Of a stretch of DNA of 64,000 bases, positions 1-64,000 are shown one piece after another. This DNA is from Alkalihalobacillus sp. CinArs1. GTDB taxonomy: Bacteria; Bacillota; Bacilli; Bacillales; Guptibacillaceae. The position numbers and the translations under genes are program-made. Below the pieces are notes generated by a model. The model was not told the DNA's origin, did not search any database, and worked only from the letters and a program-made list of their open reading frames with translations. The stretch spans positions 186,001 through 250,000 of the forward strand of contig NZ_CANDOB010000002.1 of assembly GCF_947387515.1 (NCBI RefSeq). The letters run 5' to 3'. Each line of letters opens with the position of its first letter. The stretch's first letter is position 1.

Positions 1-295
1 AAGGAGCGATCCCTTTGTCTGCAAGGTAGTCTGCGGTGTACTTTCCTTCAATTTCACGATCCATCGTTTGTTCAAACAGGATTGCTCCAATGATTTTGTC
101 ACCATTAAACGCTGGGGAGGTAATGATTCTAGTACGCATTTGGTGCACACGATCAAACATTTCGTCTTCGTTAGAATAAGCATCTTCTGGAACACCATAT
201 GCTGCTAGTGCCTTTGGGGTACTGCCGCCACTCTGGTCGAGCGCAGCGATAAATCCATTTCCGTTTTTGATCTTATCGAATTGACTGTTGTTCAT
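1..295 (-). CDS. fda: Fructose-bisphosphate aldolase class I, 5' part (runs off the window)
   Basis: Cleaves fructose 1,6-bisphosphate by a Schiff-base mechanism in glycolysis/gluconeogenesis. The reading frame on the minus strand starts at an ATG (293-295) 7 bases after AAGGAG and runs open to the window edge, giving 98 codons. The translated N-terminus carries [17 protein letters not shown], followed by a MRTRIITSP segment and [20 protein letters not shown], which I recognise as the class I aldolase N-terminal region of Firmicutes. The Schiff-base lysine lies beyond the window. The neighbour at 469-1902 is on the same strand upstream but has its own terminator, so the two look separately transcribed. 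Confidence 0.9.
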
Positions 296-440
296 GTTTT
301 CCACTCCTTCAGGTTCTAGTATTCAATACATCCACTAATGCGGGTTTTCCTACTACCATCATACTTAAGACAAACCTATTTTTCAAAAGGAAAGGGTAGT
401 GAAATTTAGTTGCAGCAGAGCTAGTAATCTTTTCATTCGA

Positions 441-464
441 AAAGAGCCTGGGAACCCAGGCTCT
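441..464 (-). terminator. Intrinsic terminator of the AGCS symporter gene
   Basis: On the minus strand, five bases after the symporter stop codon, a perfect stem AGAGCCTGGG / CCCAGGCTCT with a 2-base loop is followed by TTT. Confidence 0.85.
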
Positions 465-468
465 CTCT

Positions 469-1902
469 TTACATCGCTGCTTTCTTCTTTTCCTCTTGAT
501 CTTCTTCATCCTCCCAAGCTTCAGCACCTTCGATACCGAGCTCTTTAGGCGTAAATGTTGGGTTTTTACCTGCTTTACGCTGTGTCTCATAGTCTTTTAA
601 CACTTTAGCAGCTACTTTACCTAGCATGGCGATTGCAATCAAGTTGATGATCGTCATAAGTGCCATGAAGAGGTCGGCCATCTTCCATACGAGACTTAAG
701 CTTGAGACAGATCCAATCAGTACGAATGCCATCGTTGCGATACGGAAAATGAATAGAGCGGTCTTGCTTTCTTTAATGAATTCGATGTTCGTCTCACCGT
801 AATAATAAGACCCGATGATTGAACTGAATGCGAATAGTAGGATCGATACCGAAATGAAGATTCCAGCCCAACCGCCGATATGCGCATTTAGTGAATTCTG
901 AAGCAATTCGATACCAGATACATCTCCCGCTTGAAACACGGGTGCTAGCAAGATGATGAATGCTGTTGAAGAACATACTAGAATCGTATCGACAAAAACA
1001 CCTAATGACTGGATAAGACCTTGTTTTGCCGGGTGTGACGTTGTTGACGTCGCTGCCGCGTTCGGTGCACTACCCATTCCGGCTTCGTTTGAGAATAATC
1101 CACGTTTCACACCGTTCATGATCGCAGCACCAACTGCACCACCGAATGCCTGCTCGAGACCAAAGGCATGTCCTACGATAAGAGAAATGACAGCTGGCAG
1201 TTCTGAAATGTTAATAAACAGTACGACCATAGCGATCGCGATATAAAGCACGGCCATAACAGGGACGATCACACTCGATAAATTTGCGATTCGGTGTACG
1301 CCACCAAAGATAACGAGTCCTGTTAGTGCCGTAATGATTAATCCCATTGCTAGACGGTTCATACCAAATGCATTTTCAAACGCAAGCGCAATCGTATTAC
1401 TTTGAACAGAATTGAAAATGAGTCCAAACGTGATCGTGATGATGACTGCGAAAAGAACACCTAACCATCTTTTCTTAAGTCCTTTTTCAATATAGTAAGC
1501 AGGTCCGCCGCGGAAGGCTTTTGAGTCTTTCACTTTATAAACTTGAGCTAACGTGCTTTCGATGAATGCGGTTGCACCGCCGAGAAGGGCTACGATCCAC
1601 ATCCAGAAGACTGCCCCTGGGCCACCAAGCGTAATCGCCACGGCCACACCTGCGAGGTTACCGGTACCGATTCGTGTGGCAGCGCCGACACAGAAGGATT
1701 TAAACGGTGAAATATTTCTCTTTCCATCTTTAAAATCAGGTTTTTCTCCAAGTACACGAATCATTTCTCCAAAAAAACGAAATTGTACAAAGCGGGACGC
1801 GATCGTGAAGTAAACGCCGAGCCCGAGTAACCCTGCGATCAGTACGTAACCCCAGAGGATGTTGTTTGAATAATCAATGATGCTCGATAAAAAACTTTCC
1901 AT
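469..1902 (-). CDS. Sodium:alanine/amino-acid symporter, AGCS family
   Basis: A 477-residue integral membrane protein of the alanine/glycine:cation symporter family, which imports a small neutral amino acid with Na+. The sequence is strongly hydrophobic with about 10-11 membrane spans. Family motifs are visible: GAATRIGTGNLAGVAVAI near residue 75, GGPAYYIEKG near residue 133 and GLFSNEAGMGSAPNAAA near residue 270. The C-terminus is an acidic, lysine-rich tail (EDEEDQEEKKKAAM). The ATG at 1902 is preceded by AAAGAGGAG. It has its own promoter and terminator. The hutPH genes lie divergently upstream; whether it carries histidine or another amino acid cannot be told from the sequence. Confidence 0.93.
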   Translation of the reverse strand: MESFLSSIIDYSNNILWGYVLIAGLLGLGVYFTIASRFVQFRFFGEMIRVLGEKPDFKDGKRNISPFKSFCVGAATRIGTGNLAGVAVAITLGGPGAVFWMWIVALLGGATAFIESTLAQVYKVKDSKAFRGGPAYYIEKGLKKRWLGVLFAVIITITFGLIFNSVQSNTIALAFENAFGMNRLAMGLIITALTGLVIFGGVHRIANLSSVIVPVMAVLYIAIAMVVLFINISELPAVISLIVGHAFGLEQAFGGAVGAAIMNGVKRGLFSNEAGMGSAPNAAATSTTSHPAKQGLIQSLGVFVDTILVCSSTAFIILLAPVFQAGDVSGIELLQNSLNAHIGGWAGIFISVSILLFAFSSIIGSYYYGETNIEFIKESKTALFIFRIATMAFVLIGSVSSLSLVWKMADLFMALMTIINLIAIAMLGKVAAKVLKDYETQRKAGKNPTFTPKELGIEGAEAWEDEEDQEEKKKAAM

Positions 1903-1960
1903 GTGAGTCGCTCCTCTTTTAGTTTATTTCAATATTTCTGACAATTTTGTCACAACTTTT

Positions 1961-1988
1961 ATTATACAAGTAATCGCGCGAATTTCAA
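1961..1988 (-). promoter_or_regulatory. SigA-type promoter of the AGCS symporter gene
   Basis: Minus strand: TTGAAA (1983-1988), 16-bp spacer, TATAAT (1961-1966). Just downstream lies an inverted repeat TGACAA-TT-TTGTCA (1939-1952) near the expected transcription start, a possible operator for an unidentified regulator. Confidence 0.7.
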
Positions 1989-2119
1989 CACTATTCGACA
2001 AATTGCAATTTTTATCAAGTTATTGGAAATCGTTACCGCAAGCAAAAAGAGAGCCAGAAATCCCTTTACTACGCTAGTTATCTAGCATGATAACAGGGTA
2101 AAACTTACCTCAATTCTAT

Positions 2120-2149
2120 TGACATATGATTCTGAAAACGCATACAATT
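2120..2149 (+). promoter_or_regulatory. hut promoter with overlapping cre box
   Basis: TTGACA at 2120-2125, 18-bp spacer, TACAAT at 2144-2149. The spacer and -10 contain TGAAAACGCATACA (2134-2147), which matches the Bacillus catabolite-responsive element TGWAARCGYTWNCW at 13 of 14 positions. Its position over the -10 box predicts CcpA repression, in keeping with known carbon control of hut in Bacillus subtilis. Confidence 0.75.
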
Positions 2150-2185
2150 TAATAAGATACTAGTGATTAGTGGAGTACTGGATAG

Positions 2186-2632
2186 GTGACGCATATGCCG
2201 CAAATTAAGATTGGAAAACTAGCGATGCTGGTGGCGAGTTTGACACCAGAGGAATTAGAGCCTTTTTCAGCGCAATTGAAAGATGTGGAGTACTGTCAAG
2301 GCAAAGCTGGTTCGATGAACATGGAGAAAGTGATTTCAGCTGTAGAAACGGCTGCGAAACGAAATAGCATCATCTCAGATGAACTTTACCGTGAGACCCA
2401 TGCGCTTTATCACGCTATTTTAGAAGCTTTAGAAGGTGTGATGCGCGGACAAATCGGAGCAGGAAACATGATGCGCACAGTAGGGTTGAGGTTTGCGGTC
2501 GTCAGAGGCACACCGTATGAGCATTTTGATGAGGGAGAGTGGATCGCAGTCGCGTTCTACGGAACGATCGGCGCTCCCGTAAAAGGACTTGAACACGAAA
2601 CGTTCGGTCTAGGTATCAACCATATAGGATAA
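2186..2632 (+). CDS. hutP: HutP, histidine-dependent RNA-binding antiterminator
   Basis: HutP binds L-histidine and Mg2+ and then binds NAG triplets in its own leader RNA to allow readthrough into the hut structural genes. The 148-residue product has the expected conserved segments: [42 protein letters not shown] and [17 protein letters not shown], including the histidines that coordinate metal in the family. The GTG at 2186 gives the same length and N-terminal register as the B. subtilis protein as I remember it. An in-frame ATG at 2195 with AGGTG six bases upstream is an equally good start. The attenuator it should act on follows immediately (2642-2701). Confidence 0.95.
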
Positions 2633-2641
2633 AGCTGTCTA

Positions 2642-2658
2642 TAGTGATGAGTGATCAG
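2642..2658 (+). promoter_or_regulatory. HutP binding site: three NAG triplets spaced by four bases
   Basis: The hutP-hutH intergenic RNA reads UAG (2642-2644), UGAU, GAG (2649-2651), UGAU, CAG (2656-2658). This is exactly the NAG-N4-NAG-N4-NAG arrangement recognised by a HutP hexamer. The last triplet overlaps the base of the terminator stem. Confidence 0.88.
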
Positions 2659-2701
2659 GAGACGGCGATGGTACGCTATGTACCATTGTCGTCTCCTTTT
2701 T
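2658..2701 (+). terminator. HutP-controlled attenuator terminator before hutH
   Basis: A 17-bp stem: GGAGACGGCGATGGTAC (2658-2674), loop gctat, GTACCATTGTCGTCTCC (2680-2696), fully paired with two G-U pairs, followed by TTTTT. Without histidine-loaded HutP it should stop transcription between hutP and hutH. Confidence 0.93.
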
Positions 2702-2735
2702 GTATAGCCTTGAAAAACTGGGAGGAGAATGAACC

Positions 2736-4253
2736 ATGATATTGTTAACCGGATCTGATTTAACGTTAAAAGAGATGAAGAAGATCATATACGGAGACGA
2801 AGATGTCTCGATTCACCCGTCGAGTATGGAGAAGGTGAAGAAAAGTCGCAAAGCGGTTGAGAAGATCGTTGCGACAGGGAAGACCGTTTATGGAATCAAC
2901 ACAGGATTTGGAAAGTTCAGCGATGTTCTTATTCCAGATAAAAATGTCGACGAGCTGCAGCTTCACCTCATCCGCTCACATGCTTGCGGAGTTGGGGAGC
3001 ATTTTCCAGTCGATGTTAGTAAAGCAATGGTCGTTCTTAGGCTCAACGCGTTGATCAAAGGTTTCTCTGGTGTGAGGCCATGTGTCGTTGAGCGTCTACG
3101 TGATCTAGCGAACGAGGGAATGATTCCCGTTATTCCGAGTCAAGGGTCACTTGGAGCTTCGGGTGATCTCGCACCGCTTTCACATCTTGCGCTCGTGTTA
3201 GTTGGAGAAGGAGAGGTTCACTACAAAGGGGACATTCGTCCAACATCAGAAGTGTATGATGAACTTGGCTATAAACCTCTTACTTTGAAAGCGAAAGAGG
3301 GTCTAGCCCTGATAAATGGAACGCAGGCGATGACGGCGATGGGTGTGATCAACTATATCGAAGCGGAACGACTTTTCGACCAAAGCGATTGGATCGCTTC
3401 GATGACGCTTGAAGCGCTTGAAGGAATCATCGATGCGTTTTATCCTGCTATTCACGAAGCGCGTGGGTATCGTGAGCAAATAGCTGTTGCGAAACGCATT
3501 CGCACGATTACGAGTGATAGTAAGCTCATCACCCATCAGGGAGAGAAGCGGGTACAAGATGCTTATTCTCTAAGATGTATTCCACAGGTTCACGGCGCTT
3601 CGAGACAGAGTCTTTCATATGTAAAAGAAAAGCTTGAGATCGAAATGAACGCAGCAACTGATAACCCGCTTATTTTCGATGACGGAGAAACGATCGTTTC
3701 AGGCGGCAACTTTCATGGTCAGCCAATTGCCTTAGCGATGGACTTTTTGAAGATAGCAGTGGCTGAGATGGCGAATATCTCAGAGCGACGGATCGAAAGA
3801 CTGGTGAATCCGCAGCTTAACGATCTTCCAGGGTTCTTAAGTCCGAACCCTGGCCTTCAGTCCGGTGCGATGATTATGCAATATGCTGCAGCCTCACTTG
3901 TATCTGAAAATAAAACTCTCGCACACCCGGCAAGTGTCGATAGCATTCCTTCCTCTGCGAATCAGGAGGATCACGTGAGCATGGGTACAATCGGGGCGCG
4001 TCACGCTTATCAAATCGTAATCAACGCTCAAAAGGTCGTTGCGATCGAATTGATCTGTGCGATGCAAGCGCTCGAGTATCGAGAACTGAAACACGCTTCA
4101 ACATCTGTCCAGAAGCTTCATGAGGAAGGAAGAGATGTCGTCCCTACGATAAAAGAAGATCGCGTCTTCTCGAAGGATATCGAAGCGCTTTGGAAGTGGC
4201 TTAAGAGTGATCAGTTCAATTGGTCTGTGCAAGAAGAAACAACAACTGTGTAA
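2736..4253 (+). CDS. hutH: Histidine ammonia-lyase
   Basis: Converts L-histidine to urocanate and ammonia, the first step of histidine use; cytosolic homotetramer. The 505-residue length matches the family. The Ala-Ser-Gly triad that forms the MIO cofactor lies in [17 protein letters not shown] around residue 143. Other family segments are YGINTGFG near residue 53, [14 protein letters not shown] near residue 273 and the NPLIFDDG / GGNFHGQP pair near residue 305. ATG at 2736 follows GGGAGGAG. Expression is predicted to depend on HutP readthrough. Unlike the classical operon, hutU, hutI, hutG and hutM do not follow; the next gene belongs to another family and a terminator intervenes. Confidence 0.96.
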
Positions 4254-4258
4254 GTTCG

Positions 4259-4285
4259 AGCAGCGGCTTTATTCCGCTGCTTTTG
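4259..4285 (+). terminator. Terminator after hutH
   Basis: Stem AGCAGCGG (4259-4266) / CCGCTGCT (4274-4281) with a 7-base loop, followed by TTT-G-TTT, six bases after the hutH stop. Confidence 0.85.
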
Positions 4286-4329
4286 TTTATGTTAAAGTGA
4301 AGAGGTAAGAAAATTAGAAGTGGCGGTGA

Positions 4330-5028
4330 ATGGTAATGGAACGAATTTATATGCTACATGGTTTCATGGGAACAGGAGACCTTCATTTTCAAACACAGAA
4401 GGAATTTTTCTCTACGCATTATGAGGTGATCACACCTGATCTTCCGGGTCACGGGGTATCATCGATCGAAGCGAATCAGGATTACATTGAGACGGCTGTC
4501 GAGTGGCTGGTGGAAGATTTAGAAGCAAACGGGCCGGCGTATTTACTTGGTCTTTCTCTTGGTGCAACTTTATCTATACATACTGCCATTAAACGACCTG
4601 ACTTAGTAAAAGGACTGATTTTAACAGGCTATACGCCGTTTGTACCAGATCATCTGAAAGGCAAGCTGGATGAGCAGCATAAGCATTTCTCTAACCTGGA
4701 AGAAACAGATCCTGATACGGCGGACTATTTCAAAGAGATTCACGGTGCGAAGTGGTACGATACGTTAATGAAGGTAAACGATCTAATGACGTTTAACTAT
4801 CCGGTGATTCAAGAAGAAACGCTTGCATCACTTAAAACGCCTACACTGTTGTTAAACGGCAGCAACGAGCTGTATGAAGTGGAAGCAGCAGCTTATGTGA
4901 AGAGTAAGAATGATCATATAAACATCGGTCTTCTCCCTGGAGCGGGCCATATTGCGAACATCGAGAACCCTCATCTCTATAATGAAATGGTGTTAGATTT
5001 CCTTAGAAGTTTGATGGTAGAGAAATAA
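4330..5028 (+). CDS. Alpha/beta hydrolase, MenH-like
   Basis: A 232-residue alpha/beta-hydrolase-fold protein. It begins IYMLHGFMGTGDLH (oxyanion-hole segment), has the nucleophile elbow G-L-S-L-G near residue 80, an acidic residue after LLLNGSNELYEVEA near residue 180 and the catalytic histidine in LPGAGHIANIENP near residue 210. The N-terminal LHGFMGTG and PDLPGHG segments resemble MenH (SHCHC synthase of menaquinone synthesis), but no men genes are nearby and the nucleophile context is also common in generic hydrolases. Two in-frame ATGs (4330 and 4336) are possible starts. It has its own terminator and is convergent with the arsR-arsI unit. Confidence 0.8.
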   Translation: MVMERIYMLHGFMGTGDLHFQTQKEFFSTHYEVITPDLPGHGVSSIEANQDYIETAVEWLVEDLEANGPAYLLGLSLGATLSIHTAIKRPDLVKGLILTGYTPFVPDHLKGKLDEQHKHFSNLEETDPDTADYFKEIHGAKWYDTLMKVNDLMTFNYPVIQEETLASLKTPTLLLNGSNELYEVEAAAYVKSKNDHINIGLLPGAGHIANIENPHLYNEMVLDFLRSLMVEK

Positions 5029-5031
5029 GAA

Positions 5032-5056
5032 AAAGCGACCAACTTTGGTCGCTTTT
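5032..5056. terminator. Bidirectional terminator between the MenH-like gene and arsI
   Basis: Stem AAAGCGACCAA (5032-5042) / TTGGTCGCTTT (5045-5055), T-rich on the plus side and A-rich at 5029-5034, so it can end transcripts from both convergent genes. Confidence 0.88.
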
Positions 5057-5066
5057 TTATTACAGT

Positions 5067-5468
5067 TTAACAACAGCTGCTTGAAATAGCTTTCTCAGTT
5101 TCTTCGCTATCTTGTTTCGTATAGAAATACTCCCACTCATTGCCATCAGGATCTGTCACCCAGAATTTATCTTGTAGGGCATAGCAGCAGTTCGTGTTCA
5201 TTTCTTCGCGAGCGAAAAAGCCTAGCTTCTCAAGTCTTTCTTTATGTCGCATCACATCATCATGACTCTCGACCTGTAGTCCGAAGTGTCCAACCTGATT
5301 GCCCGTTACCTCATTTTTTAGATTCAGAGTGAAGTTAACGGAAGGCTCTTCAGGTAGAAACTTCGCGTAGTCATCTTTTACTTTTACAGGTTCACTGTTG
5401 AATACCTTCGTATAAAATTCGATCGAAGCCTTTAGGTCCGTTACGTTAAGTCCAATATGTGTTCTCAT
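5067..5468 (-). CDS. arsI: ArsI/CadI-family VOC dioxygenase, probable C-As lyase
   Basis: A 133-residue vicinal-oxygen-chelate protein. ArsI proteins cleave the carbon-arsenic bond of trivalent organoarsenicals using non-haem Fe(II). The N-terminus RTHIGLNVTDLKASIEFYTKVF holds the first metal histidine; HFGLQVES near residue 62 gives the second; the glutamate lies in DPDGNEWEYFYT near residue 113. The vicinal cysteine pair that binds As(III) in ArsI is present in MNTNCCYALQDKFWV near residue 93. A second cysteine pair ends the protein (SSSCC). It lies downstream of arsR on the same strand with an ArsR operator in the 47-bp gap. Function in arsenic is inferred from motif and context; cadmium-inducible CadI is a close relative. 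Confidence 0.87.
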   Translation of the reverse strand: MRTHIGLNVTDLKASIEFYTKVFNSEPVKVKDDYAKFLPEEPSVNFTLNLKNEVTGNQVGHFGLQVESHDDVMRHKERLEKLGFFAREEMNTNCCYALQDKFWVTDPDGNEWEYFYTKQDSEETEKAISSSCC

Positions 5469-5484
5469 CTAAATCCTCTCCTTA

Positions 5485-5500
5485 ATCAATTTTTTTTGAT
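5485..5500 (-). promoter_or_regulatory. ArsR operator between arsR and arsI
   Basis: ATCAA-N6-TTGAT, identical in arms and spacing to the two copies upstream of arsR. It suggests a second, internal ArsR-controlled promoter for arsI. Confidence 0.75.
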
Positions 5501-5515
5501 GTATTGGTTAAAAAA

Positions 5516-5845
5516 TTAACAACCGTCATTGGTACGGAACAAACAGCAAAGTTCTTCTGATAATAAATGGTTCACTTCTTTTTTGTTCAAGCGATAGTAG
5601 CTCCATGTTCCTCTTAATTCCTTTGTGATCAGCTCTGCATCAGTAAGTATCTTCAGATGATAGGATAGCTTCGATTGTGGTAGGTTTAGCTTGTCGGTAA
5701 GGTCACATACGCACTGCTCTCCAGCTTGTGTAAGTTCGTGCATGATGTGAAGTCTCTTCTGATCTGAAAGTGCTTTGAACTTCTTTTCATACTTAGTAAA
5801 CGTGTTGTTGAGCTGTTCATCGTATAAAGGAAGGTCTAAGGCCAT
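5516..5845 (-). CDS. arsR: ArsR/SmtB-family metalloid-responsive repressor
   Basis: A winged-helix repressor of about 109 residues. The recognition helix region reads LPQSKLSYHLKILTDAELI and the wing GTWSYYRLN. A CVC motif (residues about 46-48, in EQCVCDLTDKL) sits where the ArsR arsenite-binding cysteines lie, and a further CC pair occurs near the C-terminus (EELCCLF). I chose ATG 5845 because GAGAGG sits just upstream, whereas the longer frame to 5869 has no ribosome binding site and would overlap the operator. It is the first gene of an arsR-arsI unit and is probably autoregulated through the adjacent ATCAA-N6-TTGAT sites. Confidence 0.92.
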   Translation of the reverse strand: MALDLPLYDEQLNNTFTKYEKKFKALSDQKRLHIMHELTQAGEQCVCDLTDKLNLPQSKLSYHLKILTDAELITKELRGTWSYYRLNKKEVNHLLSEELCCLFRTNDGC

Positions 5846-5864
5846 TTTCCTCTCACCTCTAATC

Positions 5865-5939
5865 ATCAAATTTTCTTGATTAAGTATAGTGTAAACGATA
5901 TCATTTTGGATTACAACTAATAAATCAACTTTTTTTGAT
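5865..5939 (-). promoter_or_regulatory. arsR promoter region with two ArsR operators
   Basis: Two perfect ATCAA-N6-TTGAT sites at 5865-5880 and 5924-5939 flank a candidate minus-strand -10 box TATACT (5883-5888). With the copy at 5485-5500 there are three identical operators in about 450 bp, all at the arsR-arsI locus. Confidence 0.8.
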
Positions 5940-6126
5940 GAATAAATTTTTTCGACTATGTCTCAAGTCTCTTGAAGAACAGATACGCTATCCAAATTAG
6001 AGACGAAAGAACGTCATGATAAAAAAAGATCATAGGAACATGGATGCAATTCCCATCTGGAAGGTTTACCACGTTCTTGAGTGTGTAAAGATGGTTATAA
6101 CAACTGCTTAGGAGGGAGAGGTTCGT

Positions 6127-6750
6127 ATGAAAAAATGGTATACCGTCATGATGGTGTTGGCGTTAGCTCTTGTACTAACTGCCTGTGGAGGAAATACGTC
6201 AAACCAGGAGGAATCTGGCTCGGAGAATGATTCGACGATGGAGAATGAAGGTTCCGATGAAGGCGCAACGGATGAAGGTACAAAAGAAGAGGAAGCTTCC
6301 CAATCTGTCATGGTGACGATGAAGGATGCTGAAGGAAATGAAGTGGGTACAGCTGAAATTACGGAAGAGAACAAAGGAGTCACGATCAACCTTCAAGCTT
6401 CCGATCTTCCTGAAGGGGAGCACGGCTTCCACATTCATGAAACAGGAAAGTGCGAAGCACCTGACTTCAAGTCTGCAGGCGGCCACTTTAATCCAGCGGA
6501 CGTTAGTCATGGAACAGAATCAGAAGATGGTCCGCATGCAGGTGATATGGAAAACCTTGAAGTAAGTGCGGACGGCATGGTTGAAAAAGAAATCATGAAC
6601 GAAAAAGTAACGCTTGCTGAAGGAGAAGATAACTCTCTTCTTAAAGAAGGCGGCACAGCGCTCGTCATTCACGCTGGAGCTGACGACATGGAATCACAGC
6701 CATCTGGTGACGCGGGAGATCGCATCGCATGTGGTGTGATTGAGAAGTAA
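6127..6750 (+). CDS. sodC: Cu/Zn superoxide dismutase-like lipoprotein
   Basis: A 207-residue secreted lipoprotein. The signal peptide ends in the lipobox LTAC (cysteine about residue 20), followed by a 40-residue Ser/Glu-rich linker and a SodC domain from about residue 60. Copper and zinc ligand motifs are visible: HGFHIHETGKC, GGHFNPADVSHG, GPHAGDMENL, LVIHAGADD and the terminal GDRIACGVI with the second disulphide cysteine. B. subtilis YojM is known to have lost copper ligands; here all the canonical histidines appear present, so real dismutase activity is plausible. ATG follows GGAGGGAGAGG. Monocistronic with its own terminator. Confidence 0.92.
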   Translation: MKKWYTVMMVLALALVLTACGGNTSNQEESGSENDSTMENEGSDEGATDEGTKEEEASQSVMVTMKDAEGNEVGTAEITEENKGVTINLQASDLPEGEHGFHIHETGKCEAPDFKSAGGHFNPADVSHGTESEDGPHAGDMENLEVSADGMVEKEIMNEKVTLAEGEDNSLLKEGGTALVIHAGADDMESQPSGDAGDRIACGVIEK

Positions 6751-6763
6751 GATGTGAAGTAAG

Positions 6764-6791
6764 AAGCACTGCAAGTTGCAGTGCTTTTTTT
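6764..6791 (+). terminator. Terminator after the SodC-like gene
   Basis: Stem AAGCACTGCAA (6764-6774) / TTGCAGTGCTT (6776-6786) with a one-base gap, then a run of T. Confidence 0.88.
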
Positions 6792-6796
6792 GATCG

Positions 6797-6970
6797 CTAA
6801 TTCCTTTCCTCTGGTTGATTTTCGCTGTGAAGTTCTAACTTTCTATTCTCTAAATCTAGTTTCTTATTTTCTAGCTCTAATTCTTTCTTTTTTAAGTCGT
6901 ATTTGATGACAAAGTATAAAAAAAGAAAAGACATCCCAACAATGATGATAATAAAGACAAATAGATCCAC
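6797..6970 (-). CDS. Small single-span membrane protein with a charged coiled-coil tail
   Basis: A 57-residue frame starting at GTG 6968-6970 behind GGGGGGAT. Residues 1-22 are a hydrophobic segment (DLFVFIIIIVGMSFLFLYFVI) and the rest is highly charged with a repeating pattern (KKKELELENKKLDLENRKLEL) that predicts an amphipathic cytosolic coiled coil. It lies in a gap between the convergent SodC-like gene and the upstream ArsR-DUF2087 gene on the same strand. Family unknown to me. The good ribosome binding site and the non-random composition support a real gene; the overlapping frame on the same strand (6864-7082) lacks both and was discarded. Confidence 0.65.
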   Translation of the reverse strand: MDLFVFIIIIVGMSFLFLYFVIKYDLKKKELELENKKLDLENRKLELHSENQPEERN

Positions 6971-7062
6971 ACGTATCCCCCCTAGATAAAATGACTCCTT
7001 CGTTTAACCCTATTATATCTCTTTCTATTGTTATATTTAAAAATTGCCTATAAATAACCGCT

Positions 7063-7093
7063 AAAAAAAGAAGAGAGCACATTCCGTGCTCTC
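7063..7093 (-). terminator. Terminator of the ArsR-DUF2087 regulator gene
   Basis: Minus strand: GAGAGCAC, loop GGAAT, GTGCTCTC, then TTCTTTTTTT. The stop codon overlaps the upstream arm. Confidence 0.85.
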
Positions 7094-7667
7094 AATCGAT
7101 CGTCGCCCACATTTCTTCTGGGTTTAGTTCATAAATGTTATTTTCCCGGTACATAAAATGATTGATGATAAATTCTCTTCGAATCGTCGCAAAGTCAGGA
7201 TGGAACTTTTTAATATACTCATTGATCTCTTTTTCAGGATACTTTCTCCCACGTTCTAATCCGTTGATCAAGTGCTTGAGGATAATGATCTTCTTTTTGC
7301 GCTGAGAAGGGAGCTGCTTTAACGTACCGTCTTTTGCCATAAAGTTATTGACCACTGCTTGTGTTTTCATTGCATCGTCCTCCTTCGTTTGTTCAGGATG
7401 ATAAAGCATGTTAGACAGGGCTTCAGAATAGGAACGGAACTTCTTTTCATCTATGTAGTAGTAGATGGTGTTCTTGTCTCGTCGCTGATAGACGATGCCG
7501 GTATCTCTTAATTTCATCATATGATGTGTGATGGTAGGCGCTTTTAAACCAAGCTTGCCAGCGATCGCTTGTCCATGAAGGGGACCAGTAGCGAGTAAAG
7601 TAAGTATGCGTATACGAGTTGGATCTCCGAGTGTCTTATGAAAATTTACGAGTCTATTTAACTGCAA
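7092..7667 (-). CDS. ArsR-type HTH regulator with C-terminal DUF2087 domain
   Basis: A 191-residue regulator. Residues 1-85 form a winged helix of ArsR type (FHKTLGDPTRIRILTLLATG, then LKAPTITHHMMKLRDTGIV as recognition region and a KNTIYYYI wing). Residues about 105-185 match the DUF2087 domain (QLPSQRKKKIIILKHL, FHPDFATIRREFIINHFMYREN). No cysteine pair for metal binding is seen, so the signal is unknown. The start is a TTG eight bases after AAAGGAGG. The gene ends in its own terminator. Two tandem inverted repeats directly upstream (7691-7722) look like its operators and suggest autoregulation. Confidence 0.85.
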   Translation of the reverse strand: MQLNRLVNFHKTLGDPTRIRILTLLATGPLHGQAIAGKLGLKAPTITHHMMKLRDTGIVYQRRDKNTIYYYIDEKKFRSYSEALSNMLYHPEQTKEDDAMKTQAVVNNFMAKDGTLKQLPSQRKKKIIILKHLINGLERGRKYPEKEINEYIKKFHPDFATIRREFIINHFMYRENNIYELNPEEMWATID

Positions 7668-7690
7668 GACGTTATCCTCCTTTCTTATAA

Positions 7691-7722
7691 TTAGATGAGT
7701 ATCTAATTAGATGATAGTCTAA
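7691..7722 (-). promoter_or_regulatory. Tandem operators TTAGA-N6-TCTAA before the ArsR-DUF2087 gene
   Basis: Two abutting 16-bp inverted repeats, 7691-7706 and 7707-7722, each TTAGA-N6-TCTAA. They start 24 bp upstream of the start codon. Geometry matches dimeric ArsR-family operators. Confidence 0.72.
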
Positions 7723-7811
7723 TTTGTTGGTTGCGTCAAATAGGAGAAGGGCAATCGCCATGTGGAACTATGATAAGCTATACCTAAATGAATGATAAGA
7801 GGTGGAAAAAG

Positions 7812-8297
7812 ATGAAGAAAGAAGTAGAGAGAGCGATTCGGTACCGTCAAGAGGGCAACCATCAAGAAGCGAACGAGATGCTTGTTAAACTAGCAAACGA
7901 ATTTCCAGAGGATGCTTCGGTTCATTACCAGTGCGCCTGGAGCTTTGATGTATTAGGGAAAGAGTCTGAAGCGGTGCCATATTATGAAAAAGCGATTGAG
8001 CTAGGACTTCCCACTGAAGAGTTGGAGGGAGCGCTGCTAGGTTTAGGAAGTACATATCGAACGTTAGGAGACTACGAGAATTCGAAAGCTGTCTTTTTAA
8101 AAGGGATGGAGATCTTTCCTAAGAACAGGGCGATCCAGGTGTTCTATTCGATGACGCTACATAACCTCGGGGAACACGGTGAGGCGATGGAACTCTTGCT
8201 TACGAATTTAGTAGAGACGACGAATGATGACGCGATCTTGAGCTACCGTAGAGCGATTGAATTTTATGCGGATAAGTTGGATGAGGTTTGGGAGTAG
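7812..8297 (+). CDS. Tetratricopeptide repeat protein
   Basis: About 161 residues made almost wholly of helical TPR-like units: NHQEANEMLVKLANEFPEDASVHYQCAWSF is split over a first unit, SEAVPYYEKAIELG a second, GDYENSKAVFLKGMEIFPKN a third and GEHGEAMELLLTNL a fourth. Such proteins bind partner peptides; no enzymatic motif is present. I place the start at ATG 7812, which has GAGGTGG six bases upstream; an earlier in-frame ATG at 7788 lacks a ribosome binding site. Convergent with the dipeptidase gene, with the repeat arrays in between. Confidence 0.82.
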   Translation: MKKEVERAIRYRQEGNHQEANEMLVKLANEFPEDASVHYQCAWSFDVLGKESEAVPYYEKAIELGLPTEELEGALLGLGSTYRTLGDYENSKAVFLKGMEIFPKNRAIQVFYSMTLHNLGEHGEAMELLLTNLVETTNDDAILSYRRAIEFYADKLDEVWE

Positions 8298-8355
8298 GGA
8301 GCGTTTTGAAGGAGATTACACTCGTTGGGGTATCTTCGAGCGGGGGCCTGTTCTG

Positions 8356-8451
8356 TTTATTGTCTAAAATCAAGATTTATTAGCTAAAACTGAGATTTAT
8401 TGTCCAAAATCCGAATTTATTAGCCAAACTGAGAGTTTATTAGCTAATTAG
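8356..8451. repeat. 20-bp tandem repeat array A (4.8 copies)
   Basis: Units begin at 8356, 8376, 8396, 8416 and 8436 (last one 16 bp). Consensus TTTATTRGCYAAAAYTGAGA; alternate units share GTCYAAAAT or AGCYAAAC. The period is exactly 20 bp, not a multiple of three, so it is not coding. It lies in the 379-bp gap between the convergent TPR and dipeptidase genes and is related to array B (about 13 of 20 consensus positions shared). Confidence 0.9.
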
Positions 8452-8478
8452 AAAAATACACATGTAGCAAAAGAAGGA

Positions 8479-8513
8479 AAAACGCCAGCGGGGCACTGCA
8501 CCGCTGGCGTTTT
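8479..8513. terminator. Bidirectional terminator between the repeat arrays
   Basis: Stem AAAACGCCAGCGG (8479-8491) / CCGCTGGCGTTTT (8501-8513), 13 bp, 9-base loop, A-rich before and T-rich after. Confidence 0.88.
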
Positions 8514-8540
8514 GTATGGGTAAAAGAGGGGGGAGAGCTG

Positions 8541-8654
8541 GATATCGGCGAAAATCTGGATATATCAGCGAAATTAAGAATATATCAGCGAAAATCCATT
8601 TATATCGGCGAAATTAAGAATATATCAGCGAAAATCTGGATATATCAGCGAAAC
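8541..8654. repeat. 20-bp tandem repeat array B (5.7 copies)
   Basis: Units begin at 8541, 8561, 8581, 8601, 8621 and 8641; each starts TATATCRGCGAAA (first unit gATATC) followed by a variable 7-base half such as ATCTGGA or TTAAGAA. Units 1 and 5 are the same but for one base in each half; units 2 and 4 share the TTAAGAA half. Ends 22 bp before the dipeptidase stop codon. Confidence 0.92.
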
Positions 8655-8676
8655 AGCGCCCCGGGTAAACAATCCC

Positions 8677-10026
8677 CTACAACGACTCCAAGTAAGCCAC
8701 TACCGTCTCGATCCCCTTCGTAAAGTTCTCCAAATGAAAATGCTCGTTTGGCGCGTGAAGATTTTCAGATGGAAGACCGAAGCCCATGAGGACTACGGGT
8801 GCGTCGAGCACTCTTGCGAAGACTTCGACGATTGGGATTGAACCGCCTTCTTTAGGGAAAAGAGCGCGCGTTCCGTACACGTTTTCATAGGCGTCCGCTG
8901 CTTTTTGAATCATTGGGTTTCGAGAATCGAGAGCAACCGGTCTTGCCTTGATGAACTGTTTAACGGAAAGCGTTGTGCCTTCTGGGCATTGTGCTTCAAG
9001 GTGTTTTTCGATCAGCTCATAGATGTGCTGTGGGTCTTGATCGCCAACAAGACGGCAGCTGATCTTTCCGCTCGCTTCAGACGGAACGATCGTTTTGATG
9101 CCGTCTCCCTGGTAGCCTCCTGTGATGCCGTTGATTTCAAGGGTCGGACGGATGCCAGTTCGCTCTTTGAACGAGAAGCCTTCTTCTCCATATAGAGCAG
9201 ATAGGCCGAGTTCTTTTTTCATCGCTTCTTCGTCAGACGGAATTTCTGCGACTTCTTTTCGAAGCGTATCTGTTAGTTCAGGGACGCCTTCGTAGAAGCC
9301 TTCTACGGCAATTTTGCCATCCTCATCATGGAGAGAGTCGAGAAGGCGGACGAGTGAGTGAACAGCATTCGGAACACCGCCACCGTACACGCCTGAGTGT
9401 AGATCGGTGTTTGCTGTTTTCACGTTTACTTCCATGGCAAGTGCGCCGCGAAGCGACGTGCAGATTGCGGGTAAGCCTTTTTCAATGAATGACGTATCTG
9501 AAATGAGCACCGCGTCACAGCTTAGCTTTTCACTTTCTTCATTAATAAAAGGATCGAGATTAGGGCTCGCGATTTCCTCTTCGCCTTCGATGCAGAACTT
9601 CACATTAACAGGAAGCTTGCCGTGTTCGTTCATTAAAAGCTCCATCGCTTTGATGTGGATGAAGAGCTGCCCTTTATCATCAGTCGCACCGCGGGCGAAT
9701 AGCTTATCGTCCCGGATGACGGGTTCGAAAGGAGGGGTTTCCCACAGTTCGAGGGGATCTGCAGGCTGCACGTCGTAGTGACCATAAATGAGCACAGTTG
9801 GTTTTCCTTCTGCATGAAGCCAGTCGGCGTATACGATTGGATGACCTTCTGTTTCGATGATCTCGATGTTTTCCATGCTAGCTTTTTTGAGCGCGTCTGC
9901 AACAAAGCCAGCTCCTTTTTGTACATCCTCTTTGTAGGCAGGATCGGCAGAAATACTAGGGATCTTCAAGAACTCTTTTAGTTCATCGAGAAATGATTCT
10001 TTATGTAGTGCGATGGTTTCTTTCAT
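8677..10026 (-). CDS. M20-family dipeptidase
   Basis: A zinc metallopeptidase of about 449 residues in the ArgE/DapE/CNDP group, which cleaves dipeptides in the cytosol. Zinc-ligand segments are in order: VLIYGHYDVQPADP near residue 73, RGATDDKGQ near residue 106 and the catalytic/ligand glutamates in FCIEGEEEIASP near residue 137; the dimerisation (lid) domain contains DLHSGVYGGGVPNA near residue 205 and the C-terminal histidine lies in ENLHAPNEHF near residue 425. I use ATG 10026, six bases after AAGGAGG; the frame extends 40 codons upstream without a ribosome binding site and that extension includes the promoter region. Convergent with the TPR gene. Confidence 0.93.
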   Translation of the reverse strand: MKETIALHKESFLDELKEFLKIPSISADPAYKEDVQKGAGFVADALKKASMENIEIIETEGHPIVYADWLHAEGKPTVLIYGHYDVQPADPLELWETPPFEPVIRDDKLFARGATDDKGQLFIHIKAMELLMNEHGKLPVNVKFCIEGEEEIASPNLDPFINEESEKLSCDAVLISDTSFIEKGLPAICTSLRGALAMEVNVKTANTDLHSGVYGGGVPNAVHSLVRLLDSLHDEDGKIAVEGFYEGVPELTDTLRKEVAEIPSDEEAMKKELGLSALYGEEGFSFKERTGIRPTLEINGITGGYQGDGIKTIVPSEASGKISCRLVGDQDPQHIYELIEKHLEAQCPEGTTLSVKQFIKARPVALDSRNPMIQKAADAYENVYGTRALFPKEGGSIPIVEVFARVLDAPVVLMGFGLPSENLHAPNEHFHLENFTKGIETVVAYLESL

Positions 10027-10200
10027 TGCTAGAACCTCCTTCAGGCTATCAGTCCTTCTATTATAATAGACGGCGCATGTGTAGACAAAAATGATGGTTG
10101 TTAGAATGATAGGTTTTAGTGACTTCTCGCATTCAGTCGTTATCAAGCGGAAAATGCAGTTTGAGCAAGCTTATCCGAAGAGAACTCTTCATACGGTTGA

Positions 10201-10231
10201 TTTTGTAAAAATATAAAAACATTTTACAAAA
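10201..10231. promoter_or_regulatory. Perfect inverted repeat upstream of the thiol-peptidase-like gene
   Basis: TTTTGTAAAA (10201-10210) and TTTTACAAAA (10222-10231), 11-bp spacer, 68 bp before the start codon of the next gene. Candidate operator; the 266-bp gap shows nothing else I can name. Confidence 0.4.
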
Positions 10232-10298
10232 AAAGGTTTCTATTCATCAAGAAGCGGGTACAAATTGCTATCTTAAACTAATTGGGGGATGTGTGAGT

Positions 10299-12275
10299 AT
10301 GAAAACTTCATATTCAAATCATGAACAAGAGCAGTTTGCAAGAAGTCTGCAAACGTTGTCAACCGGTTCAAATCCAGCTGTAGTAGATGATGTTCTTAGA
10401 CATGCGGCTGTTTTGATCGATAGCAATATGTTTGATGAGCTGTATGAGCTTGTAGAGGCGTATGAGAATGCAGGCATTTTTCAGGATGGTCCGTGGGAGA
10501 ATCCACGAAAGCTCCAACCTAAGCTCGTTTCTGGTTCATTTAAAATAGATGGTAACTATTCTATATTTGAAGTGTTGAGTGAGTTAAGGTTATTGGCGAT
10601 TGCGAAAGGCGACCTTCAGCATTCGAAGCTGAAAGCGGAAGAAGCGAAGGATTTGCTCACGACGATTATGGCGTTGAACTTAGAACTCATTTTCCCTCCT
10701 GAAACAGAGGAAGCTCGCATCAGTCAAACAGAAGAAAACAAGCGCGGGATCCTATTGTTTCAATATCTCGCGAACAAACTATCACTAGCTTCTCTCGCTC
10801 CAACGTTCGTGAATGAAATCGATCGGCTGACGTCACAGCGACCGATCATGGTCAATCGTATCGTGGAGATGATCAGCTACGCTGAAAACTTATTGGATGA
10901 GCCAGATCTCACGCCTGAAGGGAAAGCGAGTATTCAGCGGTATATCGATAGCTTGAATGGACCGACATCGTTGAGTAAAACGTATCAGCAAGAATATGTG
11001 AAAGAGTTCATGGCACTTTCAAAAGCAGAAAAGGTGTCTGAGGCCGATGCGTTTGCGAACATCATGCGTGATACGGGTATCGTGTCACCGATTCATGCAG
11101 ACCTTGTGAGGGAGTTAGCTCAGCACGATGAGACAGAACTCCTGACGATTGCGCTTGATCTTACGGAAAAAGGTGAAGCAAATTTAAACGAGCATTTTGA
11201 GATTGTGAAACAAATCATCACCCTCGCGATTCATCGATCAACGTGTCAGGCTCTTTACGGGCTTGCGAGGATGCTCGAGCGAGGCGTTCTATCATCCCCG
11301 CCCGTTATTCCAGCACTCGAACGGATCGTGGAGCTTGAGCTTCTTCCTGAAGTTGAAAAAGATCTGTTAGCTTCTCGTAACCTTTCTGAGGACGTTACGG
11401 CAGTTGGTCTTTTACTGTCTGGTGTTGTGAGCGTTCTAGGACAGCCGCTGGGAATTGGACAAGGTCTGAACCCAACGTGTCAGTCTGCTCGGGGAATCAG
11501 TCTTTGGTCACAGCATGATCCGGGTTATTTATTAGAACTGTTAACGAGAGCGTGTCGCGATGGCGAAGTGGATATGATGTTTGAAGGAATCGAGATCAAC
11601 TCATCGCTTCTTTCAGGAGGACTTGCACCGGATCTTCATACGGAGCTCGATCCCGTTTCACTAGTGTTAGTGCCACACTTAGATCGCATCTATGATGACA
11701 TGATGAAGCGTTGTGCGTTAAGAGGGGAAGATGGCCACAAATGGGTGAACCCATCTTTTTATGGACAATGGATTTCAAAAGAATTTTCATCCTGTATTCA
11801 GCCGGTCACAGGTGCCGTAGCAGATTATGACGAGTTCGCGAAGCTATTTTATGCGACTCACCATCCAGATTTCAACGGCGGGCATCAGCTCATCTATCCG
11901 AATCCGGTCGGGATTTTTGTTACGACTGCGAATGCTGATCTTCTTGGACTGCATGCGATCTCGATTCAAAGAATCGCACCTGATCCATCAGGTCAGATGA
12001 GGGTGTACTTTTACAATCCGAATAACGACAGTGGTCAAAACTGGGGACAGGGAATCAGGTCAACGGTTCGAAATAATGGAGAAGAAGAAGGAGAAGCGTC
12101 CTTGCCATTCGATCAATTCCTTTCCCGGGTGTATGCGTTCCACTACAATCCGAATGAGATGGGCAGTCTAGAAGAGGTCGATCTGAGTCTAGTCGAGAAA
12201 GTTACCGAGCTTGCTAAAAATAGCTGGGGACAAACGTACCAATGGGTCGATCTCAAAAATCCATTCGTACTATAA
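10299..12275 (+). CDS. Large protein of unknown family with a papain-like Cys-His-Asn signature
   Basis: About 658 residues, no signal peptide or membrane span. The first ~370 residues are helix-rich with no motif I recognise. The C-terminal part carries, in order, NPTCQSARGISLW with Cys394, LGLHAISIQRI with His552, and YFYNPNNDSG with Asn573. The order and the local patterns (small residues around Cys at a helix start, His in a strand, N-P-N on the next strand) resemble papain-like cysteine peptidases or C39/transglutaminase folds. This is inference from motif order only. The start is uncertain: ATG 10299 lies 10 bases after GGGGG, while the in-frame GTG 10293 lies four bases after it. Monocistronic with its own terminator; an inverted repeat lies upstream. 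Confidence 0.6.
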   Translation: MKTSYSNHEQEQFARSLQTLSTGSNPAVVDDVLRHAAVLIDSNMFDELYELVEAYENAGIFQDGPWENPRKLQPKLVSGSFKIDGNYSIFEVLSELRLLAIAKGDLQHSKLKAEEAKDLLTTIMALNLELIFPPETEEARISQTEENKRGILLFQYLANKLSLASLAPTFVNEIDRLTSQRPIMVNRIVEMISYAENLLDEPDLTPEGKASIQRYIDSLNGPTSLSKTYQQEYVKEFMALSKAEKVSEADAFANIMRDTGIVSPIHADLVRELAQHDETELLTIALDLTEKGEANLNEHFEIVKQIITLAIHRSTCQALYGLARMLERGVLSSPPVIPALERIVELELLPEVEKDLLASRNLSEDVTAVGLLLSGVVSVLGQPLGIGQGLNPTCQSARGISLWSQHDPGYLLELLTRACRDGEVDMMFEGIEINSSLLSGGLAPDLHTELDPVSLVLVPHLDRIYDDMMKRCALRGEDGHKWVNPSFYGQWISKEFSSCIQPVTGAVADYDEFAKLFYATHHPDFNGGHQLIYPNPVGIFVTTANADLLGLHAISIQRIAPDPSGQMRVYFYNPNNDSGQNWGQGIRSTVRNNGEEEGEASLPFDQFLSRVYAFHYNPNEMGSLEEVDLSLVEKVTELAKNSWGQTYQWVDLKNPFVL

Positions 12276-12281
12276 ACAAGT

Positions 12282-12314
12282 AGGTACCTTCCGAAACAGG
12301 AAGGTACCTTTTTT
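12282..12314 (+). terminator. Terminator after the thiol-peptidase-like gene
   Basis: Stem AGGTACCTTCC (12282-12292) / GGAAGGTACCT (12299-12309), 6-base loop, then TTTTT. Confidence 0.9.
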
Positions 12315-12374
12315 ATTTTAAAGAAATATACTGCAATAATGATGAGTCGAAAGGAATTTGACGATTTTTACCGA

Positions 12375-12413
12375 AATATTGTTACATGCTTGTTTTCTGA
12401 ATATTGTTATAAT
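12375..12413 (+). promoter_or_regulatory. Candidate promoter of the acyl-CoA operon with direct repeats
   Basis: TATAAT at 12408-12413 about 75 bp before the first gene, without a good -35. Two copies of AATATTGTTA (12375-12384 and 12400-12409), 25 bp apart, could be activator or repressor sites. Weak evidence. Confidence 0.4.
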
Positions 12414-12486
12414 TATTATACCCGAAAAATTCGTCTGGGTTTATAGATGGTGAACCAGCGGATAAGCAAAGAACAGGAGGCTAACC

Positions 12487-13902
12487 ATGCAAGGGATTAT
12501 CGCATATGAAGTGTACCTTCCTCATCACCGCATTTCAAAAAAGGAAGTCGCTGGCTTTCATGGCGGCTATGCTGGAAAAGGGACAAAATCTGTCGCTCAT
12601 TATGATGAAGATAGTCTAACGATGGCGGTAAATGCATCGCAAGCGTTAGGTGACGTAATAGAGAAGAACCAGCCTGGAGCGGTGTATTTTGCATCGACAA
12701 CGTCACCATATCAAGAGAAATTGTGCAGCGTGACGCTCGCTAAGGCGCTCCACCTTCCTGCGAATACTGGAACGATCGACTATGGAAATAGTCTTCGTGC
12801 TGCTACGAACGCCATACGAGCAGGTATGAACGCAGTCGAAGCGAGGAAAGGATCCATTCTTGTGAGTTTGGCCGATCGAAGGCTCGCAAAGCCAAAAAGC
12901 CCACTCGAAGCTGAAATGGGGGCAGGGGCCGTATCTTTTCTTCTCGGAGAAGGGGAAGATGTACTCGCAGAGTTGATCGGGTCATCACAAGTGGCTGGGG
13001 AACAAATGAGTCAGTGGCGAACCGCACAAGATCAATTTCTAAGACAGTGGGAAGATCGGTTCATCGCGCATTCCGTATCAGATGCAGTTCTTCAATGTGC
13101 TCATGAGCTTCTGAACAGCACGAACAGGTCGCTCGAGAGCATCGACACCGTCATCGTAGCGGGACCAACCGAAAAGCTTTCGATCACATTGGCAAAACAG
13201 ATCGGCGCGAAGGAAGAGCAAATAAACTATATTGGTGATGCGAGTATTGGGCATCTTGGTACGGCAAACGGTCCTTATATGCTTACAAAGGCACTTTCAG
13301 AAAGCACTCCCGGGCAGACGATTCTATGGCTTCAGGCAGGAGATGGATGCGAAGGAATGCTATTTCAGACAACAGAAGCGGTTTCTTCTTACAAACAAAA
13401 GAAAACGCTTTCACATGGAACAACCGTCAGTTACAGCGATTACTTGCGCTGGTACGAATTGTTAGAGGTGGACGAAGGAAGGCGCCCTGGAGCAGCTACA
13501 CCTTCAGCGCCGGCTTTGAAGCGAAACTTAGATCAGATCCTAGGTCTTTTTGGATCAGAGTGCATGAATTGTGGGCAGAGCTATTATCCGAAGCAGCGCG
13601 TGTGTGTGAAGTGTCATGTGAAAGATGAGATGAAGCCGTTCTCACTCCAGGGTAAACGAGCGAAGGTTGCAACCTATACGGTCGATTACCTTGCCACGTC
13701 TGTGTCGCCTCCGACGATTTTTGCGGTGGTCGATATCGAAGGTGGAAGCAGATTGCTTGCTCAAGCCACGGACTGCGGTCCTGAAGAAATTTCGATCGGT
13801 ACTGAGGTGGAGTTCAGCTTCCGTAAGTTATATGAAGCAGGAGGAATCAATAATTACTTTTGGAAAGTCGTTCCAAAGAGAGGTGTTCATCATGAGTCGT
13901 AA
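12487..13902 (+). CDS. HMG-CoA-synthase-like protein fused to a DUF35 OB-fold/zinc-ribbon domain
   Basis: A 471-residue fusion. Residues 1-300 have the HMGS/KAS III-like thiolase fold (GIIAYEVYLPHHRISKKEV at the start; YGNSLRAATNAIRAG near residue 100; GHLGTANGPYML near residue 257). Residues 345-465 are a DUF35 domain: a rubredoxin-like zinc ribbon CMNCGQSYYPKQRVCVKC followed by an OB fold. The HMGS nucleophile position (A-C-x-A-G or N-A-C-Y-G in active enzymes) has no cysteine, and the H-T-P-type histidine motif reads V-A-G-P. It may therefore be a non-catalytic partner of the thiolase that follows, like the thiolase-HMGS-DUF35 assemblies of archaea, where the OB fold helps bind CoA. First gene of an eight-gene operon; ATG after AGGAGG. 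Confidence 0.82.
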   Translation: MQGIIAYEVYLPHHRISKKEVAGFHGGYAGKGTKSVAHYDEDSLTMAVNASQALGDVIEKNQPGAVYFASTTSPYQEKLCSVTLAKALHLPANTGTIDYGNSLRAATNAIRAGMNAVEARKGSILVSLADRRLAKPKSPLEAEMGAGAVSFLLGEGEDVLAELIGSSQVAGEQMSQWRTAQDQFLRQWEDRFIAHSVSDAVLQCAHELLNSTNRSLESIDTVIVAGPTEKLSITLAKQIGAKEEQINYIGDASIGHLGTANGPYMLTKALSESTPGQTILWLQAGDGCEGMLFQTTEAVSSYKQKKTLSHGTTVSYSDYLRWYELLEVDEGRRPGAATPSAPALKRNLDQILGLFGSECMNCGQSYYPKQRVCVKCHVKDEMKPFSLQGKRAKVATYTVDYLATSVSPPTIFAVVDIEGGSRLLAQATDCGPEEISIGTEVEFSFRKLYEAGGINNYFWKVVPKRGVHHES

Positions 13903-15076
13903 AGGAATTCACGATAAGGTTTCGGTCGTTGGGATGGGGTGTACGAAGTTTTCAGAGCACTGGGATAAAAGTACGGATGATTTGATTATCGAAGCAGCGC
14001 ACGAGGCCTTGAACGATGCGGGAATCGAGCTTAAGGATGTTGAAGCGGCTTGGATCGGGACGATGGATTCAGGCTATGCGGGCATGACGCTTTCAGGTCC
14101 ACTGAAGAGCGACTATATCCCGGTTACGAGGGTCGAGAACATGTGCGCGACGGGGTCTGAAGCGTTTCGAAACGCGTGTTATGCGGTCGCAGCCGGGGCG
14201 TATGATGTGGCGCTCGTCGTTGGTGTTGAGAAGTTAAAGGACTCTGGATATAGCGGACTCGTTATGAACTCATCTCCTGGAGATGGAACGTCCCCGAATA
14301 TTACTGCTCCGGCATCGTTCTCGTTGCTCGCTCCGGCATATTTTAATCGATATGGGCTCGAAGCGAAACAAGGGAAAGAAGTTTTGGCCCGAATCGCATG
14401 GAAGAATCATGCGAACGGAGCTTTAAATAAGAAGGCTCAGTATCAAAAAGAGATTCCGATGGAGCGGATTATCAATTCGCCGATGATCGCGGCTCCCCTC
14501 GGCGTACTCGATTGCTCTGGAGTCGCAGATGGGGCGGCAGCTGCCGTGATCGTTCGAACAGAGGATAGTAAAAAATATCGAAACGATCCGATGCTCGTTA
14601 AAGCGCTAAGTATCGCGGCTGGACCCGGTGAGGGCATGCTGACGCAGGACTTTGATTTTACAAGCATTCAAGAAAACGTTCGTGCTGCAGAAGATGCTTA
14701 TAAGCAGGCTGGAATCAAGAACCCAAGGAAAGAGATCGATATGGCCGAAGTGCACGATTGTTTTACACCAACTGAGCTTGTGATTTATGAAGACCTCGGT
14801 TTTAGTGAGCGAGGAGAAGGGTGGAAGGATGTTCAAAACGGACGCTTTGATCTAAAAGGAGATCTTCCGGTAAATCCAGACGGTGGATTGAAATCGTTCG
14901 GGCATCCGATCGGTGCAAGCGGGCTTCGGATGTTGTATGAAATGTACCTTCAGTTTCAAGGAAAAGCGGATAAGCGTCAGTTAGATGATCCGAAGATCGG
15001 GTTGACCCATAACCTTGGCGGCTATCCGTGGCAGTGTGTCTCGTTTATCTCGATTGTAGGGAAAAACCTCTCTTAA
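13892..15076 (+). CDS. Thiolase (acetyl-CoA acyltransferase), SCP2-like type
   Basis: A 394-residue thiolase. It carries the nucleophile cysteine in ENMCATGSEAF near residue 87, the histidine in AEVHDCFTPTEL near residue 288 and the GHPIGASG loop near residue 340. Thiolases of this subgroup lack the classical C-G-G motif and act with a DUF35 partner, here the fusion protein encoded just upstream. ATG 13892 overlaps the preceding stop by 11 bases and has AGAGAGGTG before it; the frame is open 225 bases further upstream but only as an antisense-free shadow of the previous gene. Likely catalyses the thiolytic step of the pathway, releasing acetyl- or propionyl-CoA. Confidence 0.9.
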   Translation: MSRKGIHDKVSVVGMGCTKFSEHWDKSTDDLIIEAAHEALNDAGIELKDVEAAWIGTMDSGYAGMTLSGPLKSDYIPVTRVENMCATGSEAFRNACYAVAAGAYDVALVVGVEKLKDSGYSGLVMNSSPGDGTSPNITAPASFSLLAPAYFNRYGLEAKQGKEVLARIAWKNHANGALNKKAQYQKEIPMERIINSPMIAAPLGVLDCSGVADGAAAAVIVRTEDSKKYRNDPMLVKALSIAAGPGEGMLTQDFDFTSIQENVRAAEDAYKQAGIKNPRKEIDMAEVHDCFTPTELVIYEDLGFSERGEGWKDVQNGRFDLKGDLPVNPDGGLKSFGHPIGASGLRMLYEMYLQFQGKADKRQLDDPKIGLTHNLGGYPWQCVSFISIVGKNLS

Positions 15077-15091
15077 GAAGGAGCTAAAAAG

Positions 15092-16237
15092 ATGAAACAT
15101 CCGTATTTAACAAACGATCATGAAGCGTTCCGTAAGTCACTGCGTAAGTTTCTCGCTAAGGAAGCAGAACCGTTTTACGAAAAATGGGAAGAAGATCGCC
15201 TAATTCCGCGGAGCTTCTGGGAGAAGTTAGCGGCGCAAGGGTACCTTTGTCCGACACTTCCAGAAGCGTATGGCGGTTTTGATGCTGACTGGGGCTATGC
15301 GGTCATCATCAATGAAGAGTTGGAGCGAATCGGATCAGGGCTCGTTGGCGTTGGGCTTCATAACGACATCGTTGTACCGTACATTGAATCGTATGGAACA
15401 GAAGAACAAAAGAAGCGATGGCTGCCAAAGTGTGTGTCGAGTGAAATCATTACCGCGATCGCCATGACAGAGCCTGGTGCAGGTTCAGATCTCGCGAACA
15501 TCAAGACGACGGCTGTGTTAGAAGGTGACCACTACGTTGTGAATGGGTCAAAGACGTTTATTACGAATGGTATCCATTCTGATCTTGTGGTTGTAGCGGT
15601 GAAAACGGATCCCAATGCGAAGCCAGCTTATAAAGGCGTGAGCTTACTGGCGGTGGAGCGCGATCACCCTGGTTTTTCTAGAGGACGAAAGCTTAATAAA
15701 GTAGGTCTTCACTGTCAGGATACGGCAGAGCTGTTTTTTGAAGATTGTCGTGTTCCGAAAGAAAACTTAATCGGTGCAGAAGGCAAAGGATTTCTTTATT
15801 TGATGGAAAAGCTTCAGCAGGAACGCTTGCTTGTCGCAATCGCTGCTCAGGTAGCGGCTGAGGATATGTTTGAGATGACGATGCAGTACATTCAGGAGCG
15901 GAAGGCGTTCGGTCAGAGCATCTCAAAGTTTCAGCATATTCAGTTTGAGATGGTCGAGATGAAAACAGAAATCGAGATCGGCAGGACGTTTCTCGATTCC
16001 CTGATCGCTGAACACATGGAGGGAGAAGACATCGTTACGAAAGTGTCGATGTCGAAATACTGGCATACGGATATGGCAAAGAGCGTTTCACAGCGCTGCC
16101 TGCAGCTTCATGGCGGCTATGGCTATATGGAAGAATACAAGATTGCGAGAAGGTTCCGCGACATTCCGGTGTCGGCGATTTATGCGGGGACAAATGAGAT
16201 TATGAAAACAATCATCGCTAAAAATATAGGATTGTAG
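15092..16237 (+). CDS. Acyl-CoA dehydrogenase
   Basis: A 381-residue FAD-dependent acyl-CoA dehydrogenase that makes the trans-2-enoyl-CoA. Family signatures: AMTEPGAGSDLANIKTTA near residue 125, NGSKTFITNG near residue 152 and RKAFGQSISKFQ near residue 270. The catalytic glutamate appears to be in LQQERLLVAIA (residue about 247), as in long-chain and isovaleryl-CoA dehydrogenases, because the medium-chain position near the C-terminus reads YAGTNE rather than YEGT. Alternative: a branched- or long-chain substrate class. ATG follows AAGGAG; 15 bases after the thiolase stop. Confidence 0.93.
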   Translation: MKHPYLTNDHEAFRKSLRKFLAKEAEPFYEKWEEDRLIPRSFWEKLAAQGYLCPTLPEAYGGFDADWGYAVIINEELERIGSGLVGVGLHNDIVVPYIESYGTEEQKKRWLPKCVSSEIITAIAMTEPGAGSDLANIKTTAVLEGDHYVVNGSKTFITNGIHSDLVVVAVKTDPNAKPAYKGVSLLAVERDHPGFSRGRKLNKVGLHCQDTAELFFEDCRVPKENLIGAEGKGFLYLMEKLQQERLLVAIAAQVAAEDMFEMTMQYIQERKAFGQSISKFQHIQFEMVEMKTEIEIGRTFLDSLIAEHMEGEDIVTKVSMSKYWHTDMAKSVSQRCLQLHGGYGYMEEYKIARRFRDIPVSAIYAGTNEIMKTIIAKNIGL

Positions 16238-16250
16238 AAAGGGGGATATC

Positions 16251-16688
16251 ATGAGCGCAATTCAAAATAAGGTCGGCATCGAAACAAAGCCGTTCACGTT
16301 TACAGTTGAAAGAGGGAAGGTGCGGGAGTTTGCGAGCGCGATAGGAGATGATAATCCGATTTACCAAGACGTTGCGTTCGCGAAGAAACAGGGGTACCGT
16401 GATCTGCCGGTACCTCCAACCTTTGCGACTGTCATCGATATGTGGGGCGGAGCGAGTTTTGAAGATTTGATCGCGATGCTTGAGGTCGATCCTTTGAAGG
16501 TTTTACACGGAGAACAAAGCTATGAATATATGAGTCCGATTTATGCAGGTGATACGATCACCGCACAAATGAAAGTGGTCGACCAGAAAGAAAAGGGCGG
16601 GTTAACCCTGTTCACGCTCGAAACGATCTATCGAAATGAGAAGAACGAGAACGTACTACTTGCAAGGTCCGTTGTAATTGAACGATAG
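16251..16688 (+). CDS. MaoC-like hot-dog protein (FAS1-type dehydratase N domain)
   Basis: A 145-residue single hot-dog domain of the MaoC/HadA-like type. It contains REFASAIGDDNPIYQD near residue 27, PVPPTFATVIDMW near residue 60 and LHGEQSYEYMSPIYAGD near residue 85. It lacks the full hydratase signature, and pairs in sequence with the following gene, which has it. By analogy with two-subunit hydratases of mycobacterial type, the two proteins probably form one heteromeric enoyl-CoA hydratase. Its stop is 10 bases before the next start. Confidence 0.85.
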   Translation: MSAIQNKVGIETKPFTFTVERGKVREFASAIGDDNPIYQDVAFAKKQGYRDLPVPPTFATVIDMWGGASFEDLIAMLEVDPLKVLHGEQSYEYMSPIYAGDTITAQMKVVDQKEKGGLTLFTLETIYRNEKNENVLLARSVVIER

Positions 16689-16698
16689 GAGGGATAAC

Positions 16699-17073
16699 GT
16701 GTCAGCACTACAACCAGTTAAAAAGAAGCCGATTACGCATTCTCAGCTTGTGAAGTATGCAGGTGCGTCTGGTGATTTTAATCCGATTCATACGGTCGTA
16801 CCCGTGGCGAAAGAAGCGGGCTTACCTGACGTGATTGCACATGGCATGCTCGTCATGGGGATGGCAGGGCAAGCGTTGACGACGTGGTTTAAACCAGAAC
16901 AGTTAAAGGCGTTTCAAGTGAGGTTCAAAAAAATGACGCTTCCAGGTGAAGCTTTGACCGTAAAAGGTTTTATAAAAGAAGAAACTGATGAGAATGTGTT
17001 GATTGGTGAAGTTGTCGTTGTGAATGAAAAGGATGAGAAAAAACTATCGGGTACATTTCACGTACAGATGTAG
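16699..17073 (+). CDS. MaoC-like (R)-enoyl-CoA hydratase subunit
   Basis: A 124-residue hot-dog hydratase with the catalytic Asp-His pair in GASGDFNPIHT (about residues 26-36) and the AGLPDVIAHGMLVMG segment that follows in hydratase 2 enzymes. GTG 16699 is chosen because AGGAGGG lies seven bases upstream; a TTG start at 16678 would have to lie within the previous gene. Likely hydrates the 2-enoyl-CoA made by the dehydrogenase, together with the preceding MaoC-like protein. Confidence 0.88.
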   Translation: MSALQPVKKKPITHSQLVKYAGASGDFNPIHTVVPVAKEAGLPDVIAHGMLVMGMAGQALTTWFKPEQLKAFQVRFKKMTLPGEALTVKGFIKEETDENVLIGEVVVVNEKDEKKLSGTFHVQM

Positions 17074-17085
17074 GAGGAATGAGCT

Positions 17086-17892
17086 ATGTTAAATGATCAA
17101 GTTGCCATTATCACAGGGTCTGGCCGAGGCGTTGGCCGAGCAGTTGCATTAAAGATGGCTGACGCTGGAGCAAAAGTCGTTGTATCTGATAAAGATGAGG
17201 CACCAACAGAAGAGGTCGTGAACGAAATAAAAGAACGCGGTGGAACGGCGATCGGATTCGCTGGAGACGTCACAGCTGGTGACTTTGCGACTTCGATTAT
17301 GGAGAAGGCCGCATCCGAGTTTGGGGGCGTCGATATTCTCGTGAATAACGCAGGCTACACGTGGGATGGCTTGCTTCATAAAATGACCGATGAACAGTTC
17401 CAAGCCATGCTCGATATTCATCTTATCGCACCGTTCAAGCTTACGAGGGCTGCAGCGCCTTATATGAGGGAAGCCGCAAAGAAAGAGATGGAAACGGGTG
17501 AAGCGAAGTACCGGAAGATCGTCAACGTGTCCTCCGTAGCAGGTGTGATGGGGAATGTTGGACAGGCGAACTATTCCTCTGCAAAAGCGGGCATGATCGG
17601 GCTCACAAAAACTGTAGCACGTGAATGGGGAGCGTTTAACATCAACTGTAATGCTGTAGCGTTCGGTCTGATCGATACGCGCCTGACGCAATCGAAGGAA
17701 AAAGGCGAAACGGTAAACGGCGTTCCGGTCGGGATTCCAGAGAAAGTGAAGAAAATGTTCGAACAATCGATTCCGCAGCAGCGTGCGGGAACGGCTGAAG
17801 AAGCGGCTGAGGGAATCTTCTATTTGGCATCTCCGCTATCAAACTATACGAATGGACAAGTTCTTCATATTAACGGCGGTTGGTATACGTGA
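17086..17892 (+). CDS. Short-chain dehydrogenase/reductase, FabG-like
   Basis: A 268-residue SDR. The NAD(P) site GSGRGVGRAVALKMA (residues about 11-25), the NNAG motif near residue 88, and the Ser-Tyr-Lys triad in VNVSSVAGVMG ... YSSAKAGMIG near residues 146-166 are all intact. In the operon it should oxidise the 3-hydroxyacyl-CoA to the 3-oxoacyl-CoA used by the thiolase. ATG follows AGGAGGAATGAGCT. It overlaps the next gene by one base (TGATG). Confidence 0.92.
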   Translation: MLNDQVAIITGSGRGVGRAVALKMADAGAKVVVSDKDEAPTEEVVNEIKERGGTAIGFAGDVTAGDFATSIMEKAASEFGGVDILVNNAGYTWDGLLHKMTDEQFQAMLDIHLIAPFKLTRAAAPYMREAAKKEMETGEAKYRKIVNVSSVAGVMGNVGQANYSSAKAGMIGLTKTVAREWGAFNINCNAVAFGLIDTRLTQSKEKGETVNGVPVGIPEKVKKMFEQSIPQQRAGTAEEAAEGIFYLASPLSNYTNGQVLHINGGWYT

Positions 17893-18953
17893 TGCTAGAG
17901 GGCGTCAGGGTACTGGATTTTACGCAGTACTTACCAGGACCTTATGCTACGCAGCGGCTAGCTGATCTCGGAGCTGAGGTCATCAAGGTGGAGCCTCCGA
18001 ACGGCGATCCGGCAAGGCAGATGGCAGATGGCCTCGTCTATGAAGCAAACAATCGTGGAAAGAAAAGCATTGCGGTCGATTTAAAAGTTACAGCGAAAGT
18101 GAACGAATTAAGTGAAATTCTTCAAACGGTCGATGTTGTGATCGAAAGCTTTCGCCCAGGCGTGATGAAGCGAATTGGGCTTCATTATGATGAAGTAAAG
18201 AAGATCAAGCGTGATATCGTCTACTGTTCCCTTTCTGGATTCGGGCAATCAGGGACACATGCTCACCTTGGGAGCCACGATTTGAACTATCAAGGATTAA
18301 GCGGGCTGCTTTCTCAACATCTAGATGGAAATGGAAGACCTGTACAGCCAACGTTTACAACCGTGGATTATGGTGGAGGAATCGTTGCCTCAGAGCGTAT
18401 TTCAGCTGCACTTTTTCAAAGGGAGCGAACAGGAAATGGGTGTTACCTTGATCTCGCTTTGAATGATGTCCCGCTAACGATGATGGGCACGCATGCTTTA
18501 TATCACTTGAAAAAGAACAAGCAAGATGGTCCTGATTTTATAGATGGAAGCGTAGTGTGCTACGGACTGTACGAAACGAAGGATCGTCGGTTCGTATCGC
18601 TCGCAGCACTCGAGCCGCATTTCTGGAAGAACTTTTGCCATGGAGTTGGAAAAGTCGAATGGTTGCCGCACGCTTTTTCGCCTGTTAAGAGTGATCTTCA
18701 TGAAGAGATCAACGTGCTTTTCAAAGAGAGAACGATGGCAGAATGGACTTCGTTCGGTGAATCGCATGATTGCTGTTTATTCCCTGTATTAAACGTAGAG
18801 GAGGTGATGGATCATTCGTATGGTCCGGAGCGAGGACTAGTAAGGAGAGGTGAGCAGGTACATATCGTGACGAACCCCAATGCTGTTGGCCAATCTGCAC
18901 CACTTTTAGGACAGGATAAGATCGACACATTTAAAAAGGAGCGTGATCAATAA
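17892..18953 (+). CDS. Class III (CaiB/BaiF) acyl-CoA transferase
   Basis: A 353-residue family III CoA transferase, which moves CoA between carboxylic acids. The N-terminus MLEGVRVLDFTQYLPGPYATQRLADLGAEVIKVE is split across the family signature; the catalytic aspartate is in GSHDLNYQGLSG near residue 133. ATG 17892 overlaps the SDR stop codon; no strong ribosome binding site, which fits translational coupling. The slightly short C-terminal part (members are usually 380-410 residues) is noted. Its likely role is to activate the pathway's acid substrate using a product CoA ester. Confidence 0.9.
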   Translation: MLEGVRVLDFTQYLPGPYATQRLADLGAEVIKVEPPNGDPARQMADGLVYEANNRGKKSIAVDLKVTAKVNELSEILQTVDVVIESFRPGVMKRIGLHYDEVKKIKRDIVYCSLSGFGQSGTHAHLGSHDLNYQGLSGLLSQHLDGNGRPVQPTFTTVDYGGGIVASERISAALFQRERTGNGCYLDLALNDVPLTMMGTHALYHLKKNKQDGPDFIDGSVVCYGLYETKDRRFVSLAALEPHFWKNFCHGVGKVEWLPHAFSPVKSDLHEEINVLFKERTMAEWTSFGESHDCCLFPVLNVEEVMDHSYGPERGLVRRGEQVHIVTNPNAVGQSAPLLGQDKIDTFKKERDQ

Positions 18954-20566
18954 TGATGAACACACCTTTGATTCTGACAGGATTGATTAATCGAGCAGAG
19001 CGTTATTTCCCGGATAAGGAAATTGTGTCACGGACATTAAGTGGTACACAGAGGTTTACGTATAAAGAGTATGCGAAGCGAACGAGGCGACTCGCTAGTG
19101 CATTGACAAAGCTTTCGATGAAGGAAGGAGACCGAATCGCTACATTCGCATGGAATCACCATCGTCATTTAGAAGCCTATTTTGCGGTACCTTGTTCGGG
19201 AGCTGTCCTTCATATGGTTAACATTCGTTTATCACCTGAACATATCGCTTACGTCGTTAACCACGCAGAAGACAAAATTCTTATGGTCGATGAAGATCTC
19301 GTTCCTCTGATCGAAAAAGTTCAGGATAAACTGACGACGGTAGAAAGGTACATCATCATGAGTGATAAAGAGACGCTGCCTGAGACAACTCTTTCACCAG
19401 TGTATTCTTATGAAGAACTGTTACAAGAAGGAGACGAAAATTTCCAGCTTCGAGAAGATCTCGACGAAAACGCTCCTGCTGGGATGTGCTATACGTCTGC
19501 GACGACTGGTAATCCGAAGGGAGTCGTCTACTCTCATCGCGGAATCGTTCTCCATAGCATGGCTACAGGGTTAGCCGATTCTCTAGGACTTTCTGAACGC
19601 GATGTGTGCTTACCAATCGTGCCGATGTTCCATGCGAATGCTTGGGGGCTGCCGTTCGCTTCAGTATGGTTTGGAACGAAGCTCGTCCTCCCTGGTCCAA
19701 ACATGACACCTCAAGTCATTGCCTCACTTATCCAAGAGGAAAAAGTGACCGTGACAGCAGGAGTGCCGACGATTTGGCTAGCTTTTGTGAATCTACTTGA
19801 GAAAGAAAGCTATGAGATCAGTAGTTTACGAGCTGTCGTGTGCGGAGGCTCAGCAGCACCGAAGAACATTATTCGTGCGTTTGAAGAAAAGCATAACATT
19901 CCGTTTATTCAAGGGTACGGGATGACAGAAACGAGTCCAATCGTCTCTCTTTCAACGTTATCGAGTGAAATGGACAACCTTACAATGGAAGAAAGAATCG
20001 ACACCAGAGCTACGCAAGGAATGGTGATTCCGGGGCTCGATGTTCGTGTAATCAATGAAAATGGTGACGTCCCGTGGGATGGAAAAACGATGGGAGAACT
20101 GATCGTACGTGGACCTTGGGTTGCAAGTGAATACTACAAAGATGAACGAACGCAGGAATCGTTCCGTGACGGTTGGCTATACACTGGGGATATCGCGAAG
20201 ATCAATGGTGATGGGTACATCCAGATTACTGACCGATCGAAGGATTTAATTAAAAGTGGTGGGGAATGGATTTCATCCGTTGACCTTGAGAATGCTCTTA
20301 TGACGCATGATGCTGTTTATGAAGCTGCTGTGATCGCAATTCCGCACCAAAAATGGCAGGAGCGCCCCGTCGCATGTGTCGTCCTACAGGAAGGATATGC
20401 CGACATATCAAAAGATGAACTCATAAACTATCTCTCTACTCAATTTGTTAAATGGTGGCTCCCTGACGATATCGTATTTATGGATGAAATTCCGAAAACG
20501 TCTGTCGGGAAGTTTTTGAAGAGGGCGCTGAGAGATAAATTGAGTGAAGAGCTGGTGCTGGAGTAG
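18953..20566 (+). CDS. AMP-forming acyl-CoA synthetase
   Basis: A 537-residue ANL-superfamily ligase that activates a fatty or related acid with ATP and CoA. The phosphate-binding loop is [19 protein letters not shown] near residue 180, the adenine motif GYGMTETSP near residue 320, the hinge D in [19 protein letters not shown] near residue 410 and the C-terminal lysine in [11 protein letters not shown] near residue 520. ATG 18953 overlaps the previous TAA by one base and follows AAAAAGGAG. Last gene of the operon; no clear terminator follows within 170 bp. Confidence 0.93.
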
Positions 20567-20740
20567 TCATTCGTTCTTGAAATCTAATGAAAACTGTATC
20601 CTATTAAACTTTTGTGGAGCCTGATAGAATTTCTTTCCTCTCTAAATTCAATGAGACCATTTTTCTGAAAACATTTTCCAAATTCATCTGAAGATGCATA
20701 CAGTAGGATAGATACTCACAGAGTGTAAAGGGGGACGGCC

Positions 20741-21097
20741 ATGAAAAAATTAGAATGGTGCATATGCCCGAATTGTGGGTCTTTGTTCTGTTTAGGCGAG
20801 TGTGTGAGGCCTTCTAAAAAACCCCTGCAAACAAGTGTATATACCTATTACGCATTATCAGATGGTGAGAAGTATCTTTATGGTAAGCAAGATGAGTTAA
20901 CAGAATATGGGGATAGAGGAATATTGAATCCTGAAGGTGTATCGTATACAAATCTATTTATAAATGGGGTTTTGCAACCAACGAGTGTATATGAAATCCG
21001 AGATGGTTGGTTACTACTCAATACAAGTTCGCCACCTCCATTAAAAGGAACCCCTATTATCCTTCAGTTTGTTACGATTTATGGCGGTGCTTATTAG
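20741..21097 (+). CDS. DUF4183-domain protein with N-terminal cysteine cluster
   Basis: A 118-residue protein. Residues 1-25 carry a C-x-C-x2-C ... C-x3-C cluster ([17 protein letters not shown]) that looks like a metal-binding or cross-linking element. Residues 60-118 match the DUF4183 domain: [18 protein letters not shown], then [21 protein letters not shown]. Function unknown. ATG after AAAGGGGG. It is convergent with a second DUF4183 gene and the two share a bidirectional terminator. Confidence 0.78.
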
Positions 21098-21113
21098 ATT
21101 AATATACGAAAAT

Positions 21114-21141
21114 AAAGAGTTCTACCAAGTAGAACTCTTTT
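21114..21141. terminator. Bidirectional terminator between the DUF4183 genes
   Basis: Perfect 12-bp stem AAAGAGTTCTAC (21114-21125) / GTAGAACTCTTT (21129-21140), 3-base loop. Confidence 0.9.
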
Positions 21142-21149
21142 GTGTTGCT

Positions 21150-21533
21150 TTATGTTGCAACAGTGGTTGAAGAAGATGGAGCATAATTTACAATCTCAAG
21201 TACGACACTTGTCCCAGATAAAATTGGGTCTCCACCAGCAGGAACGGCGATATCTAGTGAGCCAACTGCAGTTGCTCCAGGTGTATACGTCGAGATTCCT
21301 TCCATTTGTAAAACACCGTTTATATACACATTGAAATAGCTGTTGTTTGTAGCTAGTGTTGGAAGCGTTGTAACAGCTGTTCCATCATCCTGGAAAAATG
21401 AAGCCGCATCGATACTTAACGTAGCTCCAGCAGCAGTTTCAGCTGAAGTTACATTAAAAAACTTTGAAGCTGTAGGTGTTATTTCTGTGGATGTTGAAGC
21501 AGAAATTAAAAGTTTCATCAATTGTAGCGCCAT
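21150..21533 (-). CDS. DUF4183-domain protein
   Basis: A 127-residue protein rich in Thr, Ser and Ala. The C-terminal half contains the DUF4183 pattern SYFNVYINGVLQMEGISTY ... LSGTSVVLEIVNY; the N-terminal half (MALQLMKLLISASTSTEITPTASKFF) resembles the short conserved leader seen in Bacillus members of this family. Such proteins may be spore-surface or exosporium components, which I cannot show here. ATG 21533 follows AAGGAGGAAG; the frame extends 31 codons upstream without a ribosome binding site. Confidence 0.8.
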   Translation of the reverse strand: MALQLMKLLISASTSTEITPTASKFFNVTSAETAAGATLSIDAASFFQDDGTAVTTLPTLATNNSYFNVYINGVLQMEGISTYTPGATAVGSLDIAVPAGGDPILSGTSVVLEIVNYAPSSSTTVAT

Positions 21534-21667
21534 TGTGTATGCTTCCTCCTTTTTGTAAAAATATGGAACACTAAGTATTATATGTTTGCATGAGTGAGGT
21601 GAATAGTTTATCGTCTTGCGTTTCAATATGTTTTATTACTAGCCTATTGTTTCTATAGGAAGACGGT

Positions 21668-21696
21668 TTGATATTTGTAAAGAATATTGATAAAAT
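21668..21696 (+). promoter_or_regulatory. SigA-type promoter of the amidohydrolase leader
   Basis: TTGATA (21668-21673), 17-bp spacer, TAAAAT (21691-21696). Transcription should start near 21703, about 200 bases before the coding region. Confidence 0.65.
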
Positions 21697-21741
21697 TCAA
21701 AATAATAAATAGAAAAATAAGAGAAACTGTCTATTCTAATC

Positions 21742-21849
21742 GACTTCACTGGCTCAAAGTGAAGCGTTCCGTTAGAAAGAAACCAGTTTTATGCCAGGAG
21801 ACAAGTATAGCCAACATACTACTCGTGTGCATAAAACTGGTTTTTTTAT
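21742..21849 (+). promoter_or_regulatory. Structured leader ending in a terminator-like hairpin
   Basis: First hairpin: CTTCACT (21744-21750) / AGTGAAG (21758-21764). Second: a perfect 15-bp stem AAACCAGTTTTATGC (21780-21794) / GCATAAAACTGGTTT (21829-21843) followed by T-rich sequence; its 34-base apical part contains AGTAT / ATACT and AGGAG. Located between the promoter and the amidohydrolase start. It looks like an attenuator or a short regulatory RNA; it matches no riboswitch class I know. Confidence 0.55.
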
Positions 21850-21901
21850 GGAGTGGAGGAGGGAGAAATTCAAAGTCTACTAAAATGAAAGGTGAGTGAC
21901 A

Positions 21902-23527
21902 ATGACGGAAGCGGATTTGATTTTTGTGAATGGAAATGTACTAACGATGGATGATGAAAAGCCTATTGCGAGTGGAGTGGCCATACGAGACGGCGTGATC
22001 GCGTACATAGGAGAAACAGAAGAAGCCCTAAACTGGAAGGGGAAAGAAACGACCGTTACAGATTTAAATGGCAAGACATTGATGCCGAGTTTTATCGAAA
22101 GCCACATTCACCCAGCGATTTATGGCTTAAGCATGTTAAAGCTCAATTGTACGCCAGAAGTTACGCCTTCGATCGAAGCGATCTTAACAAAGATCGAAGA
22201 GGAAGTAGCGAAGACCCCTGAAGGACACTGGATTATAGGATGGGGCTATGATGATAGCAAAATGAAAGAGAAGCGGCACCCTACCCGATGGGAACTCGAT
22301 CGAGTGGCTCCAAATCATCCGGTTGTGTTAGAACGAGCGTGTGCCCATATGGCGGTAGCAAATACGAAGGCGCTCGAAGAAAGCAGCATAACTGAAGAAA
22401 CGCCTGTATCTGGAGGAAAGATCGAGAAGGATGAGAATGGAGAGCTAACAGGTTTGCTTCAAGAAAAGGCTCAAGGGCTCCTTCACATCCCGGAATATCG
22501 TCTCGAAGAACGAGTGAAGGGCATGAAAGAAGCGCAAGAAAAATTTGCGTCGTGGGGGATTACGACCGTCCATTGTATGTCGACTCAAAAAGATGATATG
22601 CAGTTGTATCAAACCATGCTGGAGAATGAAGAGCTGAAGGTTAGGATTCGGCCATGGATTTGGGCGATCGATCAAAATGGTTTCGACGGTGCACTAGAGG
22701 AGGTGCTAGGCACAGGCTTACGAAGTGGTTTTGGGAACGACATGCTTAATATTCAGGGATTGAAATTTATGTTGGATGGAAGTGTCGGCGGAAAGACTGC
22801 TGCTTTTTCAAAGCCATACATTGGAACACAAGAAACAGGTATTCTTTATAATGACGCTGAGGAAATTGCGCCACTTATGCAAAGAGGGATCGAATCAGGA
22901 TTAAGAGTCGCCATCCACGCGATCGGTGATCGCGCCATTGAGGTAGCTCTTGATTCATTTGAAAATGTAACTAAGCATCATCCGATCGACCATATGCGAA
23001 ACAGAATCGAACACTGTATCTTTCCACACTCAAATCAGATTTTACAGATGAAGAACCTCGGACTGCTAGCAGGTTCATCGATCGGTTTCCTCTATCATAT
23101 CGGTGATAATTATTTAGCGAAATTAGGAGATGAGCGGATGTCATCTGCTTTTCCTCACCGATCGTTTAAACAAGCAGGTGTTCCTGCACCGGGGAACTCT
23201 GATCTGCCTGTTACAGATGGAAATCCGTGGACTGGAATTTACGGAGCTGTTACTAGAAAAACGTCGAGTGGACAAGTGATCGGGTTAGAAGAAGGTATAC
23301 GGGTCTGGGATGCTTTAAAAGCGTTTACGGTGGATGCCGCTTATAGCTCTTTTGAAGAAGAAACTCTTGGCGTCATCAAGTCGGGCGCAAAAGCTGACGT
23401 CATGGTGATTTCTCACAATCCATTAGAAATCGATCACGAAGAACTGTTAGACATTAAAACGGAAAGCACGTATTTAGAAGGAACGATGGTTTATAGTTCA
23501 AGAAAGGAAGGTGAACCTATTGTTTAG
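21902..23527 (+). CDS. Amidohydrolase, YtcJ-like (amidohydrolase 3 family)
   Basis: A 541-residue metal-dependent hydrolase. It begins DLIFVNGNVLTMDD, has the H-x-H metal motif in MPSFIESHIHPAIYG near residue 67, AIHAIGDRAIEVALDSFE near residue 342, RNRIEHCIF near residue 368 and the aspartate in PAPGNSDLPVTDGNPW near residue 440. Such enzymes hydrolyse N-acyl or N-formyl amines and exo-alkyl compounds; substrate not predictable. ATG 21902 follows AAAGGTGA. Translationally coupled to the downstream symporter, which suggests that the symporter imports its substrate or a product. Confidence 0.88.
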   Translation: MTEADLIFVNGNVLTMDDEKPIASGVAIRDGVIAYIGETEEALNWKGKETTVTDLNGKTLMPSFIESHIHPAIYGLSMLKLNCTPEVTPSIEAILTKIEEEVAKTPEGHWIIGWGYDDSKMKEKRHPTRWELDRVAPNHPVVLERACAHMAVANTKALEESSITEETPVSGGKIEKDENGELTGLLQEKAQGLLHIPEYRLEERVKGMKEAQEKFASWGITTVHCMSTQKDDMQLYQTMLENEELKVRIRPWIWAIDQNGFDGALEEVLGTGLRSGFGNDMLNIQGLKFMLDGSVGGKTAAFSKPYIGTQETGILYNDAEEIAPLMQRGIESGLRVAIHAIGDRAIEVALDSFENVTKHHPIDHMRNRIEHCIFPHSNQILQMKNLGLLAGSSIGFLYHIGDNYLAKLGDERMSSAFPHRSFKQAGVPAPGNSDLPVTDGNPWTGIYGAVTRKTSSGQVIGLEEGIRVWDALKAFTVDAAYSSFEEETLGVIKSGAKADVMVISHNPLEIDHEELLDIKTESTYLEGTMVYSSRKEGEPIV

Positions 23528-24965
23528 TAGCCAGCAAGAAACGTTGTTGATTACGATCATTGCCGTCTACTTTGTATTTTTATTTGGTCTATCGCTTTAT
23601 GTGAATCGAAACGTTAAGACGTATGAAGATTATAACGTTGCAGGACGGTCGACGAGACTGATGCCGCTTATCCTTACGTTTGTTGGTACAGCGATTGGAG
23701 GCTCGATCTTACTCGGCTATATGACAAAAGGGTATCTTTTTGGAATGGGGCAGCAATGGCTTGCGATCGGTTTTACACTAACCTCGATCGTTATTGCGGC
23801 TTTTCTATTAAAACGAATTCGTTTTCTAGGAAAAAAGTACAATATGGTCACACTAGGTGATTTCACGGCGCTGCGGTTCGGAGAGGGCGCGAGAATTCCT
23901 ACTGTTTTAAGCGTTCTTTGTGCATATGCAGCCGTTACGGGTATGCAGTTCGTTGCGATCGCTACGATATTGAAGTTGACGATAGGACTCAGCATGACGA
24001 CTGGGATCATCATCAGTTGGGCACTTATGACGTTGAAAACCTATTTTGGCGGCCTCAAGTCGGTTATGATTCAGGATGCGATTCATGGAACGATTCAAAC
24101 AGCAGGAATCTTCTTTTTACTCATTGTCATCATGTTCCTTGTTGGGGATTGGGGAGCACTTGCTGATCAGGCGAGAAATGCTGAAGGTGGAAATGCGCTG
24201 AGCATCTTCAATATCAGTGCTTCTGAATTCTTTGTGTATATGCTTACGATTGGAGCCTACCAGTTTGTGAGACAAGATTTATGGCAACGTTTTTGGGCAG
24301 CGAAAGATGATCGAACTGCAAGCGTTGGGTTCTGGTCAGCGATCGTCCTCGGCTTTTTAACGGCTGCGGTAACTATTTTCATAGGATTCCTAGGAAAGTT
24401 CGGGCTTAACTTAACGAATATCGATCCAGCCTTGATCTATTATGAAATCATCGGACAAGTACTGCCATTCCCACTCGTTGTCGTGATGCTGATCGCATTG
24501 TTAGCAACAGTTATCTCTTGTGCCGATTCGTTCTTTCTCGCAGCGGCATCATCGATTGTGAATGATGTTGTAAAACCGAGGGTCGGTGAAGTTGGGGATA
24601 AAAAGATGCTTACGTACAGCCGGATGTCGGTCGTATTCGTTTCGATCATCGCTCTCTTGCTGGCGCTTTATATACCTCAGCTCGTCACCCTTTGGATCAC
24701 CGGAACGGCCATGCTTGTGTCTGGGCTATTAGCTCCGGTATTGTTCGGGTTATTCTGGAGTCGAACAACCAAGTTCGCAGGCTTCACTGCAATGTGGGCT
24801 GGACTGATCATCGCAGTCATATGGCAAGTTGCAGGCCATCCTTATGGTCTTCATCCTGTTTTCATTGGACTACCTTTATCCGTGGTTACGGTAGTGACGT
24901 TAACGTTAGGCTCAAAGGATGAAAAGGAAAATACGGTGTTTTCCGATTTAAAGAAGATAGGATAA
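23520..24965 (+). CDS. Sodium:solute symporter (SSS family)
   Basis: A 481-residue protein with about 13 membrane spans and the SSS signature region GRSTRLMPLILTFVGTAIGGS near residue 45, followed by GYMTKGYLFGMG. The start is probably TTG 23520, six bases after AAGGTG, which overlaps the amidohydrolase stop by eight bases; GTG 23511 is too close to the ribosome binding site. Paired with the amidohydrolase, hence probably transports its substrate. No similarity strong enough to name proline, pantothenate or purine as solute. Confidence 0.9.
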   Translation: MFSSQQETLLITIIAVYFVFLFGLSLYVNRNVKTYEDYNVAGRSTRLMPLILTFVGTAIGGSILLGYMTKGYLFGMGQQWLAIGFTLTSIVIAAFLLKRIRFLGKKYNMVTLGDFTALRFGEGARIPTVLSVLCAYAAVTGMQFVAIATILKLTIGLSMTTGIIISWALMTLKTYFGGLKSVMIQDAIHGTIQTAGIFFLLIVIMFLVGDWGALADQARNAEGGNALSIFNISASEFFVYMLTIGAYQFVRQDLWQRFWAAKDDRTASVGFWSAIVLGFLTAAVTIFIGFLGKFGLNLTNIDPALIYYEIIGQVLPFPLVVVMLIALLATVISCADSFFLAAASSIVNDVVKPRVGEVGDKKMLTYSRMSVVFVSIIALLLALYIPQLVTLWITGTAMLVSGLLAPVLFGLFWSRTTKFAGFTAMWAGLIIAVIWQVAGHPYGLHPVFIGLPLSVVTVVTLTLGSKDEKENTVFSDLKKIG

Positions 24966-24984
24966 AGTGAAGATAAAATGTAAA

Positions 24985-25012
24985 CTCCTTGGCTTCTAGC
25001 CAGGGGGTTTTC
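24985..25012. terminator. Terminator after the symporter gene
   Basis: Stem CTCCTTGGCT (24985-24994) / AGCCAGGGGG (24998-25007) with two G-T pairs, then TTTT. Confidence 0.7.
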
Positions 25013-25017
25013 TATGT

Positions 25018-25221
25018 TCAATCATTCATATGGATTTCTTCATCTGTCGGCAACAACAAAGCTAAAGCAAAATAAAGGAGTATAGATACTTCGGTATAGA
25101 AAACGGTAAGTACAATGAATATGAATCGCATTGTTCCTGCTTGAATGTTTAAGGCTGCACTTATCCCACCGATGACGCCTAGCGCCACCTTATCAGTTGT
25201 TGATTTATATATTTTTTTCAA
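25018..25221 (-). CDS. PspC-domain membrane protein
   Basis: A 67-residue single PspC domain: KSTTDKVALGVIGGISAALN followed by two hydrophobic helices (TMRFIFIVLTVFYTEVSILLYFALALLL). Full-length PspC proteins sense or transmit envelope stress; small stand-alone forms like this are common in Bacilli. The start is a TTG preceded by AAGGAGGAGTACG. Monocistronic and convergent with the symporter. Confidence 0.88.
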   Translation of the reverse strand: MKKIYKSTTDKVALGVIGGISAALNIQAGTMRFIFIVLTVFYTEVSILLYFALALLLPTDEEIHMND

Positions 25222-25348
25222 CGTACTCCTCCTTACGGTTGTTACCTTTTTCTACGGATCGTCGTTGAAGAAGTTTCAATAAAAAGGAATTTGCCCCATT
25301 TTGTAGAAGGTAGTTGAGGGGCAACGGGTAAGGAAAGGGGCGTTCTAG

Positions 25349-25879
25349 GTGAAGAGTGTACAGAATCTTACCATGATTGAAGACGTTGAGGGGTTCACTC
25401 CTCACATTTCAAGACTCGTATCGATGATGAACTATGCGAGGCATACGACGGAAGAAGCGATCGCTGGGTTAACCGCTGATCAGCTTGATTTTCAACTTGA
25501 TGATGAAAGCAATTCGATCGGGATGTTGCTGCAGCATATGGTCTCTCTTGAAAAGGCATTTCAAATCATGACGTTTGAACAGCGAGAGCTTACGGATGCT
25601 GAATGGGATGTGCTTGGTACCGCAATCGAGTTAGGTGAACGTGCGAGAGGCGAGATACGCGGTCGTGATCTTGACTACTATTGGAGTGAAATGAGTTTAG
25701 CGCGTGAATACACGCTTCAAGAATTAAAGAAGAAAGACGATGACTGGCTCGAAATCGTTACCCCGTATGGTTGGGATGAGAAAGCGAACCACTATTTCAA
25801 ATGGTTTCATGTAATGGAAGATGAGTTGAATCACCGGGGACAGATCAGGTTGATTCGTAGAAGGATTACGAAGCATTGA
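25349..25879 (+). CDS. DinB/DUF664-family protein
   Basis: A 176-residue four-helix-bundle protein of the DinB superfamily. The three metal histidines of the fold appear present: LLQHMVSLEKAF near residue 63, and FHVMEDELNHRGQI near residues 152-165. Members include thiol S-transferases (bacillithiol-dependent) and proteins of unknown role. GTG 25349 is eight bases after AAGGAAAGGGG; a later ATG (25373) lacks a site. Followed after 10 bases by an alpha/beta hydrolase, so probably co-transcribed with it. Confidence 0.88.
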   Translation: MKSVQNLTMIEDVEGFTPHISRLVSMMNYARHTTEEAIAGLTADQLDFQLDDESNSIGMLLQHMVSLEKAFQIMTFEQRELTDAEWDVLGTAIELGERARGEIRGRDLDYYWSEMSLAREYTLQELKKKDDDWLEIVTPYGWDEKANHYFKWFHVMEDELNHRGQIRLIRRRITKH

Positions 25880-25889
25880 GGTGAAAGAG

Positions 25890-26789
25890 TTGCATAATGG
25901 TAAGTTGATACCGATACGTGGAAAAGAGCTTTATGTGGAAGTTCACGGTTCTCCCGATAATCCACCGCTTCTTTATTTACATGGTGGTCCAGGGGAGAGC
26001 TGTTTTAATTTTTCGTACCACCAATCAGCCCGATTGGAAAAAGATTTTATGGTGATTGCAATCGATCAGAGAGGCGTATGTCGATCAGAGGGTGTAACAG
26101 AAAACGAAGACTTCAAACTACAGGATTTGATTGAAGACTGTGAGGCACTGCGAGACCATTTTTCCGTTGATAAATGGTCTTTGATCGGACATTCCTTCGG
26201 TGGATTTCTAAGTGTGCTTTACGCTGCCACTTATCCTGATTCAATAGACAGAGTCGTTCTTGAATGCCCGACATTTGATTTCGATCTAACCTCTAGGAGT
26301 TTAATGAGGAAGACCGCTTCGCTTCTTGAAAAACACGGGCAATCGAGAGCTGCCATCGAAAGTTTAACCATCGTAACAAATAACGAGTTAAAGGGTCGGG
26401 AACTCGCTGAGTTATATAGTGATTACAGTGATTTACTCGGTGAGAACCGGATGGAGATCTATATGCATAATCACGACCATCCAACAGACTACAGCTATTA
26501 TAGTGACGAGAAATGGGATGAGCTCTATGATAAGTCTGAGGTTCATTACAACCTGTTGAGAGCAGAAGGAAGAATCTTTGACTCACTACTGCCTCTATTA
26601 AACGAGATCAAATCACCTACTCTCTTGCTGACAGGAAAATACGATCCAGTAACGTCAGATCTCCAGGTTCAAGCATTTCGAACGGATGTGGAACTTGGTG
26701 AAACCTATCATTTTGAAGATAGTGGTCACACACCACATGATGAAGAACCTGAACATTTCGCAAACGTCATAAAAAAATTTATCAGCTAA
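25890..26789 (+). CDS. Alpha/beta hydrolase, proline-iminopeptidase-like
   Basis: About 299 residues. Motifs: LLYLHGGPGESCFNF (oxyanion hole, H-G-G-P-G as in S33 peptidases), IDQRGVCRSEG, nucleophile elbow LIGHSFGGFLSVLYA, acid in LLTGKYDPVTSD and the histidine in FEDSGHTPHDEEP. The H-G-G-P-G and D-Q-R-G motifs favour an S33 aminopeptidase-type enzyme, but generic hydrolase is possible. TTG 25890 lies six bases after GAGGTGA; GTG 25881 is the alternative start. Confidence 0.85.
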   Translation: MHNGKLIPIRGKELYVEVHGSPDNPPLLYLHGGPGESCFNFSYHQSARLEKDFMVIAIDQRGVCRSEGVTENEDFKLQDLIEDCEALRDHFSVDKWSLIGHSFGGFLSVLYAATYPDSIDRVVLECPTFDFDLTSRSLMRKTASLLEKHGQSRAAIESLTIVTNNELKGRELAELYSDYSDLLGENRMEIYMHNHDHPTDYSYYSDEKWDELYDKSEVHYNLLRAEGRIFDSLLPLLNEIKSPTLLLTGKYDPVTSDLQVQAFRTDVELGETYHFEDSGHTPHDEEPEHFANVIKKFIS

Positions 26790-26811
26790 TAGACAGAGAG
26801 GAACAGACAAC

Positions 26812-27372
26812 ATGTTTACATACCCAGTAAATGAAGATCTTTATCTAAGAATGTATACAGTAGATGATGCAGAAGAGCTTTTTCATCTGATGGATGAATC
26901 GAAAAGCTATTTAAGAGAGTGGCTCGCATGGGTCGATTACAATACGGATGTTGAAGGCTCGAAGGCGTTTATAGAAGGTACGATCAAAAGTCTCTCTGAA
27001 ACGGGTGGCTATCCTAAGACGCTCGCAATGGTTTATAAAGGGGAAATCGCTGGGACGATCGGTTTCAATGAACTTAACCGAACTCATGATTATGCGACCA
27101 TTGGGTACTGGCTTAGTGAAAAGCATCAGAAGAAGGGAATCGTCACGCAGGCTTGTAAGGCGATTCTTACGTATGGCTTCGATACGATCGGTCTCAATCG
27201 AATCGAAATACGTGCGGCTTCTGAGAATAAAAAGAGTCGCGGTGTTCCTGAGCGACTCGGTTTCACGAAAGAAGGGTTGATCCGTCAGGTTGAAAAGGTG
27301 AACGGTACCTATGTTGATCACGTCGTTTATGGCATGTTGAAAAATGAATGGAGCAGATCACAATGGAAATAA
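26812..27372 (+). CDS. GNAT acetyltransferase, RimL-like
   Basis: A 186-residue N-acetyltransferase of the RimJ/RimL type (YdaF-like). Acetyl-CoA-binding region GYWLSEKHQKKGIVTQACKA near residues 101-120; substrate-side segment LREWLAWVD near residue 35; RIEIRAASENKKSRGVPERLGF near residue 140 is split in the usual way for the family. Likely acetylates a protein N-terminus or small amine. ATG follows GAGAGGAA. It overlaps the next GNAT gene by 10 bases. Confidence 0.9.
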   Translation: MFTYPVNEDLYLRMYTVDDAEELFHLMDESKSYLREWLAWVDYNTDVEGSKAFIEGTIKSLSETGGYPKTLAMVYKGEIAGTIGFNELNRTHDYATIGYWLSEKHQKKGIVTQACKAILTYGFDTIGLNRIEIRAASENKKSRGVPERLGFTKEGLIRQVEKVNGTYVDHVVYGMLKNEWSRSQWK

Positions 27373-27857
27373 GAAGAATGAAAGCAGATGATGCAAACGA
27401 GTATTGGGAGTTAAGATTAGAAGCTCTTCAGAACAATCCTGAAGCATTCGCGTCGAGCTATGAAGAAGCAGTAGAGAGGAAGAATCCACTCGAAGGTGTT
27501 GCGGCTAATTTAGAAAGAGCTGTTACGCTAGGAGCATACGACGGCGGATTGGTCGGAGTCATCACGTTCGTTCGAGGAAGCGGTTTGAAAACGAAGCACA
27601 AAGGTGACTTTTTTGCAGTTTATGTAACGCCGAGCTATAGAGGTAAAGGTGCTGGTAAAGCACTTCTGAAGGAAGCGATCGATTATGTGAAGCGTGTCGA
27701 TGGACTCGTTAAAGTCAATATCTCCGTTTCTTCAGTAAACAAGACCGCAAAACAGCTTTATCATAATATGGGATTCAAAACGTACGCAAATGAAGAGAAA
27801 GCTCTTTATGTGAATGGTGAGTTTCTGGATGAAGAACACATGGTGTTGTTTCTCTAG
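27363..27857 (+). CDS. GNAT acetyltransferase
   Basis: A 164-residue N-acetyltransferase. The pyrophosphate loop is seen in VYVTPSYRGKGAGKALLKEA near residue 85 and the C-terminal SVSSVNKTAKQLYHNMGF. ATG 27363 is favoured because GGAG lies nine bases upstream and the product then starts MEIRRMKADDANEYW, typical of the family; a longer frame begins at ATG 27348. Co-transcribed with the preceding GNAT gene. Substrate unknown. Confidence 0.9.
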   Translation: MEIRRMKADDANEYWELRLEALQNNPEAFASSYEEAVERKNPLEGVAANLERAVTLGAYDGGLVGVITFVRGSGLKTKHKGDFFAVYVTPSYRGKGAGKALLKEAIDYVKRVDGLVKVNISVSSVNKTAKQLYHNMGFKTYANEEKALYVNGEFLDEEHMVLFL

Positions 27858-27858
27858 A

Positions 27859-27884
27859 AAACCAGACGTTAGGACGTCTGGTTT
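27859..27884. terminator. Bidirectional terminator between GNAT and YciI-like genes
   Basis: Stem AAACCAGACGT (27859-27869) / ACGTCTGGTTT (27874-27884). The YciI-like stop codon sits inside it. Confidence 0.75.
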
Positions 27885-28195
27885 ACAGTGAAAGCATCAT
27901 TATATAGTGCAACATGGTATGGATAGAGCTCTGCTGTCATGATTCCTTCACGGACAGCAGGGTCTTTTTTCATGATTGACGTCGCTTCTTCTTCAGAATT
28001 CGTCTGAATGACAACGATTCCGAACGCTGAATCATCATCGTTCACGGTTCTGCCAGCCATGATCAGCGTGTTCTCGTTCAATAGCTCCTTCAAAGCGTTG
28101 AAATGCTCCATCACGATTGCGTTTTCTTTTTCAGTCCAGTTGTTTTCATCGACGAGTCTTGGAATGAGTTTCAGCTTGTATAAATATTGGTTCAT
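27869..28195 (-). CDS. YciI-like protein
   Basis: A 108-residue ferredoxin-like alpha/beta barrel protein of the YciI family: MNQYLYKLKLIPRLV, TEKENAIVMEHFNAL with the family histidine, LIMAGRTVNDDDSAFGIVVIQ and MKKDPAVREGIMTAELYPYHV. Family members bind small molecules, some are dechlorinases or cyclases; no specific function assignable. ATG 28195 follows GGAGGTTTCC; an 11-codon longer frame lacks a site. Confidence 0.88.
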   Translation of the reverse strand: MNQYLYKLKLIPRLVDENNWTEKENAIVMEHFNALKELLNENTLIMAGRTVNDDDSAFGIVVIQTNSEEEATSIMKKDPAVREGIMTAELYPYHVALYNDAFTVNQTS

Positions 28196-28270
28196 TGGAA
28201 ACCTCCATGTTTTTAATCTATCTATCACTTCGTTAAATCGACGGTGATACCTTTATTAAAGATGAGCACT

Positions 28271-28293
28271 GCCGCAGACGAGCGGCTTTTTTT
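28271..28293 (+). terminator. Orphan terminator-like hairpin
   Basis: GCCGC (28271-28275) / GCGGC (28282-28286) followed by seven T. No plus-strand gene lies immediately upstream, so it may end read-through or an antisense transcript. The gap 28196-28521 otherwise holds only the promoter and Fur box of the next operon. Confidence 0.35.
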
Positions 28294-28426
28294 ATTCGAA
28301 ATGTAGCATTGTACGTCCTTTCGGTTGATTATAATAAAGAAGATCAGTTGTGACGACTTTCAAATCAAATTCTCTTAAGGCTCGCTTGTTAGCGAAATCG
28401 ATAGTAACATTTATGACAGCGAAAAG

Positions 28427-28484
28427 TTGACATTGAAAACGATCTTCAATAACCTTAGGAAGTGGTAATTGATAATGATTTTCA
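28427..28484 (+). promoter_or_regulatory. Promoter and Fur box of the siderophore operon
   Basis: TTGACA (28427-28432), 17-bp spacer, TAACCT (28450-28455; weak -10). TGATAATGATTTTCA at 28470-28484 matches the Bacillus 7-1-7 Fur box TGATAATNATTATCA at 14 of 15 positions. Position predicts iron-dependent repression of the three downstream genes. Confidence 0.85.
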
Positions 28485-28521
28485 ATAAAAGTGTTTAGCA
28501 GGCTAACAGGAGGAATGACGT

Positions 28522-30441
28522 TTGGAGTCAACGCTTAGAGTAAGTGATAGAGAAGATAACTACGAAATCCAAGTGTTCCACCATATGAGAAATAATTATG
28601 AAACCCTTGTCGAAAGGTTTCGTGAGAACCTCATCGTTGCACGAAAAACCATTCTGCATCAGTTGATTCAAGGCATCATCCGTGAGGAAATCCTTCCGTT
28701 CGATTCAAGGGAAGGCACGGAGTTAACATATATAACGTTTCGTTTATCGAAAGAACAGATCGATATAAACGTACGCAATACTTATACACTTGGACAGATC
28801 GACATCGTTGGAGATGTTTTGCATCGCGACGCAGATGGGAATGAAACTGTATTATCAAACGCGGATCAGTTTCTTTCGATTCTAGTTCATAATGAACCCA
28901 AATTGATTTCCGATAACTTCGAACAATTCTGTGAAGAGATATCAAATAGCAGCTTAAATTATGGGCTCGCTCTAACGGCGGCTGAGAAGCGCATGAAGAC
29001 TGTTCAGGAAGAGGCGGAACAGCTGGATGCACGAGATTCTTTTTCATATGTAGAGAAGAAGCGAGGCGATGCCACATTTAGCCCGCTTACGTTCTTCGAG
29101 CAATGGGTGGTTCAAGGCCATACGATTCATCCATGTTCACGTACACGATTAGGTCTTTCACCAATGGATGTGAGTCGCTATGCACCTGAGTGGGGTGGGC
29201 AGCCAGATGTGATACCAGTTTTAGTTCATAAGTCTTACTGTCGATCAACACATAAGAAAAAGAGCGCGACGCGTATTTTATTGGAAGAGTATCCAGAACT
29301 GCAAGAGGATCTGGAGAGGGTCGCATCTGAAAAAGGAATTGAGCATCGTGAGTATGAGCTCATCCCTGTACACCCATGGCAGTTCGAACATACGATTTCA
29401 AAGCACTATCGTCGGTTGATCGAACGTAACATGATCATTCCGTTGAGTGAGAGGATCAAGACGATGGCACTCATCTCGTTTCGCTCGTTAGCTCCGTTCG
29501 AGAATAGGTCGAAGCACCACATAAAAACCGCCATCAATGTCCAGATGACGAGCGCAGTTCGGACGGTGTCTGCTGCGTCGACCTACAACGGACCGTTGAT
29601 CTCATCGGTTCTGAAGGAAATCGGAGCGCGTGATCCGTTCATCTCGAATTCGTTAAGCTTTATGGGAGAAGACGCAGGAATTCATTTTGAACCCGACTCA
29701 GACGGTGATGACCGTCATTTCCTACAGAAAAACCTTGCTTCCATCATTCGTGAAAATCCGGAGGCAACGTTAACTAAAGATGAAGTGGCGATTCCTGCAG
29801 CTGCTTTTATTGCAGATTCACCAGTTTCACAAAAGCTGATTCTACAAGAGCTTGTCGAACGCTACAAAGAGAAGATGAATCACCCATCGCTACAGGTCGC
29901 TGCTGAAGCATTTATAAAGCGATACTGTGAGGTGCTGCTGCCAGGCATCATGAGTTTGATCGTAAAATATGGTGTGAGTTTAGAAGCGCATTTGCAGAAT
30001 ACGGTTTGTGTCTTTAAGGATGGGGTACCAGAGCGTGTGATCTTCCGTGATAATGGAGGAATTCGTATCCTGACAGAACGCTTGGAGACGTTCGTAGCGT
30101 TAGGGGCATTAGACAACAGTACAAATTTATTAACGACAAAACCGGAAGAGCTCCACGATATCTTTTTCCATGCGATTATTCATAACCATATCGGAGAAAT
30201 GAACGTCGCCCTATCTCGTCGTTTAGATCTTGATGAACAAAGTCTATGGAATCCAGTAAGAAAAGTCGTAAGGGATGTTTATGAGTCGCTAAAGTCTGAC
30301 ACTGAACATGATTATGAGCTATTGAAAGCAACGCGTTCAAGGATGAAGGCGTTAGTGAAGATGCGGCTGACAAACAAGTACACAGAAAATATGTATGTCG
30401 ATGTCGTTAATCCTTTACACAATGAGGTGTTTGAGAAATGA
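28522..30441 (+). CDS. NRPS-independent siderophore (IucA/IucC-family) synthetase 1
   Basis: A 639-residue NIS synthetase, which activates a carboxylate (usually citrate) with ATP and condenses it with an amine or alcohol. Family motifs: GHTIHPCSRTRLGLS near residue 200, IPVHPWQFEH near residue 278, TAINVQMTSAVRTVS near residue 338, VKYGVSLEAHLQN near residue 483 and the FRDNGG segment near residue 512. The start is TTG 28522, eight bases after AGGAGG. It overlaps the second synthetase by four bases (ATGA). Preceded by a Fur box. The exact NIS type (A, B or C) cannot be fixed by eye. Confidence 0.92.
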   Translation: MESTLRVSDREDNYEIQVFHHMRNNYETLVERFRENLIVARKTILHQLIQGIIREEILPFDSREGTELTYITFRLSKEQIDINVRNTYTLGQIDIVGDVLHRDADGNETVLSNADQFLSILVHNEPKLISDNFEQFCEEISNSSLNYGLALTAAEKRMKTVQEEAEQLDARDSFSYVEKKRGDATFSPLTFFEQWVVQGHTIHPCSRTRLGLSPMDVSRYAPEWGGQPDVIPVLVHKSYCRSTHKKKSATRILLEEYPELQEDLERVASEKGIEHREYELIPVHPWQFEHTISKHYRRLIERNMIIPLSERIKTMALISFRSLAPFENRSKHHIKTAINVQMTSAVRTVSAASTYNGPLISSVLKEIGARDPFISNSLSFMGEDAGIHFEPDSDGDDRHFLQKNLASIIRENPEATLTKDEVAIPAAAFIADSPVSQKLILQELVERYKEKMNHPSLQVAAEAFIKRYCEVLLPGIMSLIVKYGVSLEAHLQNTVCVFKDGVPERVIFRDNGGIRILTERLETFVALGALDNSTNLLTTKPEELHDIFFHAIIHNHIGEMNVALSRRLDLDEQSLWNPVRKVVRDVYESLKSDTEHDYELLKATRSRMKALVKMRLTNKYTENMYVDVVNPLHNEVFEK

Positions 30442-32405
30442 CGATACAAATGATCAAAAGACCCAATTATGATAGTAAAGGATTCATGCTCGAAGCAGAA
30501 GTGAACTGCATGCGTTTTATCATGAAGCAGATGCCATCGTATCTTAATGATTTTATCGCGAATTTAGAAAATGGCCGAAAAGGCATTCTTCACAAATTAG
30601 CTTCATCCATTTTAAGAGAGAACATAAACGATTTATACAAGAGTGCAACGGACTTTAAGGTAGTAGGTTCTAGCTTTGTGGTTAAGAACGGTGATAGAAC
30701 TGACATTTCGGCATACCTACAGAAGGCGACGTTTCGTGAAGATGTGACGTATAAGCTTATGTCGGTAAAAAGTGGTGTCCTGATCTTTCCGATCAAACAC
30801 GAATATGCCTTTCAGCGTATTGAAACGACAGATACGATCTTATACATCGATGAGCATCAGGTGACGGAGATCAAGGTCGCTTCAGAACTCATCGACGTGC
30901 TTTTTGAAAAGGGGCCGCAAGTTGAAACGTTCAAAAAGGAGCTTGATAACGGTACTGCAAACCTCACGCTTGCCTATATGTTCGACGATAGTTGGAGGGG
31001 AGCCATACAAGAAGAGGCAAAAGCATTAGGTGCTACGTCAACACTTGACTATCTCGGTAAAAAAAGCGAGGTTTCACCAACACTCTTTTTTGAACAGCTC
31101 ATTCTTGAAGGGCATCATCTCCACCCAGGAGCCAAAACGAAGATCGGGTTGTCACAAAGTGATGTTTTTCGATTTTCACCAGAGTTTCATCAATCCTTTG
31201 GCGTTCGTTTCGTTGCTGTTGATCGCGCATTTGTCATGACGACGGCACAAACAAAAAGGATGCTTGAAGATCATTTTTATGACGAATGGAAGCAATGTCT
31301 TGAGGAGTTAGAGGAAATTGGATTAGAGCCTAACACGTACGATATCATTCCAGTTCATGAGTGGCAGTTTGAACACGTGGTTCCGGACTTGTATGAGAAA
31401 GAAATAAAGAATGGTACGGTTCGTTTAATTAAAGGTGTGATGTTAGAAGCGCAGGCAACGTCTTCGTTCCGAACCGTTCATGTGAAGAATAAAAAGGCAC
31501 CCTCGTTAAAGCTCGCTGTTAACAGTCAGATGACGTCGACCGTTCGTTCGATTTCAACGCAGACTGCGATGAACTCAACATTGTTTACAATCATGATGAC
31601 GACCATCATGAACGAAGAAAAACAGCTGGAAAACTTTGTTCCTTTGAACGAGATAGCGGGAATGGCTTTTAAATCTGAGGAAGAATTAAAAAGCCGTAAC
31701 TTAACGATGCTCTTACGCGAAAGCATCGATGAGAAGCTTATGGATGGGGAAGTTGCGATTGCTGGACCAGCTCTGTATGCTCGGTCTCCATTAAGTGATG
31801 CAAGTATTCTCGCTGAACTCGTCGATGAATTTGCTAAGGTGAATAACATCCCTAAGCGTCAGGCAGCATTCCCGTTTTTCAATGAATACATTGAAAAAGT
31901 CATTCCTGGGTATCTCACACTTATGGTGAAGTATGGGATTGCACTTGAGGGCCACTTGCAAAACAGCATTCCTGTATTTAAGAACGGCAGACTGTCACGT
32001 TTCTTCTTCAGAGATTGGGGAGGATCACGTATTTATCAAGCACGACTTAAACAGCAAGGGATCGATGTATCATTTGCACCTGGATCTGTTTCAGTCACGG
32101 ATAAGGTGTCCGATATGCATAATAAACTTTATTATACCGTTTTCCAAAACCATCTCGGAGAAGTGATAAGACAGCTGGTTCAATATTCTGGAATAAAAGA
32201 AGAGGAATTCTGGAAACAAGTTAAAAAAGTTTGTGACGATACATTCAATAAACTCTCCGATCAGTGTGAAGAAAACGTAGCACAAGACCGCAGTTTTCTT
32301 TACCAGTCGACAGTTATGCATAAATCTCTTACGAAAATGAGATTGTCGAATAAAAAAGGTGATGCGTACTGTGAGGTTTCAAATCCTCTCAACATGACTA
32401 GATAA
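30438..32405 (+). CDS. NRPS-independent siderophore (IucA/IucC-family) synthetase 2
   Basis: A 655-residue paralogue of the preceding enzyme. Motifs in the same order: GHHLHPGAKTKIGLS near residue 225, IPVHEWQFEH near residue 303, LAVNSQMTSTVRSIS near residue 358, VKYGIALEGHLQN near residue 497 and FRDWGGSR near residue 522. The Pro-Trp of the first synthetase motif is Glu-Trp here, so substrate specificity probably differs. Start ATG overlaps the upstream stop, implying translational coupling. Two synthetases usually condense the two ends of a citrate or diamine backbone in turn. Confidence 0.92.
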   Translation: MTIQMIKRPNYDSKGFMLEAEVNCMRFIMKQMPSYLNDFIANLENGRKGILHKLASSILRENINDLYKSATDFKVVGSSFVVKNGDRTDISAYLQKATFREDVTYKLMSVKSGVLIFPIKHEYAFQRIETTDTILYIDEHQVTEIKVASELIDVLFEKGPQVETFKKELDNGTANLTLAYMFDDSWRGAIQEEAKALGATSTLDYLGKKSEVSPTLFFEQLILEGHHLHPGAKTKIGLSQSDVFRFSPEFHQSFGVRFVAVDRAFVMTTAQTKRMLEDHFYDEWKQCLEELEEIGLEPNTYDIIPVHEWQFEHVVPDLYEKEIKNGTVRLIKGVMLEAQATSSFRTVHVKNKKAPSLKLAVNSQMTSTVRSISTQTAMNSTLFTIMMTTIMNEEKQLENFVPLNEIAGMAFKSEEELKSRNLTMLLRESIDEKLMDGEVAIAGPALYARSPLSDASILAELVDEFAKVNNIPKRQAAFPFFNEYIEKVIPGYLTLMVKYGIALEGHLQNSIPVFKNGRLSRFFFRDWGGSRIYQARLKQQGIDVSFAPGSVSVTDKVSDMHNKLYYTVFQNHLGEVIRQLVQYSGIKEEEFWKQVKKVCDDTFNKLSDQCEENVAQDRSFLYQSTVMHKSLTKMRLSNKKGDAYCEVSNPLNMTR

Positions 32406-32456
32406 GGAGCAAGGGAGTAAGCTAAAAGAGATCGCGCATTATGTTGGAGGGACACC

Positions 32457-33671
32457 ATGATTACAATTAGTAAAAATGCAGTAGAGGCTTACCTTGAGCA
32501 GAGAAAGGAAAGTGGTCCAGTCTGTGCGTATGTGTACGACCTAGACCATCTCAAGCAACATGCAGAAACGATCAAACAAAGCCTGCCAGCTTTCTGTGAG
32601 CTTTATTACGCTGTTAAAGCGAATCCAGATCTTGAACTACTGAGTACGTTAGAGCCGATCGTCGATGGGTTTGAAGTCGCATCCATCGGTGAGATCAACA
32701 AGATCGACGGTATCTCGAAGAAGCCGATGCTTTTCGGTGGGCCAGCTAAAAAAGATCATGAAATGCTTGAAGCGATGGAGCGAAATGTTGATTATGTAAA
32801 TGTAGAGAGCCTGCACGAATTGAACCGTATGGCGTATTTAGCACAACAAGAACAAGTGAAGCTTCCAGTTTTGCTTCGGGTAAACTTGAGCACTAACGTA
32901 TCGGATAGCCACATTCGCATGTCTGGCGTTCCGACTCAGTTTGGCATCGATGAACGAGATGTCCCTAACGTAATCGTGAAAGCTCTCTCGTATGAGAAAA
33001 TCGAGATCAAAGGATTTCATTTTCATGCGATGTCCAATAACTTAGATGCAGCAGCACATCTTCGTTTTGTTGAGATGTGTATGAAAAAGGCACGATCTTG
33101 GCGAAAGGAATTTGCGTTGGAAGCTCCCATTATCGATATTGGCGGCGGCATCGGAATCAACTATTGGGATACGAGTAATCCATTCGATTGGGATACCCTT
33201 GCTCGAGAACTAAAGGAGTTTGAGCAGGAAACGATCGATGAAAACCTCACGCTGTTTTTAGAAATAGGAAGATACATGACGGCAGGATGCGGCTCATATG
33301 TGTCAGAAGTGCTCGATGTGAAAACGAATCATGGTGAACATTTTGCTGTTCTACGAGGCGGCTCACATCACTTGCGCCTACCGGCTGCATGGAAGATGAG
33401 CCACCCGTTCAGAGTTCATTCTGTTGAAGGGTGGAAGTACCCGTTTGAGCGGCCTGGGATAAAGGATGCCGAAGTAACGGTAGCGGGTGAACTTTGTACT
33501 CCTAATGATGTTCTTGTTGGAAAGGAATTTGTATCAGAGCTACGAGCAGGCGACATCATGGTGTTCGAATATGCCGGAGCCTACGGCTGGACCATTTCGC
33601 ATCATGACTTCTTGAGTCATCCGCATCCAGAGCAGGTGTATGTAATGAATGGTCTGGTTTATATCAGGTAA
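32457..33671 (+). CDS. PLP-dependent decarboxylase, fold type III (siderophore-associated)
   Basis: A 404-residue enzyme of the DAP/ornithine/arginine decarboxylase family. PLP lysine in LYYAVKANPD (about residue 54), IDIGGGIGINYW for phosphate binding near residue 222, and the GELCTPNDVL segment with the catalytic cysteine near residue 345. A lysA role is unlikely because it ends a Fur-controlled siderophore operon. Decarboxylases of this type in staphyloferrin B (SbnH), achromobactin (AcsE) and rhizoferrin (FslC) clusters act on a citryl-amino acid intermediate or supply the diamine. ATG follows GGAGGGACACC. Terminator follows. Confidence 0.88.
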   Translation: MITISKNAVEAYLEQRKESGPVCAYVYDLDHLKQHAETIKQSLPAFCELYYAVKANPDLELLSTLEPIVDGFEVASIGEINKIDGISKKPMLFGGPAKKDHEMLEAMERNVDYVNVESLHELNRMAYLAQQEQVKLPVLLRVNLSTNVSDSHIRMSGVPTQFGIDERDVPNVIVKALSYEKIEIKGFHFHAMSNNLDAAAHLRFVEMCMKKARSWRKEFALEAPIIDIGGGIGINYWDTSNPFDWDTLARELKEFEQETIDENLTLFLEIGRYMTAGCGSYVSEVLDVKTNHGEHFAVLRGGSHHLRLPAAWKMSHPFRVHSVEGWKYPFERPGIKDAEVTVAGELCTPNDVLVGKEFVSELRAGDIMVFEYAGAYGWTISHHDFLSHPHPEQVYVMNGLVYIR

Positions 33672-33748
33672 AGGATGATGTATCGTATAGTGGTTCATCT
33701 TCTTTTATGTAATGCTTATATCACATGGAAAAAGTGGCTAAATAAAAT

Positions 33749-33781
33749 AAAGAGCTTGGGACGATTCCCAAGCTCTTTTTC
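33749..33781. terminator. Bidirectional terminator between siderophore operon and PAP2 gene
   Basis: Perfect 12-bp stem AAAGAGCTTGGG (33749-33760) / CCCAAGCTCTTT (33767-33778), then TT; on the other strand TTTATTTT follows. Confidence 0.92.
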
Positions 33782-34502
33782 ATGCCGTAAATTCAGAACT
33801 ACTTTTTTGTCTTGCTTTTCGATGCCTTCGCTGACGCCACAGCATGAGTTCGAGTGCCATGATACAGATCAGTAACCACGCTAAGCCGAGTGTGAGACCC
33901 GCTAAGATGTCGGTTAGGTAATGAACGCCGATAAAGATCCGGCTAAGCGCGACTGTAACGGTTAGCACGCCGAGGATGGTGTTGATCGTAATCTTCCATC
34001 TTCTTTTTAGATTGCTAATCACGATTAAGTAAAATAAGAATCCATAAAACGTGATCGCGCCAGTCGAGTGACCGCTCGGAAAGCTGAAGCCTGTTCCGTC
34101 AAACTTCTCGAGTACATCTGGTCTTTGTCGCTCGAATAATAACTTTAATCCTTTTGTGAGTCCGCTGATTCCAAGCATATTGACTAACAAGAAGAATGAA
34201 ACCCACTTGCTTTTATCAGAGATAAACAGCAAATAAATGAGGGTTAGAACAGTCCCGATCGTTATCCAGGTCACTGAACCCGCTTCCGTTATCTTTCCCA
34301 TGATCCCGCTGAGTGCGGGGGTATCGATCGAACTGATGAGTCGCGTCGCAAGTTTATCGATCATAAACTGTTCGTTCTCCGCAACATCTTCAGCTAATGA
34401 GAAGAAAAAGAAAAATGCTGCTCCTATGGTGATAAAACCACCTAATATGAGAGCGATGGAGACTTTTGAATAGTTTGATGGATGAATGTTCTTAAATATC
34501 AC
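33780..34502 (-). CDS. PAP2-family lipid phosphatase
   Basis: About 240 residues with 6 membrane spans. The three phosphatase motifs are complete: KLLFERQRPD, FSFPSGHST and SRIFIGVHYLTDILAG. Members dephosphorylate undecaprenyl pyrophosphate or phosphatidylglycerophosphate on the outer face of the membrane. The start is a GTG at 34502 eight bases after AAAAGGAG; longer frames begin within a region lacking a site. Monocistronic. Confidence 0.92.
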   Translation of the reverse strand: MIFKNIHPSNYSKVSIALILGGFITIGAAFFFFFSLAEDVAENEQFMIDKLATRLISSIDTPALSGIMGKITEAGSVTWITIGTVLTLIYLLFISDKSKWVSFFLLVNMLGISGLTKGLKLLFERQRPDVLEKFDGTGFSFPSGHSTGAITFYGFLFYLIVISNLKRRWKITINTILGVLTVTVALSRIFIGVHYLTDILAGLTLGLAWLLICIMALELMLWRQRRHRKARQKSSSEFTA

Positions 34503-34643
34503 GATGGTTGCTCCTTTTGTAAATAAGTTGGTAAGGTTCATTACCCTTCTCATAAAGGCTTTCAAACAGGTGAGTGTTGGGTTGGCTAAACGAGTAAGCT
34601 ATTGTACTATGAAATAATTGGTAAGAGTGCTGGGGGGAGTAGC

Positions 34644-35165
34644 TTGAGAAAAATCGCGATAATCGGTTCAGGAGGCTCAGGAAAGTCGACGCTAGCAAGA
34701 GCATTAGGAGAACGACTACAAATCGATGTCTATCATCTGGATGCGTTGTTTTGGAAGCCGAATTGGGAAGGAGTACCAAAGGAAGAACAACGAGATGTGC
34801 AGCTCAACATCGTTTCAAAAGACGAATGGATTTGCGATGGGAACTACGGAGGGACGATGGAGATTCGTCTTGATGCTGCGGATACGGTCATCTTTCTTGA
34901 CCTTCCTAGGGCGCTTTGTACGTATCGAGTCTTTAAACGAGCGGTTCAATACCGTAACCGAACGAGACCTGATATGGGGGAAGGGTGTAAGGAAAGGGTT
35001 TCTCTTACGTTCTTGAAATGGGTTTGGAATTACCCGAAAGAGAAGCGTCCAGAGATTTTACGAAGGCTGAATCGTCTTCCTGAGGAGAAGAAGGTTTATC
35101 ACCTTACTTCAAAGAAAGCGATTGCCAGATTCTTAACGAATATAGGGAGTGAAGAACGTGTTTAG
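34644..35165 (+). CDS. P-loop nucleotide kinase-like protein (FlaR/topology-modulation type)
   Basis: A 173-residue adenylate-kinase-like P-loop protein. Walker A GSGGSGKSTLARALG is at residues 8-22 from the chosen start; the LDALFWKPNWEGVP segment and D-x-x-D-G-N-Y-G-G-T-M-E are typical of FlaR-like proteins historically called DNA topology modulation proteins. Role uncertain; probably a small-molecule kinase. The start is TTG 34644 directly after GGGGGGAGTAGC; a longer frame from ATG 34602 lacks a site. Overlaps or abuts the NUDIX gene. Confidence 0.85.
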   Translation: MRKIAIIGSGGSGKSTLARALGERLQIDVYHLDALFWKPNWEGVPKEEQRDVQLNIVSKDEWICDGNYGGTMEIRLDAADTVIFLDLPRALCTYRVFKRAVQYRNRTRPDMGEGCKERVSLTFLKWVWNYPKEKRPEILRRLNRLPEEKKVYHLTSKKAIARFLTNIGSEERV

Positions 35166-35196
35166 TATCGTTTTAGGGTGTGAGAAAGGCGAGCGA

Positions 35197-35649
35197 ATGG
35201 TCTACAGAGAGGCCGTGCGCGCTATTTTAATAGAAGATGATCGGATTCTCCTCGTGTATTCAAATTTAGGAGATTATAAGTTTCCTGGCGGTGGGATTGA
35301 AGAGGGTGAGACGCATGCAGAGGCAATCGTGCGTGAAATTGCAGAGGAAACAGGATATGTGAACGGTTTGATCGGAGAGAAGGCGGGAACGATTGTGGAA
35401 CGGAACGAAGACCTCTATGAAGAGGGAGCGATTTTCGAAATGACCTCTCACTATTATTTTTGCGAAGTTCCCGGAGAATTGGCACCCCAACGGTTAGATG
35501 ACTACGAGTCCGAACAAGAATTCACCCCAGTTTGGGTCACGCTTGAAGAAGCGATCATGCAGAACGAAGAAGCGTTTGAGATTAATAGTGCGAACGGATG
35601 GATTCACAGAGAGAATACTGTCCTAAAAGAATTGAGAAAGAACCAATAG
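35197..35649 (+). CDS. NUDIX hydrolase
   Basis: About 150 residues with an intact Nudix box, GGGIEEGETHAEAIVREIAEETGY split over residues 31-53, satisfying G-x5-E-x7-R-E-U-x-E-E-x-G-U. It hydrolyses a nucleoside diphosphate linked to another moiety. ATG 35197 (AAAGG seven bases upstream, product begins MVYREAVRAILIEDD) is preferred; GTG 35158 after GGGAG is an alternative that would overlap the previous gene. Followed by a terminator. Confidence 0.9.
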   Translation: MVYREAVRAILIEDDRILLVYSNLGDYKFPGGGIEEGETHAEAIVREIAEETGYVNGLIGEKAGTIVERNEDLYEEGAIFEMTSHYYFCEVPGELAPQRLDDYESEQEFTPVWVTLEEAIMQNEEAFEINSANGWIHRENTVLKELRKNQ

Positions 35650-35654
35650 ATTGT

Positions 35655-35682
35655 GAGCCGCTTCATCTGTGGCTCTTTTTTT
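35655..35682 (+). terminator. Terminator after the NUDIX gene
   Basis: Stem GAGCCGC (35655-35661) / GTGGCTC (35669-35675), followed by seven T. Confidence 0.8.
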
Positions 35683-35815
35683 ATGGAAGAAAACACAAAG
35701 TGAGGAAGTTATACGTTTGGATATACTTGGGATGTGGGTTACGTCATGGTTTGAGGACGTGAATTTGTATATAATGAAGCAAGTGCTTTAGGTGAGAATG
35801 GAAAGGAGGGTTCTG

Positions 35816-37234
35816 ATGGATGAACTCCTTTACTTAGGTGTATTCCTGATTTATACGATTGCGATTTTAATCCTTGGAAAACATGGGTTTGATAAAACGG
35901 ATGAACTGAGAGGGTACTTTCTGGCAGGAAGAAACCTTTCGTTATTTCCAAGCGTCGCATCCTTTTGTGCGACCTGGTTCAGTGCAGCGTCACTCCTTGG
36001 TTTGCCAGGGTTGATCTATGAAGGCGGCGTTTCCGTAATCTGGACGACAGCGGTTGCGTGGTTGTTAGGGATTATCGGGCTTCTCTTTATTTCATCAAAA
36101 CTTTATACATATAACGTTGTCACGGTACCTGAGTTTTTCCTTGTAAGGTACGATTCGAAATTACTTCAAGTTTGGATCGGAATCATCTTGAGCGTCAGTT
36201 ATTTATTGTACGTCGTGATTCAGATCCGGGGATTCGGAATCGTTGTGAGTGAAATGCTGGAAGTACCGTATATTGTCAGCGTCTTTCTTGTTTATCTTTT
36301 CGTGTTGTACACCACGTTCGGAGGGCTGCATTCTGTGGCGCGTACAGATATTTTTCACTTTTATCTCATCCTTGGCGGAACGATCCTTGGCTCTCTTTTT
36401 GTGGTGAACGAGATCGGAGGGCTAGAGGTATTTACGAGTGATCTCGTCGTGAGAGCGACTCGAGGGGATTCCTATTTAGCGCTGTTTCCTGAAGAAGGGC
36501 TACCGTTTTGGACGCTTCTGAGCGCATTTTTTGCATTAGGGATAGGCGTTGCTGCGAATCCACAGTATGCGGTTCGGATCTTATCAGCTCGTTCGAAACA
36601 AATTGCGTGGAAGATGATCGCAACGAGTGCGATTTTTCTTGTGCTCATCTATTTTGCGATTTTTGTGATCGGCATCGGTTCACGGATGATCAATCCGGGA
36701 GTCGTATTCGAAAGTACTGACGAAATCTACCCTCACGTTATTTCATACTTGCTGCAAACACCATGGAAGGGGATCTTGCTGATCAGCGTTGTGGCGGCTG
36801 CCATTTCAACGGCCAACTCACAGCTTCTAATCATGGCGAGCAGCTTTGTTTATGATATTACGCTTCCGTTACGGAAAAAGAAGAGTGTCGATCAACAGGT
36901 TATTTCATGGACGCGCTGGGTTATTTTCATGTTTGCGACGTTTTCCTTGTTGATTGCGTTTCAACCTCCTGAAGGAATCGTTCCCTTTAGTGGACACGTA
37001 TGGGGGATCATAGCGGTCTCGATGTTCTTTCCGTTGTACGGAGGTCTCTATACGGCTAGATCAAAACAAAACGCTGTACTGTCCACATTCGGTGGGACAC
37101 TCGCATATGTACTTGCGTTTTTCCTAATCCCAGATCACGTTCATCCTGTTTATCATCCTGTCCTGCCGTCGATTTTGATCGCAGGTATCCTTTATTTCTG
37201 GAAGGGAGGTACGCATGATGAGAAATTCAATTGA
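35816..37234 (+). CDS. Sodium:solute symporter linked to a two-component system
   Basis: About 472 residues, roughly 13 membrane spans, SSS family (FLAGRNLSLFPSVASFCATWFS near residue 38 is split across the first two helices; LPGLIYEGG; TTFGGLHSVARTD near residue 160). ATG 35816 follows AAAGGAGG; an eight-codon longer frame exists. It overlaps the histidine kinase gene by 20 bases, so the transporter and the signalling pair form one operon. The transporter may act as co-sensor, as for other symporter-linked kinases, or be the system's target. Confidence 0.88.
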   Translation: MDELLYLGVFLIYTIAILILGKHGFDKTDELRGYFLAGRNLSLFPSVASFCATWFSAASLLGLPGLIYEGGVSVIWTTAVAWLLGIIGLLFISSKLYTYNVVTVPEFFLVRYDSKLLQVWIGIILSVSYLLYVVIQIRGFGIVVSEMLEVPYIVSVFLVYLFVLYTTFGGLHSVARTDIFHFYLILGGTILGSLFVVNEIGGLEVFTSDLVVRATRGDSYLALFPEEGLPFWTLLSAFFALGIGVAANPQYAVRILSARSKQIAWKMIATSAIFLVLIYFAIFVIGIGSRMINPGVVFESTDEIYPHVISYLLQTPWKGILLISVVAAAISTANSQLLIMASSFVYDITLPLRKKKSVDQQVISWTRWVIFMFATFSLLIAFQPPEGIVPFSGHVWGIIAVSMFFPLYGGLYTARSKQNAVLSTFGGTLAYVLAFFLIPDHVHPVYHPVLPSILIAGILYFWKGGTHDEKFN

Positions 37235-38906
37235 ACGGAAGATCCTCGTTCCTTTTCTAATCATCGTACTCCTTCCAAGCTTTATTATCGGAGCGGTCTC
37301 GATGTGGGCGAGCTACCAGTCAGAGAAACAGCTGAAAGAGGCAACGGTTAGTGAAACGTTAACGAGCATCGATCGCTACGTTGGTATCTTTGATGAACGT
37401 GTTCAAAATGGCGACATGAGTGAACGTGATGCCAAATCGTTAGTCAAGGTTATGATCGATGAAAAAGTAGGATTATATGTCGAGGATGAAGAGGGGAATT
37501 TCTACTCAGGTGGAAAGGACTATCAAGCAGAGGAATTAGAGTGGTTAAACGGCAACAGTGAGCCATCAAGCTTTGTTATCGAAAAAGCGGTGATAACTGA
37601 AGAGCTCGAACAATGGGGGTGGAAGCTTTATTTCCCGATCGAGTTCTCGTTCTATTCAGGTTCACTTCCTGATATTCAAAAATATACGCTGCTCATCATC
37701 ATCTTCATGGGTGTGATCGCCGTGCAGTTTACGATCATTTTTTCTTACCACCTCTCAAAGCCCATCAAAAACCTTGCTGCTTATTGTAAGCGGATTGCAA
37801 TGGGAGATAGAGGGAAAGAACCGGATATTAAAACGAATCGTAAAGATGAAATCGGCGTTCTCTCAAATTCGTTACAAGATATGGTCCAAACGCTAGATAA
37901 ACGAAATGGACAGATCGAGAAGATTAAAAAGCTGAACGAAACGATCTTAAATAGTGTGCATGTGGGAATGGTTCTTCTCGTCGAAGGGTCAGATTCTGTT
38001 TATAATGAGGCTGCTCAGCGTATGATGGATGATGATCCTTCGTTGGAAAAGCGTGTTAGACGTCTTACTGTTCATGAGACGACGAAGAGAAAAGAAGAAA
38101 TATGGAACCATAAACATAATGAAGAAAAGGTGTATTATGCGGTAAACTATAGAGTGATTAAAGGAACTGAGCGAAATCGCTCGATCATTACGTTCGAAGA
38201 TATTACGAATCGAAGAAAGCTTGAGCAACGCGTTGAACGGATGTCACGCTTAGCATCGTTAGGTGAGATGGCATCAGGAATCGCACACGAGATTCGTAAT
38301 CCACTCGCAGGGATCAGAACAACGACCCAGCTCCTTATTCGCAGGTTGGAGCTTGGCAAGGATGAGCTAGCGTTAACTGAAAACATGCTGATCGACATCG
38401 ACCGGGTGAACAAGATCATAACGAATATCCTTCAGTTCTCAAGACCGCTTGATTCTAACCCATCGTTCATCAAGGTGGATGAAACGATGCGCTCGCTCGT
38501 GTTATTGATGGAAGGAATGGCGAGTGAGAAAAACGTAACATTGCATCATAGTGAAAATGGATATGGTATTTTGGTCGATCGAGACCATCTTCGTCAAATC
38601 CTTCTCAACTTGATCATTAATGGAATTAACGCGATGCCAGAAGGTGGAGAATTAACGCTTTCTAGTGGAACAACTGGGGATAAGCGGACGATTTACGTAT
38701 CAGATACAGGAGTTGGCATGGAAGATAGCATGCTGGATAAAATTTTCGATCCATTTTATACAACGAGGTCTGAAGGGACTGGACTCGGGCTATCGATCGT
38801 ACACCAGCTTGTTGTGCAAAACAACGGCGAAATAGATGTAAGAAGTACGCCAGGGAAAGGAACGACCTTTTCCATTACATTCCCGACAAGGAAGGAGGAA
38901 GAGTAA
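37215..38906 (+). CDS. Sensor histidine kinase, NtrB/ZraS-like
   Basis: A 563-residue kinase. TM1 about residues 10-32, an extracytoplasmic sensor of about 125 residues, TM2 about 155-177, HAMP (LSKPIKNLAAYCKRIAMG) to about 235, a PAS-like segment to about 330, HisKA with phospho-His358 in GIAHEIRNPLAG, and HATPase with NLIINGINAMPEGG (N box), DTGVGM (G1) and GTGLGLSIV (G2). It should phosphorylate the adjacent NtrC-like regulator. Start ATG 37215 follows AAGGGAGG. Stop abuts the regulator gene (stop 38904-38906, start 38907). Confidence 0.94.
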   Translation: MMRNSIERKILVPFLIIVLLPSFIIGAVSMWASYQSEKQLKEATVSETLTSIDRYVGIFDERVQNGDMSERDAKSLVKVMIDEKVGLYVEDEEGNFYSGGKDYQAEELEWLNGNSEPSSFVIEKAVITEELEQWGWKLYFPIEFSFYSGSLPDIQKYTLLIIIFMGVIAVQFTIIFSYHLSKPIKNLAAYCKRIAMGDRGKEPDIKTNRKDEIGVLSNSLQDMVQTLDKRNGQIEKIKKLNETILNSVHVGMVLLVEGSDSVYNEAAQRMMDDDPSLEKRVRRLTVHETTKRKEEIWNHKHNEEKVYYAVNYRVIKGTERNRSIITFEDITNRRKLEQRVERMSRLASLGEMASGIAHEIRNPLAGIRTTTQLLIRRLELGKDELALTENMLIDIDRVNKIITNILQFSRPLDSNPSFIKVDETMRSLVLLMEGMASEKNVTLHHSENGYGILVDRDHLRQILLNLIINGINAMPEGGELTLSSGTTGDKRTIYVSDTGVGMEDSMLDKIFDPFYTTRSEGTGLGLSIVHQLVVQNNGEIDVRSTPGKGTTFSITFPTRKEEE

Positions 38907-40283
38907 ATGGCAGTGAAGATTGGAATCGTTGATGACGAGACAACGCTTAGGCTTACGCTGCAAATGTTTCTTGAAGATGAAGGCTATGAAGTACGTTCCG
39001 CATCTTCACTTGAAGATGGCTGGGAGCTGCTCGAATCGTTTAACCCACAGGTGCTGCTGTTAGATATACGCTTGCCTGATGGAAACGGACTCGACGCGCT
39101 GCATGAATTCAAAGAGCGGTACCCGCTGATGGCGGTTATGATGCTGACTGCGTATGGTGATGCGAAAACGGCTGTAAGAGCAATTAAGGAAGGCGCGTTC
39201 GATTACTTAACGAAGCCATTCGAGTTAGAAGAGTTAAAAATTACGCTGGAGAAGTGGAGTAAGCAGCAGCATCTTGAGAAAGAAGTCGAGCGTTACCGTG
39301 AAGAAGAGCGGCGTACGAAGCTCGTTCAAATGATCGGTGAAAGTGATCAGATGAACGAGTTGAAAGGGAAGATTTCGTTGATTGCCGAAAGCAACGATAC
39401 GACGGTTTTAATAAGAGGTGAGACGGGAACGGGAAAAGAACTCGTTGCAAGGAGCATCCACCAGCAGAGTAAACGCCACGATGGCCCGTTTGTCGCCGTG
39501 AACTGCGCAAGTATTCCTGCTGATCTTATCGAAATCGAACTTTTTGGCCGAGAAGAAAACAGTGTCAGAGACCAGTCGAATGGTAAAGTCGGTTTAGTCG
39601 AGTGGGCTGATGGTGGTACGTTATTTTTAGATGAAATCGGAGATCTTTCGCTCGATATACAAGTAAAGCTTTTACGATTTCTAGAGGATAAACGAATTAA
39701 GCGCGTTGGTAGTGTGCATGACCTTGAGGTAGATGTTAGGATTATTGCTGCTACGAACCGCTCTCTTGAAGAAATGATTCAAGAGAAAGAGTTCCGCTCT
39801 GACCTCTATTATCGGTTGAACGTAGTGCCGATCAAATTAACGCCGCTTCGTGAGCGAGATGAGGACGTCATTATGATGACTGACCATTTCTTGAATGAGT
39901 TTTGTCAGCAGATGAGGAAGGATACCCCAACTTTACGGGCTGATGCAAAAAAGCGGTTGTTAAACTATGATTGGCCTGGTAATGTGAGAGAGCTTAAGAA
40001 TACGATCGAACGAATAGCGATTTTACATCAGGAAAAGGAGCTTGCTGCAACACATTTTGATTTCTTAAATCCTGTCGAGGGTCATGTAGAAGGATCAAAG
40101 TCTATCGATGATGTTGTGTTTGAAGATTCCTTTTCACTTGAGGATCACATCGAGCGCATCGAGAAGAAGTATATTGAAAAAGCAATTCAGGATTCGAAAT
40201 GGAACATTACGCAAGCAGCGAAACTACTAGGGATCAGTCGTTACGCCCTTCAAAGACGGATTGAAAAATACGAGATCACATGA
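38907..40283 (+). CDS. NtrC-family response regulator with AAA+ domain lacking GAFTGA
   Basis: A 458-residue regulator: receiver domain (residues 1-120; phospho-Asp in VLLLDIRLPDG, Lys in YLTKPFE), AAA+ domain (Walker A GETGTGKELVARS near 172, Walker B GGTLFLDEIGDL near 236, sensor RIIAATNRSLEEM, arginine finger region) and a C-terminal Fis-type helix-turn-helix (NITQAAKLLGISRYALQRRI). The GAFTGA loop, needed to contact sigma54, is replaced by N-S-V-R-D-Q (39558-39575, residues 218-223) with no change in length. All flanking residues align with NtrC. No -24/-12 sigma54 promoter was seen near the operon. It may thus act without sigma54. Confidence 0.92.
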   Translation: MAVKIGIVDDETTLRLTLQMFLEDEGYEVRSASSLEDGWELLESFNPQVLLLDIRLPDGNGLDALHEFKERYPLMAVMMLTAYGDAKTAVRAIKEGAFDYLTKPFELEELKITLEKWSKQQHLEKEVERYREEERRTKLVQMIGESDQMNELKGKISLIAESNDTTVLIRGETGTGKELVARSIHQQSKRHDGPFVAVNCASIPADLIEIELFGREENSVRDQSNGKVGLVEWADGGTLFLDEIGDLSLDIQVKLLRFLEDKRIKRVGSVHDLEVDVRIIAATNRSLEEMIQEKEFRSDLYYRLNVVPIKLTPLRERDEDVIMMTDHFLNEFCQQMRKDTPTLRADAKKRLLNYDWPGNVRELKNTIERIAILHQEKELAATHFDFLNPVEGHVEGSKSIDDVVFEDSFSLEDHIERIEKKYIEKAIQDSKWNITQAAKLLGISRYALQRRIEKYEIT

Positions 40284-40287
40284 GCGA

Positions 40288-40313
40288 AACCGCCCACATC
40301 GGGCGGTTTTTTT
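40288..40313 (+). terminator. Terminator after the response regulator gene
   Basis: Stem AACCGCCC (40288-40295) / GGGCGGTT (40301-40308), 5-base loop, then TTTTT. Confidence 0.92.
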
Positions 40314-40423
40314 GTGCGGAATCTTATAAAACTATCAGAAAATTACGTGATAAGGTAGAGATAAGAGAAAAAAACGTAGCGAGTCATTCGACAGATGATT
40401 CGTGTTTTTGAAGGAGGAAGACG

Positions 40424-41665
40424 ATGGGTATCAAAAAAGAACAGCCCCTTGAAACAGTAGACTTAGAACAAAATCGTCCAACAAAAAGCAAGTGGGGAGT
40501 CATTCTTGGTGCCGCATTCCTGATGGGTTCATCAGCAATCGGTCCAGGATTTCTAACACAAACGGCTGTGTTTACAGAACAGCTACTCGCAAGCTTTGGT
40601 TTTGTTATCTTAATGTCGATCATTCTTGATATTGGTGTTCAGGCGAACATCTGGCGAATCATCGCAGTATCGAAACGCAAAGGACAGGATATTGCGAATA
40701 TGGTTCTACCGGGACTCGGTTACTTTCTAGCATTTGCAGTCGCACTTGGTGGACTCGCATTTAATATCGGTAACGTTGGTGGTGCTGGACTCGGAATGAA
40801 CGTCTTGTTCGGAATCGATCCACGTATCGGAGCAGCGATCACGGGTGTGATTACGATCGGAATCTTCTTATCGAAAGAAGCGGGAATCGCGATGGATAAG
40901 ATCGCACGTCTACTAGGTGGCGTTATGATTCTGCTTACACTTTATGTCGCGTTCCAAAGTAATCCACCGGTTGGCGACGCTGTTGTTCATACGTTCGCGC
41001 CGACCACAATCGATGTGTTTGCCATCATCACGTTAGTAGGTGGAACGGTCGGTGGTTATATTACGTTTGCTGGTGGTCACAGACTTCTTGATGCTGGGAT
41101 TTCAGGGAAAGAAAACCTTCACCAGGTAACGAAAAGCTCTGTCTCAGGTATCTTGATCGCATCGATCATGCGAGTATTTCTATTCCTCGCCGTACTTGGC
41201 GTCGTAACAGCTGGTTTTGCACTTGATCCAGCGAACCCACCTGCTTCTGTTTTCCAACATGCGGCGGGCGCAATCGGGTATAAGATGTTTGGTATCGTCC
41301 TTTGGGCAGCTGGAATCACGTCAGTTGTTGGTGCAGCATACACGTCCGTGTCATTTTTAAGAACACTTTCTAAAAAAGTCGATAAGCATCATTCGGGCGT
41401 AACGATCGGATTTATCGCCGTTTCGACGATCATCTTTGCATTCATCGGAAAGCCGGTTCTGTTACTCATTCTTGCAGGTGCATTCAACGGATTGATTTTA
41501 CCTGTAGCACTTGGAACACTTCTCATCGCAGCGTACAAGAAATCGATCGTAGGTGATTACAAGCATCCACTATGGTTAACGATCTTCGGAGGCTTTGTCT
41601 TCGTAATCACAGCATATTTAGCGATCGTGACGCTTATTGATAAAATTCCACAACTCTTTGCTTAA
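40424..41665 (+). CDS. Nramp-like transporter of the 5-oxoproline operon (YcsG-like)
   Basis: A 413-residue protein with about 11 membrane spans, distantly Nramp-like (SSAIGPGFLTQTAVFTEQL near residue 36; GNVGGAGLGMN near residue 116; GGTVGGYITFAGGH near residue 205). The classical Nramp metal motif D-P-G-N is not seen, so it need not carry metals. B. subtilis YcsG occupies the same place next to ycsF (pxpA), ycsI and kipI/kipA, which suggests a role in 5-oxoproline uptake. ATG follows GGAGGAAGACG. First gene of a seven-gene operon. Confidence 0.85.
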   Translation: MGIKKEQPLETVDLEQNRPTKSKWGVILGAAFLMGSSAIGPGFLTQTAVFTEQLLASFGFVILMSIILDIGVQANIWRIIAVSKRKGQDIANMVLPGLGYFLAFAVALGGLAFNIGNVGGAGLGMNVLFGIDPRIGAAITGVITIGIFLSKEAGIAMDKIARLLGGVMILLTLYVAFQSNPPVGDAVVHTFAPTTIDVFAIITLVGGTVGGYITFAGGHRLLDAGISGKENLHQVTKSSVSGILIASIMRVFLFLAVLGVVTAGFALDPANPPASVFQHAAGAIGYKMFGIVLWAAGITSVVGAAYTSVSFLRTLSKKVDKHHSGVTIGFIAVSTIIFAFIGKPVLLLILAGAFNGLILPVALGTLLIAAYKKSIVGDYKHPLWLTIFGGFVFVITAYLAIVTLIDKIPQLFA

Positions 41666-41683
41666 TCGATAGGAGGAACATGC

Positions 41684-42415
41684 GTGAAACTTGATTATCA
41701 TCCACTCGGGGATACGGGCATTCAGCTTGTATTCGGTTCCGAAATAACGGAAGAAACGAATCAGAAGATAAGAATGTTTGCGGATTATTTAACAGATCAT
41801 CCGATCGACGGTGTTGTTGAGTGGGTGCCAGCCTACACAACATTAACGATTTATTATCTTCCTACGAAACTTTCATACGGTTCATTACGAAAGAAGCTAG
41901 AAGAGATCAGTGAAAAACAACAAGGAAGAGAAGCAGAATCTGCTTCTCTTGTTTATATCATCCCAACGTATTACGGGGGCGAAGATCTCCCATTCGTTGC
42001 AGAACACAATGGTCGAACAGAAGAAGAAGTCATCGAAAGTCATTCAGGAAAAGATTATCTCATCTACATGATGGGATTTGTGCCAGGCTTCCCTTATTTA
42101 GGTGGTATGCCTGAAGAAATCGCAACGCCTAGACGAGAGAACCCTCGTGCTGCTATCGCACCAGGGTCTGTAGGAATCGCAGGATCGCAAACGGGTATTT
42201 ATCCGCTTCAGTCTCCAGGAGGATGGCAGATCATCGGGAGAACGCCAGTGAAACTCTATGACCCTGAAAGTGAGTCTCCAATCTTACTAGAGTCAGGGCA
42301 CTACTTGCGCTTCGTGTCGATCACTAAAGAAGAATACAAAGAAATCGAGGAAGCAATAGAACGTGGAGAGTATGTAGTAGAAACAGAGGAAAAGAAAGTG
42401 GGGATCACATCATGA
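41684..42415 (+). CDS. pxpB: 5-oxoprolinase subunit PxpB (KipI, AHS1 domain)
   Basis: A 243-residue AHS1-domain protein. Key segments: LGDTGIQLVFG at the N-terminus, HSGKDYLIYMMGFVPGFPYLGGMPE near residue 122 is split across the conserved core, then PRRENPRAAIAPGSVGIAG and GIYPLQSPGGWQIIGRTP. With PxpA and PxpC it forms the ATP-dependent 5-oxoprolinase. Homologous to the AHS1 part of the urea carboxylase carboxyltransferase. GTG start after AGGAGG. Overlaps pxpA by four bases (ATGA). The B. subtilis orthologue KipI also inhibits the sporulation kinase KinA. Confidence 0.93.
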   Translation: MKLDYHPLGDTGIQLVFGSEITEETNQKIRMFADYLTDHPIDGVVEWVPAYTTLTIYYLPTKLSYGSLRKKLEEISEKQQGREAESASLVYIIPTYYGGEDLPFVAEHNGRTEEEVIESHSGKDYLIYMMGFVPGFPYLGGMPEEIATPRRENPRAAIAPGSVGIAGSQTGIYPLQSPGGWQIIGRTPVKLYDPESESPILLESGHYLRFVSITKEEYKEIEEAIERGEYVVETEEKKVGITS

Positions 42416-43185
42416 AATCAGTTGATTTGAATAGTGATTTAGGCGAAAGCTTTGGAGCTTATACGATCGGAAACGATGAGAATGTGCTGAAATTTATCTC
42501 TTCAGCGAACATCGCATGCGGCTACCATGCAGGAGATCACAACGTCATGATGAGAACCGTTGAACTTGCTCATCTACTCGAAGTTGGGATTGGCGCACAT
42601 CCAGGATTTCCTGATCTTGGTGGTTTTGGTCGCCGCGACATGAACATGTCAGCAGATGAAGTGTTCAACCTTGTTGCGTATCAGATCGGTGCGATCAAAG
42701 GTATCGCAAATGTTCACGGAGCACGGGTTCAGCACGTGAAGCCGCACGGTGCACTTTATAATAAAGCAGGAAAAGACCCTTCAATTGCCAAAGCGATTGC
42801 AAACGCTGTCAAAGCGGTTGATCCAGAGCTCATTCTGTTTGGATTAGCAGGAAGCGAGCTTGCAAAAGCAGGGAAAGAAGCTGGTCTTACGGTAGCACAA
42901 GAGGTGTTTGCGGATCGTACGTATCAGCCTGATGGCTCGTTAACTCCTAGATCAGAACCGAACGCGATGATACACGATGCAGACCTTGCTGTTCAGCGTG
43001 TGATTCGAATGGTGAAGGAGCAAAAAGTAGAGGCAGTGAACGGGGAAGACATTTCGATCGAAGCAGATACGATCTGTGTACACGGTGATGAACCAGAAGC
43101 CCTTCGCTTCGTACAGATGTTGAGACAGCGATTAGAAAGTGAAGGAATCACAATACAACCTGTTGGAGTGAGTGCAGATGCCTAA
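42412..43185 (+). CDS. pxpA: 5-oxoprolinase subunit PxpA (LamB/YcsF family)
   Basis: A 257-residue protein starting VDLNSDLGESFGAYTIGND, with SSANIACGYHAGDHNVM near residue 30, GAHPGFPDLGGFGRR near residue 63 and HVKPHGALYNKAG near residue 110, all diagnostic for the LamB/YcsF family. It carries the hydrolytic step on the phosphorylated 5-oxoproline in the PxpABC complex. ATG overlaps the pxpB stop. The stop overlaps the pxpC start. Confidence 0.95.
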   Translation: MKSVDLNSDLGESFGAYTIGNDENVLKFISSANIACGYHAGDHNVMMRTVELAHLLEVGIGAHPGFPDLGGFGRRDMNMSADEVFNLVAYQIGAIKGIANVHGARVQHVKPHGALYNKAGKDPSIAKAIANAVKAVDPELILFGLAGSELAKAGKEAGLTVAQEVFADRTYQPDGSLTPRSEPNAMIHDADLAVQRVIRMVKEQKVEAVNGEDISIEADTICVHGDEPEALRFVQMLRQRLESEGITIQPVGVSADA

Positions 43186-44125
43186 AGACCTTTTTGAAGT
43201 GAAAAAGCCTGGTCTACTAACGACGATTCAGGACGACGGTCGAACTGGGTACCAGCAGTACGGAATTGTAGCAGCAGGCGCGATGGATTCTTTTTCGATG
43301 AAGATCGCTAATTTTCTAGTCGGCAACTCGGGTGACGAAGGTGTGCTAGAAGTAACCGTTATGGGACCGAAGTTCGATGTTTTAAGTGACGCTGTGATCG
43401 CAATCTGTGGTGGAAACCTTTCACCTACAGTTAACGGTAAGAAAGTGGCGATGTGGAAGAGCTTTGAAGTGAAAGAAGGAGACAAGCTGCAATTTGGCCA
43501 GCCTGTTGAAGGATCTCGTGCATATATTAGTGTCGCGGGCGGGTTCGATGTCCCGGTCGTGATGGGCAGTAAATCAACGTATCTGAAAGCGGGAATCGGC
43601 GGCTTTGAAGGGCGAGCTCTTGAAAAGGGAGATGTTCTAAGACGAGCTGATACCATGGAAGGAAAAAGTGGACGTGCACTCCACTATGATGAAATCCCTT
43701 CGTATGAAAAAGAAATGGAGATTCGAGTGGTGATGGGTCCTCATGAGCAGGCGTTTACGGATAATGCCCTAGAAACCTTTTTATCTTCAGCCTACGAAGT
43801 TTCACCGAAATCAGACCGGATGGGCTACAGAGTCACGGGGCCTCAGCTTGAACATAAGACGTCTGCTGATATTATCTCAGAAGCGATCCCACTCGGTGGC
43901 ATCCAGGTTCCTGCAAACGGTGAACCGATCATCCTGATGTCCGATCGACAAACAACTGGAGGGTATACGAGGATCGCGACGGTTATCGCGAGCGATATTC
44001 CTTCCCTTGCTCAGGCAATGCCAGGCTGCAAGATTCGATTTAAGAAAGTCTCAGTAGAGGAAGCACAGGAAATCTATGAACGTCACGATCGATTTACGAG
44101 AACGTTAGAAAAAGTGTCGGGATAA
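43178..44125 (+). CDS. pxpC: 5-oxoprolinase subunit PxpC (KipA, AHS2 domain)
   Basis: A 315-residue AHS2-domain protein: VKKPGLLTTIQDDGRTGYQQYG at the N-terminus in split form, GAMDSFSMKIANFLVGN near residue 33, YISVAGGFDVPVVMGSKSTY near residue 117 and EAIPLGGIQVPANGEPIILMSDRQTTGGYTR near residue 230 in parts. Forms the kinase-type subcomplex with PxpB. ATG 43178 has GGAG nine bases upstream and overlaps pxpA by eight bases; a GTG two codons earlier (43172) is also possible. Confidence 0.94.
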   Translation: MPKDLFEVKKPGLLTTIQDDGRTGYQQYGIVAAGAMDSFSMKIANFLVGNSGDEGVLEVTVMGPKFDVLSDAVIAICGGNLSPTVNGKKVAMWKSFEVKEGDKLQFGQPVEGSRAYISVAGGFDVPVVMGSKSTYLKAGIGGFEGRALEKGDVLRRADTMEGKSGRALHYDEIPSYEKEMEIRVVMGPHEQAFTDNALETFLSSAYEVSPKSDRMGYRVTGPQLEHKTSADIISEAIPLGGIQVPANGEPIILMSDRQTTGGYTRIATVIASDIPSLAQAMPGCKIRFKKVSVEEAQEIYERHDRFTRTLEKVSG

Positions 44126-44138
44126 AGGAGAATGCTAG

Positions 44139-44609
44139 ATGCTACAGTCAAAAGAAATCATCGATATTATTAAAAACATGGACGGAACAACCGTAGATGA
44201 AGTGCACTATGAGCAAGATGGGCTCGTTGTAAAGGTGAAAAATCAAAATCCTTATGGTACGTCAGAGAGCGGTGTAGTGGAAAAGAAAGAAGAAAAGCCA
44301 ACGACAAAGAAAGCAGAACCGTCATCCGATCGAGATGAAGAACAAGTTCAGGCACAGTCAGATAGCGATGTTCATACCGTAACGGCTCCAATGGTCGGCA
44401 TGTTCTACACGTCTCCTTCTCCTGAAGAAGATGTGTTTGTTCAAGTAGGAGATACCGTTCGAGAAGATACGGTCGTATGTGTGTTAGAAGCGATGAAGAT
44501 GTTCAACGATGTTCACGCTGATGTGGATGGCGAAGTTGTTGAGATCATTGCGAACAATGGCGACCTTGTGGATTTCGGACAGCCACTATTCAAAGTAAAA
44601 CCAGAATAG
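44139..44609 (+). CDS. Biotin carboxyl carrier protein, AccB-like, in the pxp operon
   Basis: A 156-residue biotinyl carrier. Residues 1-35 form the AccB N-terminal segment (IIDIIKNMDGTTVDEV), then a Lys/Glu/Ser-rich linker, then the biotinyl domain with the target lysine in VCVLEAMKMFNDV near residue 120 and the thumb-like ADVDGEVVEII region. It is followed after 12 bases by a biotin carboxylase. The location inside the 5-oxoprolinase operon marks it as a paralogue distinct from the fatty-acid AccB, which would be elsewhere. ATG preceded by AAAGGAG. Confidence 0.93.
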   Translation: MLQSKEIIDIIKNMDGTTVDEVHYEQDGLVVKVKNQNPYGTSESGVVEKKEEKPTTKKAEPSSDRDEEQVQAQSDSDVHTVTAPMVGMFYTSPSPEEDVFVQVGDTVREDTVVCVLEAMKMFNDVHADVDGEVVEIIANNGDLVDFGQPLFKVKPE

Positions 44610-44621
44610 GAGAGAGCATAG

Positions 44622-45965
44622 ATGGGGATTAAAAAAGTACTAGTCGCAAATCGTGGAGAAATTGCTGTACGCATCATACGTGCGTGTCACGAACTTGACC
44701 TAGAAGCGGTTGCAGTCTATTCAGAGGCTGATCGTGACGCTCTTCATGTGGAACTAGCGGATGAAAGCTATTGTATCGGTCCGACTTATTCGAAAGATAG
44801 CTACTTGAATATGGCAAACATCATGACCGCAGCGATCAACGGCGGTGTTGACGCCATTCACCCAGGTTACGGATTTTTATCGGAGAATGCAGCGTTCGCA
44901 GAAATCTGCGAAGACAATAACATCACGTTTATTGGACCGAGTAGTAAAGCGATCAATCAGATGGGAACAAAAGATGTTGCGAGAGAAACGATGAAATCTG
45001 CAGGTGTTCCTGTCGTACCAGGTTCGAACGGCATTATTAAAAACAACGAACAAGCCGTTGAACTTGCAGCTGAGATGGGCTATCCCGTTATTATTAAAGC
45101 AACAGCTGGTGGTGGCGGAAAGGGGATCCGTGTCGTAAGAGAGGAAGAGGAGTTACTTAAAGCCATCAATGTGACCCAGCAGGAAGCGGCAAAAGCGTTT
45201 GGAAACCCGGGTGTCTACATAGAGAAGTTCATCGAAAACTTCCGGCATATTGAAATTCAAATTCTTGCAGATAACCACGGGAACGTCGTTCATCTCGGTG
45301 AGCGTGATTGTTCAATCCAAAGGCGTATGCAAAAGCTTGTAGAAGAAACGCCGTCCCCAGCGCTCGATAAGTCGATTCGAAACGAGATGGGTGAAGCAGC
45401 CGTTCGCGCTGCCAAGGCAGTAAATTATTCAGGTGCAGGCACCGTCGAATTTATTTATGATGAAGACGGCAAGTATTACTTTATGGAAATGAACACACGG
45501 ATTCAGGTGGAGCATCCGGTAACGGAAATGGTCACGGGAGTGGACTTGATCAAAGAAATGATCAAGGTTGCGAACGGCGAAGTGTTACCGATTAAGCAGG
45601 ATGATATCGTCCTTACAGGCTGGTCGATGGAGTGTCGAATCAATGCAGAAGATCCAGATCGTGACTTTATGCCTTCTGCAGGAAAGGTAGAGACCTATTT
45701 GCCTCCTGGAGGTTTTGGGGTTCGCGTTGACTCAGCTATGTATTCTGGCTATGTTATCCCCCCTTTTTACGATTCGATGGTTGCGAAGCTTATCACGTAT
45801 GGTGCCACACGTGAGGAAGCGATGCAGCGGATGAAGCGAGCACTAAGTGAATTTAAAATTAAAGGAATCAAGACCACGATTCCATTTCATCAAAAGCTAT
45901 TAAACCATGAAAAGTTTGTAGAAGGTGACTTTAATACAAAGTTTCTTGAAATTTATGAGCTTTAA
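44622..45965 (+). CDS. Biotin carboxylase, AccC-like, in the pxp operon
   Basis: A 447-residue ATP-grasp biotin carboxylase. Motifs: KVLVANRGEIAVRIIRA at the N-terminus, IHPGYGFLSENAAFAE near residue 80, KATAGGGGKGIRVV near residue 159 (glycine-rich loop), FRHIEIQILAD and LGERDCSIQRRMQKL near residues 207-238, and FMEMNTRIQVEHPVTE near residue 287. It carboxylates biotin on the preceding carrier. No beta/alpha carboxyltransferase of acetyl-CoA type is in the operon; the AHS1/AHS2 proteins PxpB/PxpC are the only candidates to accept the carboxyl group. Confidence 0.94.
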   Translation: MGIKKVLVANRGEIAVRIIRACHELDLEAVAVYSEADRDALHVELADESYCIGPTYSKDSYLNMANIMTAAINGGVDAIHPGYGFLSENAAFAEICEDNNITFIGPSSKAINQMGTKDVARETMKSAGVPVVPGSNGIIKNNEQAVELAAEMGYPVIIKATAGGGGKGIRVVREEEELLKAINVTQQEAAKAFGNPGVYIEKFIENFRHIEIQILADNHGNVVHLGERDCSIQRRMQKLVEETPSPALDKSIRNEMGEAAVRAAKAVNYSGAGTVEFIYDEDGKYYFMEMNTRIQVEHPVTEMVTGVDLIKEMIKVANGEVLPIKQDDIVLTGWSMECRINAEDPDRDFMPSAGKVETYLPPGGFGVRVDSAMYSGYVIPPFYDSMVAKLITYGATREEAMQRMKRALSEFKIKGIKTTIPFHQKLLNHEKFVEGDFNTKFLEIYEL

Positions 45966-45980
45966 AGGAAGGTGAGCTCG

Positions 45981-46736
45981 ATGTTAAAACCAAGTGAACA
46001 ACGTCTAAGATTTAGAGATCAAACGGATCAAGGAACGACTTCAGGCATGTGTGATGGGTATTTACAAGCAAACATGATCACACTTCCTAAGGAATACGCA
46101 TCGGACTTTCTTAAGTTTTGCGAACGGAATCCGAAGCCTTGTCCATTAGTAGATGTGCTAGAAGCAGGTCAGGTAAAACCGAATGTTGCTGATGCAGATA
46201 TTCGAACTGACCTTCCGAAATACCGTATCTATCAAAATGGAACTTTGAAAGAGGAGGCGCTAAACTTAAAGGAGTACTGGCGTGACGACTTCGTAACGTT
46301 TTTACTCGGATGTAGCTTTACGTTCGAGAAAGCTCTGGCGGAAGCAGGAATCAGCTTATTGCATCAAGAGATGAAGAAAGTTGTTCCAATGTACCAGACC
46401 TCGATTGCATGTAAAGAGGCAGGCCGTTTCTCTGGAGGAATGGTTGTCAGCATGAGAGCGATCAAGAAGGAAGAGCTCGACGAAGCGGTGCGCATCACGG
46501 CAGAATTTCCTGATGCACACGGTGCTCCGGTCCATATCGGTGACCCTTCTGAAATTGGTATTCATGATTTTGAAAATCCAGACTACGGGGAGTATACGCC
46601 TTTTGATTCGGAAGAGCGAATCCCAGTGTTCTGGGCATGTGGAGTAACACCGCAGTATGTCGGCTTAAACGCAAAACCTGAGATTATGATCACGCACGCG
46701 CCTGGCCACATGCTGATCACAGATCAAATGGGATGA
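45981..46736 (+). CDS. YcsI-like DUF1445 putative hydro-lyase / D-glutamate-cyclase-type protein
   Basis: A 251-residue protein of the UPF0317/DUF1445 family: GYLQANMITLPKEYASDFLKF near residue 24 in parts, CPLVDVLEAG, DFVTFLLGCSFTFE near residue 103, MVVSMRAIK, HGAPVHIGDPSEIGI near residue 180 and AKPEIMITHAPGHMLITD at the end. The same gene sits in the B. subtilis kip operon. Mammalian relatives hydrolyse D-glutamate/5-oxo-D-proline, which fits the pathway. ATG 45981 follows AAGGTGA; a GTG three codons earlier is a weaker start. Last gene of the operon. Confidence 0.9.
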   Translation: MLKPSEQRLRFRDQTDQGTTSGMCDGYLQANMITLPKEYASDFLKFCERNPKPCPLVDVLEAGQVKPNVADADIRTDLPKYRIYQNGTLKEEALNLKEYWRDDFVTFLLGCSFTFEKALAEAGISLLHQEMKKVVPMYQTSIACKEAGRFSGGMVVSMRAIKKEELDEAVRITAEFPDAHGAPVHIGDPSEIGIHDFENPDYGEYTPFDSEERIPVFWACGVTPQYVGLNAKPEIMITHAPGHMLITDQMG

Positions 46737-46754
46737 ATGTGAAAAGTGTTGATG

Positions 46755-46793
46755 AGAGTGAGGAATTGGTTATCGATTCCTTACTCTTTTTTA
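46755..46793 (+). terminator. Terminator of the pxp operon
   Basis: Stem AGAGTGAGGAAT (46755-46766) / ATTCCTTACTCT (46776-46787), 9-base loop, then six T. Confidence 0.85.
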
Positions 46794-46885
46794 TGTTAGA
46801 AGCAAGATATTTTTAAAAGTCCCATATAAAGCCTATACTTTAAGCTGAAATAAAAACGCATGTTACTTAAAAGGAGGATTCATAC

Positions 46886-47872
46886 ATGAAAGCGTTACTG
46901 CTTAAAGAAAAAGGCCAGTGGGACAGCATGACGGTGGAGGAGATCCAAACACCAAAACCGGGAAAAGGTGAAGTCCTCGTCAAGATTCATGCTGTTGGAT
47001 TGAATCCAGTTGATTATAAGACTGCAACGAACGGGAATCCAAACTGGGAATATCCACATATCTTAGGTCTAGATGGAGCTGGGGTCATTGAAGAAGTTGG
47101 TGAAGACGTGACGGAGTGGAAGAAAGGAGATCGTGTGGTTTACCATGGTGATCTGATGAAGAAAGGTGCCTTCGCAGAATATGCCATTACGACAGCTCAC
47201 ACGATTTCAAGACTTCCTGATGCGATCTCATTTGAAGACGCAGCTGCGCTTCCTACCGCTGGATACACAGCGTATCAATCCCTTTTCAGGAAGCTTCACA
47301 TTGAAAAAGGTCAAACGATCCTCATTCATGCTGGAGCTGGTGGCGTAGGCGGATTTGCAATTCAAATGGCGAAGTATATGGGATTAACCGTCATCACAAC
47401 CGCTTCAAAAAGCAACCATGAGTATGTGAGGCAGCTAGGCGCGGACTATGTGATCGATTATAAGGAAGAAGATTTCGTTGAAAAATGCTTGGAACTTACT
47501 GACGGCGTTGGGATCGACGCAGTGCTCGACGCGGTGAGCGCAGAGAATGCAACGAAATCTCTCGATGCTCTAACGTTCAACGGTCAAATCGCCTATATCG
47601 CAGGTGTCCCTGAGTTTTCTCGAGGCGTTTCCTTTACACGCCCTCTCTCGTTCCACCAGATTGCACTCGGTGGTGTATATGCTTCAAACAATAAGAAAGA
47701 ACAAGCAGATCTTGCTAGAATGGGAGACGAAATGGTGAACCTCGTACTCGGTGGCCATGTTGATCCAACGGTTAAGCATGTCATCTCATTAGAGGAAGTG
47801 CCAGAAGCACTCGTAAAGCTCTCAGAACGTCATGTTACTGGGAAAATTGTAGCGAAAGTGGTTGAAGAATAG
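46886..47872 (+). CDS. Zinc-independent MDR-type NADPH:quinone oxidoreductase
   Basis: A 328-residue medium-chain dehydrogenase/reductase. N-terminal GroES-like domain with VLVKIHAVGLNPVDYKTATNG and ILGLDGAGVIEEVG; nucleotide-binding domain with HAGAGGVGGFAIQMAKYMG near residue 147. The structural-zinc cysteines of alcohol dehydrogenases are absent, as in quinone oxidoreductases (QOR/zeta-crystallin type). ATG follows AAAGGAGG. Monocistronic. Confidence 0.92.
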   Translation: MKALLLKEKGQWDSMTVEEIQTPKPGKGEVLVKIHAVGLNPVDYKTATNGNPNWEYPHILGLDGAGVIEEVGEDVTEWKKGDRVVYHGDLMKKGAFAEYAITTAHTISRLPDAISFEDAAALPTAGYTAYQSLFRKLHIEKGQTILIHAGAGGVGGFAIQMAKYMGLTVITTASKSNHEYVRQLGADYVIDYKEEDFVEKCLELTDGVGIDAVLDAVSAENATKSLDALTFNGQIAYIAGVPEFSRGVSFTRPLSFHQIALGGVYASNNKKEQADLARMGDEMVNLVLGGHVDPTVKHVISLEEVPEALVKLSERHVTGKIVAKVVEE

Positions 47873-47907
47873 GTAGAGTGACACGATAACGATATCGTTT
47901 AGAACGA

Positions 47908-47944
47908 AAAAGCCGCGCAGCTATGGATCGAAGCGTGGCTTTTC
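47908..47944. terminator. Bidirectional terminator between oxidoreductase and GNAT genes
   Basis: Stem AAAAGCCGCGC (47908-47918) / GCGTGGCTTTT (47933-47943) with one G-T pair. Confidence 0.85.
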
Positions 47945-47954
47945 TCTATCATTT

Positions 47955-48494
47955 TTATACTGCCGTCTTATTATTCCGTAACACGGTAATAAATCCATCG
48001 AGGATATCGTGACTGATGAAAAAGCCTTTTCGCTGATAAAAGTCTAGCGCATTTTGATTGCCATTCGATACGAAGATAAAATGATCTTGAACGTCTTTTT
48101 CATTCCGCAGCCATTCCATCGACATGTCGAAAAGCTTAGAACCAACCCCATACTGTCGGTAACCATCTTTTATATAAAATTGAGATAAGCAACCTACAAA
48201 TTCTCCACTTACTGACGATAGATCAAAGAAAGTCGCAAAGTCATTATCATACGCTTCTTTACGTGAAATGTTCGAGTACACATATCCTATGATCTCCTCT
48301 TCGTCTTTTACAACGACAATGTAATTTTTCTCCGCTTTCTCCACAGATGGAACCAATCGTGTTTCAAAGCTCATGTCATCGAATAATTCGGGGGTGATGT
48401 GCGCTTTTGATTTTTGGAAAACCATCAGCTCGTTACAAATCTCTCGACAGCACTCGATTTCTTCAGGACTGATCACGTCATATGTAAGATTCAT
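47955..48494 (-). CDS. GNAT acetyltransferase
   Basis: About 179 residues. The acetyl-CoA loop lies in YIKDGYRQYGVGSKLFDMSMEW near residue 110 in parts (R-Q-Y-G-V-G-S), followed by FVSNGNQNALDFYQRKGF, the usual GNAT C-terminal motif. Substrate unknown. ATG 48494 lies nine bases after AGGAG; an upstream ATG two codons earlier is only three bases from it. Monocistronic. Confidence 0.88.
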   Translation of the reverse strand: MNLTYDVISPEEIECCREICNELMVFQKSKAHITPELFDDMSFETRLVPSVEKAEKNYIVVVKDEEEIIGYVYSNISRKEAYDNDFATFFDLSSVSGEFVGCLSQFYIKDGYRQYGVGSKLFDMSMEWLRNEKDVQDHFIFVSNGNQNALDFYQRKGFFISHDILDGFITVLRNNKTAV

Positions 48495-48628
48495 TGGCAT
48501 TCTCTCCTGACTGCTAAACGCGTTTTCTACCTATTAGTATAGCTTTCAGTTGGTTGGAAATGAAGATACCTTGTGAAACATTTAAAAAGGAAATAACGTA
48601 CAAGTAATATGAAAGGGTGTTTTTACCA

Positions 48629-48895
48629 ATGGGGTACTTAAAAAAGATCCAATACATGATAGGTTTGCCGTCAGCTCTCATCTTAATGATATCGCTTTTA
48701 GTAAGCTATGAACCTGTAACAATCATCGCACTAATAGGGTGTTTTATCGCCCTGGTATGCAGGCAGATCCGTTACCATCGATACTCTTATCGGCTTGGGC
48801 ATCCTGATCGTCACTCCGATGAACTCGGGTATGACCTGACGGACGATCATCTCGACGAAGCAGAAACGTATGACCGTGACCGACAAAAGAGGTGA
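48629..48895 (+). CDS. Small two-span membrane protein
   Basis: About 88 residues. Two hydrophobic helices (IGLPSALILMISLLVSY and VTIIALIGCFIALVCRQI) are followed by a charged, His/Asp/Arg-rich tail (HPDRHSDELGYDLTDDHLDE). No family recognised. ATG 48629 lies ten bases after AAAGGGTG. It precedes the NAT-like gene on the same strand by 51 bases and could be co-transcribed. Confidence 0.7.
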   Translation: MGYLKKIQYMIGLPSALILMISLLVSYEPVTIIALIGCFIALVCRQIRYHRYSYRLGHPDRHSDELGYDLTDDHLDEAETYDRDRQKR

Positions 48896-48946
48896 ATACG
48901 CTCTTTTATGGAAATAATGGATTAGCACAAAATAAGGGGGATAACG

Positions 48947-49717
48947 ATGATTGCGCCAGAACAGATTATGACCGTCTGGGAAACGTTTGATGACTTTCCG
49001 ATGGAGACACTTACGAAAGTGTGGTATTTCGATAAAGCGAAGAAAAAGCAGCGAGAAGTTGCTTTGATGAAAGAACATCGAGCGCAATATGGCATTACAG
49101 GTAATTGCTTTGATCTCGCGTACTGGTTGCTCGATGAGTTTAAAAGAAGTGGTGTGAAAGCCTATCCGATCGGACACGATTTACATACAGAAGATGCTCA
49201 TGTTGCTGTCGTTGCGGTAGATGAAAGAGGGAGGCGCTATTTATGTGACCTTGGGGATCAATGGATACAGCCTGTCTTAATCGACTCGGAATGTGAGGAT
49301 TATTCAAATGAAAAGCTTGATGGCTTTTTTCCAGGGGCGCGCATTCAGGTGAGCCCTCATGATGAGCAGCTTACTGTTCTTTACGAGAGACCGAATGGCA
49401 AGGTTTCGAAGCAGGTTTATGATACGAGAGTGGTTGAGATGGGAGAGTTTAAACGTGCAGCAGAGCATTCCCAACACCTCATAAAACCGGTACCATTACT
49501 TGAGTGTAGGGTCCCGTTTAAAGAAGAGACAGCTCATTGGGAGTTTTATAACTGGAGTAGTTTTATGAGTACGACAGAGGGGTTGTATAACGAACCAGAC
49601 CTAACTAGTATCGAAGAATGGACTGCTAGAATACATAAACGGACAGGGTATGATGAATTGTTCGTACTAGAAGTATTAGAGATTTACAATAAGCGAAGGT
49701 CAGTTGAGAGGAGGTAA
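48947..49717 (+). CDS. Arylamine N-acetyltransferase-like / transglutaminase-fold protein
   Basis: A 256-residue protein with a Cys-His-Asp order like arylamine N-acetyltransferases: Cys54 in GITGNCFDLAYWLL, His85 in TEDAHVAVVAVDE, Asp101 in RYLCDLGDQWIQPV. Spacings (31 and 16 residues) are close to NAT enzymes (38 and 15), and the flanks around Cys (small residue before, F-D-L after) are typical. The remainder is too diverged for certain assignment. ATG after AAGGGGG. It slightly precedes a 34-residue membrane peptide. Confidence 0.72.
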   Translation: MIAPEQIMTVWETFDDFPMETLTKVWYFDKAKKKQREVALMKEHRAQYGITGNCFDLAYWLLDEFKRSGVKAYPIGHDLHTEDAHVAVVAVDERGRRYLCDLGDQWIQPVLIDSECEDYSNEKLDGFFPGARIQVSPHDEQLTVLYERPNGKVSKQVYDTRVVEMGEFKRAAEHSQHLIKPVPLLECRVPFKEETAHWEFYNWSSFMSTTEGLYNEPDLTSIEEWTARIHKRTGYDELFVLEVLEIYNKRRSVERR

Positions 49718-49722
49718 TGGAG

Positions 49723-49827
49723 TTGGGGATGGGGGCAGTAAGTATTTTTCTCATCGCAATTCTTCCTTTACTCGGAATCGCGATACTTGGAATCTATTTC
49801 ATAAGAAAAAGCATACGAAATAAGTGA
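49723..49827 (+). CDS. Tiny single-span membrane peptide (34 aa)
   Basis: TTG 49723 lies eight bases after AGGAGG (49709-49714), which straddles the previous stop codon; ATG 49717 and ATG 49729 are in the same frame. The product is one hydrophobic helix (AVSIFLIAILPLLGIAILGIYF) with a basic tail IRKSIRNK, so it is predicted to sit in the membrane with the tail in the cytosol. Its TGA lies in the stem of a terminator, which argues for real translation to that point. No known family. Confidence 0.6.
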   Translation: MGMGAVSIFLIAILPLLGIAILGIYFIRKSIRNK

Positions 49828-49858
49828 CTTCCGAATCCTAGGAAGTCATTTTATTTTA
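49825..49858 (+). terminator. Terminator after the tiny membrane peptide
   Basis: Stem TGACTTCC (49825-49832) / GGAAGTCA (49841-49848), 8-base loop, then TTTTATTTT. Confidence 0.8.
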
Positions 49859-49865
49859 TCCGCTT

Positions 49866-49892
49866 TGAAACTATTTCATCGATGGTCTCGTC
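49866..49892 (+). promoter_or_regulatory. ECF-sigma-type promoter of the sigma/anti-sigma operon
   Basis: TGAAAC (49866-49871), 17-bp spacer, CGTC (49889-49892), 40 bp before the sigma factor start. This is the Bacillus ECF promoter pattern and predicts autoregulation. Confidence 0.7.
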
Positions 49893-49931
49893 AAACTTCA
49901 AGAACAAATCACTTGATAGAGAGGGGCTAAA

Positions 49932-50456
49932 ATGAAAGACGTTGAGAAGGACGCCATGTTAGAAGAAATCATGATTGATTATGGAGATGAGCTTGTACGA
50001 TTGGCTTATACATATGTAAAGGATACTTATACCTCAAAAGATCTTGTGCAGAATGTATTTATTAAATGCTATGAAAAAATTCATACCTTTCGTGAAGACG
50101 CAGCTTTAAGAACATGGCTCTACAGAATAACAATCAATGAGTGCAAAGATTATGTGAAAAGTTGGGGATACAGAAAGCTCCAGGTATCTAATTTTATACA
50201 AGAGACAGCTAATGGATTTGAGGCTTCTGTTGAAAACAAAGTGATTCAGCAATCGACGAACGAAGAAATTAAAGAGATCGTCTTATCTCTCCCTATCAAG
50301 TATAAGGAAGTGATTTTTCTTTATTTCTATCATTCTCTAAAAATAGAAGAGATCGCAGAAATAACCTCGATTACGCCTAACACGGTTAAAACGAGATTGA
50401 GGAGAGGGAAGCAGAAGCTGAGATTAATGATGGAGGAGGCAGAGATGTATGGATGA
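49932..50456 (+). CDS. ECF-type RNA polymerase sigma factor
   Basis: A 174-residue sigma-70-family protein of ECF length. Region 2: YGDELVRLAYTYVKDTYTSKDLVQNVF ... ALRTWLYRITINECKDY (split), about residues 15-80. Region 4: LSLPIKYKEVIFLYFYHSLKIEEIA and TPNTVKTRLRRGKQKLR, about residues 119-165. The following gene, which overlaps by eight bases, encodes a membrane protein placed as its anti-sigma factor. An ECF promoter upstream supports autoregulation. ATG after GAGGGG. Confidence 0.93.
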   Translation: MKDVEKDAMLEEIMIDYGDELVRLAYTYVKDTYTSKDLVQNVFIKCYEKIHTFREDAALRTWLYRITINECKDYVKSWGYRKLQVSNFIQETANGFEASVENKVIQQSTNEEIKEIVLSLPIKYKEVIFLYFYHSLKIEEIAEITSITPNTVKTRLRRGKQKLRLMMEEAEMYG

Positions 50457-51429
50457 TGAACAATTGAAAGAAGCCCTCCGTGAAAATGATAAGGACCTTC
50501 AATTTACAAAGCAGGATCGGCAAAACGTGTTTAAGAATATTGAAGCCAGAAATGGAGAGAAAAATAAACGAACCTTTTTTAAAGGGAGACTATTTCCTAT
50601 TACGGCGACTGCACTTGTTGCAACGATATGTTTTATATTGCTCATACCTTCTCTCCTCAGTAATCAAGGGACACCCCTTATCTTAAAAGATGATATTGTC
50701 ACGGGCAGTAATGAAAGAAGTGATATTACTACGATCGTTGTCATGGTAACAAACTCTACGGACCGAACGGATGCTAACCTGCTAGTTTCTTTTAACAAAG
50801 TTTCCAATAATATTAATGTCATCGCCATGCCACGCAGTTTAAAAGTTCCTATTCTAAAGCCAGGGGGAGAACTAGTTAGTGAAGACAAACTCACTCATGC
50901 CTATGCGTATGGATCCGGTCCTGAAGCGACGAGCAAAACGCTAGGGGATTATTTCAGTGTAGAAGTAGATTACTATGTTTCTATCGATCGGAATGATATA
51001 CAGAAATTGCTTGAACCAAGAGATGTTATTACGGACGATGTGGAGGAAGCTACAACAATCCCAGGCCCAAGCGGGAGCGAGCTTCAGCTAACCAAAGGCT
51101 TGAATCGATTTGGACCTGAAGAAATCGCTACACTTCTAGGATCAGATGTACGTAATGAACAAGTGTCAGTGTTAATCGATCATATTATGAAAATTTTTGT
51201 GAATGGGTTAACGCAAGATGGGCTTGAATATCTCTCGAAAGAAGCACGAACAAACATTGATTCAGTGGACTTTACGGGGGTGTGGGATGCGTCTTACCAA
51301 TACGATGTTAGAACAATCTCAGTGTCCGAAGGGATAAGGGAAACTAAAGATAACGGACACTTTTTTATAGAGTTTGAACAAGGTTTCTTGTATGAATTAA
51401 AAAAGAAGATGAAGGATTTCGATTGGTAA
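50449..51429 (+). CDS. Predicted anti-sigma factor fused to an extracytoplasmic LCP-like domain
   Basis: A 326-residue type II membrane protein. Residues 1-45 are cytosolic and charged (ENDKDLQFTKQDRQNVFKNIE), a membrane span lies near 47-68, and the outer part (about 88-270) resembles LytR-CpsA-Psr: NERSDITTIVVMVTN, NINVIAMPRSLKVPI, KLTHAYAYGSGPEA, KTLGDYFSVEVDYYVSIDRNDIQKLL in parts. In LCP ligases these hold the phosphate-binding Arg and Asp; here the S-I-P-R-D motif reads A-M-P-R-S, so the acid is replaced and catalysis may be lost. Start overlaps the sigma factor stop by eight bases. Anti-sigma role is inferred from position and topology. Confidence 0.78.
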   Translation: MDDEQLKEALRENDKDLQFTKQDRQNVFKNIEARNGEKNKRTFFKGRLFPITATALVATICFILLIPSLLSNQGTPLILKDDIVTGSNERSDITTIVVMVTNSTDRTDANLLVSFNKVSNNINVIAMPRSLKVPILKPGGELVSEDKLTHAYAYGSGPEATSKTLGDYFSVEVDYYVSIDRNDIQKLLEPRDVITDDVEEATTIPGPSGSELQLTKGLNRFGPEEIATLLGSDVRNEQVSVLIDHIMKIFVNGLTQDGLEYLSKEARTNIDSVDFTGVWDASYQYDVRTISVSEGIRETKDNGHFFIEFEQGFLYELKKKMKDFDW

Positions 51430-51435
51430 TGTAAG

Positions 51436-51470
51436 CGGTGATCACCATGATGGTGGTCACTGTTTTTTTA
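51436..51470 (+). terminator. Terminator of the sigma/anti-sigma operon
   Basis: Stem CGGTGATCACC (51436-51446) / GGTGGTCACTG (51452-51462), 5-base loop, then TTTTTTT. Confidence 0.85.
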
Positions 51471-51589
51471 AGGTGTGATGAAAGTAAGTGATGGGCTTTT
51501 TGATTCACTTACTTTTGTAAAATTGGTTGTCCCTTCCTAATTGTTAACGTATCCTTAAGTATGTTAACTAGTTGGATCGGAGGAAAAGT

Positions 51590-52363
51590 GTGTTGAAGAA
51601 AAAGGATAAAGACATAAAGTTTGAAAGCCTTGATGAAGAATTACGTGAAGAAGTGCTTGAGTATACGGGAGAGAGATCAGACGTTTACGAAAAGAAGTGG
51701 AGCAAATTATCAAACAAAAAATCGCAGATTTCATGGAACTGGGCGTCGTTCCTTTTCAATCTGTTTTGGTTTGCATTCCGTAAGATGAACATTTATGCCT
51801 ATTCGTTACTAGGTGTTATCGTCTTGATCGATGTTTTGTCCATCCTTTACTTTAAGAAGACGATTTCGGGTACAAGTATGGGACCTATATTTATAGCGTT
51901 CGCTCTCTTATCAAATAAAGTGTATTTTGATTTTGTACTTAAACAAGTAAAGAAATTGAAAGAAAAATACCCTGATCGTGAAGAACGCTTGGCAGCCATA
52001 AGGAAGCAGGGGGGCGTAAGTTGGCTTAGAGCTATTCTTTTTGTACTAATCGTCTTCATCTATTCTTTCTCAATCATGTTTGTAGAAGAAGAAGTGTACT
52101 TTTCCTACATGGAGCCAAAGTTCACTGAAGCATATGAATTACAAGAAGCGGGTCAGCTTGATGAAGCACTAGAGGTGTATGAGTCGATAGAAAATGACAA
52201 TATACCTGTAGCAGAAATTCATTTAAACAAGATGTACATATACTCCGATAAAGGTCAGGATGAAAAAGTTTTAGAAGAAGTAAATGCTTATTTAGAGATC
52301 AGGCCAGAGGATGAAGAAATGCTTGAAATAAAAGACTTAGTCCTTGATCGGCTAGAAGAATGA
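51590..52363 (+). CDS. Membrane protein with DUF2628-like region and C-terminal TPR-like repeats
   Basis: About 257 residues. An N-terminal charged part (KKKDKDIKFESLDEELREEVLEY) leads to SWNWASFLFNLFWFAFRKMN, a pattern seen in DUF2628 proteins, then two more hydrophobic segments, a span near residues 150-170, and an outer part of about 80 residues with TPR-like units (EAGQLDEALEVYESIE, DKGQDEKVLEEVNAYL). GTG 51590 lies six bases after GGAGG; an earlier TTG (51572) has no site. Function unknown. Monocistronic; a strong terminator follows. Confidence 0.75.
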   Translation: MLKKKDKDIKFESLDEELREEVLEYTGERSDVYEKKWSKLSNKKSQISWNWASFLFNLFWFAFRKMNIYAYSLLGVIVLIDVLSILYFKKTISGTSMGPIFIAFALLSNKVYFDFVLKQVKKLKEKYPDREERLAAIRKQGGVSWLRAILFVLIVFIYSFSIMFVEEEVYFSYMEPKFTEAYELQEAGQLDEALEVYESIENDNIPVAEIHLNKMYIYSDKGQDEKVLEEVNAYLEIRPEDEEMLEIKDLVLDRLEE

Positions 52364-52384
52364 GAATTGTCTATCGTTATTTAA

Positions 52385-52425
52385 ACGAACATTAAATGAT
52401 TGTTTTCATTTAATGTTCGTTTTTA
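52385..52425 (+). terminator. Terminator after the DUF2628-like/TPR gene
   Basis: Perfect 15-bp stem ACGAACATTAAATGA (52385-52399) / TCATTTAATGTTCGT (52406-52420), then TTTT. Confidence 0.92.
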
Positions 52426-52427
52426 GG

Positions 52428-52456
52428 TTGAACTTCCTTTGCTCCTTTGATATAGT
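52428..52456 (+). promoter_or_regulatory. SigA-type promoter of the riboswitch transcript
   Basis: TTGAAC (52428-52433), 17-bp spacer, TATAGT (52451-52456); start expected near 52463, 20 bases before the aptamer. Confidence 0.75.
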
Positions 52457-52482
52457 TACACAGTAAACAACTAAAAACATTG

Positions 52483-52550
52483 CTCGTATATCCTCAGTAA
52501 TATGGTCTGAGTGTCTCTACCTGGTTCCCGTAAACGAACTAGACTACGAG
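52483..52550 (+). ncRNA. Purine riboswitch aptamer, guanine/hypoxanthine type
   Basis: P1 CTCGTA (52483-52488) / TACGAG (52545-52550). P2 CTCAG / CTGAG with loop TAATATGGT; J2/3 GTGTCTCTACC; P3 CTGGTTC / GAACTAG with loop CCGTAAAC. These are the conserved L2, L3 and J2/3 elements of purine riboswitches. The base that pairs with the ligand (position 74 of the xpt aptamer), at 52544, is C, which specifies guanine or hypoxanthine; adenine riboswitches have U. Confidence 0.93.
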
Positions 52551-52622
52551 TTAAAGTATATGCCGGTACTAGCCGTGTTCTTTTTGCTATGGTTATTTCT
52601 ATTGTTGATACTTTGACTTTGT

Positions 52623-52665
52623 TGGTCTAGAAGGTAGATGTCACTCTACATTTCTAGGCCTTTTT
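52623..52665 (+). terminator. Riboswitch expression platform terminator
   Basis: Stem GGTCTAGAA-x-GTAGA (52623-52637) pairs with TCTAC-x-TTTCTAGGCC (52644-52659), then five T. An alternative pairing of AGTTAAAGTAT (52549-52559) with ATACTTTGACT (52608-52618) uses the end of P1. Ligand binding should favour the terminator. Confidence 0.75.
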
Positions 52666-52761
52666 CTGTGGAGAAAACGGTGCATTAAACATCTTAGAGG
52701 GGAGCACAGTAGAAGTAGTGGAGAAGACAACATCATTCGAACAACAAAGGGGAGTTTTCAA

Positions 52762-53649
52762 TTGAAACGTAGAATAGAAGCAAGATACATGGCGATCGCA
52801 ATGGTTTCATTACTAGTACTTTCTGTAATGGCAGGATGCAGTTCTTCCACGAAAAGTGAGGCTGAAGCAGCTAAGGAGAATGAAAAGCAGCCTCTCATCG
52901 TTCAAGGGCCAATGCCGATTGAAGCTGAGAAGTTTGCTAGTAAGTTAAGTGATGTGAAAGAAGAAAAGTCTGGTTCATTTGTGTTTTATAAAGGAACATT
53001 GGACGGTTACCCTGTGATCGTCACGAAGACAGGTAAAGGAATGGAGAATACTGCGGCTGCAACGGCTGTAGCGATCGAAAAGTATGACCCGATCGCTATT
53101 ATCAACCAAGGTACTTCGGGTGGGCATGATCCAGATCTTCACGTCTTTGATATCGTTCTAGGTGAACGAACTGTCAATCTCGGTTCATTGAAAACACCGA
53201 ACAAAGATGAAGGGGAAGGCATTTCACCGAAAGAGTGGATTCCGATGGACTTGATGGCATCAGAAGGAAGTGCGGGAGAAGATCCTGATGCAGAAAACAT
53301 CCGTTATTTTGAAGGTGACAAAACGTTACTAAAGGCTGCTCATGCGGTAAAAGATACCTACACAAAAGGAAAGATCGTCGATGGTACGATCGGTTCAGCA
53401 GATGTATGGAACAATGAAGTGGATCGCATCAATTGGTTTCATGAGAATTTCGGATCTTCAGTAGAAGAGATGGAAGGTGCGGCTGGCGCACAGATTGCAA
53501 AAGCGTATGATGTTCCTTTTCTTGGCATTCGCGTACTTTCCAACAACAAAGTAAACGACGGTGCGTATAACCCTGAAACCGCAGAAGCAAATCAGGAATA
53601 TGTTTATGAAGTCGTGAAAGAATATTTAACGATGATTGAAGAAAAGTAA
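52762..53649 (+). CDS. Extracytoplasmic nucleosidase-like lipoprotein (MTA/SAH nucleosidase family)
   Basis: A 295-residue lipoprotein: signal peptide with lipobox VMAGC (cysteine about 26), Ser/Lys/Glu-rich linker, then a PNP/UDP phosphorylase-fold domain. Domain markers: VTKTGKGMENTAAATAVAIEKY near residue 88 in parts, IINQGTSGGHDPDLHVFDIVLGE near residue 113 and the VEEMEGAAGAQIA segment (M-E-x-A/x) near residue 235. Probably cleaves a purine nucleoside outside the membrane, supplying a base for uptake. TTG start after AAAGGGGAG. It is the only gene behind the guanine-type riboswitch and has its own terminator. Confidence 0.85.
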   Translation: MKRRIEARYMAIAMVSLLVLSVMAGCSSSTKSEAEAAKENEKQPLIVQGPMPIEAEKFASKLSDVKEEKSGSFVFYKGTLDGYPVIVTKTGKGMENTAAATAVAIEKYDPIAIINQGTSGGHDPDLHVFDIVLGERTVNLGSLKTPNKDEGEGISPKEWIPMDLMASEGSAGEDPDAENIRYFEGDKTLLKAAHAVKDTYTKGKIVDGTIGSADVWNNEVDRINWFHENFGSSVEEMEGAAGAQIAKAYDVPFLGIRVLSNNKVNDGAYNPETAEANQEYVYEVVKEYLTMIEEK

Positions 53650-53655
53650 TCGCTT

Positions 53656-53684
53656 AGAGTGTGGATGCGTCCACACTCTTTTAT
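53656..53684 (+). terminator. Terminator after the nucleosidase-like lipoprotein gene
   Basis: Stem AGAGTGTGGA (53656-53665) / TCCACACTCT (53670-53679), loop tgcg, then TTTT. Confidence 0.9.
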
Positions 53685-53758
53685 GTATCGGAAGGAAACG
53701 AGCGCTGTTTATAGAAGATGATTGAATGCACAAAACCAAATAGTGAGGAAGATGCATC

Positions 53759-54766
53759 ATGATTCAGTATCCAACGTTAAAAAATAGCGCAAAGATTGGA
53801 GTGACCGCTCCATCTTCTGGAGTACCAGAAAGCTTACATACGATTCTTCGTGAAGCTATTGAAAAAGTAGAAGCAAAAGGGTATGACGTTTCCTGTGGAG
53901 AGACAGTCTGGACTCAGAAAAAGGCAAAGTCAGCAAGTGCGAAGGTTCGAGCGGATGAATTTAATAGACTGATGCAGGATGAGGAGATCGACCTCATCGT
54001 GCCACCTTGGGGCGGAGAGCTATTGATCGAAATTCTCGAGCATATTGAATTTGAAAACATCAAACCGAAATGGATTCTCGGCTATTCAGACGTTAGCGCG
54101 CTGTTGTTTTCCATCACATTGAAAACAGGTATTGCGACAGCTCATGGAACAAACTTAATCGATTTAAGAGGTGACTATCAAGACGCGACAACTGCAATGT
54201 GGGAATCCGTTTTGAAAACGAAAAAAGGTGAAATGGTCGTCCAACATTCTTCTGAAGCCTACCAGAAGGAATGGGACCACGAAAATCCATCTCCATGTGT
54301 CTTTCATTTGACTGAACAGACTGAATGGAAATCAACGGAAGACGATGTTTCGATAGAAGGACGGTTGCTTGGAGGGTGCCTCGATATCCTCACACATCTC
54401 GTCGGCACGCCATATGGCGATGTAGCGTCATTTAGAGAAACGCATTCAGATGAGCCAATCCTCTGGTATTTCGAGAACTGTGATTTGAATACAACGAGTG
54501 TAAGACGGTCGCTAGTTCAAATGAAACTAGCAGGGTGGTTCGATCATTGCTCAGGTATTTTGTTTGGGAGGAGTGCAGCGAATCAACCAGTGAATGGGTA
54601 TGTCATTGAAGATGTGTATGAACAGCTTGCGGAAGAAATCGGAGTGCCTGTAGTTTACGATATCGACTGTGGTCATGTTCCTCCACAGCTCACATTGATA
54701 AACGGTGCTCGTGCAAAAATGACAGCGCGTAATGGAAAGGGAAAGGTTGTTCAAACATTCGACTGA
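53759..54766 (+). CDS. S66-family LD-carboxypeptidase / MccF-like
   Basis: A 335-residue serine peptidase of family S66 (LD-carboxypeptidase and microcin C7 self-immunity MccF). Catalytic Ser in LGYSDVSALLF near residue 112, Glu in WYFENCDLNT near residue 240 and His in DIDCGHVPPQLTL near residue 305, in the expected order. MccF-like proteins inactivate acyl-sulfamoyl adenylates; LdcA recycles muropeptides. Without a neighbour for either role I cannot choose. ATG after GAGGAAG. Confidence 0.92.
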   Translation: MIQYPTLKNSAKIGVTAPSSGVPESLHTILREAIEKVEAKGYDVSCGETVWTQKKAKSASAKVRADEFNRLMQDEEIDLIVPPWGGELLIEILEHIEFENIKPKWILGYSDVSALLFSITLKTGIATAHGTNLIDLRGDYQDATTAMWESVLKTKKGEMVVQHSSEAYQKEWDHENPSPCVFHLTEQTEWKSTEDDVSIEGRLLGGCLDILTHLVGTPYGDVASFRETHSDEPILWYFENCDLNTTSVRRSLVQMKLAGWFDHCSGILFGRSAANQPVNGYVIEDVYEQLAEEIGVPVVYDIDCGHVPPQLTLINGARAKMTARNGKGKVVQTFD

Positions 54767-54937
54767 ATCTCACTTCTCATCAGGAAAAAGCGCTAGATTT
54801 TTGTAGAATAAAGGATTTTTGACGAGCAAAGACGAATGAGTTGTTAATGAGGTTTGTTACCGGTCTGCTTGTATGAATCAATTTAGATACCTTCTTAGCC
54901 GTAGCCGTTCGCGAGATCTTGTAGAAGGAGGAGGTAT

Positions 54938-55714
54938 ATGGAACAACATTCTGCCATTCGGAACATAACAGGTGTCCAAAAAGAACTCGTTTATAATCAA
55001 ATCTTGGAGTACTCGAACGAAGCGACTGTCATTCATTCAAATCATGAAATACTTTATATTAATCAGTCAGGAATAGACTTACTCAATGGGACGAGAGATT
55101 CAATCATCGGTCTGGATATCGTGGACTTCTTTAAGCCAGATCAAAGAGGGTTTGTAAAAGACCAGATACGTAAATTGACCATTGATAGGCAGATCAGTGA
55201 AACCATCGAAACTGAGATCTTCAAGCAGGACGGAACGGTTGTCGAAGTTGAGTTATACTGTCACTCGGTCGTATATGGGGATGTTGCAGCAATTCAAACG
55301 ATCATCCGAAACATCACAACACGTAAAGATGCTGAGCGGAAGTATAAAAGAATATACAACGAAATCGGCATGCCAATCGTTCCGGTGTTTGATGGCATCG
55401 CTGTGCTCCCACTTATCGGGGCGATCGATGAAGAGCGAATCGCCCACGTTTTAGATCATATCCCAAGCAAAGTACACCAAAAAAAGTTAGATCATCTGAT
55501 CATCGATGTATCTGGTGTCTATACGATCAACGAGCGGGTCGCCGAGTTTTTATTTAAAATGAACGATGTGATCGAACTTCTCGGTGTGTCTATCACCTAT
55601 ACAGGGTTTCGGCCAGAGCTCGTATATAAAGCAGTGGATACAGGGTTAGAAATTGGCAACTTAAAGACTGTGGCGAGTGTTCAGCATGCGCTTCGTGGAT
55701 TAAATTGCACATAG
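54938..55714 (+). CDS. PAS-STAS protein (RsbR-paralogue-like)
   Basis: A 258-residue protein. Residues 20-140 are a PAS domain (EATVIHSNHEILYINQSGIDLLNG, IIGLDIVDFFKPD). Residues 145-255 are a STAS domain (MPIVPVFDGIAVLPLIGAIDEERIAHVL, LIIDVSGVYTINERVAEFL, TGFRPELVYKAVDTGL). The layout is that of RsbR-type stressosome proteins. No LOV cysteine motif (N-C-R-F-L-Q) is present, so not a flavin blue-light sensor like YtvA. The phosphorylatable position in the first STAS loop, usually D-x-S/T-G-V-x-x-x-D, retains Ser but has Asn for the later Asp. ATG after AGGAGGAGG. Confidence 0.87.
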   Translation: MEQHSAIRNITGVQKELVYNQILEYSNEATVIHSNHEILYINQSGIDLLNGTRDSIIGLDIVDFFKPDQRGFVKDQIRKLTIDRQISETIETEIFKQDGTVVEVELYCHSVVYGDVAAIQTIIRNITTRKDAERKYKRIYNEIGMPIVPVFDGIAVLPLIGAIDEERIAHVLDHIPSKVHQKKLDHLIIDVSGVYTINERVAEFLFKMNDVIELLGVSITYTGFRPELVYKAVDTGLEIGNLKTVASVQHALRGLNCT

Positions 55715-55722
55715 CACCATCT

Positions 55723-55757
55723 ACACATCTGAGGAATTTGAGATGTGTCTTTTTTTG
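55723..55757 (+). terminator. Terminator after the PAS-STAS gene
   Basis: Stem ACACATCT (55723-55730) / AGATGTGT (55741-55748), then C and seven T. Confidence 0.85.
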
Positions 55758-55829
55758 TTCGCACCTCTTATGTTACGGTTAGACTATTATTTCCAAAATT
55801 GGAAAAACACTGCGTTAGGAGAAGACGAC

Positions 55830-56603
55830 ATGCAATATGCGATATCTGTCACCGACACCTTAAATGTAGAAACGATAGAAGCACAAGGCTTACAAGTGAT
55901 CGAGGTGTTGAAGGAGTTTTCAGTAGCACTTAAAGACATCACATCGTTCGAAGCACCGCGTGGAATCGTCTTTCACGATTTGAAGTCAGCTACCGAGCTA
56001 TATTCTGATATCCCTATCCCAGCGTATACGTCTCGAGACCTCATCCATCTCAGTCCTGATCCGGCGGTTTGGAAGGAACTCTTTTTATCAACGGTTAAAG
56101 AAGGGATGGAGCATGCCGAAGCGTACTACTCTTCGACTAATCATCTTGATGTAGCAGCCATCGCTGCCCATGAATTGACCCATCACGCGGATTTCTTTCA
56201 CGATGATTTTGAGGGTGACAACGTGAACATGTGGTTTGAAGAGGGGCTTTGTGAATATATCCCAAGTAAGCTCATGTTCTCTGAACAAAAGTTTAAGGAA
56301 ACTTCAGAAGTTGAGGAAATGTTGATCGAGAGCTACAAAGAAGAGTTCGGTGAGTATTGTTTGAGTGAGTTTGGAAAAGCGGGCTATCGATATGGCGAGA
56401 AAAATGGGTACGCTGGTGCTTTTTATGACTACTGGCGAAGCAAAAAAGTTGTGAAGTCGTTAGTGGAAAACCATTTTGATCATCGCATTTCGAGTCTGAT
56501 CGCGTGTTATAGAATGTGGGATCAATCTACACCGCTCCATGGTTATTTTACAAATGTGCTTGGCTTATCTGAATCTCAAGCAAAAGACTTATGGCTAGCA
56601 TAA
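55830..56603 (+). CDS. Gluzincin-like zinc metallopeptidase of unknown family
   Basis: A 257-residue soluble protein with H-E-L-T-H (His114-Glu115-x-x-His118, in AIAAHELTHHADFFHDDF) and a downstream Glu137/138 in MWFEEGLCEYIPS, the gluzincin pattern of zinc-binding residues about 20 apart. N-terminal 100 residues are unassigned. No signal peptide. Start ATG 55830 is chosen since AGGAGAAGACGAC precedes it; a longer frame from 55743 would include the previous terminator. Substrate unknown; it may be an aminopeptidase-like or DUF2268-like enzyme. Confidence 0.75.
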   Translation: MQYAISVTDTLNVETIEAQGLQVIEVLKEFSVALKDITSFEAPRGIVFHDLKSATELYSDIPIPAYTSRDLIHLSPDPAVWKELFLSTVKEGMEHAEAYYSSTNHLDVAAIAAHELTHHADFFHDDFEGDNVNMWFEEGLCEYIPSKLMFSEQKFKETSEVEEMLIESYKEEFGEYCLSEFGKAGYRYGEKNGYAGAFYDYWRSKKVVKSLVENHFDHRISSLIACYRMWDQSTPLHGYFTNVLGLSESQAKDLWLA

Positions 56604-56641
56604 AAAAGCCCTGGCTCACATCTCCAGTGAGAGCCAGGGCT
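56604..56641 (-). terminator. Terminator of the DUF3243 gene
   Basis: Minus strand: AGCCCTGGCTCTCAC, loop, GTGAGCCAGGGCT (one bulge), then TTTTTTAT. The stop codon of the plus-strand gene sits at its edge. Confidence 0.85.
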
Positions 56642-56709
56642 CGTTGAACCATCCTTAAATGGTAACACTCTATTTCACACAATAACGTGCTGGTCTTTAA
56701 GAAATCAAC

Positions 56710-57015
56710 TTACTTGTTTGTTTCATCAGTAAGCTTAACGAGAACATGAGCGATGTGCTTACGTTCTTCTTCATTCGCTACGTTCCATAGCTCGTTCAAT
56801 ACTTTTTGCTCACGGTTTCGAGGATCTTCATGCTTTGCTAAGTAGTCACCAACACGCTTAGCACCTTTTGTTAACCCTTCTTCACCAAGACCAAGTTTTT
56901 CACCTTTTTGAACTTGATCACCAAGATAGTCTTTGAATTGCTGGAAGTTCTCTAGAATATCATCTTTCTTGTCTTGATTCATTTCTGCTGCTGCACTTTT
57001 TGGATCTTTACTCAT
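56710..57015 (-). CDS. DUF3243-family protein
   Basis: A 101-residue soluble helical protein. The core ILENFQQFKDYLGDQVQKGEKLG, GAKRVGDYLAKHEDPRNREQKVLNELWNVA (in parts) and EERKHIAHVLVKL matches DUF3243 (YmfJ type) of Bacillus. The first 20 residues are a charged extension. Start ATG 57015 follows AAGGAGAGG. Function unknown. Confidence 0.88.
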   Translation of the reverse strand: MSKDPKSAAAEMNQDKKDDILENFQQFKDYLGDQVQKGEKLGLGEEGLTKGAKRVGDYLAKHEDPRNREQKVLNELWNVANEEERKHIAHVLVKLTDETNK

Positions 57016-57216
57016 TATAATCCTCTCCTTCAACTTGTCTTCATGTTTCTTTTTCCACGTATGGAAGTGATAAAAACATGAGAGTGTTTTTCGATGTGCT
57101 GTTGTGATTTGGTAATGTTAGCCACACAGGATATATAACCGAGAGAGACTGAATGTAAACCTGTGGGCTGTGAATAGGTATGATCTTACTACTTAGTGAA
57201 GAATAGGGGAAAGGGT

Positions 57217-58068
57217 ATGACATCTAACTATAAGCGTGAAATTAATGCGATATATCCAGAATTAACGATAACGAAGCTAGAACTAAACACCATCGGTCAA
57301 AACAATGATGTCGTCATTGTGAACGAGAATCTTGTCTTCAGGTTTCCGAAGTATGATGAAGGGATTCTAGCGCTGAAGAATGAAACGGCGGTCCTTGAAG
57401 AAGTTAGAAAACATGTGACGCTCCCCGTTCCATTCCCTACGTATATGTCGTTACAGACGCAGGAGGTTGGGAAGGTTTTCGCGGGGTACGACTTGATAGA
57501 AGGGGAACCATTTTGGAAAGAAGAATTTCAGAAAATCACTGTGGAAGATAAAGAGAGAATAGCGAATCAGCTCGGTACATTTCTGTCAAAGCTCCATTCG
57601 GTTCCAATCGAACAAAGCAACGCAGCGATTCATCATGAGGTTGAGAGTCTATATGTAAGGATACAGAACCTGTTATTCCAACATATGAGGGAAGATGCGA
57701 GAAAGGATGTTTCGAACCTTTTTGAATCCTTTCTAGAGAAAGTGAAAGAGACCCGTGTACATAAGAAGCGGATTCACGGTGATTTTGGCGCTTCAAATAT
57801 TTTGTGGGACCCTGAGAAACGTGAGATAACGGGAATCATCGACTTTGGGGAAACGGAAATCGGAGATCCAGCCTATGACTTTGCAGGGCTTTTAGCTAGC
57901 TACGGAAACGAATTCGTAGAGAGGTGTCTTGCGTTTTATTCTGAAAGGGAGGACCTCCTAGAACGCGTGACGTTTTATAAAAACACGTTCGCATTGCAGG
58001 AAGCTCTTCATGGTATCGAACACAATGATGTTGAGGCGTTTGAGAGCGGGATCTGTGAATATCGATAG
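57217..58068 (+). CDS. Aminoglycoside-phosphotransferase-fold kinase
   Basis: A 283-residue APH-family kinase. Brenner/catalytic motif HGDFGASNILWD with the base Asp near residue 193, and the Mg-binding IIDFGETEIGDPAYDFAGL near residue 215. N-lobe lysine probably in LVFRFPKYDE. Family includes aminoglycoside, homoserine, choline and antibiotic kinases; substrate not predicted. ATG 57217 after GGGGAAAGGGT. It ends two bases before the convergent gene at 58071. Confidence 0.9.
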   Translation: MTSNYKREINAIYPELTITKLELNTIGQNNDVVIVNENLVFRFPKYDEGILALKNETAVLEEVRKHVTLPVPFPTYMSLQTQEVGKVFAGYDLIEGEPFWKEEFQKITVEDKERIANQLGTFLSKLHSVPIEQSNAAIHHEVESLYVRIQNLLFQHMREDARKDVSNLFESFLEKVKETRVHKKRIHGDFGASNILWDPEKREITGIIDFGETEIGDPAYDFAGLLASYGNEFVERCLAFYSEREDLLERVTFYKNTFALQEALHGIEHNDVEAFESGICEYR

Positions 58069-58070
58069 CG

Positions 58071-58553
58071 CTAGTTTGCTTTTACTAAGTGATAGTAAGT
58101 CAGCAGCATCGATTGAAACAATAGATAGATCGGCACAGACCAAACCATCGAGTAGCCCTTGTCAAAATGATAGAGGCCTATTTTCGTCCCGATCCACTCC
58201 ATCACCATCGACACGACCGTCCAAATGACGATGTAGAGAATCGAGTAAAAGCCTTTGATGTTTAGTTTTACATAAATGTAAACAAAGAAGTAGCTATAAG
58301 GACAGTACATCACATAGCTTAAGAAATCGATTCCCTGATAGGCTGCAGTATCATTTACATCATAAAAGTCCCATGCACTAACACTTAGCGTTTGGTCACT
58401 AAACATTCCAAAGAATAACCCGAACAAACTATATCCGATCGTCTCTAATGTAGAGAATATTTTTGGCAGGGAAAAAAGTAAAAAAAACAGAACGAGTACG
58501 CTAAGAATAACAAACCATTCGTTTAGGTCAAAAGCCCGTTCATAAACCTTCAT
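58071..58553 (-). CDS. Multi-pass membrane protein of unknown family (first of three)
   Basis: A 160-residue protein with five hydrophobic spans (FVILSVLVLFFLLFSL, TIGYSLFGLFFGM, YVMYCPYSYFFVYIYV, YSILYIVIWTVVSMVM, VWSVPIYLLFQSMLL). Motif MEWIGTKIGLYHF near residue 130 recalls the CBO0543-type proteins (W-x-x-x-x-G-x-x-H). ATG 58553 follows GGAAGGAGAG. Last of three co-directional membrane genes and overlaps the second by 14 bases. Confidence 0.72.
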   Translation of the reverse strand: MKVYERAFDLNEWFVILSVLVLFFLLFSLPKIFSTLETIGYSLFGLFFGMFSDQTLSVSAWDFYDVNDTAAYQGIDFLSYVMYCPYSYFFVYIYVKLNIKGFYSILYIVIWTVVSMVMEWIGTKIGLYHFDKGYSMVWSVPIYLLFQSMLLTYYHLVKAN

Positions 58554-59016
58554 AGTGCTCTCTCCTTCCAAGCATCATAACGAATTTGAGCATAGCAAGG
58601 CCGATGAGTAGAAGGATACAGTCCATCATGATCGCAAGAAAGAAGTTCCATTCGTTATATACCTCAACTTTAAGATAGACGGACCCTAAGTTAAAGGTAT
58701 GCATGATTAGCAAGGTACAAGCAAAAAAGCCAAACTTTGCTTTTCGACTCGTTAACATGCTAACTGTATTGATGAAAAGAATAATGATTAACGGTGTGAT
58801 GAGATTCCGATGCAGTAAAAAGGTCAGAAATAACGTGTTGTCATCTGATGTGGAGATAAATTTCATGTTCCATGTAATAATCGTCAAGTAATTCATGATA
58901 AAGATGGAAACACCGAAGAATACGATGGAGTTTTCGAGAAAGCTACGCATTTTTCTATGGAAGATCGTTAGCTGAATCAGGAATAAGGAAATGGTCATTG
59001 CGATCGCAAGTGCCAC
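58540..59016 (-). CDS. Multi-pass membrane protein of unknown family (second of three)
   Basis: About 158 residues with four or five spans (LAIAMTISLFLIQLTIF, SIVFFGVSIFIMNYLTI, LITPLIIILFINTVSML, FGFFACTLLIMHTFNLGSV, FFLAIMMDCILLLIGLAML). No catalytic motif. The GTG at 59016 is six bases after AAGGAGG; ATG 59022 would abut the site. Follows the third protein by 15 bases; one operon. Confidence 0.72.
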   Translation of the reverse strand: MALAIAMTISLFLIQLTIFHRKMRSFLENSIVFFGVSIFIMNYLTIITWNMKFISTSDDNTLFLTFLLHRNLITPLIIILFINTVSMLTSRKAKFGFFACTLLIMHTFNLGSVYLKVEVYNEWNFFLAIMMDCILLLIGLAMLKFVMMLGRREHYEGL

Positions 59017-59031
59017 GGTCATCCTCCTTGA

Positions 59032-59547
59032 CTATCTCCAATTGCTTACGGGAACATCGTACAGAATGAGCAAGACGATGATGATTGGAATGGAAATTAC
59101 ATAAGCGATTAGAGGGCGTTTGTAATGTAAATAGAGCATGGTAAACATGATGAAATCGAAGACGATCGAACTGATTAACGTCCAGCCGTGGTGATAGTGA
59201 AATAAATCCAAAACTGTGAAAAGCCATTCGAAGAATCCGTATAACACGACCCATGAGAGTAGAAAGAGGAGCTTTGTAGATGTTCTTTTCAACCTATCCA
59301 TATAAGGGATATAGATCAAAACCGAACATGGGTAGACGATGAACATGATGATTAAGTTTATCGATGTATGGTTCGGTAAAAAATTGCTTTCCGTATACTC
59401 CCACAGCGGGTATTTGTAAGTTAGGAAATTATAGAGAAGATCACATGCTATAAAATAAAGGATGGTGTGATGGTATTTCTCCCAATGCCGCCAGTCTCCA
59501 AAAAGTCTAGCGGCAATGATCCAACATAGCGCTCCTAATATGTACAT
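59032..59547 (-). CDS. CBO0543-like membrane protein (third of three, promoter-proximal)
   Basis: A 171-residue protein with five spans. The N-terminus contains WRHWEKYHHTILYFIACDLLYNFLTYKYPLWEY, in which the W-x-K-Y-H, L-Y-N-F-L and W-x-Y elements resemble CBO0543-family proteins; HTSINLIIMFIVYPCSVLIYI and YGFFEWLFTVLDLFHYHHGW follow. The other two proteins share size, topology and the E-W-x-x-x motif. Function unknown. ATG after AAAAGGGG. It is the promoter-proximal gene of the three. Confidence 0.72.
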   Translation of the reverse strand: MYILGALCWIIAARLFGDWRHWEKYHHTILYFIACDLLYNFLTYKYPLWEYTESNFLPNHTSINLIIMFIVYPCSVLIYIPYMDRLKRTSTKLLFLLSWVVLYGFFEWLFTVLDLFHYHHGWTLISSIVFDFIMFTMLYLHYKRPLIAYVISIPIIIVLLILYDVPVSNWR

Positions 59548-59661
59548 AGTCCATTGCCCCTTTTCATCTGCACATCTGTTAGCTTTTTCAATGTTGGGAA
59601 GAATATGCGTTTGCTGTGCTGTTAAATATTTGGTGTGATGTAGGGAAGGTGTGGCTTAAGG

Positions 59662-59757
59662 TATTTCGCGGATATTTTCTTGATATCGCCGATAAAAGAG
59701 GAGATTTCGCAGATATATTCAATTTTCCGCGGATATCTCATTGAATTAGCGGAAATA
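59662..59757. repeat. 20-bp tandem repeat array C (inverted orientation)
   Basis: On the minus strand: GATATCCGCGGAAAATTGAA, TATATCTGCGAAATCTCCTC, TTTATCGGCGATATCAAGAA and AAATATCCGCGAAATAC, with a starting TATTTCCGCTAATTCAATGA. The core TATATCnGCGAAA-x is that of array B, with 20-21 bp period but more divergence. It occupies most of the 281-bp gap between the membrane genes and the PNPOx gene. Confidence 0.8.
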
Positions 59758-59828
59758 GTCCGATTTGCAACATGAATTTAGGCATTTACAGATTGCCTTC
59801 CATACTTTTAAATGAAGGGTGATACATA

Positions 59829-60278
59829 ATGAAAGTATTAAGAGGAAAGCGAAGTTTTGACTTGGACGAATTTATGAAAAAGCCTCTGTTCGCACATCTA
59901 TCTACGATGGCAAATGAGGGACCAAGGGAGTCTCCTGTTTGGTTTTACTGGGAAGATGAGTGTATTTGGATCATTGGTACACCACCTTCTGATACGTTTC
60001 CAGCAAGAATTGAGCAGTATCCGAAGTGTGCGATCGGCATCGTGGATTTTGATCGCAGCACTGGTGAAGTTTTTCATGCAGGGTTTAGAGGTGAGGCAAC
60101 GGTCGTCCCATTTGATAAAGGGATCGCCTATCGCCTGCTCAGAAGGTATCTTGGACCAGAGGAAGCAGAGTGGTCCCCAAACTTTCAGGGATTGGGAGAC
60201 AGCAACGTTCTCATTAAATTCGTCCCCGAAACTGTCGTCGTACGAGATCAGTCATACGCTCCGAGCGGTGGCGAGTGA
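59829..60278 (+). CDS. Pyridoxamine 5'-phosphate oxidase-family protein
   Basis: A 149-residue FMN-binding split-barrel protein: FMKKPLFAHLSTMANEGPRESPVWFYWEDECIW in parts near residues 15-45 and VFHAGFRGEATVVP near residue 80. Stand-alone proteins of this kind bind FMN, F420 or haem; true pyridoxal-phosphate synthesis is unlikely. ATG follows AAGGGTGATACATA. Overlaps a possible GTG start of the next gene by four bases. Confidence 0.88.
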   Translation: MKVLRGKRSFDLDEFMKKPLFAHLSTMANEGPRESPVWFYWEDECIWIIGTPPSDTFPARIEQYPKCAIGIVDFDRSTGEVFHAGFRGEATVVPFDKGIAYRLLRRYLGPEEAEWSPNFQGLGDSNVLIKFVPETVVVRDQSYAPSGGE

Positions 60279-60298
60279 AACATTGGGAGACGAGAGAC

Positions 60299-61210
60299 AT
60301 GACATATACACAATTACTGAACAAGACGATCGAAACATATGAAAACGATGGAAGCTTAGAAGCTTTCCGCTATATTCAAGAGCATGCTGATGAAGTCGAA
60401 GGGAATCGAACGCAGATCTATAATTTTCAATATGCGCTCGCTGCAGCTTCTGACCTAAAAGATGAAGCATTATCATTGATGAGAGAAGCTGTCATCGACC
60501 ATGGGTATTGGTATTCCTATGATTATCTCATGACAGATGAAGATTTGGACTCGATTAAAGATACAGGCGAGTTTCAGGAACTCGCAGAGATTTGTAAGAA
60601 AAGGGAAGAAGAAGCGAAAGCAACGGCTAAACCTGAGTTAACGCTCATCGGTGAAGATGGAGCAGAAAAACCACTACTCATCGCGTTACACGGTGATCAG
60701 GAAAATGCTACTTTAACGAAAGAATATTGGCGTTCTGTCGTTACAGAGGGAACGGCTCTCGCTCTTCCACAGTCGTCTCAAATTCAGTTTACGGATGCAT
60801 ATGAATGGGAAGATCTTGGAAAAGGCTCAGATGAAGTCGTCAATCATACGGAGCGATTGGTCGATCAATTTAATGAGATCACGATCGGCGGCTTTTCAGC
60901 TGGATGTCGAGTAGCCCTTCACGCCATGGTGACAAGAAACTTACCTGTTAAAGGGTTTATCTTTGTTGCTCCGTGGCTGCCAGAAGTAGAAGAGTGGGAT
61001 GAGTTGCTCGACAACATTGGTAGAGATGTAAAAGGCTACATCATCTGCGGAGACCAGGATGAAGACTGTATTGAAAGTGCAAACAGATTTGGAGAGCTTT
61101 TAGTGAAGCGAAATATCCAGCACAAGTTGAAGATCATATCAGGTCTTGACCACGAATATCCTGAGAGATTTGAAGAGATGTTGAAAGAAGCGATGACATA
61201 TATTGGTTAA
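60299..61210 (+). CDS. Alpha/beta hydrolase with N-terminal helical domain (phospholipase/carboxylesterase-like)
   Basis: About 303 residues. The first ~115 are helical, with TPR-like spacing (YNFQYALAAASDLKDEALSLMREAV). The rest is an alpha/beta hydrolase: PLLIALHGDQENA (oxyanion), GGFSAGCRVALHAM nucleophile near residue 205, ICGDQDEDC acid near residue 252 and LKIISGLDHEYPE histidine near residue 283. ATG 60299 with GGGAG nine bases before; the in-frame GTG at 60275 overlaps the previous stop. Confidence 0.84.
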   Translation: MTYTQLLNKTIETYENDGSLEAFRYIQEHADEVEGNRTQIYNFQYALAAASDLKDEALSLMREAVIDHGYWYSYDYLMTDEDLDSIKDTGEFQELAEICKKREEEAKATAKPELTLIGEDGAEKPLLIALHGDQENATLTKEYWRSVVTEGTALALPQSSQIQFTDAYEWEDLGKGSDEVVNHTERLVDQFNEITIGGFSAGCRVALHAMVTRNLPVKGFIFVAPWLPEVEEWDELLDNIGRDVKGYIICGDQDEDCIESANRFGELLVKRNIQHKLKIISGLDHEYPERFEEMLKEAMTYIG

Positions 61211-61287
61211 GACGCTGAGGAAAATTGATGAAGGTGCTAGAGCTTCATCATTCCTCTTATACTAACCACCAAAAAAGGGGTGAAGCG

Positions 61288-62196
61288 ATGAACACGCCAC
61301 AAGCTTGGACGGAATATATTCATCTTGTTCCTGCTTTAAAGAATGCTGTCGTATGGAAGTCTCTACGACAATGGTCACTTTCAGAAGTTTGGAGAGTCAC
61401 GATGCCAGGTGGAAACACGATGATTGCAAAAAAAGGAATGGGAGAGAATTCCCGCGAGGCAGCCGTTTATGAACATCTGCTTCGTCCCCTTAAAGTTGAT
61501 TCACCCATTATTTATAATGCGATTTCAGAAGGCTCAGTTGGTATTTTACTGATGGAAGATGTAAAAGGGAAAAGTGTCGAAGAAAACCCTGATGGACGTT
61601 ATTTTATCGAAGCAGCCAGAAAATTAGCAGCGATGAGGACTGAAGTGCGATCGAGGCTAGCGAATAAGGGCACTGGCATCAAAGATGTGTTTTATTTAAA
61701 AAAAGATAAGTTGATCAACGATCTTGTTCATTTGAAAAAGCAGCATCAGCTGTTAGAAATTAACCAGGACGTTAATCTTCAACGTGCGTTAGACGTTCTT
61801 CCACAACACTTGGAACAATTGTATAAACGCTTCCCAGTTACCATTACTCACAATGATTACTATCCAAAAAATATGGTAGGCATAAACAAAACGCTCAAGA
61901 TCATCGACTGGGCCAATGCCAATCTTAGCCCTCACCTTGGCGATCTATACTGCTTGATTACCTCTGCCGAAGAGTACGGGGTAAGTCCAAAAGAAGTGAT
62001 CGATGCGTATCGAAATAACGTCACGGAGGAATTAGCAATTGATCTAGATTGGCAGATTACGATGGGCGGCATCTGCTGGACGATTTATATGCTTAGATGG
62101 CTGATCGATTATGGTGTGGACGCCATTCCAGAAGCGAAGGACTGGGTTCCAGATATGGTGAATGAACTCGAACGTTTATTAGAAACGCTGTCATAG
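61288..62196 (+). CDS. Aminoglycoside-phosphotransferase-fold kinase
   Basis: About 302 residues of the APH family. TITHNDYYPKNMVG holds the catalytic Asp and Mg-binding Asn near residue 190, and KIIDWANANLSPHLGDL the second Asp near residue 208. The N-lobe has PGGNTMIAKKGMGENSREAAVYEHL with the probable ATP lysine and the aC glutamate. Substrate unknown. ATG 61288 follows AAAAGGGGTG; a 21-codon longer frame lacks a site. Followed after 13 bases by the phosphorylase-fold gene, likely co-transcribed. Confidence 0.87.
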   Translation: MNTPQAWTEYIHLVPALKNAVVWKSLRQWSLSEVWRVTMPGGNTMIAKKGMGENSREAAVYEHLLRPLKVDSPIIYNAISEGSVGILLMEDVKGKSVEENPDGRYFIEAARKLAAMRTEVRSRLANKGTGIKDVFYLKKDKLINDLVHLKKQHQLLEINQDVNLQRALDVLPQHLEQLYKRFPVTITHNDYYPKNMVGINKTLKIIDWANANLSPHLGDLYCLITSAEEYGVSPKEVIDAYRNNVTEELAIDLDWQITMGGICWTIYMLRWLIDYGVDAIPEAKDWVPDMVNELERLLETLS

Positions 62197-62209
62197 TTAG
62201 GGGGATCAA

Positions 62210-62953
62210 ATGAAGCTTTATGGAGATTTTGATAGAGAAGACTGGTTGAACGCGATGAAAATAAAGGCTGAGGATGTCCCTGATGCTTTTATCTTACACG
62301 GAGAATGGGAACATGAATGGAATTTAGCGAGTTGGAAGGAGCTTCTTCATCACGATCAATGGCTCCCGGATTGGAATGCGATCGTAGGGACATACGGCGA
62401 CAGACGGATTGGATTTGCAAATGTGTTTGGAGGCCCGATCGCAGCATCAGTTGCCCATCGGTTCTCCGTGCTAGAAACTGAGACGTTCATTCAAACGGGC
62501 TATTTTGGCGGGTTGTCTCATGATGTGCAGTATGGTGATATTTTTATAGCGACGTCGGCAGCGATGGAAGATGGGGTATCACACTGGTACTTACCGGAGA
62601 GAAAAACGGTCGAAGCAGACGAAGCACTTGTTCGAGAAGCGATCAGGTTTTGTGAGGAAAAAAATTATTCTTACGTAACAGGACCCATTTTCACAACGGG
62701 TGCGATCCATGCTGAAACGAGCGAACTCGTCGCCTCCTGGGCGGATGACGGGTATATTGGAGTCGATATGGAGACGGCAACGACGTTTGCTGTCGCAAAG
62801 AAATACGGCAGAAAGGCGATCAGCCTTCTTAACTTATCTGACCATATCATTAAAGGAGATACCCTCTACTCGGATAATCTTGAAAGAGATGAAATCGAAG
62901 CGAAAACAGATGACAGGATTGAAGAACTAGCGCTTCACCTATCACATTTCTAG
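62210..62953 (+). CDS. Nucleoside phosphorylase-fold protein
   Basis: A 247-residue protein of the PNP/UDP phosphorylase superfamily: RIGFANVFGGPIAASVAHRF near residue 65, FIQTGYFGGLSHDVQYGDIFIAT near residue 95 in parts, and the terminal GYIGVDMETATTFAVAKKYGRKA with the V-x-M-E-x-x motif near residue 182. The usual phosphate-binding Arg/Gly positions are partly changed (Q-T-G-Y-F-G-G), so nucleosidase versus phosphorylase cannot be decided. ATG after AGGGGG. Confidence 0.83.
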   Translation: MKLYGDFDREDWLNAMKIKAEDVPDAFILHGEWEHEWNLASWKELLHHDQWLPDWNAIVGTYGDRRIGFANVFGGPIAASVAHRFSVLETETFIQTGYFGGLSHDVQYGDIFIATSAAMEDGVSHWYLPERKTVEADEALVREAIRFCEEKNYSYVTGPIFTTGAIHAETSELVASWADDGYIGVDMETATTFAVAKKYGRKAISLLNLSDHIIKGDTLYSDNLERDEIEAKTDDRIEELALHLSHF

Positions 62954-62957
62954 AGTA

Positions 62958-62994
62958 GACTTTTCAATTAAAAAAATTGAAAAGTCTTTTTTTT
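62958..62994 (+). terminator. Terminator after the phosphorylase-fold gene
   Basis: Stem GACTTTTCAATT (62958-62969) / AATTGAAAAGTC (62975-62986), followed by eight T. Confidence 0.9.
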
Positions 62995-63097
62995 CGAAAA
63001 CACGTTTAACACCTTTTTTTACGAGGGAACGAAAAGTAAAGGTTGTTATGAAGTGATTCGAAGCAGCTAGAAATTTGATGTAACGAGGTGGTTCATT

Positions 63098-64000
63098 TTG
63101 AGTCCGGATCAAATAGGGTTTGCGCTATTATATATAGGTGTCTTTCTTCTTATCGGAAAACTCATACGTGTGAAAGTGAAAATTTTGCAAGATCTTTTTT
63201 TACCAGCATCCATAATAGGGGGCTTTATCGCATTGCTCCTAGGTCCTCAGGTTCTTGGTAAGCTTGTCGCTCCTTTCGTCTCGGAAGGGCATTTCTTAGC
63301 GAACGGCATTATGACAGATACGATCATCGAGGTGTGGGCTGCGCTCCCAGGACTTATGATCAACGTGGTGTTCGCATCGTTATTCCTTGGCGCGACGATG
63401 CCGAAGCTTAAAGACGTGTGGACGTACGGCGGGCCGCAGCTCGCCTTCGGTTGGGCGATCGGCTGGGGACAATATGTGATCGGTCTATTAGTCGTCTTAC
63501 TCATTCTTACGCCGTTCTTCGATATTCCAGCGATGGCGGGGGCACTGATCGAGGTCGCCTTTGAGGGCGGTCACGGTACGGCAGCAGGTATGGCGAGTAC
63601 GTTCGAAGAGCTAGGCTTCTCGGAGGCATTCGACTTAGCGATTGGACTTGCGACAGTCGGTGTGCTGTCAGGTGTGATCTTCGGAATCATCCTGATCAAC
63701 TGGGCAGTAAGAAATAACAAAACAGAAGTGATCAAAGACGTTGATGGTTTCTCAGATCTCCGAAAGAGTGGGATCATGGAGTATCAAAACCGAGAGCCAG
63801 CTGGAAAGATGACGCTCCGACCTGAGTCGATCGAGCCGCTATCGTTCCATCTCTCGATCATTATGGTTGCCATTTTGATAGGTTGGTTGATTTTACAAGG
63901 GTTGATCGGACTAGAAGCGATTACGATCTCTCAGTGGACAGGCTCAAGCTTCATGACGTACATCCCGCTGTTCCCGATCGCAATGTTCGGCGGAATCATT
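63098..64000 (+). CDS. gltS: Sodium:glutamate symporter GltS-like, 5' part (runs off the window)
   Basis: TTG 63098 is seven bases after GAGGTGG; the frame is open to the window end (301 codons). The product is hydrophobic with at least seven spans. Family markers: LPASIIGGFIALLLGP near residue 28, VFASLFLGATMPKL near residue 93 and the GltS-type motif EVAFEGGHGTAAGMASTF near residue 150. GltS proteins import glutamate with Na+. The C-terminal half is outside the window, so the second discontinuous substrate segment cannot be checked. Confidence 0.88.
   Translation, partial: MSPDQIGFALLYIGVFLLIGKLIRVKVKILQDLFLPASIIGGFIALLLGPQVLGKLVAPFVSEGHFLANGIMTDTIIEVWAALPGLMINVVFASLFLGATMPKLKDVWTYGGPQLAFGWAIGWGQYVIGLLVVLLILTPFFDIPAMAGALIEVAFEGGHGTAAGMASTFEELGFSEAFDLAIGLATVGVLSGVIFGIILINWAVRNNKTEVIKDVDGFSDLRKSGIMEYQNREPAGKMTLRPESIEPLSFHLSIIMVAILIGWLILQGLIGLEAITISQWTGSSFMTYIPLFPIAMFGGII

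Follow-up and report, generated by a model that had tools for sequence, protein, structure and literature searches.

The locus considered here raises the question of what two neighbouring arrays of short tandem units, lying together in one gap between convergent genes of Alkalihalobacillus sp. CinArs1, might be and what might read them. The host genome is a 4.03-Mb draft, and the window, by which we mean the whole stretch of 64,000 nucleotides at C2:186001-250000 that was analysed, carries three such arrays. Array A (8356..8451, plus strand; class 3) comprises five units of TTTATT(AGC or GTC)(C/T)AA(A/T), with cores starting at 8356, 8376, 8396, 8416, and 8436, and array B (8541..8654, plus strand; class R) comprises six units of (G/T)ATATC(A/G)GCGAAA, with core starts running from 8541 to 8641 and a two-unit alternation; the 20-bp step is kept in both with no deviation. 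Array C (59662..59757, minus strand; mostly class Y) lies between divergent genes and comprises five units of TATC(C/T/G)GCG at steps of 20/20/21/20, its variable base reading CCTGC unit by unit, that is, mixed. TRF additionally reported a 40-bp unit for array A (83% matches) and for array B (84%) and made no call at array C. An earlier, sequence-only reading of this DNA had credited all three arrays with one core; this holds for B and C (TWTATC-N-GCG-AAA), but array A carries another dialect (TTTATT-AGC/GTC-Y-AA) and belongs to a separate class, of which there are many matches across the genus. The gap is bounded by a putative TPR-like gene of 169 aa (7788..8297, plus strand) and a putative M20-type dipeptidase-like gene (8677..10146, minus strand), both named by eye, the latter having a DNA match in 14/14 genus genomes searched. 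As the same reading had it, a terminator-like hairpin (~8479..8513, no strand assigned, by eye) stands between A and B, and in the congeneric genome G020 it is kept between the orthologous arrays. The G020 ortholog of array B has different spacers, and no counterpart of array C was seen in the corresponding G020 region, which has diverged.

Searches of the whole CinArs1 genome placed these arrays, as proposed, in a real, intergenic, chromosome-wide family with very strong enrichment: TATATCNGCGAAA occurred 31 times against once for the reversed pattern, and the tandem pattern TATCNGCGA-N11..13-TCNGCGA 53 times against none, the array sites lying on large contigs. A profile built from 138 arrays read T-W-T-A-T-C-N-G-C-G-A-A-A with low information elsewhere, so that a unit consists of a 13-bp core and a nearly free spacer of 7-8 bp. 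The period is not exactly 20 bp, as had been thought; across the 138 arrays, 401 steps were of 20 bp, 173 of 21 bp, and 10 of other lengths. Among 156 arrays of at least four units (shorter arrays and duplicates left out), six units were found in 66, five in 52, and four in 17, the remainder having 7-18. The alternation of units noticed in the window is real, with spacer identities of 0.435 and 0.41 at offsets of two and four units, 0.33-0.35 at offsets of one, three, and five, and 0.32 between random arrays.

The variable position N of the core gave the arrays their dialects. Purine and pyrimidine were mixed in 14/548 neighbouring unit pairs, and by array (n = 138) the position was purely purine in 99, purely pyrimidine in 28, and mixed in 11; in CinArs1, the 15 sampled arrays were pure C/T or pure A/G, save one mixed (array C). 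Dialects were common to unlinked loci of one genome among the arrays sampled: G in all 4 from Robertmurraya massiliosenegalensis, A in all 4 from Rossellomorea CH422a, C in all 4 from B. canaveralius, and T in both from C. praedii. The dialect of G115 and G085 was TTTATTGGCG, and most arrays of these two genomes ended in a conserved AACTGGAAA-N~12-TTTCCAGTT module (17/18 and 15/17 sites, variants included), which one G085 site kept with merely two altered units. Many 21-bp units of the G115/G085 arrays (L330-L366) had the spacer TTCACAA in common. At L348 from position 2271 (G451, same class, other order), TTTATTTGCG and TTTATTGGCG units alternated for the most part in an array of 21 units.

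A scan of named genomes for the tandem pattern returned at least 108 stretches; among the 80 matches listed, 72 were in Bacillales-type genera (Rossellomorea, Robertmurraya, Neobacillus, Cytobacillus, Evansella, Salipaludibacillus, and others) or a Bacillota MAG, and 8 were single matches in other MAGs. Within the order, 75/397 genomes had at least one TATCNGCG match and 39/397 at least two. Tandem TATCNGCG pairs were distributed unevenly even in the genus, with 53, 47, 32, 23, and 27 in five genomes (G000, G020, G064, G098, and G126, respectively) and 1-4 in the other nine. On contig C1 of G115, sites looked sparse on the terminus-side half, with 3/27 among the matches listed falling between 0.81 and 3.42 Mb.

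The earlier suggestion of a protein-binding array is supported, and sequence comparison points to a candidate binder. When the nearest flanking proteins of the 156 arrays (n = 295) were clustered, the largest cluster (13 entries) was a NERD family. The 12 entries shown trace back to seven genes at about five non-orthologous places: L003/L093 and L051/L075 form orthologous pairs, and at L033 and at L070 a single gene has several arrays, which lie on both of its sides. The Pfam NERD model PF08378 matched 26/26 family members (best E 1.2e-22), and residues E46, D79, E92, and K94 of the domain, which we take to be PD-(D/E)XK-like catalytic residues, were invariant in the 26 proteins. Four cysteines are likewise invariant in the partner proteins, whose C-terminal tail is of the type ITNxxxRxFL...RLLxxLNLxxxGxxKGRxY. 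Mean pLDDT values from AlphaFold2 were 86 (whole chain) and 90 (C-terminal 94 residues), and the predicted order in the C-terminus is helix-strand-helix-helix-strand. Foldseek against the PDB returned mostly nucleases for the whole chain (Bax1, Can2, McrBC, Hjc, and R2, of the PD-(D/E)XK class) and, among other folds, winged helices for the C-terminus (CadC, LexA, MepR, and PF0095), all of them weak matches with none below E 0.001. Searches of Pfam and NCBIfam yielded the NERD domain and weak relatives, nothing further, and PADLOC gave weak PglW matches (E 0.014 and 3.7e-05), with no defence model matching well. NERD-domain proteins include PglW-like defence proteins, but the C4 zinc ribbon, the winged helix, and the linked arrays set the partner apart from other PF08378 proteins. 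A DnaA paralogue was also considered as binder, and none was evident in a DnaA-domain search of three genomes.

The NERD gene was matched in 301/397 genomes of the order and in 38/39 of those with at least two TATCNGCG pairs, co-occurrence counts that are inflated by shared ancestry. The one exception, G385, has two TATCNGCG matches off the usual 20-bp phase, which are probably due to chance. NERD genes also occur in many genomes without this first dialect.

Linkage was also examined from the side of the gene, at 30 NERD loci, one per genome, with a motif-free definition of an array (a 6-mer at least three times at 19-22 or 39-42 bp, within 400 bp of the gene). These loci are not independent, because they come from the best-scoring genomes of the order and 12 are congeners. 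An array was found at 26/30 (11/12 in the genus and 15/18 outside it), with 15 upstream, 12 downstream, and one locus having both, and at four loci none lay within 400 bp. Controls gave 1/112 in far windows of the same loci (L404 and L409 left out), 1/1200 in shuffled flanks, and 47/1747 in windows of stretches partly chosen for arrays; the flanks of L408, whose reading frame was mis-set (15 aa), and of the short loci L404 and L409 are counted in the 30. In the genus, 4-14 bp separate the stop codon of the NERD gene from the start of the array that follows. Outside the genus the array precedes the gene, its last copy lying 66-123 bp from the called start in 13/15 cases and 9 or 196 bp in two. 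The dialects beside the gene were diverse, including TATC(A/G)GCG, TATCCGCG, ATTCCGCG, TTATTGGCCAA, TAACGGCG, TATATCTNCGA, TATCGACGTTT, and ATATCRGTCTAA, and the cores at L396, L409, and L410 were unlike TWTAT. As far as sequence can demonstrate it, gene and array are linked.

The dialect of the gene-adjacent array served as a prediction for the rest of the chromosome, and it was found genome-wide in 6/7 genomes tested. Tandem pairs of ATTCCGCG, taken from a gene-adjacent array, numbered 20, 10, 16, and 15 in G290, G225, G203, and G310, two of each at the gene, and 0 in G000, G020, G064, G098, and G126, the five genomes rich in TATCNGCG. Likewise ATATCTNCGA, gene-adjacent in G178 and G294, gave 10 pairs (one at the gene) and 14 pairs genome-wide, respectively, with 5, 9, and 5 in the G294 relatives G355, G335, and G183; in twelve other genomes outside those groups there were 0 pairs, the reversed control matching once. 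In G273, for which the same prediction was made, TATATCTNCG lies beside the NERD gene, yet 0 pairs were found genome-wide, as in its relatives G207 and G158. Unpredicted ATTCCGCG pairs were found in G269, G351, G153, and G247 (13, 2, 22, and 16), the first three of which have a class 3 array beside the NERD gene despite the ATTCCGCG pairs elsewhere in the genome. G331, the sole congener without a NERD gene match, had 1 TATCNGCG pair and 0 ATTCCGCG pairs, these two dialects being the ones counted. In CinArs1, the dialect of array B is that of the genome's own NERD-adjacent array. The agreement of dialects between gene-adjacent and dispersed arrays, read from such counts, is thus established as partial.

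Seven congeners offer a comparison in which the dialect changes along with the last ~35 residues of the NERD protein, comprising the predicted recognition helix and wing. Directly behind the gene, four of them (G225, G310, G290, and G203) carry ATTCCGCG and three (G153, G351, and G269) carry class 3 arrays, the types being ATTCCGCG as in G290 and TTATTGGCC as in G269. Over residues 4-291, proteins of the two groups are 88% identical to one another and 85-88% identical within groups, and from residue 292 to the end these values become 44% and 91-95%. By the N-terminus, the nearest relatives are of opposite type (G310 with G153, 0.96; G290 and G203 with G269, 0.94), which suggests at least two exchanges. 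At the DNA level, the identity of G290 and G269 (L391 and L400) is 85-95% until the gene's 3' end is reached, drops to 12-68% across the recognition segment plus the array, and is 93-97% thereafter, the last windows, at the locus end, not being meaningful. Since the drop in identity is confined to the gene's 3' end and the array, the exchanged block would consist of recognition helix, wing, and array, and the alignments establish that recognition segment and array were swapped jointly. The two are contiguous, and a single recombination therefore moves both, whatever the function.

Taken as a whole, these sequence relationships make it probable that the arrays are docking or binding sites of the NERD-winged-helix family, read by its winged helix. 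In the working that we propose, the protein would combine an N-terminal NERD domain (PD-(D/E)XK nuclease-like), a C4 zinc ribbon, and a C-terminal winged helix, the last of which would read the asymmetric core of ~13 bp. Steps of 20-21 bp, equal to two helical turns, could line up 5-6 protomers along the same face of a ~120-bp DNA segment, and the gene-adjacent array would serve as the cognate reference site. Physical binding, cooperativity, and a purpose at the arrays are what we infer beyond the linkage itself. In other genera, the array before the NERD gene could allow autoregulation; being upstream in other families, it could also serve another regulator. Dispersed arrays may hold the nuclease-fold protein at set positions on the chromosome, for the most part downstream of genes. 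As to the purpose, marking of the chromosome or holding of the nuclease is our tentative guess, and DNA processing at transcription ends is a possibility that we regard as rather doubtful. An unlikely but more specific version is a chromosome-wide self-address, in which the nuclease-fold protein would have an exchangeable recognition end that travels together with the reference array as a cassette. The dispersed arrays would then take on the new dialect by mutating where they stand, since on self DNA they would serve to hold or inactivate the nuclease, which would stay free to attack unmarked DNA. CinArs1 has three array classes (R, C, and class 3) and one detected NERD gene (E ≤ 1e-20; 5/12 first-look candidates scored), so a second protein, or arrays left from former alleles, may possibly account for the surplus classes.

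The positions of the arrays relative to genes bear on the alternative that they are BIME/REP-like topology elements, that is, phased curved DNA to which gyrase or some general nucleoid protein binds, with the NERD gene merely nearby. Counting gaps flanked by two called ORFs of at least 80 aa, and leaving out arrays that sit at the end of a locus or are overlapped by a called ORF, we found the 77 array gaps to be convergent in 31 cases, codirectional in 39, and divergent in 7, and the 372 array-free gaps of at least 100 bp in the same loci to be convergent in 47, codirectional in 213, and divergent in 112. The association with convergent gaps is a real excess (31/77 vs 47/372), but a partial one. 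This preference for convergent and codirectional over divergent gaps is what topology elements would show, and the T-rich and A-rich stretches spaced ~10 bp apart in the unit profile would suit phased curvature; so would the rRNA operon ends behind which arrays lie in the genus. Gyrase and HU, however, are conserved proteins, unlike the array dialects, which change between sister clades, and 26/30 NERD genes have an array beside them. Terminal inverted repeats, suspected by eye in array B, numbered 7 against 7.7 expected, which is not above shuffled pairing, and consensus base pairs were absent. We consider this explanation quite unlikely.

The terminator between arrays A and B is nothing special in this setting, because terminator-like hairpins showed no clear excess over control gaps, whether convergent (13/31 array gaps vs 22/47) or codirectional (13/39 vs 63/213). 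At one CinArs1 site (L261 2900-3360), an array has a terminator hairpin on either side, and the two hairpins are near-identical, which looks like a terminator duplication; the G020 counterpart has a single, different terminator. The arrays behind rRNA operon ends in the genus are oriented against rRNA transcription, with examples behind 23S-5S in CinArs1 (L277 3640-3915) and behind a 5S match in G020 (L291-L293) and G064 (L178, L180, and L186); a 5S-like stretch forms the contig end at L269, L270, L272, L273, and L294. Several such sites have, in a row, an A/G-class array, a conserved linker of ~50 bp, and a C-class array, and draft contigs break there. A second, truncated 5S-like copy of 76 bp lies past the true 5S at L277 3482-3555 and its equivalents, and at L292 a match to the Bacillaceae-1 RNA (RF01690) adjoins the 5S. 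As a general rule the rRNA link was rejected, being strong in the genus, with no rRNA close to arrays elsewhere in the named loci searched (blastn with CinArs1 23S-5S); the array at L081 has a 5S ~5 kb away.

Selfish drive would explain the arrays in another manner: the nuclease cuts at or near them, repair spreads or homogenises them, and gene and arrays persist like a homing system. The invariant E46, D79, E92, and K94 of the 26 NERD proteins, the single dialect often found among the sampled arrays of one genome, and the differences between relatives at some gaps are all compatible with it. The arrays nevertheless tend to stay put, with 8/9 arrays of at least four units in common between the compared stretches of G085 and G115, and 16/27 CinArs1 array loci matching a G020 array locus by long flanks, plus three on closer reading. 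Spacers of different CinArs1 arrays were alike at the level expected from composition (identity 0.296 vs 0.301), so the arrays did not arise by recent copying from a single master. In a search for new sites with clean empty counterparts, as a mobile element would show, many arrays held their position, and the array-free counterpart gaps differed more widely. The queries used also found no arrays on mobile DNA, a pattern search of viral_contigs giving 0 and blastn with array B giving no match in phages or plasmids. We give such a drive little probability.

An element acting at the RNA level, with 3'-UTR repeats that fold into a structure or serve an RNA-binding protein, might be suspected because array A follows a stop codon and precedes a terminator-like hairpin. 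Orientation is balanced, however, both relative to codirectional genes (18 same, 21 opposite) and to the replication strand as judged by GC skew (79/146), RNAalifold found 0 consensus pairs in 56 aligned three-unit segments, and no stem-like covariation was seen within units, leaving this reading very improbable. The balanced gene and replication orientation and the lack of a conserved RNA fold make the arrays look like double-stranded DNA sites. Neutral minisatellites arising by slippage, which two-unit higher-order repeats and the variable unit number at orthologous sites might suggest, were already disfavoured and have a negligible chance, given conserved cores with unconserved spacers, a unit-number peak at 5-6 (118/156), and dialects common to unlinked loci.

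The conservation of the core, anticipated by the earlier reading, suits recognition by the winged helix of the NERD protein. Of 16 locus pairs named, nine had arrays of equal unit number, and in these orthologous pairs 342/350 core positions and 248/350 spacer positions were identical, a comparison in which detection itself favours conserved cores; on this alignment, array cores are demonstrably kept while spacers drift. Orthologous gaps can nonetheless carry arrays of different dialects, as L003 (A/G) and L093 (C) do among the 64 array pairs listed at ~66-95% flank identity.

Several known systems resemble the arrays in part. The REP/BIME elements of enterobacteria are dispersed, palindromic, non-coding repeats downstream of genes, with genome-specific variants and a link to the RAYT transposase; the arrays are likewise dispersed, non-coding, genome-specific, and downstream of genes (divergent gaps 7/77 vs 112/372), but they are non-palindromic, keep a fixed 20/21-bp step, and are linked to a NERD-winged-helix gene. 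Iterons of Rep-controlled plasmid origins are direct repeats of ~20 bp in helical phase beside rep, and the arrays share with them the tandem, in-phase, ~20-bp direct repeats adjoining the gene of the presumed binder; they differ in occurring in tens of chromosomal copies with no plasmid match and in having a nuclease-fold partner rather than Rep. An iteron-type origin on a replicon beside rep is not what was seen, as array B had no plasmid or phage match (blastn) and the arrays lie on large genome contigs. ParB-parS, Noc, MatP-matS, and FtsK-KOPS are cases of one protein family serving many dispersed chromosomal sites, as proposed here, whereas the present sites are tandem arrays with an asymmetric core, clade-specific dialects, and a nuclease domain in the partner. 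At PRDM9 hotspots and in the target-recognition domains of type I restriction systems, a recognition module changes fast and its DNA targets follow; the NERD partner is similar in its fast-changing recognition module with co-changing targets, and different in that the targets are tandem arrays, one of which directly adjoins the part of the gene that encodes the recognition end. CRISPR arrays have identical repeats of ~24-40 bp with spacers of similar length, which units of a 13-bp core and a 7-8 bp spacer do not resemble. The TAACTGA repeats of Beggiatoaceae (PMC4679880) are abundant short intergenic direct repeats with proposed protein binding; in these respects they are like the arrays, and unlike them they are contiguous 7-bp units near start codons, proposed there to act on RNA. 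Our literature search, with subscription literature mostly beyond its scope, returned no description of such arrays and no link between NERD proteins and repeats, and arrays A, B, and C had no gathering-score match in Rfam 15, the sole Rfam match in the window being a purine riboswitch (RF00167, 52464-52566); the family thus appears as unfamiliar as the sequence-only reading had taken it to be.

These results provide a candidate partner and recognition module for a widespread, apparently unnamed class of bacterial intergenic repeats, and a testable role for a NERD protein family that was matched in 301/397 genomes. The natural swap of recognition helix and array may further offer a direct way to study how a DNA-binding protein changes its specificity in step with tens of chromosomal sites.
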